A stretch of DNA of 45,319 nt from Streptobacillus felis. Its GTDB lineage: Bacteria; Fusobacteriota; Fusobacteriia; Fusobacteriales; Leptotrichiaceae. Positions 1 to 45,319 of the stretch are shown in pieces. The stretch lies in NCBI RefSeq assembly GCF_001559775.1, contig NZ_LOHX01000304.1:1-45319 (forward strand), read 5' to 3'. How positions within the stretch are numbered: position 1 is the first letter of the stretch; every line of letters starts with the position of its first letter. Under the pieces are notes generated by a model. That model was not told where the DNA came from. It searched no databases and saw only the letters and a program-made list of their open reading frames with translations. Made by a program: the position numbers and the translations under genes.

Positions 1-24
1 AACTTAATTATACAGAAAAGAAAG

Positions 25-68
25 AGGTGATTCAAGGATTTTTTTAAAATCCCGAATCACCTTTTTTT
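25..68. terminator. Bidirectional rho-independent terminator
   Basis: A long hairpin: AGGTGATTC (25-33) pairs with GAATCACCT (54-62), with a second inner stem GGATTTT/AAAATCC. It is followed by a run of seven T on the + strand. On the - strand the mirrored hairpin follows directly after the stop codon of the MFS gene and is followed by a T-rich stretch, so it probably ends both the leftward MFS transcript and a rightward transcript entering from outside the window. Bases 1-24 hold nothing else recognisable. Confidence 0.85.
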
Positions 69-69
69 A

Positions 70-1350
70 TTATTTAGTTCGTTTTAAAAATATACTTATT
101 TGACATAATGATATAGTTATAGTAGATGTAATAATAGCAATAATAAAAATAGTTTTATTAGATTCTATATTTAATAATCCATTTGGTAAATAAGTGTATA
201 TTGATTTATGTATACTATCACCAAAATATATACCTGCAGAAAAGAATGCTTGGAATATTCCCATACTAATATTTCTATATTCTTTGTCAAAATATTGTAA
301 TGTAATTGATATTATAGAAGTATATATTAGTCCGTATCCAAATCCATTAAATATATATGATAAAAATACTATTTTTGGATTATTATTTAATATTACTAAG
401 ATATAAAACATTATAGTTGAAATAATACCAATTTGTAAAATTCTTTCTATATTATATTTTTTTATTAAATATGTTCCAACTAGTATACTTGCAATTAGTT
501 GAGGAGCTGCAAACATTACATCGTTATATGCAAGTAATAATGGCTGCATACCTATACCTTTATTGTAAACTATCATATTTGGTCCACTAGTTGCAAATTT
601 TACAAAAGATTGCATAAATGCAATTACACAAATATATATAAAAGCTTTATTATTTAATACATTTTTTACCTTAGTTATAGAAAAAGGTATTTTTTTATGT
701 TCTATATCTGTAATAAATGAAGTTAATATTAAAGTAATAAATGCAATAATAGTTGATAATAACCATAATAATGAATAATTTTTTATATCACCAGATGTTC
801 CTATATATTGTATAGGAGCAGCTATAAATTCAGCAAGTAAAGGGGCTGTTGCAAGTATAGATGTAGATACTGCAGCCTGTTCCTTAGAAAATGTTTCTGA
901 AAATATTACATTAAATATTGCTAGCATTGAAGCACAGGCACCCATAGACATAGATGAAATATATAAAGTTGTATATCCTGGTTTAAAGTAAACTAGGATT
1001 GAAGCTATCATCATAAATATCATACCAAGTTGAATAAAAATTCTCTTTCTATCTAATAAATCACTTATGAAAAATAGTGGAAGTCTTAGTATAAAACTTA
1101 TTAATCCATATGCTGCTGTAATTTGGGTTGCAATAGCTATATCTAATCCTAGTCCTCCTATTTCAACGATATCTATAGCATAAGCCTTTCTATAAGCTCT
1201 TATTATACTAACACTAGACCAGAATAATACTAGTATCCAGAATATAATAATTTGTTTTTTTGTTAACTTATATTTCTTCGTTAAAAAATAGACTAAAAAT
1301 AATATAATAATAATCATAATTACTGAAGAAATAATTTTTGGATTTAACAT
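70..1350 (-). CDS. Major facilitator superfamily (MFS) transporter
   Basis: A 426-residue, strongly hydrophobic protein with about 12 predicted membrane segments, the usual size for an MFS permease of the inner membrane. An MFS-like loop between helices 2 and 3 is visible (FFISDLLDRKRIF). The substrate cannot be told from sequence. I start at the ATG at 1350 rather than the longer in-frame ATG at 1413: AAGGAG lies 11 nt upstream of 1350, and the 1413 start would fall inside the -35 element of the likely promoter. It is the only leftward gene here, divergent from the outer-membrane protein gene at 1480, with a terminator directly after its stop. It appears monocistronic. Confidence 0.85.
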   Translation of the reverse strand: MLNPKIISSVIMIIIILFLVYFLTKKYKLTKKQIIIFWILVLFWSSVSIIRAYRKAYAIDIVEIGGLGLDIAIATQITAAYGLISFILRLPLFFISDLLDRKRIFIQLGMIFMMIASILVYFKPGYTTLYISSMSMGACASMLAIFNVIFSETFSKEQAAVSTSILATAPLLAEFIAAPIQYIGTSGDIKNYSLLWLLSTIIAFITLILTSFITDIEHKKIPFSITKVKNVLNNKAFIYICVIAFMQSFVKFATSGPNMIVYNKGIGMQPLLLAYNDVMFAAPQLIASILVGTYLIKKYNIERILQIGIISTIMFYILVILNNNPKIVFLSYIFNGFGYGLIYTSIISITLQYFDKEYRNISMGIFQAFFSAGIYFGDSIHKSIYTYLPNGLLNIESNKTIFIIAIITSTITISLCQISIFLKRTK

Positions 1351-1361
1351 ATAATAAATCT

Positions 1362-1367
1362 CTCCTT
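1362..1367 (-). promoter_or_regulatory. Ribosome-binding site of the MFS gene
   Basis: AAGGAG on the - strand, 11 nt before the ATG at 1350. It decides the start in favour of 1350 over 1413. Confidence 0.6.
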
Positions 1368-1384
1368 CTTTAATTTTATAGACT

Positions 1385-1413
1385 ATTATACAGCTTTTTA
1401 CTATTTTATTCAA
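1385..1413 (-). promoter_or_regulatory. Sigma-70-type promoter of the MFS gene
   Basis: On the - strand, TTGAAT (1413-1408) and a perfect TATAAT (1390-1385) are separated by 17 bp. Transcription would begin near 1378, leaving a leader of roughly 28 nt before the ATG at 1350. Confidence 0.6.
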
Positions 1414-1450
1414 GTAGGGACTAGAAAAAAAGAGATAAATTTGCTAAACT

Positions 1451-1456
1451 TATACT
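1451..1456 (+). promoter_or_regulatory. Possible -10 element for the outer-membrane protein gene
   Basis: TATACT lies 23 bp before the ATG at 1480. No good -35 is found 16-18 bp upstream, only an A-rich tract. If used, the leader would be very short. Weak call, based mainly on the need for a promoter in this divergent gap. Confidence 0.25.
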
Positions 1457-1479
1457 AAAGGAATAAAAGGAGTATTGGT

Positions 1480-2754
1480 ATGAAAAAATATATATTATTA
1501 TTAATTTTAATTCTATCTTCATATACTTATTCGAAAGAAGTAAAAGGATTTACAACTTATTTAACAAGTAATGAAATAAAAAAAATAGAAAAACAAGAAA
1601 ATATAAATGAATATTTAGAAAAAGAATATTCAGGTAAGTATTATGCTGAAATTTTGGAAGATGCGATAAATATTTACCCTAGAGTACAGTATATTAAAAT
1701 TAATTCTAAAAAATATAATATGAATAGTATTTTAAAAGCATTACCAGATATATATATAGGTAAAATACTTAGAGATGTAGACTTTTTATTTGATCCAAAA
1801 ACTATAGAATTATTAAATGAACAAGAAATACTTAACCTTTACTATAGAGTTGTAATAGATAAAGATGGTACTGTGGGTGTAGTAATTGATGAAGTTAATG
1901 AAAATAGTGATGAAATATACACTGATGTTAGTATTAATAACATGGAAAGTGTAGCTACTTTTAATTATACTAAAGGTAATTTTAGAGATAATGATGTTCT
2001 AAATTTTGATACTAAAATATATTTTAAAGATATTAAAGCAGATATAAAAGCAAATTATTCAATATATAATTTTAAGAGAAATGAAAAATATATTTTTAGT
2101 GGAGGTCTAGATAAAGAAGACGGCCTATTTTTAAAAGCTGAAGCACAAAAATATGCATTAAGTAATAAAATTAGTTCTTATGAATATTTTATTAAACCTA
2201 ATGTTAGTTTTAAATATTCATATTTGGATACACATAAAATAAATTTAGTTATGGGTATGGACTATAAAATGAAAGTTATTTCAGGATTGAAACTTAATCT
2301 TAATACAAATATTAATTATGAAAATAGATTTTTAACTAACGACTATAATATATTTTTTGAAAGTAGACTAAATTCTTCTGTCGATCTTTCAAATAATGCA
2401 AAACTAAATAATGAACTTTATTTAAAATTTGCAACTATACCTTTAAAAGAAAAATATAAAATAAAAGTATATGATGCAAAAATAATAGAAGATAATGAAA
2501 TAGGTGGAGATTTAGCATTTATGTTTAAGACTAATGTAGATAGTTTTAAAATACTTGATTCACAACTATATTTCTTTAATGATTTAATAGTTTATCAAAA
2601 TTATACAAAGAATGTTAAGTTTACAGATGGTTTGGGAGTAGGTATAAAAAGTAAATTCTTACCTGTAGATTTAAATGGATATTTAGGATTGGGATTTAAT
2701 TCAAATAAAAAAGTAGGATTATTAGCAGGTTTAAATGCTGGTATTAAATTTTAA
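1480..2754 (+). CDS. Exported protein, probable outer-membrane beta-barrel
   Basis: I do not recognise a named family. The 424-residue product has a clear N-terminal signal peptide (a lysine pair, then a hydrophobic stretch to about residue 18). Roughly residues 20-150 look like a periplasmic domain of mixed helices and strands. From about residue 155 to the end the sequence shows short strands of alternating polar and hydrophobic residues and ends in Phe (GIKF), the usual C-terminal signature of BAM-inserted barrels. This suggests a 14-18 strand outer-membrane protein, but that is inference. AAAGGAG lies 7 nt before the ATG. It is the first gene of a three-gene unit with the sigma-like gene (13 nt gap) and the Nif3-family gene. 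Low-complexity Asn/Lys/Asp use matches its neighbours, so nothing suggests recent transfer. Confidence 0.7.
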   Translation: MKKYILLLILILSSYTYSKEVKGFTTYLTSNEIKKIEKQENINEYLEKEYSGKYYAEILEDAINIYPRVQYIKINSKKYNMNSILKALPDIYIGKILRDVDFLFDPKTIELLNEQEILNLYYRVVIDKDGTVGVVIDEVNENSDEIYTDVSINNMESVATFNYTKGNFRDNDVLNFDTKIYFKDIKADIKANYSIYNFKRNEKYIFSGGLDKEDGLFLKAEAQKYALSNKISSYEYFIKPNVSFKYSYLDTHKINLVMGMDYKMKVISGLKLNLNTNINYENRFLTNDYNIFFESRLNSSVDLSNNAKLNNELYLKFATIPLKEKYKIKVYDAKIIEDNEIGGDLAFMFKTNVDSFKILDSQLYFFNDLIVYQNYTKNVKFTDGLGVGIKSKFLPVDLNGYLGLGFNSNKKVGLLAGLNAGIKF

Positions 2755-2767
2755 TGTGAGGTAAAAA

Positions 2768-3709
2768 ATGGAAAGTAAATTAGCAAAAATTATTGCAGAT
2801 ATAGAAAAAAATAATAAGGTTGACTATAATACATTATTTATTAGAAAAGATTTAACAGATTTAGATGTTTTAGGAACAGTAGTATATTGCTTGAAAAATA
2901 ATATAGATGATGTTACAGAATCTTATGATTTAAATTATTCAGAAATTGAAAATTCATATTTTAATGATGGTGAAGTAGAGGATTTTCTTAAAAATTACAA
3001 TGAAAATGAAGATGATTATCAAGATGATGTTTTAAATGAATTTGTAAAAATTGCCATACATGAAAGTATAAAGAATACTAAAATAAACTTTTCGTTTAGT
3101 GATATTAAACAAGAAGCATTACTTGCTGTAATTAAATTCAAAAATGAATTTTATGAAAAACTTTCAAAATCATATGATTTAGAGTTTGTAAAAAATATTG
3201 TAAGACTATATATTAGAAGATATATAATAAGTTATCAATATACAGAACTATCAAATTATTCTGAACAAGAATACCTTTCATTACTATATATTAAAATTAG
3301 TAGCGAATTAAGTGAAGGAGAAAAGTTAGAAGATATATTAAACAGAATAGGTATAAGTAAAGAATACTATGAAAATTTAGTAAATGTGTATGAAAATAAA
3401 GAATTTTCTTTAACATATGATGAAATTAAAGAAGAGACAGAAAGAATTAAAAGAAAATATGAAATAGCTTTAAATACTAATAGATTAACGTTTTTAGAAG
3501 AAACAATACTTTCTATGTATTTAGGTGTTGATGGAACAAAGTTATCAGTTCAAGAAATTGCTAAAAAAAATAATACAGATAAAAAAAGTATACAAGAAAT
3601 AATAAATACGAGTATATTTAAATTATCACTAATATATAACTTTGATGTATTAAATGATTTAGAAAGAATATATTCTGATTTGGAGGGTATTAATGATAAA
3701 CTTATCTAA
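2768..3709 (+). CDS. Divergent sigma-70-like protein
   Basis: A 313-residue acidic protein whose layout follows a sigma-70 factor, with weak conservation. Residues about 90-155 resemble region 2: SDIKQEALLAVIKF aligns with the DLIQEG...F core of region 2.1/2.2, but the aromatic FSTYATWW-type segment that melts the -10 element is replaced by a non-matching helix ending in YIRRYIISYQ. Residues 185-222 resemble region 3. Residues 239-287 resemble region 4 (FLEETILSMYLGVDG, then an HTH-like stretch with VQEIAKKNNT). Residues 1-90 are acidic and unmatched. The 3' end overlaps the Nif3-family gene by 17 bp; in many Firmicutes rpoD lies just upstream of that family, which supports a sigma relationship by synteny. 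It is too degenerate to be the housekeeping sigma. It could be an alternative sigma factor or a sigma-derived regulator. Confidence 0.6.
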   Translation: MESKLAKIIADIEKNNKVDYNTLFIRKDLTDLDVLGTVVYCLKNNIDDVTESYDLNYSEIENSYFNDGEVEDFLKNYNENEDDYQDDVLNEFVKIAIHESIKNTKINFSFSDIKQEALLAVIKFKNEFYEKLSKSYDLEFVKNIVRLYIRRYIISYQYTELSNYSEQEYLSLLYIKISSELSEGEKLEDILNRIGISKEYYENLVNVYENKEFSLTYDEIKEETERIKRKYEIALNTNRLTFLEETILSMYLGVDGTKLSVQEIAKKNNTDKKSIQEIINTSIFKLSLIYNFDVLNDLERIYSDLEGINDKLI

Positions 3710-4460
3710 ATTAGTTAAGGAATTTGAAGAAATGTTTCCTAGAGAACTGGCTGAAGAATGGGACAACGTTGGACTTTTAGTTGGAGATATTAGAAAAAAA
3801 ATTAATAAAGTAATGGTTTGTTTAGATATAACTAAAGAAGTTGTTGATTTTGCAGTTAAAGAAAATGTAGATTTAATTATTTCTCATCATCCATTCATAT
3901 TTAAAGGACAAAAGAAAATATTACAAGATACTATTATAGGATCTAAGATTATAGATATAATTAAAAATGATATAGCAGTATATTCAGCACATACTAATGT
4001 TGATGCTGCTAAAGGTGGCTTAAATGAATATATTTTACACAAAATGAAATTAGAGGGTGAAATATTAGATGGAGATTTAATAGCTCTTAGAAGATTTAAT
4101 TTAAAAGAAAAGACTACTATAGAAGAAATAATTACTAAAATAAAAGTAAGTTTAAATATAGAAAATGTAAGATTAAGTAGAGCTAATGATAATAGATTGG
4201 TTAAAAAAATTGCAGTAACAACAGGAGCTGGAGATTCGTTTATTCCATTAATTAGAGGGAAAGTTGATTTGTTTATAACTGGAGATTTAAAACACCATAT
4301 TTCACTTGATATGGGTGAAGAAAATCTACATTTATTAGATATAGATCACTATGGTAGTGAGAAAATGGTAGTAGATTTATTTGAAGAAAAAATTAGACAA
4401 ATAGATGAAAGTTTAGAAATTTTAAAATTTGATTCAAAAGAAGTATTTGAATATTTATAA
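3693..4460 (+). CDS. Nif3-like dinuclear metal centre protein (YbgI/YqfO family)
   Basis: A 255-residue member of the Nif3/DUF34 family (PF01784), often annotated as GTP cyclohydrolase I type 2-like; the physiological reaction is not settled. Conserved metal ligands are visible: WDNVGLLVGD near residue 23, SHHP (His65, His66), AHTNVDAA (His100, Asp104), and the C-terminal GDLKHH and DIDHYGSE motifs. The length matches the short YbgI form; the PII-like domain found in the middle of the longer Bacillus YqfO is absent. GGAGG precedes the ATG, which sits 17 bp inside the end of the sigma-like gene, so translation is probably coupled. Last gene of its unit; a terminator follows at once. Confidence 0.9.
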   Translation: MINLSKLVKEFEEMFPRELAEEWDNVGLLVGDIRKKINKVMVCLDITKEVVDFAVKENVDLIISHHPFIFKGQKKILQDTIIGSKIIDIIKNDIAVYSAHTNVDAAKGGLNEYILHKMKLEGEILDGDLIALRRFNLKEKTTIEEIITKIKVSLNIENVRLSRANDNRLVKKIAVTTGAGDSFIPLIRGKVDLFITGDLKHHISLDMGEENLHLLDIDHYGSEKMVVDLFEEKIRQIDESLEILKFDSKEVFEYL

Positions 4461-4484
4461 GGTAAGTTTATACTTGCCTTTTTT
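4461..4484 (+). terminator. Rho-independent terminator after the Nif3-family gene
   Basis: GGTAAGT (4461-4467) pairs with ACTTGCC (4472-4478) with one G-T wobble and a 4-nt loop, followed by six T. Its 3' arm also supplies the -35 element of the rnpB promoter. Confidence 0.75.
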
Positions 4485-4502
4485 ACTTTTTTATTATAAA
4501 AT
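4474..4502 (+). promoter_or_regulatory. Promoter of rnpB
   Basis: TTGCCT (4474-4479) and TAAAAT (4497-4502) with a 17-bp spacer. The predicted start about 7-8 nt after the -10 falls on 4509-4510, exactly where the P1 helix of RNase P RNA begins. The match is independent support for both calls. The -35 overlaps the preceding terminator stem. Confidence 0.6.
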
Positions 4503-4509
4503 AAATATA

Positions 4510-4836
4510 TTGGTATCCCAGTTAATCGCAAGATTTATCTTGAGGAAAGTCCAAACTTCATAGAGCAATGGTGGCAGTTAACGACTGCTGGGAGTAATCC
4601 TAAGGAAAGTGCAACAGAAAGTAAACCGCCTATAAGGTAAGGGTGAAAGGGTGAGGTAAGAACTCACCAGAGATATAGGAGACTATATTTGCTTGTAAAC
4701 CCCACCAGAAGCAAGAATGAAATAAAAGATTATGGGGCTGCTCGTCCTTCTTTTGGTTATTCGCTCGAGTTTGTATGTAAATACAAGCCTAGAAAAATGA
4801 TTAACAAATACAGAATTTGGCTTATAGGGGTGCCAA
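4510..4836 (+). ncRNA. rnpB: RNase P RNA, class A
   Basis: The catalytic RNA that trims the 5' leader of pre-tRNAs, about 327 nt. The universal core is easy to see: GAGGAAAGTCC at 4542-4552, ACAGAAA...AAACCGCC at 4614-4630, the GGGTGAAAGGGTGAGG segment near 4640-4656, and ACAGAATTTGGCTTATAGG at 4810-4828. The ends are set by helix P1: TTGGTATCCC (4510-4519) pairs with GGGGTGCCAA (4827-4836), all ten pairs forming if two G-U wobbles are allowed. It has its own promoter and lies between terminators, as expected for a free-standing RNA gene. Confidence 0.95.
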
Positions 4837-4867
4837 TTTTTACCAATATAAAATAAAAAAAATATAT

Positions 4868-4913
4868 GTACCACAAACTTTTACTTTTGTTAAAAGTTTA
4901 TAGGTACTTTTTT
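4868..4913 (+). terminator. Rho-independent terminator downstream of rnpB
   Basis: A two-part stem: GTACC (4868-4872) with GGTAC (4903-4907) outside, AAACTTTTA (4875-4883) with TAAAAGTTT (4891-4899) inside, then six T. It lies about 30 nt past the P1 helix and would end the RNA. It closely resembles the hairpin at the IS end at 45090-45143. Confidence 0.85.
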
Positions 4914-4946
4914 AATATAAGGAAATAATATAACTATCTTAATTAA

Positions 4947-4975
4947 TTGACAAAAAGTTTAAGAAAGGTTATACT
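4947..4975 (+). promoter_or_regulatory. Near-consensus sigma-70 promoter of the hemW operon
   Basis: TTGACA (4947-4952), a 17-bp spacer and TATACT (4970-4975), the best promoter in the window. The start would be near 4982, giving a leader of about 60 nt before hemW. It probably drives the 12-gene run that ends at 17596. Confidence 0.85.
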
Positions 4976-5001
4976 AGTATAGTAAATACTAGATAAATTG
5001 T

Positions 5002-5013
5002 TGTTTTAAAACA
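5002..5013 (+). promoter_or_regulatory. Perfect 12-bp palindrome in the hemW leader
   Basis: TGTTTTAAAACA lies about 20 bp after the predicted transcription start, a place where a repressor could bind. In DNA this AT-rich such palindromes also arise by chance; no second copy was noticed near the other promoters. Confidence 0.25.
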
Positions 5014-5042
5014 TATGTATTTAATAAAAAAATAGGAGTATT

Positions 5043-6125
5043 ATGAAGAATATAACAGGAATATATTTACACATACCTTTTTGTAATAAAAGATGTCACT
5101 ATTGTGATTTTCATGTATTTGTAAATATGAATGATAAAATAGAAAAATATGTTGATTATTTAATTAAGGAAATAAATCTTTATCCTAAATTTAAATATGA
5201 TACTATATATTTTGGTGGAGGAACTCCTTCACTTTTAAATGAGTTTCAAATTAAAAGAATATTAGATAGTTTAGATAAAACTGGTGATGTAGAAATTACA
5301 CTAGAATTAAATCCTAGTGATATGGATATAAAAAGATTAAGAAAAATTAGAGAAGCTGGAATCAACAGATTAAGTATAGGAGTACAAAGTTTTAATGATG
5401 AAATGCTTAAGTTTATGAATAGAGATCATAGTTCAGATAAAGCAATAGAGACATATAATAATGCAAGAAGTGTTGGATTTGATAATATTTCTTTAGACTT
5501 AATATTTTCTGTCCCAGGTCAGGATATGCCTATGCTTGAAAATGATTTAGTAAAATTTTTAGAACTTTCTCCAGAACATCTTTCTATTTATTCTTTAATA
5601 TGGGAAGAAGGTACTAATTTTACAAGGAGGTTAGAGAAAGGTGAATTAAGAGCTGTAGATGAAGATTTAGAAGCAGATATGTTTTTAAAAATTCAGGAAA
5701 AATTAAATGAAAATAATTATGAACATTATGAGATTTCTTCTTTTTGTAAAAAAGGAAGAGAAAGTAAACATAATATTAAATATTGGGATAATACAGAATA
5801 TGTAGGAGTTGGAGTTAATGCCACTAGCTTCTATGACGGTAAAAGATTTGCAAAAGTAAAATCTTTATCTAAGTATTATAAGCTAATAGATCAAAATATT
5901 ATACCTATAGAAGAAAAAACTATAGAAATAGTAGATGAAGTTGAACTTGAAAACTTAAAGTACATACTTGGTTTAAGAATGCTAATAAAGGGTGTAGAGT
6001 ACACATATAATGAAAAAATTGAAAAATTAATAAAAAGAGGGTTAATAGAAAAATTTGAAAATAGAATTAGACTTACTACAGAGGGTATGCTTTTATCTAA
6101 TGAAGTATTTGTTGAATTTGTATAA
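5043..6125 (+). CDS. hemW: Radical SAM protein HemW (heme chaperone family)
   Basis: A 360-residue cytoplasmic radical SAM protein. The [4Fe-4S] motif CxxxCxxC is present as Cys14, Cys18 and Cys21 (CNKRCHYC), followed by the SAM-binding GGGTP at 58-62, an ELNP motif near residue 93, and RLSIGVQSF. The extra cysteine found right after the cluster in HemN oxidases is Phe here (CDF), which fits HemW, a heme-trafficking chaperone, rather than coproporphyrinogen dehydrogenase. No heme-synthesis genes lie in the window. AGGAG is correctly placed before the ATG. First gene of the large operon; the DMT transporter follows after 9 nt. Confidence 0.9.
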   Translation: MKNITGIYLHIPFCNKRCHYCDFHVFVNMNDKIEKYVDYLIKEINLYPKFKYDTIYFGGGTPSLLNEFQIKRILDSLDKTGDVEITLELNPSDMDIKRLRKIREAGINRLSIGVQSFNDEMLKFMNRDHSSDKAIETYNNARSVGFDNISLDLIFSVPGQDMPMLENDLVKFLELSPEHLSIYSLIWEEGTNFTRRLEKGELRAVDEDLEADMFLKIQEKLNENNYEHYEISSFCKKGRESKHNIKYWDNTEYVGVGVNATSFYDGKRFAKVKSLSKYYKLIDQNIIPIEEKTIEIVDEVELENLKYILGLRMLIKGVEYTYNEKIEKLIKRGLIEKFENRIRLTTEGMLLSNEVFVEFV

Positions 6126-6134
6126 GGAGTAAAT

Positions 6135-7016
6135 GTGGAAAATAAAAAAAGATATTATTTAGGTATATTATTTGTATTACTATCAGCGATAGGTTTTTCA
6201 AGCTTACAAATGATAGTTAAAATGTTACCAAATGTTTCAGTAGCTAGTAAATTATTTTATAGAAATGTAATAATTACTATAATAACATATATTTTAATGA
6301 AGTTAAGAGGTGTTAGTTGTAAGATTGAAAAAAGTGAATGGCCATTACTTACAGCAAGGGTTATTTTTGGTATACTAGGTGTAATAATCAGTTTTTATAC
6401 ACTTACATATATATTACTTGCAGATTCAACAACTATACAGAAATTATCTTCTTTTATAGTCCTAATATTCTCATATTTTTTCTTTAATGAAAAATTTACT
6501 AAAATACAATTCATGGCCCTAGTATTTTCATTTATAGGAGTAATACTAATAGTTAAACCTGGTAGTTCAAGTTTTTCCTTTGGATATATACTTGCTATAC
6601 TAGGTGCATTTTGTTCTGCATCTGCTTATACTTGTATAAGAGCAATAGGATTAAGAAAAAAAGTAGATCCTTTACTTACAGTTTTCTACTTTTCTTTAGC
6701 TAGTACAATATTTTCATTTCCATTTGTTATAGTTAATGGAATTAATTTTGATTTAAGAACTATGTTACTTTTAATAGGTATAGGAATTTTTGGATCTATA
6801 GGTCAATTTGGAATCACTTTTGCATATAATTTTGCGCCAGCTAAAGAAATTTCAGTTTTTGAATATTCTCAAGTAATAATTTCATCTATTTTAGGATTTG
6901 TATTTTTATCTGAAGTTCCAGATAAATTTAGTATAATGGGATATATAATTATAATACTTGTTGGTATATTCATGTATAAATATAATTTAAATAGGGAGAT
7001 AAAAAATGATAAATAA
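6135..7016 (+). CDS. DMT-superfamily transporter, EamA family
   Basis: A 293-residue integral membrane protein with about ten membrane segments in two repeats, typical of EamA/RhaT-type drug/metabolite transporters of the inner membrane. The first half ends with a helix followed by VKPG and the second half repeats the pattern (FVFLSEVP, then the last helix). The substrate cannot be predicted. The start is GTG at 6135, with GGAG 5 nt upstream; an ATG two bases earlier is out of frame. Its 3' end overlaps the first ABC exporter gene by 11 bp. Confidence 0.88.
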   Translation: MENKKRYYLGILFVLLSAIGFSSLQMIVKMLPNVSVASKLFYRNVIITIITYILMKLRGVSCKIEKSEWPLLTARVIFGILGVIISFYTLTYILLADSTTIQKLSSFIVLIFSYFFFNEKFTKIQFMALVFSFIGVILIVKPGSSSFSFGYILAILGAFCSASAYTCIRAIGLRKKVDPLLTVFYFSLASTIFSFPFVIVNGINFDLRTMLLLIGIGIFGSIGQFGITFAYNFAPAKEISVFEYSQVIISSILGFVFLSEVPDKFSIMGYIIIILVGIFMYKYNLNREIKNDK

Positions 7017-8727
7017 AATGTTATGGGATAGAAGGTGGAGATTGTTACTTATATTTATTTTAAATATAGTAGTATTTCTATTTATAATCTTACCTTTGGA
7101 TTATTTAGGCTCTATTGTCGATGGTGTTAATAATAAGACTATGGGTGTAGATGAAATAAAATATAAGGTAATACTTATGTTAGTAATGGGTATAGCCTAC
7201 TATATCATACAAGGAGTGTATGAATATTTTACTTTTATAAGTTATGATGAGAGTTTGTTGGAAATTCAAAAGCAAATATTAGATAAGGTTTTAAAACAAA
7301 ATCCAGAAATTTTACAAAAAATAAGTGTTGGAGAAATAATGAGTAGACTTACTGGAGATGTAGAAGAATATATTTCACCTTTTTTATCTTGGGGAATATA
7401 CTGTTTTACTAAGGGTATTTTAGGTGTAATAATGATATTTATTTTTATATTGTTTAAGATAGATTTAGTCTTTGTTATACTAATTAATATACCTTATCTA
7501 ATTGCAACATATATTATTGTAGCTCAAAAAGAAAAATATGATAAGTTATATAAAGAAATGACTAATAACTTTGATGATGTGTCAGATAAAACTTTAGAAA
7601 GCATTAAGGGTGTAAGAATAGTTAGATCATATAATATGTTTTCAAAATTAAGAGAAGAGTTTAAAGAAAAAATATTAAAATATGCAAGTTCAAATTTACA
7701 GTACAATTTAAGAGGTATTTACTCTCACGGATTAAATATACTTGCAGTTGGATTTTCATATTTTGTTTTAATTATATATGGTTATTATCAATATAGTCGT
7801 GGTAACATTACTTTTGGAACTATAATTTCAGTATCACTTGTAATGTTTTTAATGCCATGGCCATATACAGTTTTTGCAAGCTTTTTCTTGTCTAAGTTTG
7901 ATTTAAATTTAGGTGTAAATAGGGTTAATGATATTCTTAATCTAGAAGATAGTAAATTAATAAATGAAAAAGGTAAGGATTTAAAATTTTCAGAAAAAAT
8001 AGAATTTAAGAATTTTGCTTTTTCATATGAAGGTAATAAAAATGTACTTAATAACATTAACCTAGTTATAAATAAAGGGGAAACTTTAGGTATAGTTGGA
8101 AAAACTGGTAGTGGAAAAACAACTTTTATAAAACAACTTTTAAGATTTTATGAAAGTACTAAAGGCATATATATAGATGGATTACCTATAGAAGAATATA
8201 AATTAAAATCACTAAGATCAAATATAGGATATTCACCTCAAGAATATTTCATTTTTTCTAAAACTATAAAAGAAAATGTTCTATTTAATAGAGAACTAGA
8301 AGATAAATTGGATTATGCATTAGAAGTTGCAGATTTAAATAAAGATATAGTAGGATTTAAAGATGGAATAGATACTCTAGTTGGAGAAAATGGAGTTTCA
8401 TTATCTGGAGGACAAAAACAAAGATTATCTATTGCAAGAGCTATAATTAATAATCCAGAAATATTAATATTTGATGATTCTTTATCAGCTCTAGATATTA
8501 AGACAGAGAAAAATATAATAAAAAGATTAAATGAAAATAGAAAAGGTAAAACTAATATCATAGTTTCTCATAGAATAAGTAGTGTAATAAATGCTGATAA
8601 TATAATAATACTTTCTGATGGTATTATTGAGGATATGGGAAAACATGAAGAACTATTACTTACTTCTAAATGGTATAGAGAACTTTATGAATACCAAAAT
8701 AAGAAGGAGGTAGAAGATGAAGAATAA
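7006..8727 (+). CDS. ABC exporter half-transporter, degenerate-site subunit
   Basis: A 573-residue fusion of a six-helix type IV membrane domain (to about residue 310) and an ATPase domain. Walker A is GKTGSGKTT (365-373), the signature is canonical LSGGQ (466-470), and the switch His is His522. Walker B reads IFDD (Asp490, Asp491): the catalytic glutamate is replaced by Asp. This is the hallmark of one subunit of heterodimeric exporters such as TM287/288 or BmrCD. GGGAG lies 7 nt before the ATG. The gene overlaps both neighbours by 11 bp, and its partner is the next gene. It probably exports a lipid, peptide or drug-like compound; the substrate is unknown. Confidence 0.92.
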   Translation: MINKMLWDRRWRLLLIFILNIVVFLFIILPLDYLGSIVDGVNNKTMGVDEIKYKVILMLVMGIAYYIIQGVYEYFTFISYDESLLEIQKQILDKVLKQNPEILQKISVGEIMSRLTGDVEEYISPFLSWGIYCFTKGILGVIMIFIFILFKIDLVFVILINIPYLIATYIIVAQKEKYDKLYKEMTNNFDDVSDKTLESIKGVRIVRSYNMFSKLREEFKEKILKYASSNLQYNLRGIYSHGLNILAVGFSYFVLIIYGYYQYSRGNITFGTIISVSLVMFLMPWPYTVFASFFLSKFDLNLGVNRVNDILNLEDSKLINEKGKDLKFSEKIEFKNFAFSYEGNKNVLNNINLVINKGETLGIVGKTGSGKTTFIKQLLRFYESTKGIYIDGLPIEEYKLKSLRSNIGYSPQEYFIFSKTIKENVLFNRELEDKLDYALEVADLNKDIVGFKDGIDTLVGENGVSLSGGQKQRLSIARAIINNPEILIFDDSLSALDIKTEKNIIKRLNENRKGKTNIIVSHRISSVINADNIIILSDGIIEDMGKHEELLLTSKWYRELYEYQNKKEVEDEE

Positions 8728-10441
8728 AAATTATTTATTTGATTTTTTTAAATTTACTATAAAAGCAAAAAAAGAATATGTTCTAGGAATAATTGCTCTT
8801 CTATTAGGTATGATATTTGAAGTTTCAGCAATAAAGTTAATTGCTAAGGCTTTTGATGAAAATAATAATAAATTAGAATTAAATAAAGCTTTTAATTTCG
8901 CTATAGGTATAGCAATAGTTTATATAATTTTTAAAATATTAGAAGCTATTTTACTTGTTTACAGAAAGAAAATGTTACAAATTGCAGCGAATATAGTCTA
9001 TACTAATGTTCAAATTTTAGTATATGATCATGTTCAAAATCTACCTATTAAATATTTTGATGATATGCCTGCAGGATCTGTTTTATCAAAAATAACATCT
9101 GATGTTAGATCTATTAAACATTTCTTTGCAGAAACACTTTTATCTACAGTAGTTGTATTGGCACAACTAGTAATAATTTATACTGTAATGCTATATATCA
9201 ATTGGAAGTTATCATTAATTTTATTAATATACCTTCCTATTATAGTTATTATACAAAAATATAATAAAAATCTTACATATGATTATGTAACTAATATGAG
9301 AAAAGATAATTCAAAATGTAATGGTATTGCAAATGAAATGATACAAAATTTAGAAATAGTTGCAGCATTTAATAACGAAAATGCTTTATTAGAGGATTGG
9401 GAAAAACCAGCAAAAAGTAGATATAGAAATGGTAAGTTTGTTACTTTATTAGAAGTATTCATAATGCATAATGCTTTTGATTTTTTAACAAGACTTATGC
9501 AACTTACAATAATATTTTACTTCATATATTCAACAACATATAATCTAAATTTAATTACTGCTGGAGATACTTTGGTATTTATTTTCTATATCTCTAATAT
9601 AGTAAATGGACTTACAAATTTAACTGCTAATTTATCTCTTTATTCTAAGGCAAGAGGATCTGCTAAAAACATTTCTGAGTTATTAGAATTAAATGTTGAA
9701 TCAAAAAAAGGATTGATAATTCCAGATGATATTTATGGGGATATTTCATTTGAAGACGTATGTTTTGCATATGAAGATGAAAAATATGTTTTAAAAGATA
9801 TAAATATAGATATAAAAGAAAACCAAACAGTTGCATTTGTTGGTCATACTGGTAGTGGGAAATCAACTATAATGAATCTCTTAGTTAAATTCTATGAAAA
9901 TCAAAAAGGTAAAATAAAAGTTTCTGGTATAGATATCAAAGATATAGATACTTATACTCTAAGGGATAATATTGCTATAGTTTTACAAGATTCCTTCTTG
10001 TTTGAAGGTACTATAGCTGAAAATATTTCAAGTGATATGGAAGTTTCTAGAAAATGTTTAGAAATGATAGGTGCAAAATACCTAATAGATGAAAGAGGAC
10101 TAGATGGTAAAGTTTTACAAGATGGAAGTAATTTCTCTACTGGAGAAAAACAATTAATATCTTTTGCAAGAGCTTTAGCTAAAGAACCTAAAATACTTAT
10201 ACTAGATGAGGCAACTGCAAATGTTGATAGTAAAACTGAACAAATTATACAACATGGTATAGAAGTTCTTAAGAAAAATAGGACAACATTAATAATTGCA
10301 CATAGATTATCAACTATAAGAAATGCTGATAATATAATAATATTATATAAGGGTGAAATAGTAGAAAGTGGAATACATAATGATTTAATCAAATTAAACG
10401 GTCTTTATGCTAAAATGCTTGAATTAAATAACTCAAAATAG
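8717..10441 (+). CDS. ABC exporter half-transporter, canonical-site subunit
   Basis: A 574-residue partner of the preceding gene with the same membrane-plus-ATPase layout. Walker A is GHTGSGKST (376-384), Walker B is normal (LDE, Glu498), and the switch His is His529. Here the signature motif is the degenerate one: FSTGE (473-477) in place of LSGGQ. Combined with the Asp-for-Glu change in its partner, both defects fall in the same composite nucleotide site, leaving one competent site (this Walker B with the partner's LSGGQ), as in known heterodimeric exporters. GGAGG is 6 nt before the ATG; the gene overlaps its partner by 11 bp, favouring equal synthesis. Confidence 0.92.
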   Translation: MKNKNYLFDFFKFTIKAKKEYVLGIIALLLGMIFEVSAIKLIAKAFDENNNKLELNKAFNFAIGIAIVYIIFKILEAILLVYRKKMLQIAANIVYTNVQILVYDHVQNLPIKYFDDMPAGSVLSKITSDVRSIKHFFAETLLSTVVVLAQLVIIYTVMLYINWKLSLILLIYLPIIVIIQKYNKNLTYDYVTNMRKDNSKCNGIANEMIQNLEIVAAFNNENALLEDWEKPAKSRYRNGKFVTLLEVFIMHNAFDFLTRLMQLTIIFYFIYSTTYNLNLITAGDTLVFIFYISNIVNGLTNLTANLSLYSKARGSAKNISELLELNVESKKGLIIPDDIYGDISFEDVCFAYEDEKYVLKDINIDIKENQTVAFVGHTGSGKSTIMNLLVKFYENQKGKIKVSGIDIKDIDTYTLRDNIAIVLQDSFLFEGTIAENISSDMEVSRKCLEMIGAKYLIDERGLDGKVLQDGSNFSTGEKQLISFARALAKEPKILILDEATANVDSKTEQIIQHGIEVLKKNRTTLIIAHRLSTIRNADNIIILYKGEIVESGIHNDLIKLNGLYAKMLELNNSK

Positions 10442-10449
10442 GAGGAAAT

Positions 10450-10905
10450 ATGGCTACATTCAAAGAATATTTAAGATTTACTGATGAAATGGAATATATG
10501 GATAAACAAATTAGACTTTTAGGTGAAGTAAATTTATCTGAGGATCAACAAGAAGAATTAGAAGAAGTTGATAAAGAAATTAATTTATTAGTTTTTGCAC
10601 ATCCTAAGTGTCCTGATTGTTCTATAGTTATAGCTGTTTTAGAGGCAATGAGAAGATTCATTCCTAGTATGAATGTTGACTATAGAAAAAGAAGTGAGGA
10701 TAAGGAATTACTACTTCAATATTCGCCAGAAGGTAAAATACCTACTCTATTTATAGTTGATGGTATAAAGGTTACTAGAATTTTTTCTGAATATCCAGAA
10801 AATTTAAAAGAATTAATACAAAATAGTGAAGAAGAAAAAGAAAAATTTCATAAAGGTATGTTTAATGAAGAAATATACAAACAAATTCTTGGTTATTTAA
10901 GATAG
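10450..10905 (+). CDS. Thioredoxin-like protein with CPDC active site
   Basis: A 151-residue cytoplasmic protein. After a helical N-terminal extension of about 45 residues comes a thioredoxin fold: strand LLVFAHP, then the redox motif CPDC (Cys54, Cys57), and the cis-proline loop KIPTLF (Pro98) opposite it. The last 40 residues are helical and charged. It resembles the thioredoxin-family proteins of low-GC bacteria that are distinct from classical thioredoxin (CGPC). The partner and substrate are unknown. It lies 8 nt after the ABC pair and 8 nt before polA, inside the operon. Confidence 0.8.
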   Translation: MATFKEYLRFTDEMEYMDKQIRLLGEVNLSEDQQEELEEVDKEINLLVFAHPKCPDCSIVIAVLEAMRRFIPSMNVDYRKRSEDKELLLQYSPEGKIPTLFIVDGIKVTRIFSEYPENLKELIQNSEEEKEKFHKGMFNEEIYKQILGYLR

Positions 10906-10913
10906 GAGTAGAA

Positions 10914-13499
10914 ATGAAGAAAATATTAGTATTAGATACTAGTGCGATTATGTATAGATCACATTTTGCTCTTATGAATTTTAGAAATTCAAATGGAGAA
11001 CCAGTGGGAGCTATATTAGGATTTATTAGACAATTAGAACTTGCATTAACATATTTTTCACCTGATTATATCATTGCAGCTAAAGATGTTAAAAGAGCAG
11101 AACTTAAAAGACGTGAAATATATTCAGAGTATAAGGAAAATAGAAGTGGTATGCCAGATGAATTAGTAGGACAACTTGATGCTATAGATGGTGTTTTAGA
11201 TGGCTATGGTATACCTATAATAAAAATACCTAGCTATGAAGCTGACGATGTAATTTCTTCAATTGCCAAAAAATATTCAAAAGACTTTGAAGTTGTAGTT
11301 CTTACAGGAGATAAGGATTTAGCACAATTAATTAATGAAAATACTTCTATAGCATTACTTGGAAAAAAAGAAGATAATGAGCCATATAAAATGGTTAAAA
11401 ATGATGAAGATGTAATAGAATATTTAGGGGTAAAATCAAACCAGATAAGGGATTTATTTGGCCTTATAGGTGATAGTAGTGATGGTATACCAGGTGTAGC
11501 AGGTATAGGGCCTAAAACAGGTGCTAAACTTATAGCTGAATATGATAATCTAGATAATATTTATGCAAATATAGATAATATTAAGGGTGCTGTACAAAAG
11601 AAACTTATAGCTTCTAAAGATATAGCATATATAAGTAGAGATTTAGCAACTGTATTTGATGATTTAGATTTAGATTTAAATATAGAAGATGCTAAAGTTA
11701 AAGAAAAAGACTTTGATAAATTATCTGAGATATATTTAAAATATGAGCTTAGAAAAGAATATGAAAAATTAATAGAGAATAAACCTAAAGAAGAACTTTT
11801 AATTAATGAAGTTAAATATGATAATCTTTCAGATTTTATTAATAAGTTAAATACATATAACTCAGAAGTTTCTATTTACCTAGGAGAAGAAGGTATAGCT
11901 TTCTATAATAATAAAGAGGTACATTATACTTTTAATTTAGATGAAGGTATAGATAATCTATTTGTTAAAAGTGTTAGTGTAAGAGATATAGATAGTGATT
12001 TAAAAGTATGTGTTTATTCAGCTAAGGAATGGAAGAGTTTAGGAGTAAACTTCACAAACTATTTTGATGTCTTGCTTGCAAGTTTTACATTGGGAACAGA
12101 TAGATCACAAAAAATTGAAACTATGGCATTTGATAAATTGGGTATATCTATAGAAGAATTAGATAAAAAGGTAATTAATAAATTAGAACCAAGCAAGCTA
12201 TATGAGTACAAAAAAAATAGGTTAATTAAAATTACTTACTCTTTATTTAAACTAAAAGATGTATTTGTAGATTTACTTGAAAAAGAAAATCAAGTTAATA
12301 TGTATAATGAAGAAAAAGACTTTACGGATGTTTTAATATATATGGAAAAACAAGGTATAGCTATAGATTCTAAATATTTTGAAAAATATAGTTTAGAATT
12401 AGAAGATAAGATAAAAGATATAGAGGAAAAAATATATGCAGAAAGTGGAGAAAGATTTAATATATCATCTCCTAAACAATTAGGTGAAATCCTTTTTGAA
12501 AAAATGGAAATAGAGGCTGTTAAAAAGAATAAAACAGGATATTCAACTGATGCTGAAGTATTAGAATTATTAAGAGATAGGGGAATAAAAATTGCAGAAT
12601 TAATACTAGAATATAGGGAGTTTGTTAAATTAAAATCTACATATGTGGAACCTCTTTTAAAATTAGAAACTAATGGAAGAATACATACAACATATAATCA
12701 GACAGGGACTGCAACAGGAAGACTTTCATCTAGTAATCCTAATTTACAAAATATACCTACTAGAACTGAAGAAGGTTCTAAAATAAGGGAAGGTTTTGTA
12801 GCTTCAAAGGGGATGAAGCTTTTATCATTTGATTATTCTCAAATAGAATTAAGAGTATTGGCAGAAATATCAAAAGATGAAAATTTAATAAATGCATATA
12901 AAAATAATTTGGATTTACATGAATTAACTGCAAGAAAATTATTCATGTTAAAAGATGATGAAGTTGTAAGTAAAGTACAAAGAAATATAGCAAAAGTAAT
13001 TAATTTCTCTGTTCTTTATGGAAAGACTTCTTTTGGTTTATCTAAGGAATTAAAAATTACAGTTCAAGATGCAAAATTATACATAGATACATATTTTAAG
13101 GAATATCCAAAAGTTAGAATATTACTTGATGATATTATTGAAAAAGCACAAAATGATGGATATGTAGAAACTTTATTTGGTACAAGAAGATATGTATATG
13201 ATATTAATTCATCTAATGTAAATGTTAAAGAACAAGCTAAAAGAATGGCTGTTAACACAGTGATACAAGGTACAGCAGCTAATATTATTAAAAAAGTAAT
13301 GAAAGAAATATTTGACAAGTTATGTAATGAAGATTTTAAAATGTTACTACAAGTACATGATGAATTAATTTTTGAAGTAAGGGAAGATTTAGACTATGCT
13401 GAAAAAATTAGAAATATTATGGAAAATACTATTAAATTTGAAAATGTAATATTAAAAGTTAATGGTAGTGAAGGTAATAATTGGGCTATTTTAAAATAA
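10914..13499 (+). CDS. polA: DNA polymerase I
   Basis: An 861-residue family A polymerase for Okazaki fragment processing and repair. The N-terminal 5' nuclease domain is intact (LDTSAIMYRSH, TGDKDLAQL, GDSSDGIPGVAGIGPKTGA). The polymerase domain has motif A FDYSQIELR (Asp640), motif B around RNIAKVINFSVLYG and motif C VHDE (His815-Asp816-Glu817). The central region, about residues 295-460, corresponds to the 3'-5' exonuclease domain but lacks the DxE pair of Exo I (it reads IYLGEEG) and a clear YxxxD of Exo III, so proofreading is probably lost, as in Bacillus PolA. GGAGT precedes the ATG. Confidence 0.96.
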   Translation: MKKILVLDTSAIMYRSHFALMNFRNSNGEPVGAILGFIRQLELALTYFSPDYIIAAKDVKRAELKRREIYSEYKENRSGMPDELVGQLDAIDGVLDGYGIPIIKIPSYEADDVISSIAKKYSKDFEVVVLTGDKDLAQLINENTSIALLGKKEDNEPYKMVKNDEDVIEYLGVKSNQIRDLFGLIGDSSDGIPGVAGIGPKTGAKLIAEYDNLDNIYANIDNIKGAVQKKLIASKDIAYISRDLATVFDDLDLDLNIEDAKVKEKDFDKLSEIYLKYELRKEYEKLIENKPKEELLINEVKYDNLSDFINKLNTYNSEVSIYLGEEGIAFYNNKEVHYTFNLDEGIDNLFVKSVSVRDIDSDLKVCVYSAKEWKSLGVNFTNYFDVLLASFTLGTDRSQKIETMAFDKLGISIEELDKKVINKLEPSKLYEYKKNRLIKITYSLFKLKDVFVDLLEKENQVNMYNEEKDFTDVLIYMEKQGIAIDSKYFEKYSLELEDKIKDIEEKIYAESGERFNISSPKQLGEILFEKMEIEAVKKNKTGYSTDAEVLELLRDRGIKIAELILEYREFVKLKSTYVEPLLKLETNGRIHTTYNQTGTATGRLSSSNPNLQNIPTRTEEGSKIREGFVASKGMKLLSFDYSQIELRVLAEISKDENLINAYKNNLDLHELTARKLFMLKDDEVVSKVQRNIAKVINFSVLYGKTSFGLSKELKITVQDAKLYIDTYFKEYPKVRILLDDIIEKAQNDGYVETLFGTRRYVYDINSSNVNVKEQAKRMAVNTVIQGTAANIIKKVMKEIFDKLCNEDFKMLLQVHDELIFEVREDLDYAEKIRNIMENTIKFENVILKVNGSEGNNWAILK

Positions 13500-13514
13500 A
13501 GAGTAGGAGAATTT

Positions 13515-14036
13515 ATGAATAAAAAAAATTTGGTAATAATAATAAGTGTTCTTATGTTAGTTCCGTTGTTTTTAAATTTATTTAATGATATATATCCAAG
13601 AATAGATATTATAATATACTCTGTATTAGTAGTATTACTTGGAATACTTAATATATCAAAACTTAATGTTTTAGAAAATAGTAATGTAGTTAGATTAAAT
13701 AACATAGACTATATTAGATATTTTGTTATAGTTTTATCCATTTTTTTAACCTTTTATTATTTGTTAGTATTTAAAACTTTAAATTTAAATGGATATATAT
13801 TATATATGTTATCTTTTGTAATAGATGGAGAAAACTATAGCTATAATAAAGACTTCTTTTATTACAAAAAATTAAAAATACTATTTAATGATATTAGTAG
13901 TGTTGGTGAAATTCAAAAAGGTATTATGGCTGAAAATTTTGTAGTTACTCTAAAAAATGGAAGAAAAGTAAAAATAGGATCATTTAATAGAGAAGATTTA
14001 GAAAAAATGAGAGAGATACTTAGAAAGAAAAGGTAA
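13515..14036 (+). CDS. Small membrane protein with a PH-like C-terminal domain
   Basis: Not recognised as a named protein. The 173 residues begin with two or three membrane helices (about 5-25, 32-50 and 62-82). The cytoplasmic rest reads as short strands ending in a helix (FNREDLEKMREILRKK), a pattern like the bacterial PH-like domains that follow membrane helices in small proteins of low-GC bacteria. That domain call is tentative. The 3' end is 4 nt before the HAD gene. Confidence 0.55.
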   Translation: MNKKNLVIIISVLMLVPLFLNLFNDIYPRIDIIIYSVLVVLLGILNISKLNVLENSNVVRLNNIDYIRYFVIVLSIFLTFYYLLVFKTLNLNGYILYMLSFVIDGENYSYNKDFFYYKKLKILFNDISSVGEIQKGIMAENFVVTLKNGRKVKIGSFNREDLEKMREILRKKR

Positions 14037-14040
14037 GAAA

Positions 14041-14700
14041 ATGAAGAAAAAATTAGTAATTTTTGATTTAGATGGTACATTATTAAATTCTATATATGCT
14101 ATAGCCAATGCAACAAATAAGGCACTTGAATATTTTGGACTTAAAACATATGATGCAATGGAATATAATAATTTTGTGGGTAATGGACTTAGAAAATTAG
14201 TAGAGATAATTATAGAAAAAGAAGGTCATGATAAAAGTGTAGATGAAATTATGGAAGTACTACTTGATATATACAATAAAGAATATGACTATAATCTTAA
14301 ACCTTATGAAGGTATAGAAAAGTTACTATATCATCTAACTATAAATGATATTAAATTTGCTGTAATTACAAATAAGGATCATGACTTAGCAGTTAAATCT
14401 TGTATGATAGATGAACTAAAACCTTATTCTTTCTGTAAAATCATAGGTGTAGATCCAGAAAAATTAGATGAAAGAAAACCATCTAATGTAAATGTATTAA
14501 GGTTAAGAGATGAATTTAAATTAAAAAATGAAGACATACTTTTTGTAGGTGATATGTTAGTTGATAGAGATACTGCAAAAAATTCTAATGTAGATTTTGT
14601 TTACTGTAATTGGGGATTTGGTAAGGTTAAAGGTGAGGTTGGAATAGATGAAAATACTAAGGTAGATACAGTAGATGAAATTATAGAGAAGTACCTATGA
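14041..14700 (+). CDS. HAD-family phosphatase, phosphoglycolate phosphatase-like
   Basis: A 219-residue haloacid-dehalogenase hydrolase. Motif I is FDLDGT with nucleophile Asp9 and acid/base Asp11; motif II is the Thr in VITN; the motif III Lys lies in RKPSN; motif IV is FVGDMLVDRDTA. The cap inserted after motif I (residues about 17-80) is the helical type of the Gph/PGP branch, with the family's FVGNGL sequence. It may act on phosphoglycolate or another small phosphate ester; the exact substrate is uncertain. Its last 4 bp (ATGA) overlap the HD gene. Confidence 0.85.
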   Translation: MKKKLVIFDLDGTLLNSIYAIANATNKALEYFGLKTYDAMEYNNFVGNGLRKLVEIIIEKEGHDKSVDEIMEVLLDIYNKEYDYNLKPYEGIEKLLYHLTINDIKFAVITNKDHDLAVKSCMIDELKPYSFCKIIGVDPEKLDERKPSNVNVLRLRDEFKLKNEDILFVGDMLVDRDTAKNSNVDFVYCNWGFGKVKGEVGIDENTKVDTVDEIIEKYL

Positions 14701-15101
14701 TAAGAAAGTTTTATGAATATTTTATTCAAAAAATAGATGAAGTTGAAATGAAAAATATTATATCAATTTTAAATGAAGTAGAGAGAAAAATATTTTTATC
14801 TCAATCTAAATATGATAAATTACATAGTTTAAATGTATATAAGGGAGTTTTAAAACTTGGCTTACCTAAAATATATTTGAAGCTTGCTTTGCTTCATGAT
14901 AATGGTAAAGATGGTGCTACATTTTTGACTAGAGTATTACATAAATTAGGTTTTAAAACAAAGTTGAGAGAGCATATGGAAATAGGAAGTGAAAGATTAT
15001 CTGTATTAGATGATGAACTTTCTAAATTGATTTTAATACACCATGATAAAGATGTAGATGAAAATATGAAAAAATTTCAAGGAGTAGATGATGCTAATTG
15101 A
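14697..15101 (+). CDS. HD-domain protein, putative phosphohydrolase
   Basis: A 134-residue protein carrying the metal ligands of the HD superfamily: a first His in KLHSLNV, the HD pair in LALLHDNGKDG, and further His residues in REHMEIG and LILIHHDKD. Such small HD proteins usually hydrolyse nucleotides or phosphate esters; the substrate here is unknown. Start by ATGA overlap with the HAD gene, suggesting coupled translation, and the 3' end overlaps rluD by 11 bp. Confidence 0.75.
   Translation: MIRKFYEYFIQKIDEVEMKNIISILNEVERKIFLSQSKYDKLHSLNVYKGVLKLGLPKIYLKLALLHDNGKDGATFLTRVLHKLGFKTKLREHMEIGSERLSVLDDELSKLILIHHDKDVDENMKKFQGVDDAN
15079..15084 (+). promoter_or_regulatory. Ribosome-binding site of rluD
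   Basis: AAGGAG lies 6 nt before the ATG at 15091 but only 3 nt before the ATG at 15088, which favours 15091 as the true start. Confidence 0.6.
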
Positions 15102-15987
15102 GGTAAAGGAAGATAATTTAGAGAGAATAGATGTATATTTATCTAGAATTCTTGATGAAACAAGAAGTAGGATACAGGAATTAATTAAAAGTGAAAATAT
15201 TCTAGTTAATGATAAAAAGACTAAAGCTTCATATAAGGTTAGTGCTGGAGATAATATTTTGGTAGAAATACCTGAAGTTAAAGAAGTAGATATTAAAGCA
15301 CAAAATATAGATATAGATATAGTTTATGAAGATGAATACTTAGCTATAATTAATAAATATGCTGGTATGGTAGTACATCCATCTAAGGGACATGAAGAAA
15401 ATACTTTGGTTAATGCAATTATGTTTAAAATAAAAGATTTATCAGGAATAAATGGAGATTTAAGACCTGGTATAGTTCATAGACTAGATAAAAATACTTC
15501 AGGTTTAATAATAATTGCAAAAGATGATAAGACTCATAATAGATTAACAGAGATGTTTAAAAATAAAGAAATAAAAAAAATATATTATGCCATAGTAAAG
15601 GGTAATATAAAGAAAAAAAGTGGTAGAATAGAAACTATGATAGGTAGAAATCCTAATGATAGGAAAAAAATGGCTGTAGTTGAAAGTGGTAAATTAGCTA
15701 TTACTAACTATGAAGTAGTGGATAGTAATGAAAAATATTCTTTAGTTAAAGTTAATTTAGAGACTGGTAGAACACATCAAATAAGGGTTCATTTATCACA
15801 TTTTTTCTTTCCTATTTTAGGTGATGATGTATATGGGAGAAAAGATGAATATGAAAGACAAATGCTACATGCATATTCACTAGAATTTATACATCCTATA
15901 ACTAATAAAGAAATTAAGGTTATAGGACAAATACATAAAGATTTTATAAATGCCTTAAATAGATGTGGTTTAGAATTTGAAAAGTGA
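15091..15987 (+). CDS. rluD: 23S rRNA pseudouridine synthase, RluD family
   Basis: A 298-residue pseudouridine synthase. The N-terminal S4 RNA-binding domain is visible in residues 1-65 (RIDVYLSRIL...IQELIKSENILVND). The catalytic motif is HRLDKNTSG with the nucleophile Asp133, followed by GRTHQIRVHL. RluD makes the pseudouridines of helix 69 in the large subunit; relatives of this size can have other targets (YlyB-like), so RluD is the best family name rather than a proven target. Two adjacent ATGs occur; spacing from AAGGAG favours the second. Confidence 0.9.
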   Translation: MLIEVKEDNLERIDVYLSRILDETRSRIQELIKSENILVNDKKTKASYKVSAGDNILVEIPEVKEVDIKAQNIDIDIVYEDEYLAIINKYAGMVVHPSKGHEENTLVNAIMFKIKDLSGINGDLRPGIVHRLDKNTSGLIIIAKDDKTHNRLTEMFKNKEIKKIYYAIVKGNIKKKSGRIETMIGRNPNDRKKMAVVESGKLAITNYEVVDSNEKYSLVKVNLETGRTHQIRVHLSHFFFPILGDDVYGRKDEYERQMLHAYSLEFIHPITNKEIKVIGQIHKDFINALNRCGLEFEK

Positions 15988-15994
15988 GGTTTTA

Positions 15995-16624
15995 ATGGGA
16001 AGAAAATTAACGAAAAATGAAGAAAAAAGAAAAGAAATATTTGATAAAAAATGTCAAGAAATGATAGATATGGGTTATGAAAAGAAGGAACTTATGTTAG
16101 ATATTAATGAGGTAAATTCTAGGGCTATAAAATTAATGATACCAACAGTATTGTTAATTTTGATTCCTTTTTATCTACTTAATAAAAATAATTCCGATCT
16201 ATTTGTATTAAATACAAAAATAATATATATGATTTTAATATATTTTCTATTAATAGTAATACATGAATTAATACATGGAATATTTTTTGCAATGTTTTCT
16301 AAAAATGGATTTAAAGACATAGCTTTTGGAGCAGTTTGGAAACATTTAACAGTATATTGTTCATGTATTTCACCTGTATTTTTAAAAGAATATGTAATAT
16401 CGGCTTTAATGCCTTTAGTAATATTAGGAATAATTCCTGCTATACATAGTTTTATTACAGGGAGTTTTTTAACTCTTTTTGTTGGGGTTACTATGGTAGT
16501 AGGTGCTTTTGGTGATATTTTAATAGTTGAAAATATTTTGAAAAATATAGATAAAGAAAAAGAAATATTAATATTAGACCATCCTACTGAAATAGGTAGT
16601 GTGGCTTTTGAAAGGAAGAAATAA
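15995..16624 (+). CDS. Membrane-embedded putative zinc protease (DUF3267-like)
   Basis: A 209-residue protein with a charged N-terminal 40 residues and four or five membrane helices. The second helix carries a zincin motif, HELIH (90-94), inside the membrane, followed by the HG..F pattern usual in DUF3267 'putative zincin peptidases'; a later FGDI near the fifth helix could supply a further ligand. This resembles small intramembrane metalloproteases; no substrate is known. I use the ATG at 15995 with GTGAGG 5 nt upstream rather than the TTG at 15977 inside rluD. Its stop codon overlaps the next start by one base (TAATG). Confidence 0.75.
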   Translation: MGRKLTKNEEKRKEIFDKKCQEMIDMGYEKKELMLDINEVNSRAIKLMIPTVLLILIPFYLLNKNNSDLFVLNTKIIYMILIYFLLIVIHELIHGIFFAMFSKNGFKDIAFGAVWKHLTVYCSCISPVFLKEYVISALMPLVILGIIPAIHSFITGSFLTLFVGVTMVVGAFGDILIVENILKNIDKEKEILILDHPTEIGSVAFERKK

Positions 16625-17526
16625 TGAAAAAAATTTTATTATTCCTATTTCTAGCTATAATAGGAAGCGTAATATACTTAAGAGGATCTGAAAAAGTTCC
16701 TGTTTTTAATGGTGAAAAAATTTATGCTTTTGATTTAGATATGGGGAAAGTAAAAAAAGTAGATGAGTATATAGATATAATAAATCTTGGTGAAATTGCT
16801 ACTGAAAATAGGACTGAGGACATAGATCAACTTACAGATGGCAAATTTTTACCAAAAGCAATATTAATTTTAAATGAAGATAACAGTATTAAGGAAATAG
16901 AAAAATTTAATGAACCTAGTGAAGAAGAAATTAAAAGATTAGTTGAAATGAAAGAAATATTCTTTAAAATTTTTCCTAAAGATTGGGCAAAAAATGTTGT
17001 TGAATTTAGAGGTTTTGTTAATAATCCTGGTATGGGAGGGTATATTACAACTCTTGAAGGAAATAATGATTTGCAATATTTTGCAATAAATGTAGATGAA
17101 GGTTTGTTTAGAACAATTAAGGGTAAAATATATTTTTTAACACATGAATTTGCTCATAGTTTTTCACTTAATAGTAATCAATTTGATTACTCTTGTAAAT
17201 TAGAAAAAGTTAATTGTTTTTATGATGATTCATATTTAAAAGAATACTATAATCTTTTTTGGAAAGATGGATTTCCTGAAAATTGGCAAGATAATGAAAT
17301 GAAGAAGCCTAAAGTTTTTGAAAAATTCTATAATGCAAATAGAGATATATTTGTTTCATCTTATGCTGCAAATAACATGTATGAAGATTTTGCAGAAACA
17401 TTTGTGTTTTTTGTTTTAAATAAGTTCCCTGAGGGAAATGATGTTAAGTCTTATAAAATTAAATACTTTTATTCTAAACCTGAACTTTTAGAACTTAAGA
17501 AGACTATACTTGAAAATATGATTTGA
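16624..17526 (+). CDS. Exported or membrane-anchored putative zinc metallopeptidase
   Basis: A 300-residue protein with an N-terminal hydrophobic helix (residues 4-18) that is either a signal peptide or an anchor; no lipobox is seen. The rest would be periplasmic. The metal motif is HEFAH (174-178), followed 76-80 residues later by the Glu-rich EDFAE (Glu254, Glu258), a gluzincin-like arrangement in which one Glu may be the third ligand. Cys191 and Cys198 could form a disulfide, fitting an extracytoplasmic place. I do not recognise a named peptidase family. Translationally coupled to the preceding zincin gene; last gene of the long operon. Confidence 0.7.
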   Translation: MKKILLFLFLAIIGSVIYLRGSEKVPVFNGEKIYAFDLDMGKVKKVDEYIDIINLGEIATENRTEDIDQLTDGKFLPKAILILNEDNSIKEIEKFNEPSEEEIKRLVEMKEIFFKIFPKDWAKNVVEFRGFVNNPGMGGYITTLEGNNDLQYFAINVDEGLFRTIKGKIYFLTHEFAHSFSLNSNQFDYSCKLEKVNCFYDDSYLKEYYNLFWKDGFPENWQDNEMKKPKVFEKFYNANRDIFVSSYAANNMYEDFAETFVFFVLNKFPEGNDVKSYKIKYFYSKPELLELKKTILENMI

Positions 17527-17537
17527 TAATATTTGTT

Positions 17538-17596
17538 ACAGTAATTGATACTTTTGAAAATGTAAAAATTTCAATATATTAATTACTGTTTTTTTT
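17538..17596 (+). terminator. Rho-independent terminator of the hemW-polA operon
   Basis: ACAGTAATT (17538-17546) pairs with AATTACTGT (17581-17589) across a 34-nt loop that can itself partly pair; eight T follow. Confidence 0.75.
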
Positions 17597-17637
17597 ATGT
17601 GATATATAGCTTAAATATATGATTTTATCTAGAATTT

Positions 17638-17666
17638 TTGCAAAAAATATGATAAAATAATATGAT
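17638..17666 (+). promoter_or_regulatory. Promoter of the tex-ileS operon
   Basis: TTGCAA (17638-17643), a 17-bp spacer and TATGAT (17661-17666), placed between the preceding terminator and tex. The leader before the ATG at 17688 would be only about 15 nt and consists mostly of the GGAGG ribosome-binding site. Confidence 0.5.
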
Positions 17667-17687
17667 AGGAAAAAACTGGAGGCAAAA

Positions 17688-19988
17688 ATGGAAAGTAAAA
17701 TATTTGAGTATGTTTCTAAAGAACTAAATATAGGTTTAAAACAAATAGAAGAAACTATGAAACTTTATGATGATGGTGCAACTATACCATTCATATCTAG
17801 ATATAGGAAAGAAGTTACAGGAAATCTAGATGAAGAACAAATTAGGGATGTAGTTGAAAAAATTACTTATTACAGAAACTTAGAAAAGAGAAAAGAAGAA
17901 GTTATTAGATTAATAGAGGAACAAGGTGCCCTAACACCAGAATTAGAAAAATCTATTAATGATGCTATGGTTTTACAAAGAGTAGAAGACTTATATATGC
18001 CATATAAGAAAAAGAAAAAAACTAAGGCTGATATTGCAATAGAAAATGGTTTAGAACCACTATCAATTTTTGCGAAGGATGAAAAAGTTACTATGGATGC
18101 TTTAAGAGAAGAAGCAACTAAATATATTAATGAAAATGTTAGTGATGTAGATGCTGCTTTAGAAGGAGTTCATTTAATTTATGCGCAAAAATTATCTGAA
18201 GAAGTTGCAAATAGAGAATATTTTAGAAAATTACTTGCTGAAAAATCATTAGTAGTATCTAAATTAATAGAAAAAAATAAAGATTTAGACGAAAAACAAG
18301 TATATAAAGATTACTATAATTTCTCTGAGGCTTATTCTAAAATAGTAACACATAGAATACTTGCTGTAAATCGTGGAGAAAATGAAAAAATATTAAAGGT
18401 TAATTTAGAAATTGACGAAGTTACTAGAGAAGAATTAGTAAATCATATATATAAAATGAATTTTAATAATGTAAATTTAAAAGCTTTCTTTATTACTGTA
18501 ATTAATGATGCTATAGATAGATTAATGTATCCATCTATAGAAAATGAATTAAGAAATATATTAACAGAAAAGGCTGAATTAGAAGCTATAGAAAACTTTG
18601 CTACTAACTTAGAAGGATTACTTTTACAACCACCTTTAAACAAAAAAACTATATTAGGTTTAGACCCTGGATATAGAACGGGAGCAAAACTTGCAATTAT
18701 AGATAAAGATGGATTCTTTCAAGAAAGCGATGTAGTATATCTAGTAAAAGATATGCATACAGATAAACAACTTGAAACTGCAAAGAGTAAAATACTTAAA
18801 TACTTAAGCAAATATGATGTTGATATAGTAGCCATAGGTAATGGTACTGCAAGCCGTGAAACAGAAAGTTTTGTTGCAGCCTTGTTAAAGGAATATAAGG
18901 AAAAGAAAGTATCATATATTATAGTTAATGAAGCAGGAGCATCTGTTTATTCTGCATCTAAAGTAGCAGCAGAAGAATTCCCAGAACTAGATGTTACTGT
19001 TAGAGGAACTATCTCTATATCTAGAAGATTACAAGATCCTTTAGCAGAACTTGTTAAGATAGATCCTAAATCTATAGGTGTTGGTATGTATCAACATGAT
19101 GTAAATCAAAAGAAACTTAATGAAGAACTAGAACAGACTATAGAAAAAATAGTTAATAGAGTTGGAGTAAATATTAACACAGCTAGTGCAGAATTATTAG
19201 GTTTTGTTTCAGGTATTAAGAAGAATATTGCTAAAAATATAGTTGAATATAGAAAAGAAAATGGAGACTTTAAAAATAGAAAAGAAATTTTAAAAGTTAA
19301 AGGTTTAGGTGCTAAGGCATTTGAACAACTTGCAGGATTTGTAGTAATACCTAATGGAGAAAATCCTTTAGATAATACAATAATTCACCCAGAGTCTTAT
19401 CATATAGCAGAAGAAATTTTATCAAGCTCTGAAACTAAAGTAGAAGATTTAAAAACAGATTTAGAAGCTGTAAGAGAAAAACTTAAATCTATTAATTTAC
19501 AAAATATTATTGAAAAAACAGGATTAGATAAAACTACAAAAGATGTCTATGAAGCATTGATTAAAGATAGACGTGATCCTAGAGATGATTTTGATAAACC
19601 TTTATTAAGAGAAGATGTATTATCTATAGAAGATTTAAAAGCTGGAATGGAACTTGAAGGGACAGTTAGAAATGTAACTAAGTTTGGAGCTTTCGTTGAT
19701 ATAGGATTAAAAAATGATGCTATGATACATATTTCAGAATTATCAGATTCATTTGTTGATGATCCTACTAAGGTTTTATCAATAGGACAAATTATTAAAG
19801 TTAGAGTATTAGATGTTGATATGCAAAGAGGCAGAGTTGGTTTAACTAGAAGAGATCCAAACTATGTTAAACCTAATAAAAATAGTAAGGAAAATAAGAA
19901 AAAACAACAAAAAGTTAATAAAGAAGAGATTCAAAGAAGAAAACTTGAGCAACAATTAATAAATAAAGGATGGAAAATAAAAAAATAG
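17688..19988 (+). CDS. tex: Transcription accessory protein Tex
   Basis: A 766-residue nucleic-acid-binding protein. Domains in order: helical Tex N-terminal region (1-190), a YqgF/RNase H-like fold opening with LGLDPGYRTGAKLAI near residue 325, paired helix-hairpin-helix motifs (NINTASAELLGFVSGI and ILKVKGLGAKAFEQLAG, about 488-550), and a C-terminal S1 RNA-binding domain (VRNVTKFGAFVDIGLKNDAM, about 655-720), then a lysine-rich tail. Tex is implicated in transcription and in ribosome quality control; its exact role is not settled. GGAGG lies 5 nt before the ATG. It heads the second long run and ileS follows after 9 nt. Confidence 0.95.
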   Translation: MESKIFEYVSKELNIGLKQIEETMKLYDDGATIPFISRYRKEVTGNLDEEQIRDVVEKITYYRNLEKRKEEVIRLIEEQGALTPELEKSINDAMVLQRVEDLYMPYKKKKKTKADIAIENGLEPLSIFAKDEKVTMDALREEATKYINENVSDVDAALEGVHLIYAQKLSEEVANREYFRKLLAEKSLVVSKLIEKNKDLDEKQVYKDYYNFSEAYSKIVTHRILAVNRGENEKILKVNLEIDEVTREELVNHIYKMNFNNVNLKAFFITVINDAIDRLMYPSIENELRNILTEKAELEAIENFATNLEGLLLQPPLNKKTILGLDPGYRTGAKLAIIDKDGFFQESDVVYLVKDMHTDKQLETAKSKILKYLSKYDVDIVAIGNGTASRETESFVAALLKEYKEKKVSYIIVNEAGASVYSASKVAAEEFPELDVTVRGTISISRRLQDPLAELVKIDPKSIGVGMYQHDVNQKKLNEELEQTIEKIVNRVGVNINTASAELLGFVSGIKKNIAKNIVEYRKENGDFKNRKEILKVKGLGAKAFEQLAGFVVIPNGENPLDNTIIHPESYHIAEEILSSSETKVEDLKTDLEAVREKLKSINLQNIIEKTGLDKTTKDVYEALIKDRRDPRDDFDKPLLREDVLSIEDLKAGMELEGTVRNVTKFGAFVDIGLKNDAMIHISELSDSFVDDPTKVLSIGQIIKVRVLDVDMQRGRVGLTRRDPNYVKPNKNSKENKKKQQKVNKEEIQRRKLEQQLINKGWKIKK

Positions 19989-19997
19989 GAGGAAAAT

Positions 19998-22784
19998 ATG
20001 TCAGAAGAAAATAAAGTAGATTATGCAAGTACGCTTAATTTACCTAAAACAAGCTTTAAAATGAAAGCAAATCTTGCACAAAAAGAACCTTTAACTATAA
20101 GGGATTGGGGAAAGAATAAAATATATGAAAAATCTTTACATGATGAAAAACCAACTTTTTTCTTACATGATGGACCACCATATGCCAATGGAGATTTACA
20201 TATAGGACATGCTATAAATAAAGTGCTTAAAGATATAATATTAAAATATAAAAGATTACAAGGATTTAATGCACCATATATACCTGGATGGGATACACAT
20301 GGACTTCCTATAGAATGGAAAATGATACAAGATTTAGGAGAAAAAGCAAAAGAAATGTCTCCTATAGAATTAAGAAATGCTTGTAAAAAATATGCGTTAA
20401 AATCTGTAGAAAATCAAAAGAAAGACTTTGTTAGAATGGGTATTTTAGGTGATTGGGAAAATCCATATATAACTTTAAACAAAGATTTTGAAGCAGAGCA
20501 ATTGAGAGTATTTAGAGATATATATGAAAATGGATATGTATACAAAGGTTTAAAACCTGTGTACTGGTCACCAACTACAGAAACTGCTTTAGCAGAAGCT
20601 GAAATAGAATATAAGGATGTTGAATCAGATTCAATATACGTTAAGATGAACTTAACTGATGAATCTAATGAAAAATTAGGTGTTGAAAATGCAGCTATGG
20701 TAATATGGACAACTACACCTTGGACTATACCTGCAAACCTTGCAATATCTTTAAATGAAGAATTTGTTTACGGAGTATATAAAACAGAAAAAGGAAACTT
20801 AATACTTTCTAAATCATTAGCTGAAAAAGCTTTCTCTGAAATGAACTTAAGTTTTGAGTTAATAAAAGAAATATCTGGGAAAGATTTTGAAAGATTAACT
20901 TATACTCACCCGTTATACAACAGAGAGTTTATGTTAATATTAGGAGATCACGTAACTGAAGATGCAGGGACTGGATGTGTACATACTGCACCAGGACACG
21001 GGGCTGATGACTATAACGTAGCACAAAAATATGGAATAGGAATCCTGTCTCCTGTAGATAATAAAGGTCATATGACTCATGAAGCTCCAGGATATGAAGG
21101 GTTATTCTACAAAAAAGCTAATGGTGCAATAATGAACGATCTTGATGAAAAAGGATATTTACTAGGACATAAAAAATTAGTTCACTCTTATCCTCATGAT
21201 TGGAGAAGTAAAAAACCTGTAATATTTAGAGCAACTGAACAATGGTTTATAAAAGTTGATGGGGAAGTTAGAGAAAATGCATTAGATAGATTAGAAGAAG
21301 TAGAATTTGTACCTAGTTGGGGAAGAAATAGAATAACTTCTATGATGGAAAATAGACCAGATTGGACTATATCTAGACAAAGAGTATGGGGAGTGCCTAT
21401 ACCAATATTCTATAATGCAAAAACTAATGAAGTAATATATCAATCAGAAATAATGTCTAGAGTAATAGACTTAGTAGAAAAAGAAGGTACTGATATTTGG
21501 TGGAAATATAGTGCTGAAGAAATAATAGGTGAAGAACTATTAGCTAAACATAACCTAAAAAATATAGAATTAAGAAAAGAAAAATCAATACTTGATGTTT
21601 GGTTTGATTCTGGAGTAACACATAGAGCTGTACTAAGACCTAGAGGATATAATATTAGACCTGTAGATCTTTACTTAGAAGGTTCTGACCAACATAGAGG
21701 ATGGTTCCAATCATCACTACTTACATCTGTTGCTTCTACTTATGATGCTCCTTATAAGAAATTATTAACTCATGGATTTGTTATGGATGGACAAGGTAGA
21801 AAAATGTCTAAATCATTAGGTAATACTATAACTCCTAAAGATATAATAGATGTACATGGTGCAGATATTTTAAGATTATGGGTTTCTAGTGTTGATTATA
21901 GAGAAGATGTTAGAATATCTGATAATATAATACAACAAATGGCAGATTCATATAGAAAAATCAGAAATACTGCAAGATACTTATTAGGTAATATAAATGA
22001 TTTTGATAGAAATGATAGAGTAAAATATGATGATATGCTAGAAATAGATAAATGGGCTATGCATAAATTAGAAGAATTAAAAGCTAAAGTAACTAAGCAT
22101 TATGATAATTATGAATTCTATTCATTATTCCAAGAAATCCTATATTTCTGTTCAGTAGAAATGTCATCATTCTACTTAGATATTATAAAAGATAGACTTT
22201 ATTGTGAATATAAAACTTCGGTTGAAAGAAGATCTGCTCAAACAGTACTTGTAGATATATTAGATGTATTAGTTAGAGTAATATCTCCAGTATTATCATT
22301 TACAGCTGAAGAAATTTGGGAAAGACTTGACTATGAAGGTAAGGAAGAAAGTGTTCATTTAGCTTCATGGGTACAAGCAAAACCAGAACATATAAATGAA
22401 GAATTAGCTAAAAAATGGCAAATACTAGGTGAGCTTAGAAAAGAAGTAAACAAAAAAATAGAAAAAGAAAGACAAAATGGTTCTATAGGATTATCATTAG
22501 ATGCTAGAGTATTAATTAAAGTAACTAATGATAAGTATGAATTTATTAAAGAATACTCAAATTGGGATATTTCAGATATATTCTTAGTTTCACAAGTTGA
22601 ATTTACAAATTCAGAAGAATTAGAATCAACAGATTTAGAAGGATTTGAAGTTAAGGTTGTAAGAGCTTTAGGTAAAAAATGTGAAAGATGTTGGAAATAT
22701 TCTGAAGAAGTTGGAACAGATCCAGAATATCCTGATGTAACACTAAGAGATGCTAAAGTATTAAGAATGTTGAAAGGACAATAA
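19998..22784 (+). CDS. ileS: Isoleucyl-tRNA synthetase, C-terminal zinc site incomplete
   Basis: A 928-residue class I synthetase. The HIGH motif occurs in [11 protein letters not shown], the tryptophan-rich editing domain core is present ([11 protein letters not shown]), and KMSKSLGN is intact. The bacterial C-terminal zinc-binding domain begins normally with CERCW (Cys895, Cys898), but where the second CxxC pair is expected the sequence reads TLRD (Thr915, Asp918). Two of four cysteine ligands are therefore missing while the flanking pattern (GTDPEYPDV...AKVL) is kept. There is no T-box leader: only 9 nt separate it from tex. lspA follows after one base. Confidence 0.96.
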
Positions 22785-22785
22785 T

Positions 22786-23247
22786 ATGCAATATTTATTT
22801 TTAGTACTAGTATATGCATTTTTAGTATTTCTAGATCAATTTACAAAAAGTTTTATGTATAATATTTCAAATGCTCAAATTGGTTATTCTATCCCTATAC
22901 TAGGAGATTTCTTTAAATTAACATATATAGAAAATCATGGTGGAGTATTTGGTATGTTTCAAGGACATATTGTTGTATTTACAATAATTAGTACTATTTT
23001 AATAACATACATAATTTATACAGAATGGAAAAATTTTTTAAAATCAGATTTCATAAAAAAAATTGCAATAATTTTTATTGCAGCAGGAGCAACTGGTAAT
23101 ATGATAGACAGATTCTTTAGAGGTTTTGTTATAGATATGATAGACTTCAGAGGAATCTGGCAATTCATATTTAATGTTGCAGATATTTATATACATATAG
23201 GTATATACATGCTTATACTAATATACCTATTTAAGAAAGAAAAATAA
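22786..23247 (+). CDS. lspA: Lipoprotein signal peptidase (signal peptidase II)
   Basis: A 153-residue inner-membrane aspartyl protease with four membrane helices that cleaves prolipoprotein signal peptides. Conserved blocks are ENHGGVFG, GATGNMIDR followed by GFVIDMIDF, and FNVADIYIHIG; the catalytic aspartates lie in the last two blocks. Its substrates would include the two lipoproteins encoded at 28463 and 39594. It sits directly after ileS, a widespread ileS-lspA pairing. The start follows the ileS stop by one base, so it depends on the AAAGGA within the end of ileS. Confidence 0.94.
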   Translation: MQYLFLVLVYAFLVFLDQFTKSFMYNISNAQIGYSIPILGDFFKLTYIENHGGVFGMFQGHIVVFTIISTILITYIIYTEWKNFLKSDFIKKIAIIFIAAGATGNMIDRFFRGFVIDMIDFRGIWQFIFNVADIYIHIGIYMLILIYLFKKEK

Positions 23248-23268
23248 GCATAAGAAAGGGGAAATACT

Positions 23269-24150
23269 ATGTATTTTCAGGATATAATACTTACACTTCA
23301 AAAATACTGGAGTGAACAAGGATGTATAATTAGTAATCCATATGATGTTGAAACTGGAGCAGGAACTTTTAACCCAGATACATTCTTAATGTCTTTAGGA
23401 CCAGAACCATGGAATGTAGCCTATGTTGAACCTTCAAGAAGACCTAAAGATGGAAGATATGGTCAAAATCCAAATAGAGTATATCAACATCATCAATTCC
23501 AAGTGATAATGAAACCATCACCAGATAATATTCAAGAACTTTATCTAAAAAGTTTAGAAGCTTTAGGTATAGATGTAAAAAATCATGATATTAGATTTGT
23601 TGAAGATAACTGGGAATCTCCAACTCTTGGAGCTTGGGGATTAGGTTGGGAAGTATGGCTAGATGGTATGGAAATTACACAATTTACATATTTCCAACAA
23701 GTAGGGGGTATAGAAGTAGATATTACACCTTCAGAAATTACTTATGGACTAGAAAGAATAGCACTTTATCTACAAAACAAAGAAAATGTATATGACTTAG
23801 AGTGGACTAAGGGTGTTAAATATGGGGAAAGAAGATTCCAATATGAGTATGAAATGAGCAAATATAGTTTTGAAGTTAGTGATAGTGCTATGAATTTTAC
23901 TTTATTTGATATGTATGAAAAAGAAGCAAATAATTGTATTAATCATAAATTAGTATTACCAGCTTATGATTATGTATTAAAATGTTCTCATACTTTTAAC
24001 AATTTAGATGCAAGAGGAGCTATTTCAACTACAGAGAGAATGTCATATATTTTAAGAGTAAGAGATTTAGCTAAAAAATGTGCAGAAATATTCGTTAAAA
24101 CACGTGAGGAATTAGGACATCCACTTTTAAAAAAAGGGGGAGATAAATAA
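23269..24150 (+). CDS. glyQ: Glycyl-tRNA synthetase alpha subunit
   Basis: A 293-residue class II catalytic subunit of the heterotetrameric bacterial glycyl-tRNA synthetase. Hallmarks are the start [35 protein letters not shown] and the near-universal [12 protein letters not shown] block. The length is as expected. AAGGGGA precedes the ATG; only 21 nt separate it from lspA, leaving no room for a T-box. Its stop overlaps the glyS start by one base. Confidence 0.97.
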
Positions 24151-26156
24151 TGAGATTTCTATTTGAAATTGGAGTTGAAGAATTACCTTCAAGATATGTA
24201 GATAAGGCTAGTGATGATTTACTTGAAGTATTTAAAAAAGAATTAAATGAAGCAAGAATTGAATTTTCAGGTGAGAAAAAATACAATTCACCTAGAAGAA
24301 TGGCAATATATTTTGAAAATATTGCAAGTATGCAAAAAGACTTTTATGAAAAGAAAACAGGTCCATCGACAACAGTAGCATATAAAGATGGGGTTTTAAC
24401 TAAGGCAGCTTTAGGATTTTTAAATTCTCAAAATTTAACTGAAGGTGATTTAAAAATAGAAAAAACTGATAAAGGTGAATACATCTATGTAGAAAAAAAT
24501 CTTAAAGGAGTTGAAACAACTTTAGTTTTACCAGAATTAATGGAAAAAGCTATAAAAGCACTTGATTTTGATAAAACTATGAAGTGGAGTGATAGAACTT
24601 TTAGATTTGCAAGACCTATAAAATGGATAGTTGCAACAATAGATGATAAGGTTGTTGATTTTGAATTTGAAGGTATTAAAGCAAGTAATGTATCTAGAGG
24701 TATGAGATTATTTGGAAGTCAAGAAGTATTAATAGATGATAGTACTAAGTATGAGGAGAAATTACTTAAAGAATATGTAGTAGTAGATCCTGTTAAAAGA
24801 CGTGAAATGATAATTGAAAGTGTTAAAAATAACTGTGAAAATGATGGAGATAAGGTAATAGTAAATAAATACTTATTAGATGAAGTAGTAAACCTTGTAG
24901 AATATCCTTATGCTATTAAAGGTGAATTTAATAAAGATTATCTAGAATTGCCCGAAGACATTATTACTATAACTATGGAAACACATCAAAGATATTTCCC
25001 TGTTAAGAGTTCAGATGGTAAACTTGCAAATAAATTTGTATTAGTAAGAAACGCTCCTGAATATTCAGAACTTGTTAAAAAAGGTAATGAAAAGGTTATA
25101 GAGCCAAGACTTGCTGATGCTAAATTCTTCTTTGATGAAGATTTAAAAATTAAATTAGAAGATAATGTTGAAAAACTTAAAAATGTTACTTTCCAAAAAG
25201 ATATGGGAACTATATTTGAAAAAATGGAAAGAAGTCAAAAAATTGCTAAATATCTAATAGAAAAATTAAATTTAGTAAAAACTGATGAGATTTTAAGAAC
25301 CATTTTCTTATCTAAGGCAGATCTTGTAAGTAATGTGATTAATGAAAAAGAATTTACAAAATTACAAGGGTTTATGGGTTCAGTTTATGCTGAAAAAGAA
25401 GGAGAAAAACCTGAAGTTGCTAAAGGTATATTTGAACACTATTTACCAAGATACCAAGGAGATATTTTACCTGAAACTATAGAAGGTACTATAGCATCTA
25501 TAGCTGATAAACTAGATACTTTAGTTGGTGCTTTTTCAGTTAATTTAATACCTACAAGTTCTAAGGATCCTTATGCTTTAAGACGTGCTACTAACGGATT
25601 ATTATTATGTGCATTTAATAAAGGATTAAATATAGATTATGTAGAATTAGTTGATAAGGCATTAGAAATATTTGGTGAAGATAAGAAAATATTAAATGAA
25701 AAATCAAGAGAAAATATTTTAGAATTTGTAAAACAAAGATTAGAAGCAATACTTTCTAGTGATTTCAGTAAGAATTTAATTTCTTACCAAATTAATAATG
25801 TTACATCTATTATGGAACTTAAAGATAGATTAACTAAGCTTTCAAGTCTTGAAAAAGGTGAAAATTTTGAAATATTAATTAACCTAATTAAGAGATTAAA
25901 AAATATAGCTAAAGATGTTAATTTAAATGTAAATTTAAATATTTTTGAAACTTCTGAAGAAAAAGAACTATATTCATTATCTCAAGAATTAACTGGAGAT
26001 TTTAATGACATAGATATGTTATTAAATAAGAAAGATATAATTAATAATTTCTTTGAAAATGTAATAATTAATGTAAAAGATGAAGCAATAAAAAATAATA
26101 GAATAGCTTTAATAAATGAAGTTTTAGCTAAAGTTAATAAATTAATACAAGTTTAA
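24150..26156 (+). CDS. glyS: Glycyl-tRNA synthetase beta subunit
   Basis: A 668-residue beta subunit, slightly shorter than the usual 690 or so, needed for tRNA recognition. It opens with FEIGVEELPSRYV and has ETHQRYFPV, EPRLADAKFF and the HD-like block with SIADKLDTLVGAF and DPYALRRATNG. The C-terminal helical region ending in EVLAKVNKL is the anticodon-binding part. One-base overlap (TAATGA) with glyQ couples their translation. The next gene follows after 17 nt. Confidence 0.96.
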   Translation: MRFLFEIGVEELPSRYVDKASDDLLEVFKKELNEARIEFSGEKKYNSPRRMAIYFENIASMQKDFYEKKTGPSTTVAYKDGVLTKAALGFLNSQNLTEGDLKIEKTDKGEYIYVEKNLKGVETTLVLPELMEKAIKALDFDKTMKWSDRTFRFARPIKWIVATIDDKVVDFEFEGIKASNVSRGMRLFGSQEVLIDDSTKYEEKLLKEYVVVDPVKRREMIIESVKNNCENDGDKVIVNKYLLDEVVNLVEYPYAIKGEFNKDYLELPEDIITITMETHQRYFPVKSSDGKLANKFVLVRNAPEYSELVKKGNEKVIEPRLADAKFFFDEDLKIKLEDNVEKLKNVTFQKDMGTIFEKMERSQKIAKYLIEKLNLVKTDEILRTIFLSKADLVSNVINEKEFTKLQGFMGSVYAEKEGEKPEVAKGIFEHYLPRYQGDILPETIEGTIASIADKLDTLVGAFSVNLIPTSSKDPYALRRATNGLLLCAFNKGLNIDYVELVDKALEIFGEDKKILNEKSRENILEFVKQRLEAILSSDFSKNLISYQINNVTSIMELKDRLTKLSSLEKGENFEILINLIKRLKNIAKDVNLNVNLNIFETSEEKELYSLSQELTGDFNDIDMLLNKKDIINNFFENVIINVKDEAIKNNRIALINEVLAKVNKLIQV

Positions 26157-26173
26157 GTGATAAAGGAGGAGAA

Positions 26174-26731
26174 ATGAAAAAATTATTATTATTTATAGCT
26201 TTAATTGGAGTAATTTCTTCTCCAATTGAGCTAAAAAAAGAGGTAAATGTATTTGAAGATGAAGAAATAGTAAAAAAATATATAGATCATTTAGAGGGCA
26301 TTAATATTGAAGACTATTCTACATATGTTAATACTAGTGATTTGATTTCTGAACCAAGTCAACCCAATAACAATGTTATAAACCCTGTATTTACTGAAAA
26401 ACTAAATGTAGAAAATCTTTTTATAGTTAGTAAGAATTTTGATTTTGATATAAAAAATTTAAAAGATATAATAAAGAAAGATTTATCTACAGAAATTTCA
26501 GCTAAAATAGAAAAAAGTATTTTTGACTTATCAAAAGACAGTACTTCTATAGATGCCTTGTTTTTCGATGGTAATAATAACTTAGTTAAATTTAATAATT
26601 TTAAAAAAGATTTAATAGATTTTGCTAACGAAAAGGTAAAAGTATATGGAGATTTAGTTAAGGGTGAGTTTATTAATATTGAGAATAATACAAAAGTATA
26701 TAATAATGTTATTGAGTTAGAATTAGAATAG
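26174..26731 (+). CDS. Exported protein of unknown function
   Basis: Not recognised. The 185-residue product has a signal peptide (hydrophobic residues 4-15, ending near ISSP) with no lipobox cysteine, so it is probably periplasmic. The mature part is acidic and rich in Asn, Asp, Lys and Ile, with no cysteines and no motif I can name. AAAGGAGGAG gives it a strong ribosome-binding site. It is set between glyS and ruvB, in the same direction, with gaps of 17 and 10 nt, so it is transcribed with them, but the neighbours do not suggest a role. Confidence 0.6.
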   Translation: MKKLLLFIALIGVISSPIELKKEVNVFEDEEIVKKYIDHLEGINIEDYSTYVNTSDLISEPSQPNNNVINPVFTEKLNVENLFIVSKNFDFDIKNLKDIIKKDLSTEISAKIEKSIFDLSKDSTSIDALFFDGNNNLVKFNNFKKDLIDFANEKVKVYGDLVKGEFINIENNTKVYNNVIELELE

Positions 26732-26741
26732 GGAGGTAATT

Positions 26742-27746
26742 GTGGAAAACAGATTTGTTGATTTAAATGAATTATTGGAAGATTATGAAATAAGTAATGA
26801 TATAAATTCTTTAAGACCACAACTATTTAAAGACTATATAGGACAAGAAGATCTTAAAGAAACGCTAAATATATCTATAAAAGCAGCAAAGATAAGACAG
26901 GAGTCATTAGATCATATTCTACTTTTTGGTCCACCAGGACTAGGTAAAACTACTATGGCTACAGTTATTGCAAATGAAATGGGAACTAATATTAAGATAA
27001 CTTCAGGGCCTGTATTAGAAAAGGCTGGTGATTTAGTATCTATACTTACTACACTTGAAGATGGGGATGTCTTGTTTATAGATGAAATACATAGATTAAG
27101 TACTAATATAGAAGAAATACTTTATTCAGCTATGGAAGATTTTAAAGTAGATATAATGTTAGGAAAGGGTCATGGAGCTACTAGTTATAGAGTTGAATTA
27201 AAAAGATTTACTCTTATAGGCGCAACAACTATGGCAGGAAAATTATCTAAACCGTTTAAAGATAGATTTGGAATACAACATAGAATGAATTTCTATACTA
27301 CAGAAGAACTTATGAAAATAATTGCAAGATCTGCAAATATTTTAGAAGTAGAGTGTAGAGGAAATTCATTACGTGAAATTGCTCTTAGAAGTAGAGGAAC
27401 ACCTAGGCTTGCAAATAGGGTTTTAAAAAGATCAAGAGATTATGCTACTGTTAATGGTAATGGTATTATAGATGATAATATTATGAAAGAAGTAATAAGA
27501 ATACTTAAGGTTGATGATAAGGGTCTTGATGAGATGGATAGAAACTTATTAAGAGCTATAATTATAAATTATTCAGGAGGTCCTGTAGGAGTTGAAACAT
27601 TGGCTACACATTTAGGTGAGGATAGAAAAACTATAGAAGAAGTATATGAACCATATTTAATACAATTAGGACTATTAAAAGTAAGTTTAAGAGGAAGAGA
27701 GGTTACAGACCTAGCTTACTCTCATATGGGACTTGAAAAGAGGTAA
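26742..27746 (+). CDS. ruvB: Holliday junction branch-migration ATPase RuvB
   Basis: A 334-residue AAA+ motor that, with RuvA, drives Holliday junction migration. Walker A is GPPGLGKTT (63-71), Walker B is IDEIHRL, sensor 1 sits in LIGATTMAG, and the arginine finger region is in KDRFG; the C-terminal winged helix contains RGTPRLANRVLKRSRD and EPYLIQLG. The start is GTG at 26742 with GGGAGG upstream. ruvA and ruvC are not in the window. rsmE starts one base after its stop. Confidence 0.96.
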   Translation: MENRFVDLNELLEDYEISNDINSLRPQLFKDYIGQEDLKETLNISIKAAKIRQESLDHILLFGPPGLGKTTMATVIANEMGTNIKITSGPVLEKAGDLVSILTTLEDGDVLFIDEIHRLSTNIEEILYSAMEDFKVDIMLGKGHGATSYRVELKRFTLIGATTMAGKLSKPFKDRFGIQHRMNFYTTEELMKIIARSANILEVECRGNSLREIALRSRGTPRLANRVLKRSRDYATVNGNGIIDDNIMKEVIRILKVDDKGLDEMDRNLLRAIIINYSGGPVGVETLATHLGEDRKTIEEVYEPYLIQLGLLKVSLRGREVTDLAYSHMGLEKR

Positions 27747-27747
27747 G

Positions 27748-28449
27748 ATGTTAACTGTTATAGCAGATAAAATTTTAGGTAATTTAGTAGAAATTAATGA
27801 AATAACTGAAATTAATCATATAAAAAATGTATATAGACTAAAAGAAAATGATGAAGTAAGGGTTATAGATTTTGAATATGAATACAGGGGAATAATTAAA
27901 GAAATAAATAAGAAAAATATTTTAATTAGTATTTCTGAAAAAAAAGAAGATCAGTATTCATTACCATTTAATATAGATATTGCAATAGGATTATTAAAGA
28001 ATGAAAAAATGAAATTACTTATACAAAAATTAACAGAGCTAGGTATAAGAAACATTATTCCATTAAAAACTGAAAGAGTAGTAGTTAAAATTAATGAGAA
28101 GAAGGAAAAATGGGACTTAGTAGTTAGAGAAAGTATGAAACAATGTAGGGCCATAAAAAAAACTAACGTAGAAATACTTAATGAAATTAAAAGGATAAAA
28201 TATGGAAACTATGATAAAATTATATATGCTTATGAAAATAGTAGTTCATCTTTAAATATTAAAGATGCAATTAGTAAAGATGATAGAAATATATTAATTA
28301 TCATAGGTCCAGAAGGCGGATTTACATTAGAAGAAGTTGAATATTTAAAATCTGTAGGAGCTATAGAAATTAGTTTAGGAAAAAGAATACTAAGGGCTGA
28401 AACAGCAGCTATAGTGCTTGCAGGAAGTATAATAAATATAAAGGAATAA
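27748..28449 (+). CDS. rsmE: 16S rRNA m3U1498 methyltransferase RsmE
   Basis: A 233-residue SPOUT-class methyltransferase. An N-terminal PUA-like domain is followed by the trefoil-knot domain with the diagnostic IGPEGGFTLEE and LGKRILRAETAA motifs that bind SAM. It would methylate N3 of the 16S rRNA uridine corresponding to U1498. I start at the ATG at 27748, with AAAGAGG just upstream, rather than the in-frame TTG at 27733, which would overlap ruvB. Confidence 0.93.
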   Translation: MLTVIADKILGNLVEINEITEINHIKNVYRLKENDEVRVIDFEYEYRGIIKEINKKNILISISEKKEDQYSLPFNIDIAIGLLKNEKMKLLIQKLTELGIRNIIPLKTERVVVKINEKKEKWDLVVRESMKQCRAIKKTNVEILNEIKRIKYGNYDKIIYAYENSSSSLNIKDAISKDDRNILIIIGPEGGFTLEEVEYLKSVGAIEISLGKRILRAETAAIVLAGSIINIKE

Positions 28450-28462
28450 AAGGAAGGTAAAA

Positions 28463-29449
28463 ATGAAAAAAAATTTAACAATATTTTTAATATTATTAGC
28501 ATTAGTTTCTTGTGGAACTAAGACAATGAAAGAAATTGAAGGGAACAAAATAGTAAAAGTAGAAAATACTTATTACTTACACTATAACGATACAGTTATT
28601 AAATTAAATGAGGACACATATATTACTAAGGATAAAAAAGTTTCAGACTATTTTAAAGGATCATTTTTTAGCAATGAAGAAGATGATTTCTTAGTTGACT
28701 TAAAAAAATATTTTCCACATGGATTTAATGGTATAGTAGAAGGTGAAGCACCTACTAACTTTAGTCAAATGCCTCTACTTTCATTAGGTGAAAAGAAAAT
28801 AATAGATGCAATAGCTCTATCTAAAGATTTATCTAGTAAAAATCCTGAGCTTTTAATAGCAAAAGATGAAACTAAGGATGAAGAAGAGAAAAAAGAAGAT
28901 AATAAAACAGAAGCTAAAGAAGTAAATTTAACAGGTAAAAAAATAGCAATATTAAATGCTAATGGTATAGATGGTTATGCAAGAAGATTAGGAGAAAGTT
29001 TAAAAGCTACTTTAGGATTAGATGCTATGTCAGAAAATTATGGTAAAGGAGAAAATTTATCTTACATAATTAATCATAAATTAACACAAGAAGAATTAGA
29101 AAAATTAGTAAATACTGTAAATATAAAATATATTAAAGTTCAAAATAATCCAGATTTAAAATCAGATCAAGATGTTGTATTAATTACTGGTAATGATGCA
29201 AATGTTAAATATAGTATAGAAGTGTTATCAAAAGGTGGATTAAAAGATGTTGAAAATTTGCTTTCAGGATATAGTGTTACTACAAAAACTGAAGCAAAAT
29301 ACAATAATGAAGATATTAAAGATGAAACTATAATCATATATAATCCTGAAGATATATTTATAGCTAAAAAATTATTAGGATTATTACCTAATGCAACTTT
29401 AAAAGAAGATACAACTGTAAATGGAAAATTAATAATAACAACAAAATAA
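28463..29449 (+). CDS. Lipoprotein with LytR_C-type domains
   Basis: A 328-residue predicted lipoprotein: signal peptide with lipobox LVSC, lipidated Cys17. Residues 20-140 are a domain I do not recognise, then an acidic, lysine-rich linker (about 136-156, EEKKEDNKTEAKE). From 160 to 255 comes a region like LytR_C (PF13399): KKIAILNANGIDGYARRLGESLK, ending in DVVLITGND. A second, weaker copy may fill residues 260-328. In other phyla LytR_C occurs on LCP wall-polymer ligases; here it stands without the LCP enzyme domain. It lies 8 nt before rsfS and upstream of PBP2. Confidence 0.72.
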   Translation: MKKNLTIFLILLALVSCGTKTMKEIEGNKIVKVENTYYLHYNDTVIKLNEDTYITKDKKVSDYFKGSFFSNEEDDFLVDLKKYFPHGFNGIVEGEAPTNFSQMPLLSLGEKKIIDAIALSKDLSSKNPELLIAKDETKDEEEKKEDNKTEAKEVNLTGKKIAILNANGIDGYARRLGESLKATLGLDAMSENYGKGENLSYIINHKLTQEELEKLVNTVNIKYIKVQNNPDLKSDQDVVLITGNDANVKYSIEVLSKGGLKDVENLLSGYSVTTKTEAKYNNEDIKDETIIIYNPEDIFIAKKLLGLLPNATLKEDTTVNGKLIITTK

Positions 29450-29457
29450 GGAGAAAT

Positions 29458-29763
29458 ATGGAAGATATAGTAAAAGTAGTAGTAGATGCAATAGAGGAAA
29501 AAAAAGGATTAGATATTAAAGTATATGATTTAAAAGGTAAATCACCTTTCTTTGATTATTCTATACTTTGTACAGGTTCTTCTTCTAGAAATGTTGAAGC
29601 TATAGTACAAGAATTAAAGAAAAATATGCCTTTAGTAAAAGGAATTGAAGGACAAGAAGAGGCAAATTGGGTTTTAATAGATGGTGGAGATGTAATAGTT
29701 AGTGTTTTTACAAAAGATGCAAGAGATTACTATAACCTAGATGAATTTTATGAAAGTGTATAA
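29458..29763 (+). CDS. rsfS: Ribosomal silencing factor RsfS
   Basis: A 101-residue protein of the RsfS/Iojap family, which binds L14 on the 50S subunit and blocks subunit joining when nutrients are low. Typical features are KVYDLKGKSPFFDYSILCTGSS, EGQEEANWVLIDGGDVIVSVF and the DARDYYNLDEFY end. The length is normal. AGGAG precedes the ATG, and PBP2 begins 5 nt after its stop. Confidence 0.95.
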   Translation: MEDIVKVVVDAIEEKKGLDIKVYDLKGKSPFFDYSILCTGSSSRNVEAIVQELKKNMPLVKGIEGQEEANWVLIDGGDVIVSVFTKDARDYYNLDEFYESV

Positions 29764-29768
29764 GAAAA

Positions 29769-31643
29769 ATGAGAATATTAGATATAGAAGATAAGAGTAA
29801 AAGGGCTTCAGCTTTTATATTCATAGTATTTCTAATATTTTTTGGATTAGTATTAAGACTATATAATTTACAAATTACTAATAGTGAGCTATATCAAAAT
29901 AGGGCCTCAAGAAATAGTTTAAGAACTAATACTATTAAGCCAGCAAGAGGTAAAATATATGATAAAAATGGATTACTTTTAGTTAGTAATACTACAGGTT
30001 ATCATTTAATACATAAAGAAACTCAAAATATATCTAAAGAAGAAGCTGAATTATTAAAAGATGTATATAATAAAAGTGATGTTTATAGAGAAGAAGCTTT
30101 TTCTAAACTAAGTAAAAAATCAAAAGCTAAACTAGAAGAAATATATTTAGATAGCTTAGATATAATGAAACTTACTAATATGGAATATGAAGATATAATT
30201 AACAAATTCTATAAAGTTTTACCTACAGGATTTGATAAGGTAATAATTATAGATGAGGATTTAAATGTAAATAATGCATTAATAGGAGTAGAAAAAATAA
30301 CTAATCCACGTTTAGATATTCTAGAATATGATAAAAGATATTATCATAAACATGAGATAGCATCACATGTTATAGGTAATGTTAAGTTAATTAGTGAAAA
30401 AGAGTATGAAGAACTTAAGGACAAAGGTTTTGAAAAAGATGACCTTGTAGGGAAAGATGGTATAGAAAAAACATATAATATAGAACTAAAAGGTAAATCT
30501 GGTAAAGAATTTGTTGAAGTTGATGCAAGAGGAAATGTATTAAATAAACTTGATGAAGAAAAATCTGAAGCAGGTAAAAATATTTATCTATCACTAGATT
30601 TTAATCTACAAGAATATATGACAGAGAAATTTAGAGGAAAAGTAGGTACCTTTATAGCTATAGATGTTAAAACTGGTAAGGTAATTACTTATGTAAGTTA
30701 TCCAGAAATAGACTTAAATATTTTAAGTTCAAGAATTAGTAAGACAGACTGGGATAATTTACTTAATTCACCTAAGAGACCTCTATTAAATAGAGGTATT
30801 GCAGGATTATTCCCACCTGGTTCTACAGCAAAAATAGTCAGTGGTTTAGCTATAATTGAAAATGGTATATCTCCATATGAAACTATGTATTCTACGGGTG
30901 AATTTACTTATGGTAAGGTTACTTTTAGAGATTCAAATAGAGCAGGTCATGGAACTACTAATTTCTTTAAAGCTATAGCAGAATCAGTAAATACATACTA
31001 TTACCAAAATATTTTAAGAATAAATAGAGATAAGTATTTTGAAGTAGCTAAAGACTTCGGTATAGGTGAATTAACTGAAGTAGATTTACCTGGAGAAATC
31101 TCAGGAGTATTGCCTACACCGGATTGGAAGAAAAAAAGATTTAAAAATGCAATAGATCAAAAATGGTTGCCTGGAGATTTAATAAACATGTCTATAGGTC
31201 AAGGATATATGCTTATGACTCCTATGCAAGTACTTATGATGTATCAGGCTGTAGCAAATAATGGTGTTATGCTTAGGCCAACTTTTATAGAATATTTTGA
31301 AAATTCAGATGGAATGAAAATGACTAAAGAAACAGAAGTTTTAAGAAAGTTAAACCTAAAAGAAGAAAATATAAAAAATATGCAAAAAGCATTAAGAATG
31401 ACAGTAACTGAGGGTACAGCAAGAGCATTAAATTCATTGCCTGTATCAGTTTCAGCCAAAACAGGTACTGCACAAAATAGAAATGAAGCACATCACTCGT
31501 GGATGGCAGGCTACTTTCCTAGTAATAATCCAGAAATAGCATTTGTTGCTCTTGTTGAACAAGGTGGTTATGGGGCAGTAGAAGCTGGAGGTAGAGTATA
31601 TGAATTCATTTCCAAATATTATGAATTAAAAGGTGAAATTTAA
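29769..31643 (+). CDS. mrdA: Penicillin-binding protein 2 (elongation transpeptidase)
   Basis: A 624-residue class B PBP. One N-terminal membrane helix (about 14-34) is followed by the RGKIYDKNG motif of the PBP dimerisation domain and by the transpeptidase domain: STAK with nucleophile Ser352 and Lys355, SVN (Ser406-Asn408) and KTG (Lys564). The GLVLRLYNLQI start and order of blocks fit the PBP2/MrdA branch, which cross-links peptidoglycan during rod elongation, rather than the FtsI branch. RodA is not in the window. The gene overlaps rsmG by one base. Confidence 0.93.
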   Translation: MRILDIEDKSKRASAFIFIVFLIFFGLVLRLYNLQITNSELYQNRASRNSLRTNTIKPARGKIYDKNGLLLVSNTTGYHLIHKETQNISKEEAELLKDVYNKSDVYREEAFSKLSKKSKAKLEEIYLDSLDIMKLTNMEYEDIINKFYKVLPTGFDKVIIIDEDLNVNNALIGVEKITNPRLDILEYDKRYYHKHEIASHVIGNVKLISEKEYEELKDKGFEKDDLVGKDGIEKTYNIELKGKSGKEFVEVDARGNVLNKLDEEKSEAGKNIYLSLDFNLQEYMTEKFRGKVGTFIAIDVKTGKVITYVSYPEIDLNILSSRISKTDWDNLLNSPKRPLLNRGIAGLFPPGSTAKIVSGLAIIENGISPYETMYSTGEFTYGKVTFRDSNRAGHGTTNFFKAIAESVNTYYYQNILRINRDKYFEVAKDFGIGELTEVDLPGEISGVLPTPDWKKKRFKNAIDQKWLPGDLINMSIGQGYMLMTPMQVLMMYQAVANNGVMLRPTFIEYFENSDGMKMTKETEVLRKLNLKEENIKNMQKALRMTVTEGTARALNSLPVSVSAKTGTAQNRNEAHHSWMAGYFPSNNPEIAFVALVEQGGYGAVEAGGRVYEFISKYYELKGEI

Positions 31644-32338
31644 TGAAAGAATATTTTATTAATCTTTTAAATTTATCTGAAATAAAAATGGATGAAGATA
31701 TAATTGATAATATGCTATCTTATCTATATCTTTTAGCAGGAAAAAATAAGGTTATGAATCTTACTGCTATTAGAGATGAAAAAGATATGTTAGAAAAACA
31801 CTTTATAGATGCACTTTTGCTTACTAAAGTAATAAAGGATGATGAAAAAACATTTATAGATCTTGGAACAGGTGCTGGATTTCCAGGCTTAGTACTAGCA
31901 ATATTTTATCCTGAAAAGCAATTCCTATTAGTGGATTCAGTTAAGAAAAAAGTTGCATTTTTAGATGAAGTTATAGAAAAACTAAATTTAAAAAATGTAA
32001 AAACTAGTACAGAAAGAGCAGAGGAAATAATAAAAAAATATAGAGAAAAATTTGATGTAGCTCTTTGTAGAGGTGTTGCAAATTTAAGAATAATACTAGA
32101 GTATATGATACCTTTTTTAAAGGTTAATGGAAGATTTTTACCTCAAAAATTAAATTTAAATGAGTTAGAAGAATCAAATAATGCATTAAATGTATTACAT
32201 TCTAGTATAGATAATATACATAAATTCAATTTACCTATTTCTAAGGATGAAAGGATAGTTTTAGAAATTAGTAAGAATAAAAAAACGCCTAGTATGTATC
32301 CTAGAGCTGTAGGTATACCTAGTAAAAAACCAATATAA
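31643..32338 (+). CDS. rsmG: 16S rRNA m7G527 methyltransferase RsmG
   Basis: A 231-residue SAM methyltransferase. The SAM-binding loop DLGTGAGFPGL, the acidic LLVDSVKKKVAFLDEV block and the CRGVANLRIILEY motif identify RsmG (GidB), which modifies G527 of 16S rRNA. The C terminus ends in YPRAVGIPSKKP, as usual for the family. Start by one-base overlap with the PBP2 stop. Confidence 0.95.
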   Translation: MKEYFINLLNLSEIKMDEDIIDNMLSYLYLLAGKNKVMNLTAIRDEKDMLEKHFIDALLLTKVIKDDEKTFIDLGTGAGFPGLVLAIFYPEKQFLLVDSVKKKVAFLDEVIEKLNLKNVKTSTERAEEIIKKYREKFDVALCRGVANLRIILEYMIPFLKVNGRFLPQKLNLNELEESNNALNVLHSSIDNIHKFNLPISKDERIVLEISKNKKTPSMYPRAVGIPSKKPI

Positions 32339-32353
32339 AAAGGAGGTCTGAAT

Positions 32354-35300
32354 ATGAACAAGGGATTAAAAAGAAGTTTATCAGTGATATTACCACTTTC
32401 TTTAATAGTAGTTGGAGCTAAAGAATATGTTAATACTAATGCTTTTGAATCTCATTTAAAAATTTTATTAAATAAAGTTTTTAAAATAAAGGTAGATTAT
32501 TCAGACTTAAAATTACATGGTTTATCTAGAATAGAGATTAAAGATTTAAGACTTAAAACTCAAGATGATAAGGAAGTAATAGCTGTAGATTTAGCTAAGG
32601 CTAAAATTAACCTATTTACACCATCTAGAATATCTGATGTTGAACTTTATGGTGGTAATGTAATTTTAGAAAGAGATGAAAAAGGAATAAATTTAGAAAA
32701 AATACTTCCTATTACTAAAAAAACAGATTATAGAAGATTATCTTTAATTAATAAGGTTAATTTCAATGATGTTACTTTAAGATATATAGACAATTCTTTT
32801 GATAAGAAAATAGAAAAGGAATTTAAGGATGTAGATGGTTATCTATATAACAGTTTACAAACTAGTTTAGATTTAGAGGCTATAGGTAAGTCTGATTTAG
32901 ATGAAGAATTAAAGATAAAGATTAAGTTAGAAACAGAACAAAAGAAAAATGGATTTGATCTTTTCTCTAATAGAGAATATAGTGAGGAAAAAAATGAAAG
33001 AATAAAATTTAACTTTGATTTTAAAAATGTAAATATAACTAATGATCTATTTCAATATGTACCTATTAATGACATGGTTTCCGCAAATAACGGGAAATTA
33101 AATGGTAAACTAGAAATAGTTGAAAACATGGATAGAAAACTTGAGTTTTTTGGGAATTTGGATATTAAAGATTCAGATATATGGTATAAAGAATACAAGG
33201 ATATAATAAAAAAAGCAAATGCTAATGTTAAATTTAATAAATATGATATAGATTTAAATGGTAATGCTAAAGTTGATGGTTCTGATTTAGATTTAGGTAT
33301 AAAATTTAATGTTGATAATAATAAATTAAATCTTAAAACTAAGATAAAAAATGCATATATTGAGACTTTAAAAAAATATTCATTAATAGAAAAAATGAAT
33401 TTAGGTAATAAATCAGATAAAATTGATGTTGACATAGATTTAGGACTTTCAATTAAAGATAAAGAAGTTGATTTTGATAAGTTTGATGGTAGTGTAAATA
33501 CTAAGTATTTAAATTCTTTTGGAGTAGATTTTAATGATTTAAATTTAGGATTTAAATTAAAAGAAAAAAATATATTAAATATTAGTGGTAACAATATAGG
33601 AGTTACAAATAAAATATCAGAGGATTTAGTAGTTAAAGGAAATGCAAATGCAGACTTTGATTTAAATCTTAAAAATATTAGTGGTAAAGGAATATTTGAA
33701 TTTGATAATAAATCTAATTTTATTAATCTTAAAAAAATTACTGGTAATGTTGAAGTAAAAGAAAACAAAGATGTATTGGTTGATTTTAAAGAAAATAAAG
33801 TAAATGGTAATTTAAAATACGTAAATGAAAACCAAAATGTCATATTAAATCTTATTCCTAAATCACCAATTAATGTAATATATAAAAATAATAATTTAGA
33901 TATTATACCTAGTATTAAAGATTTAACTTATTCTATAAAGAATAATGATATTTTAAGTGGTATCTTAGATATTAATGCAAAATCTAACGATAGAAAATAC
34001 TTTAATACATTAAATGGTAAAGTAAATATAGGTAAGGGCCTATATAAAGTAAATGCTTCAGCAAATACAGATGAAGGAAATATTAATATAAATGGACAAA
34101 CATGTAAGAATTTAGTTCATAAATATAATGTTAATGCTAAGAATTTTGACTTAATAAAATTTGCAAAAAAAATAGGTGTTAAAAACTTAGATGAAGTAGA
34201 AGGTACAAGACAGGATTTAAGTGCTGATATAGTTGCTAAAAATCTTAAAGATAGTATATTGATTTCAGCTGATGTAAAAAAACCTATAAATATTTTGTAT
34301 AAGGACAATGAATTTGGTATTAAGCCTAAATTAAGAGATGTACTATATAACTACAAAGATGGAAATGTTAAATCAGGGAATATTGATTTAGGTGTTAGTG
34401 GGGATGGAAAATTCTTTGACATGGCTAATGCAAATATCATTATTAATAATGGAAAATACGATATAAATAGTGTTGTTAATATAAAAGATGGGAAATTAAT
34501 AGTTAGTGGTAATACTACTAAGGATTTAATTAATTCATATAATATAACTGGTGAGAAGATAGATATATTTGAAATAGGAAAACAACTAGGTTATTTAAAT
34601 AAAGATATAGAAGAAAAAATGCCACTTAATTTTAATACTAAAATTAATGGTAATTTAGATAATCTAAGAGGGAATATAGATATAACTAGTGCATATGGTG
34701 GATATATTGCAGAATATGAAAATTTAAAATTAAAAGGTACTATTAATAATCTTAAAGAATTTGATATGGATTTTGACTTATCTATGGATGAATTATGGAT
34801 TAAATATCAAAGATTCTTAGATGTAAAATCTAAAGTTAAAATTAGAAAAGAAGATATTTTTGTTGATGAGTTTGGTAATGATAAATTAAAGGTAGAGGGT
34901 AAATATAATTTAAAAACTGAAAATGTTGAATTAAAATCTAGTTTAAATGCGTATAATATTTACTCTACCTTCGGTCCAGATATAGATGTATTAGTTAATA
35001 ATATGAGATTAAATGTTAATGGTAATATAAATGATTTAAATGGAAATATTTCAGTAGATGAATCACCCGTATTACTTAATAAAAAACAAATATCAGATTT
35101 TGTCATGAATGGAAATATAGTAAATAACAAGATAAATTTAGAAAAAATGAAAGTTAGAGACTATAACATTAGTGGTGAATTTGATATTAAAGAAAAAAAT
35201 TACGATGTAAATGTAGAATTAAAAGAAAATAATATAGAAGAATTAGTTGATATAAATGATCTTAAATTAAATGTAAATTCTAAATTAAATATCAAGGGTA

Positions 35301-37336
35301 ATTTTGAAAATACTGATATAAAAGGTAATTTAGATATAGAAAATTTAAGCTATAAAGAATATAAAATACCTAAGATATTCTTAGATATTAATCATAAAAA
35401 TGCTAATTTATTTAATTTAACTAAAACTGGTAATTTAGACATTAATAGCTTTGAAATAAAAGATAGTAAAAATAATGAAGTATTTAAATTTAAAGACAGT
35501 TTTGATTTATCTAATTTAGATATAGATTATAGAGTTGATAAAAAAGAAATAGATTTAGAAAAGATAACTATATTAAATCCTAAAACATATAAAGGTAAAT
35601 TAATATTAGATATGATATTAAGACATAATAAAGATGAGACATTAGCATCATTAAATGTTAAGAGTGATTCATTATTACTAAATAATCTTAAAGTAACTGA
35701 TGTCAATTTAGATGTTCAGGGTAATGAAAATGGTATAAATATTTCTGAAGCATATTTAGAATATGAAAATAACCCTTTCTTATTAGATGGTTATGTATCT
35801 TATCCATTTAATGACTATCATTTCAATCTATTAGCTAATGATTTTAACTTAAAATTCTTAGAAATTAGTGATAAAATTAAGGAGTCAAGTGGTATAGCTA
35901 ATTTAAACCTATATCTTAAGAAAAACTTAGTCGAAGGAAAGATTAATATAGATAATTTCTCACTAAAGACTACAGATGATATAGCTAATTTAAATAAAGT
36001 TAATGCAGATATAGACCTAAAGAATAAAACTATTAGTATTAATGAATTAAGAGGTAATGCAAATGGAGGTAACTTCAGTATGTTAGGTAAACTAGACTTA
36101 CCAGAAATAGCTGATGACTTCTTAAAATCAAAAAATATTAAGATGGGTCCTATAGAAGTAAATACTAAAATAGATAATGTAAATCTAAAATATGCAGGTA
36201 ATAATTTGAAAGTTACTAGTGATATTAAGATAGAAAATAATAAAATATTTGGTAATGTGGTTTTAAATAATGGTAATATTGTAAATATTTCTCCATTTTT
36301 AAATTCAAATAATAAATCAAAAAAATCAATTACTAACGTAAATGACTATTTTACTGAATTAAAAAATCAAATAATTAAAAATATTATTAATCAACATGTA
36401 TTAGACGTTTCACTAGAAACTGAAAAAGATATTAATATTAATATACCTTCAGTTGTAGGTTTAGTAAAAGATATTAAGGGAAGTGCTTTTGGTAATGCAA
36501 GGGTAGCTTTTGATAGATCTAACTTATCTATTTATTCAGATTTAAATGTAAATAAAGGAGAATTTGTATTAAATGGACATAAATTTAAGATAGAAGAGGC
36601 TGTAGTAAAATTCGTAGGTAATTTAGATCCAAGTATAGAATTTAAAGCATTTACTAATGTTAATGGAGATATAATACAAGTTAAAATAACAGGAACACTT
36701 AATAATAGAACTATAGAACTTAGTTCAGAACAAGGTAAAGATACTAATGAAATTTTAGGTATTATAGCATTTGATGAAGAGGGAGGATTATTAGATATTG
36801 AAAAAATAAAAACATCTAATATAGTAGGAAAAGCCTTATCATCTGCATTAAATAATCTTCTGTTTTCAACATTTACTAATAAAATTAGTTCAACTTTAGG
36901 TATAAATGACTTTAAAATTAAAGCCAATTTTGATTCAAAGAATAGTTTGGAAATTAAAGATATTATTGATAATACTTCAACTACTTTCTATATCAATGAT
37001 CAGTTCTTCAATGTAAATAACCTATATTGGAATGCTGAGCTTACAGTTCCATTTGATTTAAGAACTGACAGTGTAAAGAATAAGTTGAAATATAATTTAT
37101 GGTTAAATTATTTACTTAAAAAAGGTATATCAACTACTGTAGGTATTAAGACACCTATAGATATATCAAATAGTAAGACAGGAAATGCAACATTCTATAC
37201 AGGTCTTCAGTATGATAATAGATATGGAAGTTTTGTAGAAATTATTGATGATTTATCTTCTTTATTTAAAAAGAAAAAGGTTTTAGAAAATAAAGAAAAA
37301 ATAGAAAATAATGTTGACGAAGATACTAATAAGTAG
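32354..37336 (+). CDS. TamB-like envelope assembly / lipid transport protein
   Basis: A very long protein (1660 residues) of the TamB/AsmA-like (DUF490) type. An N-terminal membrane anchor (about 8-25) is followed by a KINLFTPSRISDVELYGG-like AsmA start and a long series of short beta strands rich in Asn, Asp and Lys, expected to form a hydrophobic groove spanning the periplasm. The C-terminal TamB domain lies at about 1390-1620 (GEFVLNGHKFKIEEAVVKF, then NRTIELSSEQG and NEILGIIAFDEEGG). Residues 505-643 and 644-782 form a tandem repeat. AGGAGG precedes the ATG. It is just upstream of bamA, and no TamA-like gene is seen, so BamA may be its outer-membrane partner. Confidence 0.88.
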   Translation: MNKGLKRSLSVILPLSLIVVGAKEYVNTNAFESHLKILLNKVFKIKVDYSDLKLHGLSRIEIKDLRLKTQDDKEVIAVDLAKAKINLFTPSRISDVELYGGNVILERDEKGINLEKILPITKKTDYRRLSLINKVNFNDVTLRYIDNSFDKKIEKEFKDVDGYLYNSLQTSLDLEAIGKSDLDEELKIKIKLETEQKKNGFDLFSNREYSEEKNERIKFNFDFKNVNITNDLFQYVPINDMVSANNGKLNGKLEIVENMDRKLEFFGNLDIKDSDIWYKEYKDIIKKANANVKFNKYDIDLNGNAKVDGSDLDLGIKFNVDNNKLNLKTKIKNAYIETLKKYSLIEKMNLGNKSDKIDVDIDLGLSIKDKEVDFDKFDGSVNTKYLNSFGVDFNDLNLGFKLKEKNILNISGNNIGVTNKISEDLVVKGNANADFDLNLKNISGKGIFEFDNKSNFINLKKITGNVEVKENKDVLVDFKENKVNGNLKYVNENQNVILNLIPKSPINVIYKNNNLDIIPSIKDLTYSIKNNDILSGILDINAKSNDRKYFNTLNGKVNIGKGLYKVNASANTDEGNININGQTCKNLVHKYNVNAKNFDLIKFAKKIGVKNLDEVEGTRQDLSADIVAKNLKDSILISADVKKPINILYKDNEFGIKPKLRDVLYNYKDGNVKSGNIDLGVSGDGKFFDMANANIIINNGKYDINSVVNIKDGKLIVSGNTTKDLINSYNITGEKIDIFEIGKQLGYLNKDIEEKMPLNFNTKINGNLDNLRGNIDITSAYGGYIAEYENLKLKGTINNLKEFDMDFDLSMDELWIKYQRFLDVKSKVKIRKEDIFVDEFGNDKLKVEGKYNLKTENVELKSSLNAYNIYSTFGPDIDVLVNNMRLNVNGNINDLNGNISVDESPVLLNKKQISDFVMNGNIVNNKINLEKMKVRDYNISGEFDIKEKNYDVNVELKENNIEELVDINDLKLNVNSKLNIKGNFENTDIKGNLDIENLSYKEYKIPKIFLDINHKNANLFNLTKTGNLDINSFEIKDSKNNEVFKFKDSFDLSNLDIDYRVDKKEIDLEKITILNPKTYKGKLILDMILRHNKDETLASLNVKSDSLLLNNLKVTDVNLDVQGNENGINISEAYLEYENNPFLLDGYVSYPFNDYHFNLLANDFNLKFLEISDKIKESSGIANLNLYLKKNLVEGKINIDNFSLKTTDDIANLNKVNADIDLKNKTISINELRGNANGGNFSMLGKLDLPEIADDFLKSKNIKMGPIEVNTKIDNVNLKYAGNNLKVTSDIKIENNKIFGNVVLNNGNIVNISPFLNSNNKSKKSITNVNDYFTELKNQIIKNIINQHVLDVSLETEKDININIPSVVGLVKDIKGSAFGNARVAFDRSNLSIYSDLNVNKGEFVLNGHKFKIEEAVVKFVGNLDPSIEFKAFTNVNGDIIQVKITGTLNNRTIELSSEQGKDTNEILGIIAFDEEGGLLDIEKIKTSNIVGKALSSALNNLLFSTFTNKISSTLGINDFKIKANFDSKNSLEIKDIIDNTSTTFYINDQFFNVNNLYWNAELTVPFDLRTDSVKNKLKYNLWLNYLLKKGISTTVGIKTPIDISNSKTGNATFYTGLQYDNRYGSFVEIIDDLSSLFKKKKVLENKEKIENNVDEDTNK
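33866..34699 (+). repeat. Tandem internal repeat in the TamB-like gene, 2 x 417 bp
   Basis: Protein-level repeat with period 139 residues: unit 1 begins PINVIYKNNN at residue 505, unit 2 begins PINILYKDNE at residue 644. Matching landmarks in both are a LSG/KSG-ILD/NID turn, GKYDIN/GLYKVN, a GNTTKDL / GQTCKNL block and a FDLIKFAKKIG / IDIFEIGKQLG segment. The units are well diverged, so the duplication is old. Confidence 0.65.
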
Positions 37337-37353
37337 AAAAAAAAGTAAAATTA

Positions 37354-37362
37354 TGGTATAAT
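37354..37362 (+). promoter_or_regulatory. Extended -10 promoter of bamA
   Basis: TGG followed by a perfect TATAAT (37357-37362), an extended -10 element, with no good -35 at 17 bp. It sits in the 65-bp gap between the TamB-like gene and bamA and would give a leader of about 33 nt, allowing bamA to be expressed apart from the upstream operon. Confidence 0.6.
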
Positions 37363-37401
37363 TACAAATGTATAAATTGATAAAAAATAGGAGGATACTC
37401 T

Positions 37402-39540
37402 ATGAAAAATAAGATATTAATTGCTTTATTATCTCTTGGAACAGCTATATTTGCAGCTCCAAAAATTAATAATATTGAAATTAGCAATTTAAAAAATTTA
37501 CCAGAAGAAATGGTAAGAGAACTATTACCGATAAAAGAAGGAACAGAATATACAAATAAACAATTAAGTGATATTTACTTAGCTTTAGTTAGAACAGGAT
37601 TTATACAAAATGTTAATGTTTATCCTACAGAAGATGGAGAAAATGTTAATTTAAAAATAGTAGTAGATGAAGTTCCTAATGCAGATAAAATAATTCAAAA
37701 TATGAAGGAAATAGAAGAATTAAAGAAAAAAACTGAATTTAAAATTGGAGATATAGTAGTTAAAGGTACTAATCAAAATATACAACCTTTAATTGATAAA
37801 ACAGGTTTAAAAAGAGGAGAATATTTTACTCCTTATGATGCTAAATTATTAGAAAATTTAATACTTTCATCAGGATATTTTGGTGCAACAGAAATAAGAG
37901 TATTTAGAACTGCTGACGAAAAAGTAATAGATGTAGAAGTTAATGTATTAGAAAACCCTGTTATTAAATCAATTAATATTAAGGGTTCAAGTATTTTAAC
38001 TGAAGAACAATTAAAAGAAATTTCTGGATTAAAAGTAGGAGATGTATTAAATGGTAGATTACTTACTTTAGAGGAATCTCCAATAATAAGAGTATATTCT
38101 GAAAATGGATTCTTATGGGTAGGATTTAAAGATGTAACAGTAACTAAAGATGGAGATGTTACTATAGAATTACTAGAAGGTAAAGTTAAAGATGTAGTAT
38201 ATGAAAAAAAAGGTAATGTTAAAGAAAATGAGAGAATAAGTGAAAAAGATTATGCTCTTAAAACTCAAAAACATATATTTGAAAGAAATACTTATGTTAA
38301 AAAAGGAGAAATACTAAATCAAAAAGAATTAGAAGTAACATTAAGAGAATTATTTAGAACAGGACTATTTGCTTCTCTTTCTCATGAAATTATTAAAGAT
38401 TCAGAAAATCTAGAAGATTTAACAATAAAGATTATAGTTACTGAAAGACCTACAACAGGGATAAGTGCTAATATATCTTATTCAACTGAAGATAGTTTAT
38501 CAGGTTCATTAAAATTAGAAGATACTAACTTCTTAGGTAGTGAACAAACATTCTCATTAGTTGGAGAAGCTGGTGTTAAAGGAAATTATAACTTCTCATT
38601 TAACTTTAAAGATCCTTGGATTAAAGGAACTGATAGATTACTTGCAGGAGGATCAATATACTTTAAGAAAACTTCTGTTAAACCAAGAGATTTAGAAGGA
38701 TATAAAAAAGGTAATGAACAAGAAGTTATAGATAAAAACTTAGTTCAACCAACAGATAAACAATTTGTATTTGGTATTAATGGTCAAATAGGTAAAGGAT
38801 TAACAAAAGATCTTTACTTAACTGTTTCACCTAGATTATTAAATGTTTATTCTAAAAATAAAGGTACTGATGTAAATTCAAGAGTATATCAAGATTATAC
38901 TTTACTTGCATTAGGAAGTGATTTAATATATGATAGTAGAGATGATAGAAATACACCTAAAAAAGGACTATATGCAGATTTATTCCTTGAAGGTGGATAT
39001 ATAGTTAGAGATAAATCATTAATATTACAAAAACAAAATGATGGAACTTATGCATTTGCTAAAGATGATAATAATAACTATATTACTCAAAAACCAAGAG
39101 CATACTTCACAACATCTCTTGATTTAAGAGGATATCATCCAGTGTATAAAGATAAAAACTCTATGGCCTATAGATTACTTGCAAGTTATTCACATGCAAA
39201 TACACCTTCAGGTCAATTAACTACTGTAGGAGATGGAATTACTCTTAGAGGATTACAAACACCTATAGTTGGAAATCAATATGCTGTTACATTTACTGCA
39301 GAAAATAGAACATATATCAATGATTACCTACAAGCTGTACTTTTCTATGATGGAGGTATAGCACAAAAAGCTGTAAATGCAAATGGTAAACTTAAATTTA
39401 TGAACAATATAGGTTTAGGGGCAAGGGTTAACACTCCTATAGGAGTTGTAAGACTTGATTATGCTTGGGATTTAGAAAGAAAACCAGGAACAAATAAATC
39501 TAAAGGTAAATTTAATTTTGGATTTGGACAAACATTCTAG
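37402..39540 (+). CDS. bamA: Outer-membrane protein assembly factor BamA (Omp85)
   Basis: A 712-residue Omp85 protein. A signal peptide ending in AIFAA (about residue 19) precedes at least four POTRA-like repeats: about 20-95, 112-185, 186-270 and 275-345. The barrel starts near residue 350 (RPTTGISANISYS) and ends in the typical FGFGQTF with terminal Phe. The loop-6 motif usually written VRGF reads LRGL (615-618). It inserts beta-barrel proteins into the outer membrane; the protein encoded at 1480 is a likely client. AGGAGG precedes the ATG. The TamB-like gene lies upstream. Confidence 0.94.
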   Translation: MKNKILIALLSLGTAIFAAPKINNIEISNLKNLPEEMVRELLPIKEGTEYTNKQLSDIYLALVRTGFIQNVNVYPTEDGENVNLKIVVDEVPNADKIIQNMKEIEELKKKTEFKIGDIVVKGTNQNIQPLIDKTGLKRGEYFTPYDAKLLENLILSSGYFGATEIRVFRTADEKVIDVEVNVLENPVIKSINIKGSSILTEEQLKEISGLKVGDVLNGRLLTLEESPIIRVYSENGFLWVGFKDVTVTKDGDVTIELLEGKVKDVVYEKKGNVKENERISEKDYALKTQKHIFERNTYVKKGEILNQKELEVTLRELFRTGLFASLSHEIIKDSENLEDLTIKIIVTERPTTGISANISYSTEDSLSGSLKLEDTNFLGSEQTFSLVGEAGVKGNYNFSFNFKDPWIKGTDRLLAGGSIYFKKTSVKPRDLEGYKKGNEQEVIDKNLVQPTDKQFVFGINGQIGKGLTKDLYLTVSPRLLNVYSKNKGTDVNSRVYQDYTLLALGSDLIYDSRDDRNTPKKGLYADLFLEGGYIVRDKSLILQKQNDGTYAFAKDDNNNYITQKPRAYFTTSLDLRGYHPVYKDKNSMAYRLLASYSHANTPSGQLTTVGDGITLRGLQTPIVGNQYAVTFTAENRTYINDYLQAVLFYDGGIAQKAVNANGKLKFMNNIGLGARVNTPIGVVRLDYAWDLERKPGTNKSKGKFNFGFGQTF

Positions 39541-39546
39541 ATTTAT

Positions 39547-39573
39547 GGACTAGTTAAACTAGTCCTCTTTGTT
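39547..39573 (+). terminator. Rho-independent terminator after bamA
   Basis: GGACTAGT (39547-39554) pairs perfectly with ACTAGTCC (39558-39565) around a 3-nt loop. The T tract is interrupted (TCTTTGTTATTT), so readthrough into the lipoprotein gene 20 bp downstream is plausible. Confidence 0.65.
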
Positions 39574-39593
39574 ATTTAAAAAGTGAGGTATAG

Positions 39594-40151
39594 ATGAAAA
39601 AGATTTTAATATTTTTATGTATTTTTTTAGTTACAATATCTTGTACTTCAAGAAGTGAAGTAGTAGTAAATAAATTTATGAAGGAATTTAAAGAATATAA
39701 TATGGAGGATTCAAAAAAATATTTAAATAATCCAGAACTTATTGATAGCTTAGATTTAAATTTTAAAAATGAATCTCAAGTGGTATTTTTTGATGCCTTA
39801 TTTAATAATCTAGAATACGAAGTTCAAAATAAGACTAAAAGGGAAGATGGAACTGAAGTTGTAAATGTAAAAATATCTAATATAGATGTTGAAAAAACGT
39901 TTGAATTAGCATATAAGCAAATATTCAAAAAAACTTTTCTTGGACAAACAGATGTTAATATTAAAGATGTCTTTGTAGAATTAATGACTTCTAAAAATAT
40001 ACCTAAAAGGATAGTAATAAGTCAATTTTTAATGGTAAATGAGGGTAGAGATAGAAAAATCTTATTGAGAAAAGAAAATATTGACGATATCTTAGGAAGA
40101 TATTTTACCACTTTAAATGGTATAAATTTTAGTATACAACAAGGAGAATAA
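39594..40151 (+). CDS. Small lipoprotein of unknown function
   Basis: A 185-residue predicted lipoprotein: signal peptide with lipobox TISC and lipidated Cys17. The mature part looks like a compact alpha+beta domain that opens with a helix (VVNKFMKEFKEYNMEDSKKYL), like the NTF2-like/DUF4878 and DUF5105 folds common on bacterial lipoproteins; this is a fold guess, not an identification. Start chosen from GTGAGG 6-7 nt before the ATG. No clear promoter lies in the short gap after bamA. Its last codons contain the AAGGAG that serves hslO. Confidence 0.65.
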   Translation: MKKILIFLCIFLVTISCTSRSEVVVNKFMKEFKEYNMEDSKKYLNNPELIDSLDLNFKNESQVVFFDALFNNLEYEVQNKTKREDGTEVVNVKISNIDVEKTFELAYKQIFKKTFLGQTDVNIKDVFVELMTSKNIPKRIVISQFLMVNEGRDRKILLRKENIDDILGRYFTTLNGINFSIQQGE

Positions 40152-41069
40152 ATGATTTTAAGAGGAATAAGTAAAAGTGTAAAATTTATGATAATAGATA
40201 GTACAGAACTTGTAAATAAAGTAATAGAAAATACAAATTTAGATGTACTTTATTCTAAGGATGTTTCTAAACTAACTACTATGGGTGCAATACTTGCACA
40301 AAGTATTAAATTAGATAATACTAAAATGTCTCTTTCATTAAAAAGTGAAGGAGCACTTAGAAATTTTGTTGCAAAATCAACAAAAAATTCAAATATCGCT
40401 GTAAAGGTTGATATAGATCAAGAAAAACATATTAAACTTTTAGATGCAATTAATACAAATAATATAGAAGAAGTAAAAAAACTTTATGATTTAACTGGAG
40501 CACAGTTACAGGTAATGATAGATTATGGTTTAAAACAACCATATTCATCAATATTTATAGTTGAAGATAATTTGTTAGAATTATCATTAAATAAATATTA
40601 TGAAATGTCTGAACAAACTAAAACTATATTAATATGCTCAACTAAATATGATGATAATTTAAAAGTTGAAAAAGCATCGGGACTATTAATACAGCTATTA
40701 CCTAATGGTGATGAAAATGTACTGTCGTGGTTAGCACATAAATTAGAAAGATTATTAAGTATTACAGATATGTTAAAAAATGACTTTAGTTTAGAGAGAA
40801 TAGCCCATTTAATATTTGAAAATGATGAAGAAATTTTTAAAAATGAGCATCTATATAAAGGACTACCATATGATAAATTACCTATGATAGAGGATATAGA
40901 AATATTAGAAAAAAGCAATGTAACATATGAATGTGATTGTAATAAAAAATATATGGAAAGAGCTTTAGATGTTGCATTAACTAAAGAAGAAAAAGAAGAA
41001 ATAATAAAAGAAGATGGATTTATAGAAATTGAATGTAATTTTTGTGGTAAAAAATATAAAATAAAATAA
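40152..41069 (+). CDS. hslO: Redox-regulated chaperone Hsp33
   Basis: A 305-residue Hsp33-family protein, a holdase switched on by oxidation. The four zinc cysteines are present near the C terminus as CDC (in YECDCNKKYMERAL) and CNFC, with the usual spacing of about 30 residues. The QLLPNGDENVL segment of the linker and YEMSEQTKTIL of the core also fit. The N-terminal core is divergent: the GPLG and GYVxNP motifs of typical Hsp33 are not evident. The ATG follows the stop of the lipoprotein gene directly. Confidence 0.88.
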   Translation: MILRGISKSVKFMIIDSTELVNKVIENTNLDVLYSKDVSKLTTMGAILAQSIKLDNTKMSLSLKSEGALRNFVAKSTKNSNIAVKVDIDQEKHIKLLDAINTNNIEEVKKLYDLTGAQLQVMIDYGLKQPYSSIFIVEDNLLELSLNKYYEMSEQTKTILICSTKYDDNLKVEKASGLLIQLLPNGDENVLSWLAHKLERLLSITDMLKNDFSLERIAHLIFENDEEIFKNEHLYKGLPYDKLPMIEDIEILEKSNVTYECDCNKKYMERALDVALTKEEKEEIIKEDGFIEIECNFCGKKYKIK

Positions 41070-41083
41070 AATAAGGGGGAAGC

Positions 41084-41557
41084 ATGGACGGATATCTATT
41101 TACAGAAATTAATAATGAATATATATTTAAGATTTGTGGTAAGGCAACTATGAAAAATTCAAAAGTTTTATCAGATTTTGTTGATGAAAAAATAAATGAA
41201 GCAAAAGGAATCTTATTTGAAATGTCGGAAACTACATATATGGATTCTACTTTTCTTGGACTTGTAGCTAAGTATGCTATAGATATAAAAATGTCTAAAG
41301 GTAAGAGTTTAGTTATACTTAATCCTAGTGATGAAGCGTTTAATTTCTTAAAACAAACGGGTATTAATAAATTTGTTGAGGTAATAACTAAAGATGATAT
41401 AAAGGTTACTGAAGAAATATCAGGTGAAGACTTTTCAAATAATTTAGAAAAATCAAAATATATATTAGAGATGCATGAAATACTAATGGGATTAAATGAA
41501 GAAAATGAGAAAGTATTTAAACCAGTTGTTGATGCCATGAAAAAGGTGATAGAGTAA
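41084..41557 (+). CDS. STAS-domain protein (anti-sigma factor antagonist-like)
   Basis: A 157-residue protein. Residues 1-100 form a STAS domain like SpoIIAA/RsbV: strand ILFEMSETTYMDSTFLGLVAKY with the conserved Asp54-Ser55, where Ser is the usual phosphorylation site in such switches, then KSLVILNPSDEAFNFLKQTGINKFVEV. Residues 105-157 add a helical tail not typical of simple antagonists. No anti-sigma kinase or phosphatase gene is in the window, so the partner is unknown. AGGGGGA precedes the ATG; the stop overlaps ddl by one base. Confidence 0.8.
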   Translation: MDGYLFTEINNEYIFKICGKATMKNSKVLSDFVDEKINEAKGILFEMSETTYMDSTFLGLVAKYAIDIKMSKGKSLVILNPSDEAFNFLKQTGINKFVEVITKDDIKVTEEISGEDFSNNLEKSKYILEMHEILMGLNEENEKVFKPVVDAMKKVIE

Positions 41558-42456
41558 TGAAAATAGGTGTAATATATGGGGGAATTTCAACAGAAAGAGA
41601 AGTTTCAATCAATACAGGAAAACAAATTATTAGTAATTTAGATAAAAATAAATATGAAGTTGTAGAAATAGAAATATCAAAAAAAGAAGATATATTTAAA
41701 GTTGTAGATTTAAATCTTGACTTTGCATATATAGCTTTACATGGAGAATTTGGAGAAAGTGGAGATGTACAGGCTGTGCTTGAAACTGCAGGTATTAAAT
41801 ATTCAGGTAGTGGGATTTTATCTAGTGCTGTTTGTATGGATAAAGACATTACTAAAGTATTAGTTAAAAATGCTGGTGTAAGAGTAATAGATGGTATTTG
41901 TGTTAAAAAAGGTGATTCTATTAATTTCTCTGATCTAAATTTAGGAAAAAAAGTTATACTAAAACCTAATCGTGGTGGATCTAGTATAGGTATATACTTT
42001 GCAATTAATCAAGAAGAATTAGAATACGGTTTAGAAGAAATTTTTAAATTAGGAGAAGAAGAAGTTGTTATAGAAGAAATGAAGAAAGGTATTGAAATAT
42101 CAGTACCTATAATTGCAGGTAAAGTATTTCCAACTTTACTTATAGAACCATTAAAAGACACTTTCTTTGACTATGTTTCTAAATATGAAAATGGTGGGGC
42201 TAAAGAATATGTACATTTCTTTGATGATGAATTACAAAAAGAAATAAATGATTTTACAGAAAAGGCATATAAGGCGGTTAAATGTAAAGGTTTTGCAAGA
42301 ATAGACTATATTTTAGTTGATAATAAGGCATATTTCTTAGAAGTTAATACCCTTCCTGGTATGACTAAAAATTCTTTATTACCTAAATCAACTCAATATA
42401 TGGGATATTCTTATTCTGAAACTTTAGACTTATTAATAGAGGAGTCTATGAAATAA
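41557..42456 (+). CDS. ddl: D-alanine--D-alanine ligase
   Basis: A 299-residue ATP-grasp ligase that makes the D-Ala-D-Ala end of the peptidoglycan precursor. Family blocks are YGGISTEREVSINTGK, ALHGEFGESGDVQ, SGSGILSSAVCMDKDITK, KPNRGGSSIGI, ARIDY and FLEVNTLPGMTKNSLLPK. The region YMGYSYSE near the end is as in the Ddl branch. One-base overlaps on both sides couple it to the STAS and M50-like genes. Confidence 0.95.
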   Translation: MKIGVIYGGISTEREVSINTGKQIISNLDKNKYEVVEIEISKKEDIFKVVDLNLDFAYIALHGEFGESGDVQAVLETAGIKYSGSGILSSAVCMDKDITKVLVKNAGVRVIDGICVKKGDSINFSDLNLGKKVILKPNRGGSSIGIYFAINQEELEYGLEEIFKLGEEEVVIEEMKKGIEISVPIIAGKVFPTLLIEPLKDTFFDYVSKYENGGAKEYVHFFDDELQKEINDFTEKAYKAVKCKGFARIDYILVDNKAYFLEVNTLPGMTKNSLLPKSTQYMGYSYSETLDLLIEESMK

Positions 42457-43175
42457 TGAGGAGTAAAGAAGAAAAAAATAAACTATTAGTTATGATATTA
42501 ATTACATTTATATATATTATAACAAGTATATATATCATTATAGATTTTAGAATTATGTATATATTTGCTTTTTTAATAGTAAATACTGTTAGAAAAGCAT
42601 TTAAAGCAAGGGCAGCATTTAGAGCTGGAGATGTAACTATGTTATTTGAAGGTAAAATGGGTTTAAATCCATTAAATCATATATCAGTTCCAGATATAGT
42701 AATAATAAGTGCTTTAATATTCTTTAATTCTCCAATAATCTTTGGTCAGGGTAAAAATTTAGAAATAAAATACAGATTATTCAAGGATTATAGGAAAGGA
42801 ATGCTTAAAGTTGCATTTGCTTCTTTATTTTCAACTTTTGCATTAATGTTATTATCTGGTTTAATATTTAAGTATAAAAGTATAATAATAAGTTTTGTAA
42901 ATTATGAATCAGAATTAATATTTTTTGTAAACTTTTTTAAATTACTGTTTACAATATTTGTAGTTTCTGCTTCTATTTTACTTTTAAATCTATTACCACT
43001 TCCTGGTTTTGATATGTTTGATATGATTTATTCTTATGCTGATGATGATTTAAGAAGAATATTCTATATCATGAGTAAATACAGTATAGTAATTTTAGTT
43101 ATACTAATGTATGTAATCTTAAATACAGGAATATTTAGATCTATAATATTTGATTTAATAGGATTAATAAAATGA
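42456..43175 (+). CDS. M50-like (site-2 protease fold) membrane protein lacking the HExxH motif
   Basis: A 239-residue membrane protein with about five helices. The blocks typical of M50B proteases such as YwhC are there: RAGDVTMLFEGKMGLNPLNHIS (in parts, residues 56-77) matches the GDPTAK..GRLTLNPLAHID stretch, and LLNLLPLPGFDMFDM (in the fourth helix) matches NLLPIPPLDG, with the metal-binding Asp retained. Twelve residues before the GD, where HELAH is expected, it reads RKAFK (46-50): both His and the catalytic Glu are gone. It is probably a non-catalytic relative. It overlaps ddl by one base and yigZ by four. Confidence 0.75.
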   Translation: MRSKEEKNKLLVMILITFIYIITSIYIIIDFRIMYIFAFLIVNTVRKAFKARAAFRAGDVTMLFEGKMGLNPLNHISVPDIVIISALIFFNSPIIFGQGKNLEIKYRLFKDYRKGMLKVAFASLFSTFALMLLSGLIFKYKSIIISFVNYESELIFFVNFFKLLFTIFVVSASILLLNLLPLPGFDMFDMIYSYADDDLRRIFYIMSKYSIVILVILMYVILNTGIFRSIIFDLIGLIK

Positions 43176-43750
43176 ATACAGTAGAAAAAGAAACGGTAAT
43201 AGAATTTATAGAGAAAAAGTCAAAATTTATAGGATATATAAAACCAGTAAGTACAGTTAAGGAAGCAGAAAAATTCATAGAAATGATTAATGAAAAACAT
43301 TTTGATGCTACACATAATGTATATGCATATAAGGTAATAGAAAATAATCAAGAATATTTTAAATTTAATGATAATGGTGAACCTGTAAATACTGCAGGAA
43401 AACCTATGGCAGAGATAATAACAAGATTAGGTGTTTCAAACTTAGTTGTAGTTGCAACAAGATACTTTGGTGGAATAAAACTTGGTGCAGGCGGATTAAT
43501 AAGAAATTATGCTAAATGTGCAAAACTTGCAATTAATGAGGCAGGTATAGTAGAATATGTAGTAAGAAAAATAGTTCTTTTAGATTTTGATTATTCTAAA
43601 TCTACCGAAGTTGAAACATTAATAGAAAAAAATAATATAGAAGTATTAGATAAAGTATATAACGAAAGAGTAATGATGAGACTAAGGGTTTCAGATGAAG
43701 AATTAGATAAAATAAAAGAAATACAAGGAATAATTTTAATTGAAATGTGA
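43172..43750 (+). CDS. yigZ: YigZ/IMPACT-family protein
   Basis: A 192-residue protein of the YigZ/UPF0029 family. The N-terminal IMPACT domain shows KKSKFIGYI, the FDATHNVYAYK block, DNGEPVNTAGKPM and TRYFGGIKLGAGGLIRNY; a C-terminal ferredoxin-like domain of about 60 residues follows. The role is unsettled, with links to translation and nucleic acid binding. Four-base ATGA overlap with the M50-like gene; der begins 12 nt after its stop. Confidence 0.92.
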   Translation: MNTVEKETVIEFIEKKSKFIGYIKPVSTVKEAEKFIEMINEKHFDATHNVYAYKVIENNQEYFKFNDNGEPVNTAGKPMAEIITRLGVSNLVVVATRYFGGIKLGAGGLIRNYAKCAKLAINEAGIVEYVVRKIVLLDFDYSKSTEVETLIEKNNIEVLDKVYNERVMMRLRVSDEELDKIKEIQGIILIEM

Positions 43751-43762
43751 AAGGAGTGAAAT

Positions 43763-45079
43763 ATGATAGTAGCAATAGTTGGAAGACCTAATGTTGGTAA
43801 GTCTACACTGTTTAATAAGTTAATTGGAGATAGATTATCAATAGTTAAAGATGAAATTGGAGTTACAAGAGATAGACTATATAGAGAGACAGAATGGTCA
43901 GGTAAAAAATTTCTATTAGTAGATACTGGAGGATTAGAACCTCGTAGCAATGATTTTATGATGAGTAAAATTAAAGATCAAGCAAGAGTAGCTATAGATG
44001 AAGCGGATTCAATAATATTTTTAGTTGATGGAAAAGCTGGTATTACAGCAATAGATGAAGATATAGCTAAAATACTAAGAAAAGAAGATAAAAAAGTAAT
44101 AGTTGCAGTTAATAAAATAGATAACTATATGAGAGATAAGGATGCAATGTATGAATTTTATGGATTAGGATTTGAAGATGTAATTCCCATCTCTGCTGAA
44201 CATAAAGTAAACTTGGGTGATTTATTAGATGCTGCAGTTGAAAAATTCCCAGTAGTTAATAAGGAGGAAGAACCAGGATTATCTATAGCAGTTCTTGGAA
44301 GACCTAATGCAGGTAAATCTTCTTTTGTAAATAAGATATTAAATAAAGAAAGATCTATAGTTAGTGATATAGCTGGTACAACAAGAGATTCTATAGATTC
44401 AAGCTTTAATTATGACGGTAATAAATATACTATTATAGATACAGCAGGTATTAGAAGAAAATCTAAGGTTGAAGATGATATAGAATATTATTCAGTACTT
44501 AGAGCAGTAAAGGCAATACAAAGAGCTAATGTATGTGTACTTATGTTAGATGCAACTGAGTTATTAACTGAACAAGATAAAAGAATAGCTGGATTAATTT
44601 ATGAAGAGAAAAAACCTTTAATTATAGCTATTAACAAATGGGATTTAATAGAAAAAGATAATAAGACTGTTAAAGAATTTACAGATCTTGTTAAAGCGGA
44701 TATGCCATTTTTAGACTATGCACCTATAGTAACTATATCTGCATTAACAGGTAAAAGAACTATAAATATCATTGATCAAGTTAAAATGATAGATGAAGAA
44801 TATAATAAGAAAATTTCAACTGGACTTTTAAACCAAGTACTAGAAGAAATGATAGCTAAAAATCCTGTTCCTACAAGAAAAGGTAGAGCAGTTAAGATTA
44901 ATTATGGAACACAAATAGGTGTTGCACCACCAAGATTTGTATTCTTTTCAAATAATCCAGACTTAATACATTTCTCATATAAGAGATATATAGAAAATAA
45001 CTTGAGAGAATATTTTGGATTTGAAGGATGCCCAATAGATATTACATTTAATAAGAAAAATACAGGATATGGAGAATAA
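43763..45079 (+). CDS. der: Ribosome assembly GTPase Der (EngA)
   Basis: A 438-residue protein with two GTPase domains in tandem, unique to Der. Domain 1: GRPNVGKST, DTGGL, NKID. Domain 2 from about residue 175: GRPNAGKSS, DTAGIRRKSKVEDDIEYYS, NKWD. A C-terminal KH-like domain (about 350-438) ends with RPF-like GFEGCPIDITFNKKN. It acts in 50S subunit maturation. AAAGGAG precedes the ATG. No terminator of its own is seen; the IS element begins 11 bp after the stop and its end hairpin may terminate the transcript. Confidence 0.96.
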   Translation: MIVAIVGRPNVGKSTLFNKLIGDRLSIVKDEIGVTRDRLYRETEWSGKKFLLVDTGGLEPRSNDFMMSKIKDQARVAIDEADSIIFLVDGKAGITAIDEDIAKILRKEDKKVIVAVNKIDNYMRDKDAMYEFYGLGFEDVIPISAEHKVNLGDLLDAAVEKFPVVNKEEEPGLSIAVLGRPNAGKSSFVNKILNKERSIVSDIAGTTRDSIDSSFNYDGNKYTIIDTAGIRRKSKVEDDIEYYSVLRAVKAIQRANVCVLMLDATELLTEQDKRIAGLIYEEKKPLIIAINKWDLIEKDNKTVKEFTDLVKADMPFLDYAPIVTISALTGKRTINIIDQVKMIDEEYNKKISTGLLNQVLEEMIAKNPVPTRKGRAVKINYGTQIGVAPPRFVFFSNNPDLIHFSYKRYIENNLREYFGFEGCPIDITFNKKNTGYGE

Positions 45080-45089
45080 AAGCCAGAAT

Positions 45090-45143
45090 ATGTACCAAAA
45101 AACTGGACACAGAAATGTGAAAAAGTTTGGAGGTACATTTTTT
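45090..45143 (+). terminator. Terminator-like hairpin at the IS left end, overlapping the transposase ribosome-binding site
   Basis: ATGTACC (45090-45096) pairs with GGTACAT (45132-45138), AAACT (45100-45104) with AGTTT (45124-45128), and CACA (45108-45111) with TGTG (45116-45119) around a GAAA tetraloop; a run of T follows. The transposase ribosome-binding site GGAGG (45129-45133) lies partly in the 3' arm. In readthrough RNA from der the hairpin could stop transcription and hide the ribosome-binding site. Confidence 0.6.
45091..45109 (+). repeat. Probable left inverted repeat of the IS
   Basis: TGTACCAAAAAACTGGACA has the TGT..C...AAA..TGGACA form common in the IS150 group of IS3. The boundary is inferred from the 5' TG; the matching right end is not visible. 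Confidence 0.5.
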
Positions 45144-45319
45144 ATGGGAAGAAAAGGTAAATTTACATTTGAAGAAAAACTTAAAATGGTTAAAAATATT
45201 GAAGAAGGAATTCCAATTTCAGTTGTAGCAAAAGAATATAATATTGCTACAGGGACTCTAAGTATTATTGCTTCAAAATATAGATTTCATGGAGAAAAAG
45301 GTCTTAAAGAAGTAGGTAA
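45144..45319 (+). CDS. IS3-family transposase OrfA, N-terminal part
   Basis: The first 58 codons of an open frame that runs off the window. It starts MGRKGKFTFEEKLKMV and contains a helix-turn-helix (ISVVAKEYNIATGTLSIIASKY) followed by FHGEKGLK, the usual arrangement of IS150-type OrfA, which binds the IS ends and is joined to OrfB by -1 frameshifting. GGAGG lies 10 nt before the ATG, within the end hairpin. No stop or frameshift is seen in the visible part. Confidence 0.75.
   Translation, partial: MGRKGKFTFEEKLKMVKNIEEGIPISVVAKEYNIATGTLSIIASKYRFHGEKGLKEVG

What the first reader, a model, noticed from the sequence alone, without database searches (positions are those of the whole stretch)
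2768..3709. Degenerate sigma-70-like protein beside a Nif3-family gene
Regions resembling sigma 2, 3 and 4 can be followed in order, but the aromatic promoter-melting segment of region 2 is not conserved, and a 90-residue acidic N-terminal part is unmatched. In many Firmicutes rpoD lies just upstream of the Nif3 family, so this may be a duplicated rpoD that drifted to a new role (alternative sigma factor, anti-sigma or other RNA polymerase-binding regulator). Promoters in the window look canonical (for example TTGACA-N17-TATACT at 4947), which implies a normal housekeeping sigma elsewhere.
Basis: partly seen in the sequence, partly recalled or inferred. Interest (0 to 1): 0.6.

Follow-up and report, generated by a model that had tools for sequence, protein, structure and literature searches.

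The report
Degenerate sigma-factor paralogue beside rpoD/nif3
The gene makes a relative of the bacterial sigma factor, the protein that steers RNA polymerase to promoters; nearly every Fusobacteriota genome examined keeps it, usually next to the real sigma-factor gene, yet in this bacterium it has lost the residues that touch promoter DNA while keeping those that grip RNA polymerase, so it is probably an unstudied RNA-polymerase-binding regulator.

Summary
ORF 2768-3709 (313 aa), in a Streptobacillus genome, is a sigma-70-family protein. Single-sequence evidence is weak (no Pfam hit; NCBIfam sigma70-ECF E=0.0013), but family-level evidence is strong: an in-order profile match to RpoD, and Foldseek hits that are sigma factors. 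The genome also has a canonical rpoD (after dnaG) and another sigma.

It is not a local oddity. Orthologues occur in 94 of 98 Fusobacteriota genomes; the usual order is dnaG-rpoD-[this gene]-nif3. Seven genera keep a near-canonical version (promoter-melting WW intact). Leptotrichiaceae and most Fusobacteriaceae have lost the -10 and -35 contact residues and the sigma finger, at least twice independently; one genus lacks the region 4.2 helix-turn-helix. The region 2.2 residues that bind the beta' clamp (D403/Q406/E407) are best kept, and the Streptobacillus gene is under purifying selection (dN/dS 0.10-0.20).

Best reading: a sigma-derived RNA-polymerase-binding regulator without ordinary promoter recognition. 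The biochemistry is inferred; a rewired alternative sigma is the main rival. Origin by rpoD duplication fits the synteny, but the tree does not resolve it. I found no paper describing the family.

The parts
2768..3709 (+). sigma-70-family paralogue, 313 aa, degenerate
   Evidence: ORF; orthologues; hhalign vs RpoD; AF2/Foldseek
2768..2926 (+). N-terminal helical domain resembling sigma region 1.1 (aa 1-53)
   Evidence: in-register alignment to RpoD N-terminus, weak in Leptotrichiaceae (E=0.01), better in canonical relatives (E=1.9e-4); helices 4-15, 20-24, 31-43 in model
2963..3007 (+). shortened region 1.2-like segment (about aa 66-80)
   Evidence: aligned with RpoD 'EPIKMYLREIG'
3032..3139 (+). 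region 2.1-2.2 helices with the beta'-clamp-binding motif FSFSDIKQEALL (D112, Q115, E116 = E. coli D403, Q406, E407)
   Evidence: model
3140..3262 (+). former region 2.3-2.4: no STYATWW; W433/W434 replaced by L/Y; none of 12 listed -10 contact residues kept
3263..3475 (+). region 3-like helical linker; sigma finger (region 3.2) absent
   Evidence: alignments; model
3476..3637 (+). region 4-like domain; -35 contacts R584/R588/Q589 changed to K/Q/E
3693..4460 (+). DUF34/NIF3 gene, overlaps the paralogue by 17 bp (probable shared operon)

Best explanation
The gene is the Streptobacillus orthologue of a Fusobacteriota-wide sigma-70-family paralogue whose ancestral place is the operon dnaG-rpoD-[paralogue]-nif3. 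The ancestor was probably a working sigma factor, perhaps a tandem copy of rpoD. In this lineage, and separately in most Fusobacteriaceae, it lost ordinary promoter recognition: melting tryptophans, -10 and -35 contacts and the sigma finger. It kept the region 2.2 helix that docks on the beta' clamp helices, and a region 4.1-like domain that could dock on the beta flap. Most likely mechanism: it binds core RNA polymerase at the sigma site without reading promoters and tunes holoenzyme formation, by competing with RpoD or the other sigma, or by helping to load or hold core. Shown: homology, synteny, distribution, purifying selection, loss of DNA-contact residues, retention of clamp-contact residues. 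Inferred: RNA polymerase binding, lack of promoter activity, and the direction of the effect on transcription.
For: Family-profile match in sigma order. Foldseek hits are sigma factors for the window model (best E=1.5e-3) and for the Leptotrichia orthologue (best E=5.6e-7, 50 hits at E<=0.001). Orthologues in 94/98 Fusobacteriota genomes; rpoD within 150 bp upstream in 19 of the contexts mapped. D403/Q406/E407 kept as DQE in 24 of 29 Leptotrichiaceae and 34 of 44 degenerate Fusobacteriaceae (the other ten Fusobacteriaceae have only D/E swaps) and in the f6 outgroup; W433-W434 is WW in 11/11 canonical members and in none of the 70 others tabulated. Clamp-contact identity to E. coli sigma-70 is 0.75 versus 0.00 for -10 contacts in Leptotrichia-type members, and 0.50 versus 0.00 in Streptobacillus. 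The region 4.2 helix-turn-helix is lost in genus g4 while the gene persists. The gene is retained where no nif3 is found (G009, G044, both 99% complete). dN/dS 0.10-0.20. The WW/degenerate state needs at least two changes on the RpoD tree.
Against: No biochemical data and no model of a complex. AlphaFold confidence is modest (pLDDT 61.9 and 67.4; 6 sequences). In genera g4, g5 and g7 even the region 2.2 motif is partly altered. The segment replacing region 2.3-2.4 is itself conserved within Leptotrichia-type members (0.75), so it could bind DNA in a new way. For Streptobacillus alone the excess conservation of clamp contacts is only marginal (P=0.07), and related sequences are not independent.
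Confidence: 0.5

Rival explanations
1. It is a working alternative sigma factor whose promoter recognition has been rewired, so canonical contact residues are not expected.
For: Seven related genera keep a near-canonical version with Sigma70 domain matches and WW intact, though with changed -35 contacts (R584 to A/V/S/P). The replaced segments are conserved within Leptotrichia-type members. NCBIfam's general sigma-70 model exceeds its cut-off for L060 and L066 (53.2 versus 42.9).
Against: In this lineage no listed -10 contact is kept, the sigma finger is absent and the region 4.2 helix is net acidic (-1.0, against +2.0 in RpoD); genus g4 lacks the 4.2 helix-turn-helix.
Confidence: 0.25
2. It is a sigma mimic that binds an anti-sigma factor or another regulator rather than RNA polymerase, in the manner of PhyR.
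For: Sigma mimicry is a known use of a non-promoter sigma-like domain (PMC4598750 and its references).
Against: No receiver domain found; the best-kept residues are those that bind the beta' clamp.
Confidence: 0.12
3. It is a metal-linked partner of NIF3, co-translated with it, and RNA polymerase is only its ancestral partner.
For: Overlap or close spacing with nif3 in nearly all contexts; His/Cys-rich stretches in genera g15, g16 and g19; DUF34 proposed as a metal chaperone (PMC8469502).
Against: Kept in near-complete genomes without a nif3 match; no His/Cys-rich stretch in Streptobacillus; clamp-binding motif conserved.
Confidence: 0.08
4. It is a decaying relic without function.
For: Fast divergence in genus g5 (62% identity versus 95% for nif3); lost in G071 where rpoD abuts nif3.
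Against: Intact ORF, dN/dS 0.10-0.20, presence in 94 of 98 genomes including genomes of 1.2-1.4 Mb; divergence similar to nif3 in most pairs.
Confidence: 0.05

Closest known systems
Group 1/2 sigma-70 factors (RpoD/SigA, RpoS)
   Same: Order of regions 2, 3 and 4, region 2.2 clamp motif, region 4.1 core, fold; neighbour of dnaG-rpoD in most relatives
   Different: No melting aromatics, -10 or -35 contacts or sigma finger in this lineage; canonical relatives form a separate long-branched clade, not nested in RpoD
PhyR-type sigma mimics (Alphaproteobacteria)
   Same: Sigma-like fold used without promoter recognition (literature)
   Different: PhyR is an ECF-like domain with a receiver domain and binds NepR; none of that was seen here
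DUF164/COG1579 zinc-ribbon proteins (FlgZ/CdsZ)
   Same: Reported beside rpoD, dnaG and nif3 in other phyla and linked to sigma-54/RNA polymerase (PMC3372290, PMC8469502)
   Different: Unrelated sequence; the zinc-ribbon Pfam model has no match in 98 Fusobacteriota genomes

Membership tests
sigma-70 superfamily (by descent) | homologous regions 2, 3 and 4 in order | tested here: met
   hhalign vs RpoD E=8.6e-7; relatives hit Sigma70_r2/r3/r4
sigma-70 superfamily (by descent) | sigma fold | tested here: met
   Foldseek hits are sigma factors, but the models are modest in confidence and TM-scores are about 0.2
functional group 1/2 sigma factor | region 2.3 promoter-melting aromatics (Y430, W433, W434) | tested here: not met
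   WW only in the 11 canonical relatives
functional group 1/2 sigma factor | -35 contacts in region 4.2 | tested here: not met
   0.07 of listed contacts kept in Streptobacillus
functional group 1/2 sigma factor | sigma finger (region 3.2) | tested here: not met
   absent from alignments
functional group 1/2 sigma factor | core RNA polymerase binding and promoter-specific transcription | not testable with these tools
   clamp-binding residues kept but no biochemistry
group 1 (housekeeping) sigma | region 1.1 | tested here: inconclusive
   E=0.01 in Leptotrichiaceae, 1.9e-4 in canonical relatives
duplicate of fusobacterial rpoD | nested within fusobacterial RpoD in a tree | tested here: inconclusive
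   AU p=0.049 against a fusobacterial-only clade; RpoD plus paralogue clade not rejected, p=0.13; long branches
PhyR-type sigma mimic | receiver domain | tested here: not met
   none in Pfam scans
PhyR-type sigma mimic | NepR-like partner | not tested
   not searched genome-wide

The most novel reading that the evidence does not exclude
A phylum-wide sigma-derived protein, encoded in the rpoD operon, occupies the sigma site of core RNA polymerase without recognising promoters and so controls how much core is available to each sigma factor. It would have evolved from a working sigma by parallel loss of DNA contacts in Leptotrichiaceae and Fusobacteriaceae, filling the rpoD-nif3 neighbourhood that other phyla give to the DUF164 zinc-ribbon protein.
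Probability: 0.3. Interest if true: 0.8.

Novelty: new variant of a known kind. Interest (0 to 1): 0.58.

Why it matters
Few transcription regulators of Fusobacteriota are understood; the F. nucleatum paper read here names sigma-E as the studied stress sigma. This family is in almost every genome of the phylum examined and gives a natural series from near-canonical sigma to a sigma-like protein without DNA contacts. That makes a general question testable: can a sigma factor evolve into a non-promoter regulator of RNA polymerase, and what does it then do?

Tried and rejected
Single-sequence searches were uninformative (Pfam none, PDB phmmer none), so family profiles were built. A local, recent rpoD duplication was rejected by the distribution and is not favoured by the tree. 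Pseudogene decay was rejected by dN/dS and conservation. The one genome-contig scan returned six loci, enough to name the genus but not to test for homologues outside the phylum, which remains untested. Literature searches for a described fusobacterial degenerate sigma found none; only open-access papers are held. A region-by-region dN/dS stopped on a zero division after the first region.

Full report
WHAT IS THERE. The ORF at 2768-3709 (+) encodes 313 aa, starts after a GTGAGG ribosome-binding site and overlaps the DUF34/NIF3 gene at 3693-4460 by 17 bp. Downstream lies RNase P RNA (4510-4840). Alone, the protein has no Pfam match and a sub-threshold NCBIfam sigma70-ECF match, E=0.0013. Three same-genus genomes carry it at 77-79% identity, with the same length and overlap. 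The named public relative found by scan is Streptobacillus notomytis.

IT IS SIGMA-70 FAMILY. A family alignment compared with fusobacterial RpoD gives one in-order match over 210 columns, E=8.6e-7, probability 91.5%. AlphaFold models of the window protein (pLDDT 61.9) and of the Leptotrichia hongkongensis orthologue (67.4) are modest, but the PDB hits listed for both are sigma factors: best E 1.5e-3 and 5.6e-7, with 50 hits at E<=0.001 for the second. TM-scores are low (about 0.2) because domain placement is uncertain, so this supports the family, not a detailed structure.

DISTRIBUTION AND SYNTENY. Combining the phylum search with targeted checks, the paralogue is in 94 of 98 Fusobacteriota genomes. 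It is missing in G071, where rpoD and nif3 are 66 bp apart, and in the reduced G060; it was not found in the incomplete G021 and G091. In most relatives the order is dnaG-rpoD-paralogue-nif3, with rpoD within 150 bp upstream in 19 mapped contexts. In Streptobacillus and genera g4, g5 and g7 rpoD has separated and paralogue-nif3 stays (g7 has no nif3 match). The window genome keeps a canonical rpoD after dnaG (C285) and a further sigma (C290). The gene stays in two 99%-complete genomes with no nif3 match (G009, G044).

FROM SIGMA TO SIGMA-LIKE. In genera g20, g23-g26 and families f2, f3 the protein looks like a working sigma: Sigma70_r2, r3 and r4 matches (r3 below cut-off in f2) and the WW of STYATWW intact in 11 of 11. 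In the other Fusobacteriaceae and in Leptotrichiaceae the WW pair is lost, although most Fusobacteriaceae keep the second W. In Leptotrichia-type members and Streptobacillus none of 12 listed -10 contacts matches E. coli sigma-70, while clamp contacts match at 0.75 and 0.50. The contact lists rest on my own knowledge of sigma-70. The -35 contacts are mostly replaced, often by acidic residues; genus g4 lacks the 4.2 helix-turn-helix. On the RpoD tree the WW/degenerate state needs three changes, at least two of them forced by well-supported branches. Region 2.2 is the most, or nearly the most, conserved region in all three groups.

SELECTION. dN/dS between Streptobacillus species is 0.10-0.20, a little above nif3 (0.10-0.13) and rpoD (0.08). 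In other pairs the paralogue diverges about as fast as nif3, except in g5 where it is much faster.

ORIGIN. The canonical members form one clade (100/100) on a long stem, outside the RpoD group. An RpoD-plus-paralogue clade is not rejected (p=0.13); a fusobacterial-only duplication is marginally rejected (p=0.049), and long branches are in play. Position beside rpoD and the region-1.1-like N-terminus favour an rpoD copy; this remains open.

MECHANISM. Retained clamp-binding residues, lost promoter contacts and finger, purifying selection and an ancestral place in the rpoD operon point to a protein that binds RNA polymerase core at the sigma site without promoter reading. RNA polymerase binding and the effect are inferred. 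The alternative-sigma rival is real for the canonical relatives and is not excluded here. In other phyla the rpoD/dnaG/nif3 neighbourhood often holds the DUF164 zinc-ribbon gene, linked to sigma-54 (PMC3372290, PMC8469502); its Pfam zinc ribbon has no match in 98 Fusobacteriota genomes. A functional replacement is an idea, not shown.

LITERATURE. No described family was found in the searches made; subscription papers are not covered.

Noticed in passing
L066, L071, L072, L149, L150, L154, L157, L161 (genera g15, g16) and L067 (g19): The paralogue carries His-rich or His/Cys-rich stretches (for example HHHEHEHHHDHEEDHECSCGH in g16), usually in the linker that replaces region 3; suggests metal binding next to a proposed metal-chaperone gene (nif3).
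   Followed up: partly
98 Fusobacteriota genomes: No match to the DUF164 zinc-ribbon model (PF02591), which in other phyla sits near rpoD and nif3.
   Followed up: partly
L138 (G071): The paralogue is absent and rpoD lies 66 bp from nif3, a clean natural deletion of the gene.
   Followed up: no
L131 (G070): nif3 carries in-frame stops while the upstream paralogue ORF is intact.
   Followed up: no
L158 (G046): The paralogue match has one in-frame TGA; pseudogene or sequencing error.
   Followed up: no
window 1480-2754: Co-directional 424-aa protein with a signal-peptide-like start directly upstream, no Pfam family above cut-off, about 74% identical in same-genus genomes and not found in the other Leptotrichiaceae loci checked.
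   Followed up: partly
window 4510-4840: Bacterial RNase P class A RNA directly downstream of nif3 (277 bits).
   Followed up: yes

Follow-up and report, generated by a model that had tools for sequence, protein, structure and literature searches.

Left-end hairpins of an IS3-type element behind genes of Leptotrichiaceae, and a candidate relic of one as the rnpB terminator of Streptobacillus felis

Background

Transcription terminators are replaced rapidly in evolution, and where they come from can seldom be traced. Terminators located upstream of transposase genes, at the 5' ends of insertion sequences (IS) with the IS3 family among those named, are thought to block expression in transcribed regions, and the exaptation of 5' and/or 3' IS terminators after decay of the element has already been proposed (Naville & Gautheret 2010, PMC2965389). 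In the accessible text of that study the worked case is one of 3' terminators that became attenuators upstream of genes; the hairpins described here are by contrast left-end (5') hairpins that would serve as 3' terminators behind genes, are found family-wide and have kept their pairing through two-sided changes. Tn10 and IS200 reportedly carry 5' structures directed against external promoters or translation, by which the transposase is protected at the 5' end of the element itself. The transposase gene of the present IS would be self-protected at the same place, the anatomy of its left end being that of an attenuator that may guard the element from outside transcription; Tn10 and IS200 belong to other transposase families.

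The mobile repeat SPRITE of Streptococcus pneumoniae resembles a Rho-independent terminator and is enriched near the 3' ends of genes, and its co-option as a terminator has been suggested (PMC3049150). SPRITE has a longer stem and, in the accessible text, is not traced to an IS end, whereas for the hairpins described here the parent IS is known and intermediates are available. General statements have been made that IS insertions may create terminators (PMC9208149) and that MITEs may act as terminators (PMC10969869); unlike the present work, neither source in its accessible parts traces a family of solo IS left ends. Neisserial DUS pairs act as terminators, i.e. a repeat with another primary role forms the hairpins (PMC3049150, PMC2267715). 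The solo IS ends described here resemble them in being repeats of other primary role that form terminator-like hairpins. Neisserial DUS are not known to be transposon-derived. In a search of open-access literature, a body of text short of most subscription journals, the abstracts and passages of the matches listed included no report of a host gene whose 3' terminator is an IS left end. Exaptation of IS terminators is a known idea, of which left ends as 3' host terminators would be a new variant. The material below allows a donor left end to be compared side by side with recent copies, with a half-decayed intermediate and with worn relics, which makes it possible to measure how a selfish element turns into a part of the host and whether selection maintains pairing as the sequence changes.

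The rnpB locus and the IS left end

The stretch of DNA analyzed (the window) is an entire contig (C304) of 45319 bases from the draft genome of S. felis (G000; 1.6 Mb, 349 contigs). The following features are referred to:

4510-4840, plus strand: rnpB, bacterial RNase P RNA class A (RF00010, 277.4 bits, E 1.2e-89)
4866-4914, plus strand: putative rnpB terminator hairpin and T-run, candidate relic of an IS left end (orientation uncertain; minus-strand match at 4858-4909)
4868-4872, plus strand: outer arm GTACC of the rnpB hairpin (fold; partner 4903-4907)
4903-4907, plus strand: outer arm GGTAC of the rnpB hairpin (fold; abuts T6 at 4908-4913)
4875-4899, plus strand: inner stem-loop of the rnpB hairpin, AAACTTTTA...TAAAAGTTT (fold)
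4947-4975, plus strand: candidate sigma-70-type promoter-like site TTGACA-17-TATACT (11/12 consensus match only)
5043-6125, plus strand: hemW-like gene (name from sequence reading)
45085-45143, plus strand: left end of an IS3-type element, with terminal inverted repeat AGAATATGTACC..., hairpin and T-run (model R1, 72.9 bits)
45129-45133, plus strand: transposase ribosome-binding site GGAGG, on the 3' side of the hairpin (sequence, fold)
45144-45319, plus strand: transposase OrfA, truncated by the contig end (PF01527 HTH_Tnp_1, E 8.3e-6 for the 58 aa present)

RNase P is the only RNA to reach Rfam gathering scores in the window, and rnpB lies between a Nif3-like gene and the hemW-like gene (names from sequence reading). 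The stem of the rnpB hairpin begins 28 nt past the last base matched by RF00010; its inner stem begins with AAACT (4875-4879) paired to AGTTT (4895-4899), and the predicted fold has a free energy of -11.9 kcal/mol (z -3.1). A stable hairpin with T6 directly after it, 3' of a gene, has the anatomy of an intrinsic terminator and would be expected to terminate the rnpB transcript. A simple consensus terminator scan (at least 3 G-C pairs in the stem, loop of 3-8 nt) did not list it. The promoter-like site 3' of the hairpin is, from its motif, likely the hemW promoter.

The IS boundary at 45085 was set by comparison with a full-length IS of genome G015, and the element adjoins the 3' side of der (name from sequence reading). 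Its hairpin has outer arms GTACC (45092-45096) and GGTAC (45132-45136) and inner arms AAACT (45100-45104) and AGTTT (45124-45128), and is followed by A, T6 (45138-45143) and the transposase ATG at 45144; it folds at -16.2 kcal/mol (z -3.9). The truncated OrfA is 95% identical to a complete OrfA on contig C290, which matches PF01527 HTH_Tnp_1 with E 1.2e-20. Scanned alone, OrfA scored 45.9 bits with NF033516 (IS3 transposase; cut-off 160) and 46.8 bits with NF047595 (IS66 accessory; cut-off 74); with its PF01527-type OrfA, the element is one we take to be IS150-like. G000 has three IS copies, two of them truncated at contig ends, and no right end of the element was seen in this genome. The related IS of G015, whose OrfA is 46% identical to that of G000, is complete and has AAGAACATGT termini on both sides. 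Two identical 1.65 kb copies are present in G015 (L060 and L073); the sequence to the right of one copy is found, reverse-complemented, to the left of the other, the arrangement expected if an inversion had taken place between them.

In the IS left ends the left inverted repeat pairs with sequence over or beside the ribosome-binding site, and a T-run and the ATG follow. Hairpin, T-run and ATG stand in this order at the diverged left end in G010 (-22.1 kcal/mol, z -5.4, GGAGG present) and at that of G015 (-13.9 kcal/mol, z -2.2, a weak fold, without GGAGG), and a second IS type, CTGCACCC...GGTGCAG, is organized in this way as well. To judge from the left ends compared, this arrangement seems to be an ancient component of the IS. 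The left inverted repeat pairs with a copy of it placed over the transposase ribosome-binding site, which gives a hairpin and a T-run directly ahead of the ATG; within the IS, to go by this anatomy and the published precedent, the hairpin probably blocks transcription from outside and hides the ribosome-binding site.

The initial annotation had also considered that the IS might have captured a host terminator. Nothing but the similarity itself speaks for this, and the similar layout in the diverged IS of G015 and G010 speaks against it, as does the finding of related hairpins in 16 of 27 genera when the rnpB hairpin was seen in one species. Capture is therefore very improbable and was rejected on the layout common to diverged IS.

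Significance of the resemblance

The rnpB terminator and the IS end had initially been described as sharing arms and a T-run, and both sequences indeed carry GTACC/GGTAC, AAACT/AGTTT and a T-run at the positions listed above; the change of GGAGG in the IS end to ATAGG in the rnpB hairpin was likewise read correctly. Shared spacing had been claimed as well, and here the two are similar and not identical, the rnpB and IS hairpins measuring 40 and 45 nt, with spacers of 2 and 3 nt on the 5' side and 3 and 3 on the 3' side. The IS core AAACTGGACA (GGACA) and GGAGG are missing from the rnpB hairpin, which has AAACTTTTAC and ATAGG instead, and it is thus not an intact IS end. The word ATATGTACCA occurs exactly twice in the window, and as a short word is not significant alone (6 sites with at most one mismatch, 4.2 expected). 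The IS-end/rnpB pair was absent from the repeat families listed in a general repeat search of the window.

A shuffled-sequence test, posed beforehand as a means of refutation, favored the claim of a likeness beyond chance, although less sharply when both strands were allowed than on one strand. The same-strand score of the rnpB hairpin to the IS end was 19.8, against a mean of 8.4 (sd 1.6, maximum 18.1) for 20000 pair-preserving shuffles, none of which reached it, and 4 of 102600 randomized terminators (random pairs on real terminator templates) matched it. With 14 terminator-like hairpins in the window, the same-strand chance for the window is ~5e-4. Both-strand shuffles were run because the rnpB hairpin is a palindrome: the best-of-both-strands score with flanks was 22.1, reached by 6 of 20000 shuffles, for a window chance of ~4e-3. 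The reverse strand agrees with the IS end slightly more closely (alignment score 22.1, vs 19.8 for the forward strand), and either strand of the hairpin could be the original one.

The comparison was widened to a 399 kb sample (the window, 174 kb more of G000 and 180 kb of the congener G001) with 178 terminator-like hairpins, its upper ranks enriched since C101, C287, C290, C308 and C313 were sampled for their pattern hits. Ranked by same-strand score to the IS end, the rnpB hairpin was seventh of 178, right under the IS copies and clear relics: three IS copies scored 54, C101:6237 39, G001:209793 29, C101:14974 26.8, rnpB 19.8 and C287:41642 18.9, and the remaining 170 averaged 8.5 (sd 2.2). 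By a sequence-only profile it was also seventh, at 8.6 bits, and the next two scored 6.1 and 6.0. In the both-strand test two other short hairpins on C101 (L133) reached 21.6; these, at 9361 (minus strand) and 10664 (plus strand), are of a short type AACTGTACAC...GTGTACAGTT followed by T6.

Twelve hairpins, rnpB not among them, went into a covariance model (R1): the G000 and G015 IS ends and ten pattern hits picked by eye. In the window R1 gave 72.9 bits for the IS end, 29.1 (minus strand) and 28.1 (plus strand) for the rnpB hairpin, and 18.4 for the best place outside these two loci. Searched over all of G000, the rnpB matches had E values of 0.006 and 0.010, and a chance match inside a coding region of G000 scored 25.0 bits; the R1 score of the rnpB hairpin is just above noise. 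In the 399 kb sample R1 placed rnpB right under the IS ends and clear relics, a plain GTACC-armed terminator on C313 scored 24.0 bits, and the two L133 hairpins were unlisted.

An AT-rich genome may reuse similar terminators, and the rnpB terminator could be one of these ordinary hairpins, with GTACC/GGTAC and AAACT/AGTTT in it by coincidence. Such chance or convergence gains from the existence of plain GTACC-armed terminators (C313:10466, G001:1615200 and several sister-family genomes), from the two L133 hairpins that score nearly as high when both strands are allowed, and from the odds, which at ~3e-4 per hairpin on both strands and several hundred terminators per genome (a rough figure) make one match not very unlikely. 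It is opposed by the one-strand nulls (0/20000 and 4/102600), by the R1 ranking in the 399 kb sample, from which the L133 hairpins are missing, and by hairpins elsewhere that have the same traits with clearer IS sequence; the earlier comparison, moreover, had spanned the terminators of one window only. On the strength of the two-strand shuffles, the rate of hits outside the family (below) and the 24.0 bits of the C313 terminator, coincidence is considered a possible but less likely explanation, and the rnpB terminator probably descends from an IS end by one route or another, a mini-element included.

Solo IS-end hairpins across the family

A search for further copies, as the initial annotation had proposed, found relics behind genes in this genome and in the family. 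The pattern GTACC-GGTAC-T5 was found in 24 of 40 genomes, often with an IS interior. An order-wide run of R1 (96 genomes, stricter filters, some places counted twice, once per strand) gave, at E <=0.02, 92 matches in 27 of 33 genomes of the family (Leptotrichiaceae) and 15 matches in 10 of 63 genomes of the same order outside it. Four of these 15 matches, equal in score, came from G030; the one inspected proved to be a genuine IS, with 93% identity to the IS of G010 across 306 aa.

Context was read for 64 places listed from 13 genomes, namely 12 family members and G036, a genome from outside the family to which the window belongs. Hits of 27 bits or more numbered 58, with the 3 IS copies and the rnpB hairpin counted in; 46 of them follow a same-strand open frame of 80 codons or more at a distance of up to 100 nt, and 12 do not. 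Similarity to transposase was found behind the hairpin, searched up to 1.5 kb (less than 1 kb at five places), in 5 of the 58: the 3 IS copies, C101:6237 and G013:1863365, where 30 transposase-like residues run out of the hairpin. Two further transposase matches fall within the hairpin sequence. The genes in front of the hairpins, as recognized from their protein ends, presumably include glmM, atpC, trxB, spoVG and those for aspartate kinase, transketolase and an NRAMP transporter. Fourteen loci with related hairpins gave no Rfam match at E 0.01; IS-end hairpins could pass for conserved regulatory RNAs, and caution is in order.

Solo ends of the second IS type (CTGCACCC...GGTGCAG or near) stand behind open frames at G036 C5:227277 and C4:126181 and at G001 C1:488986, and second-type hairpins also lie behind open frames in G010.

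An IS inserted shortly after the end of a gene and pointing the same way could place its hairpin so as to terminate the transcript of that gene too. On balance we lean towards the view that IS left ends have been a continuing source of terminators in Leptotrichiaceae, their hairpins being repeatedly left behind genes, losing the transposase, evolving by compensatory change and, in one species, replacing the terminator of rnpB, an essential RNA gene; in this account we infer that the hairpins terminate transcription, that selection acts on them and that the events came in this order.

Surroundings of rnpB in relatives

No hairpin of the rnpB type was found behind rnpB in any of 21 other family genomes checked (three congeners and 18 more; two family genomes without an rnpB match and nine found later lie outside the 21). 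In the 160 bases 3' of rnpB in these genomes the best score to the IS end was 16.1 on either strand, compared with 19.8 and 22.1 here. The three congeners, in which the transposase had no match, are the related species without the IS that the initial annotation had wished to see compared; behind rnpB they have different DNA and no such hairpin. Because it is missing in 21 of 21, the rnpB hairpin looks like a lineage-specific gain. An ancestral rnpB terminator was considered and rejected, since the flanks of rnpB differ in all 21.

Other open frames lie 3' of rnpB in the three congeners, in place of the hemW-like gene found here across the gap at 4841-5042 of the window, and no hemW motif was found in the stretch examined behind their rnpB. 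In G007, G009 and G016 hemW is also 3' of rnpB, with a far shorter gap.

The proposal that an IS-end fragment was kept as a terminator is thus supported by the above-chance likeness, by absence of the hairpin from congeners and 18 further family genomes, and by the clearer cases elsewhere. No transposase remains were found within 1.5 kb of the rnpB hairpin by tblastn with the IS proteins of G000, G015 and G010. A route that overlaps with descent from an IS end is that a mini-element, two inverted repeats with little between them, was moved to rnpB by the transposase. The 3' arm GGTACAT is a 7-mer also found in the right inverted repeat of the IS of G015, deletion between copies would yield such an element, and the two long inverted repeats are present together in two copies (G000 C287:46820 and G010:515784). 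At rnpB, however, no clear target duplication was seen by eye and the outer AGAAC/GTTCT parts are absent, so that the hairpin does not qualify as a MITE, and its T-run sits beyond the expected end of the element; this route is regarded as rather unlikely.

The two mini-elements, AGAACATGTACC...GGTACATGTTCT or near, span G000 C287:46820-46873 (L138) and G010 C1:515784-515837 (L194); they have no T-run and look as if an IS had collapsed between the hairpin arm and the right end. A mismatch hit to the right-repeat pattern at C253:13792 was not used.

Intermediates, decay and paired changes

An intact IS left end lies at C101:6237, 7 nt behind an OmpA-like gene, with a broken OrfB relic downstream of it (against the OrfB of the IS in G015, 44% identity across 81 aa); this copy is half-decayed. 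At C101:14974, 7 nt behind a YadA-like gene, the outer parts are kept and the inner stem is different and longer. In G019 and G010 the interior is IS-like and the outer arms are altered on both sides, e.g. ATGGTCT/AGATCAT, and in G019 also ATACACC/GGTGTAT.

Outer-arm pairs were counted in 44 first-type hairpins of at least 27 bits among the 64 places read, after dropping 9 of the second type, 3 IS copies, two rnpB entries, 1 truncated where its contig stops and 5 of lower score; alignment A2 was kept out of the count because its diverged arms are misaligned. Of the 308 pairs, in a count that leans towards structure because R1 rewards pairing, 259 were unchanged, 33 had two-sided changes, 7 had one-sided changes and 9 were broken; without the wrongly registered G022:1810005 two-sided changes were 31 of 301. 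It may be that the IS body decays while selection retains the hairpin, whose sequence drifts as the pairing stays.

With descent from an IS end as the preferred reading, the rnpB terminator would most likely be an advanced relic, in which the ribosome-binding site is gone, the inner stem is longer and the outer stem abuts the T-run. GGTAC also abuts the T-run at G005:1384515, in G014 and at G022:1810005, and lengthened inner stems are also found at C101:14974 and in G009.

Behind the NRAMP-type gene the picture is mixed: of 13 orthologues 4 are close, and an IS-type hairpin follows 2 of these 4, where the remaining 2 have a different hairpin at the same place; no IS-type hairpin was recognized in the 9 distant ones. 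These differing hairpins speak against long retention and suggest that such hairpins are replaced fairly easily. The NRAMP-type gene (L228-L231; G005, G045, G013 and G042) is 93% identical between two genera, with differing terminators, and copies are otherwise ~60% identical within the same genus; this pattern of identity suggests that the gene was horizontally transferred.
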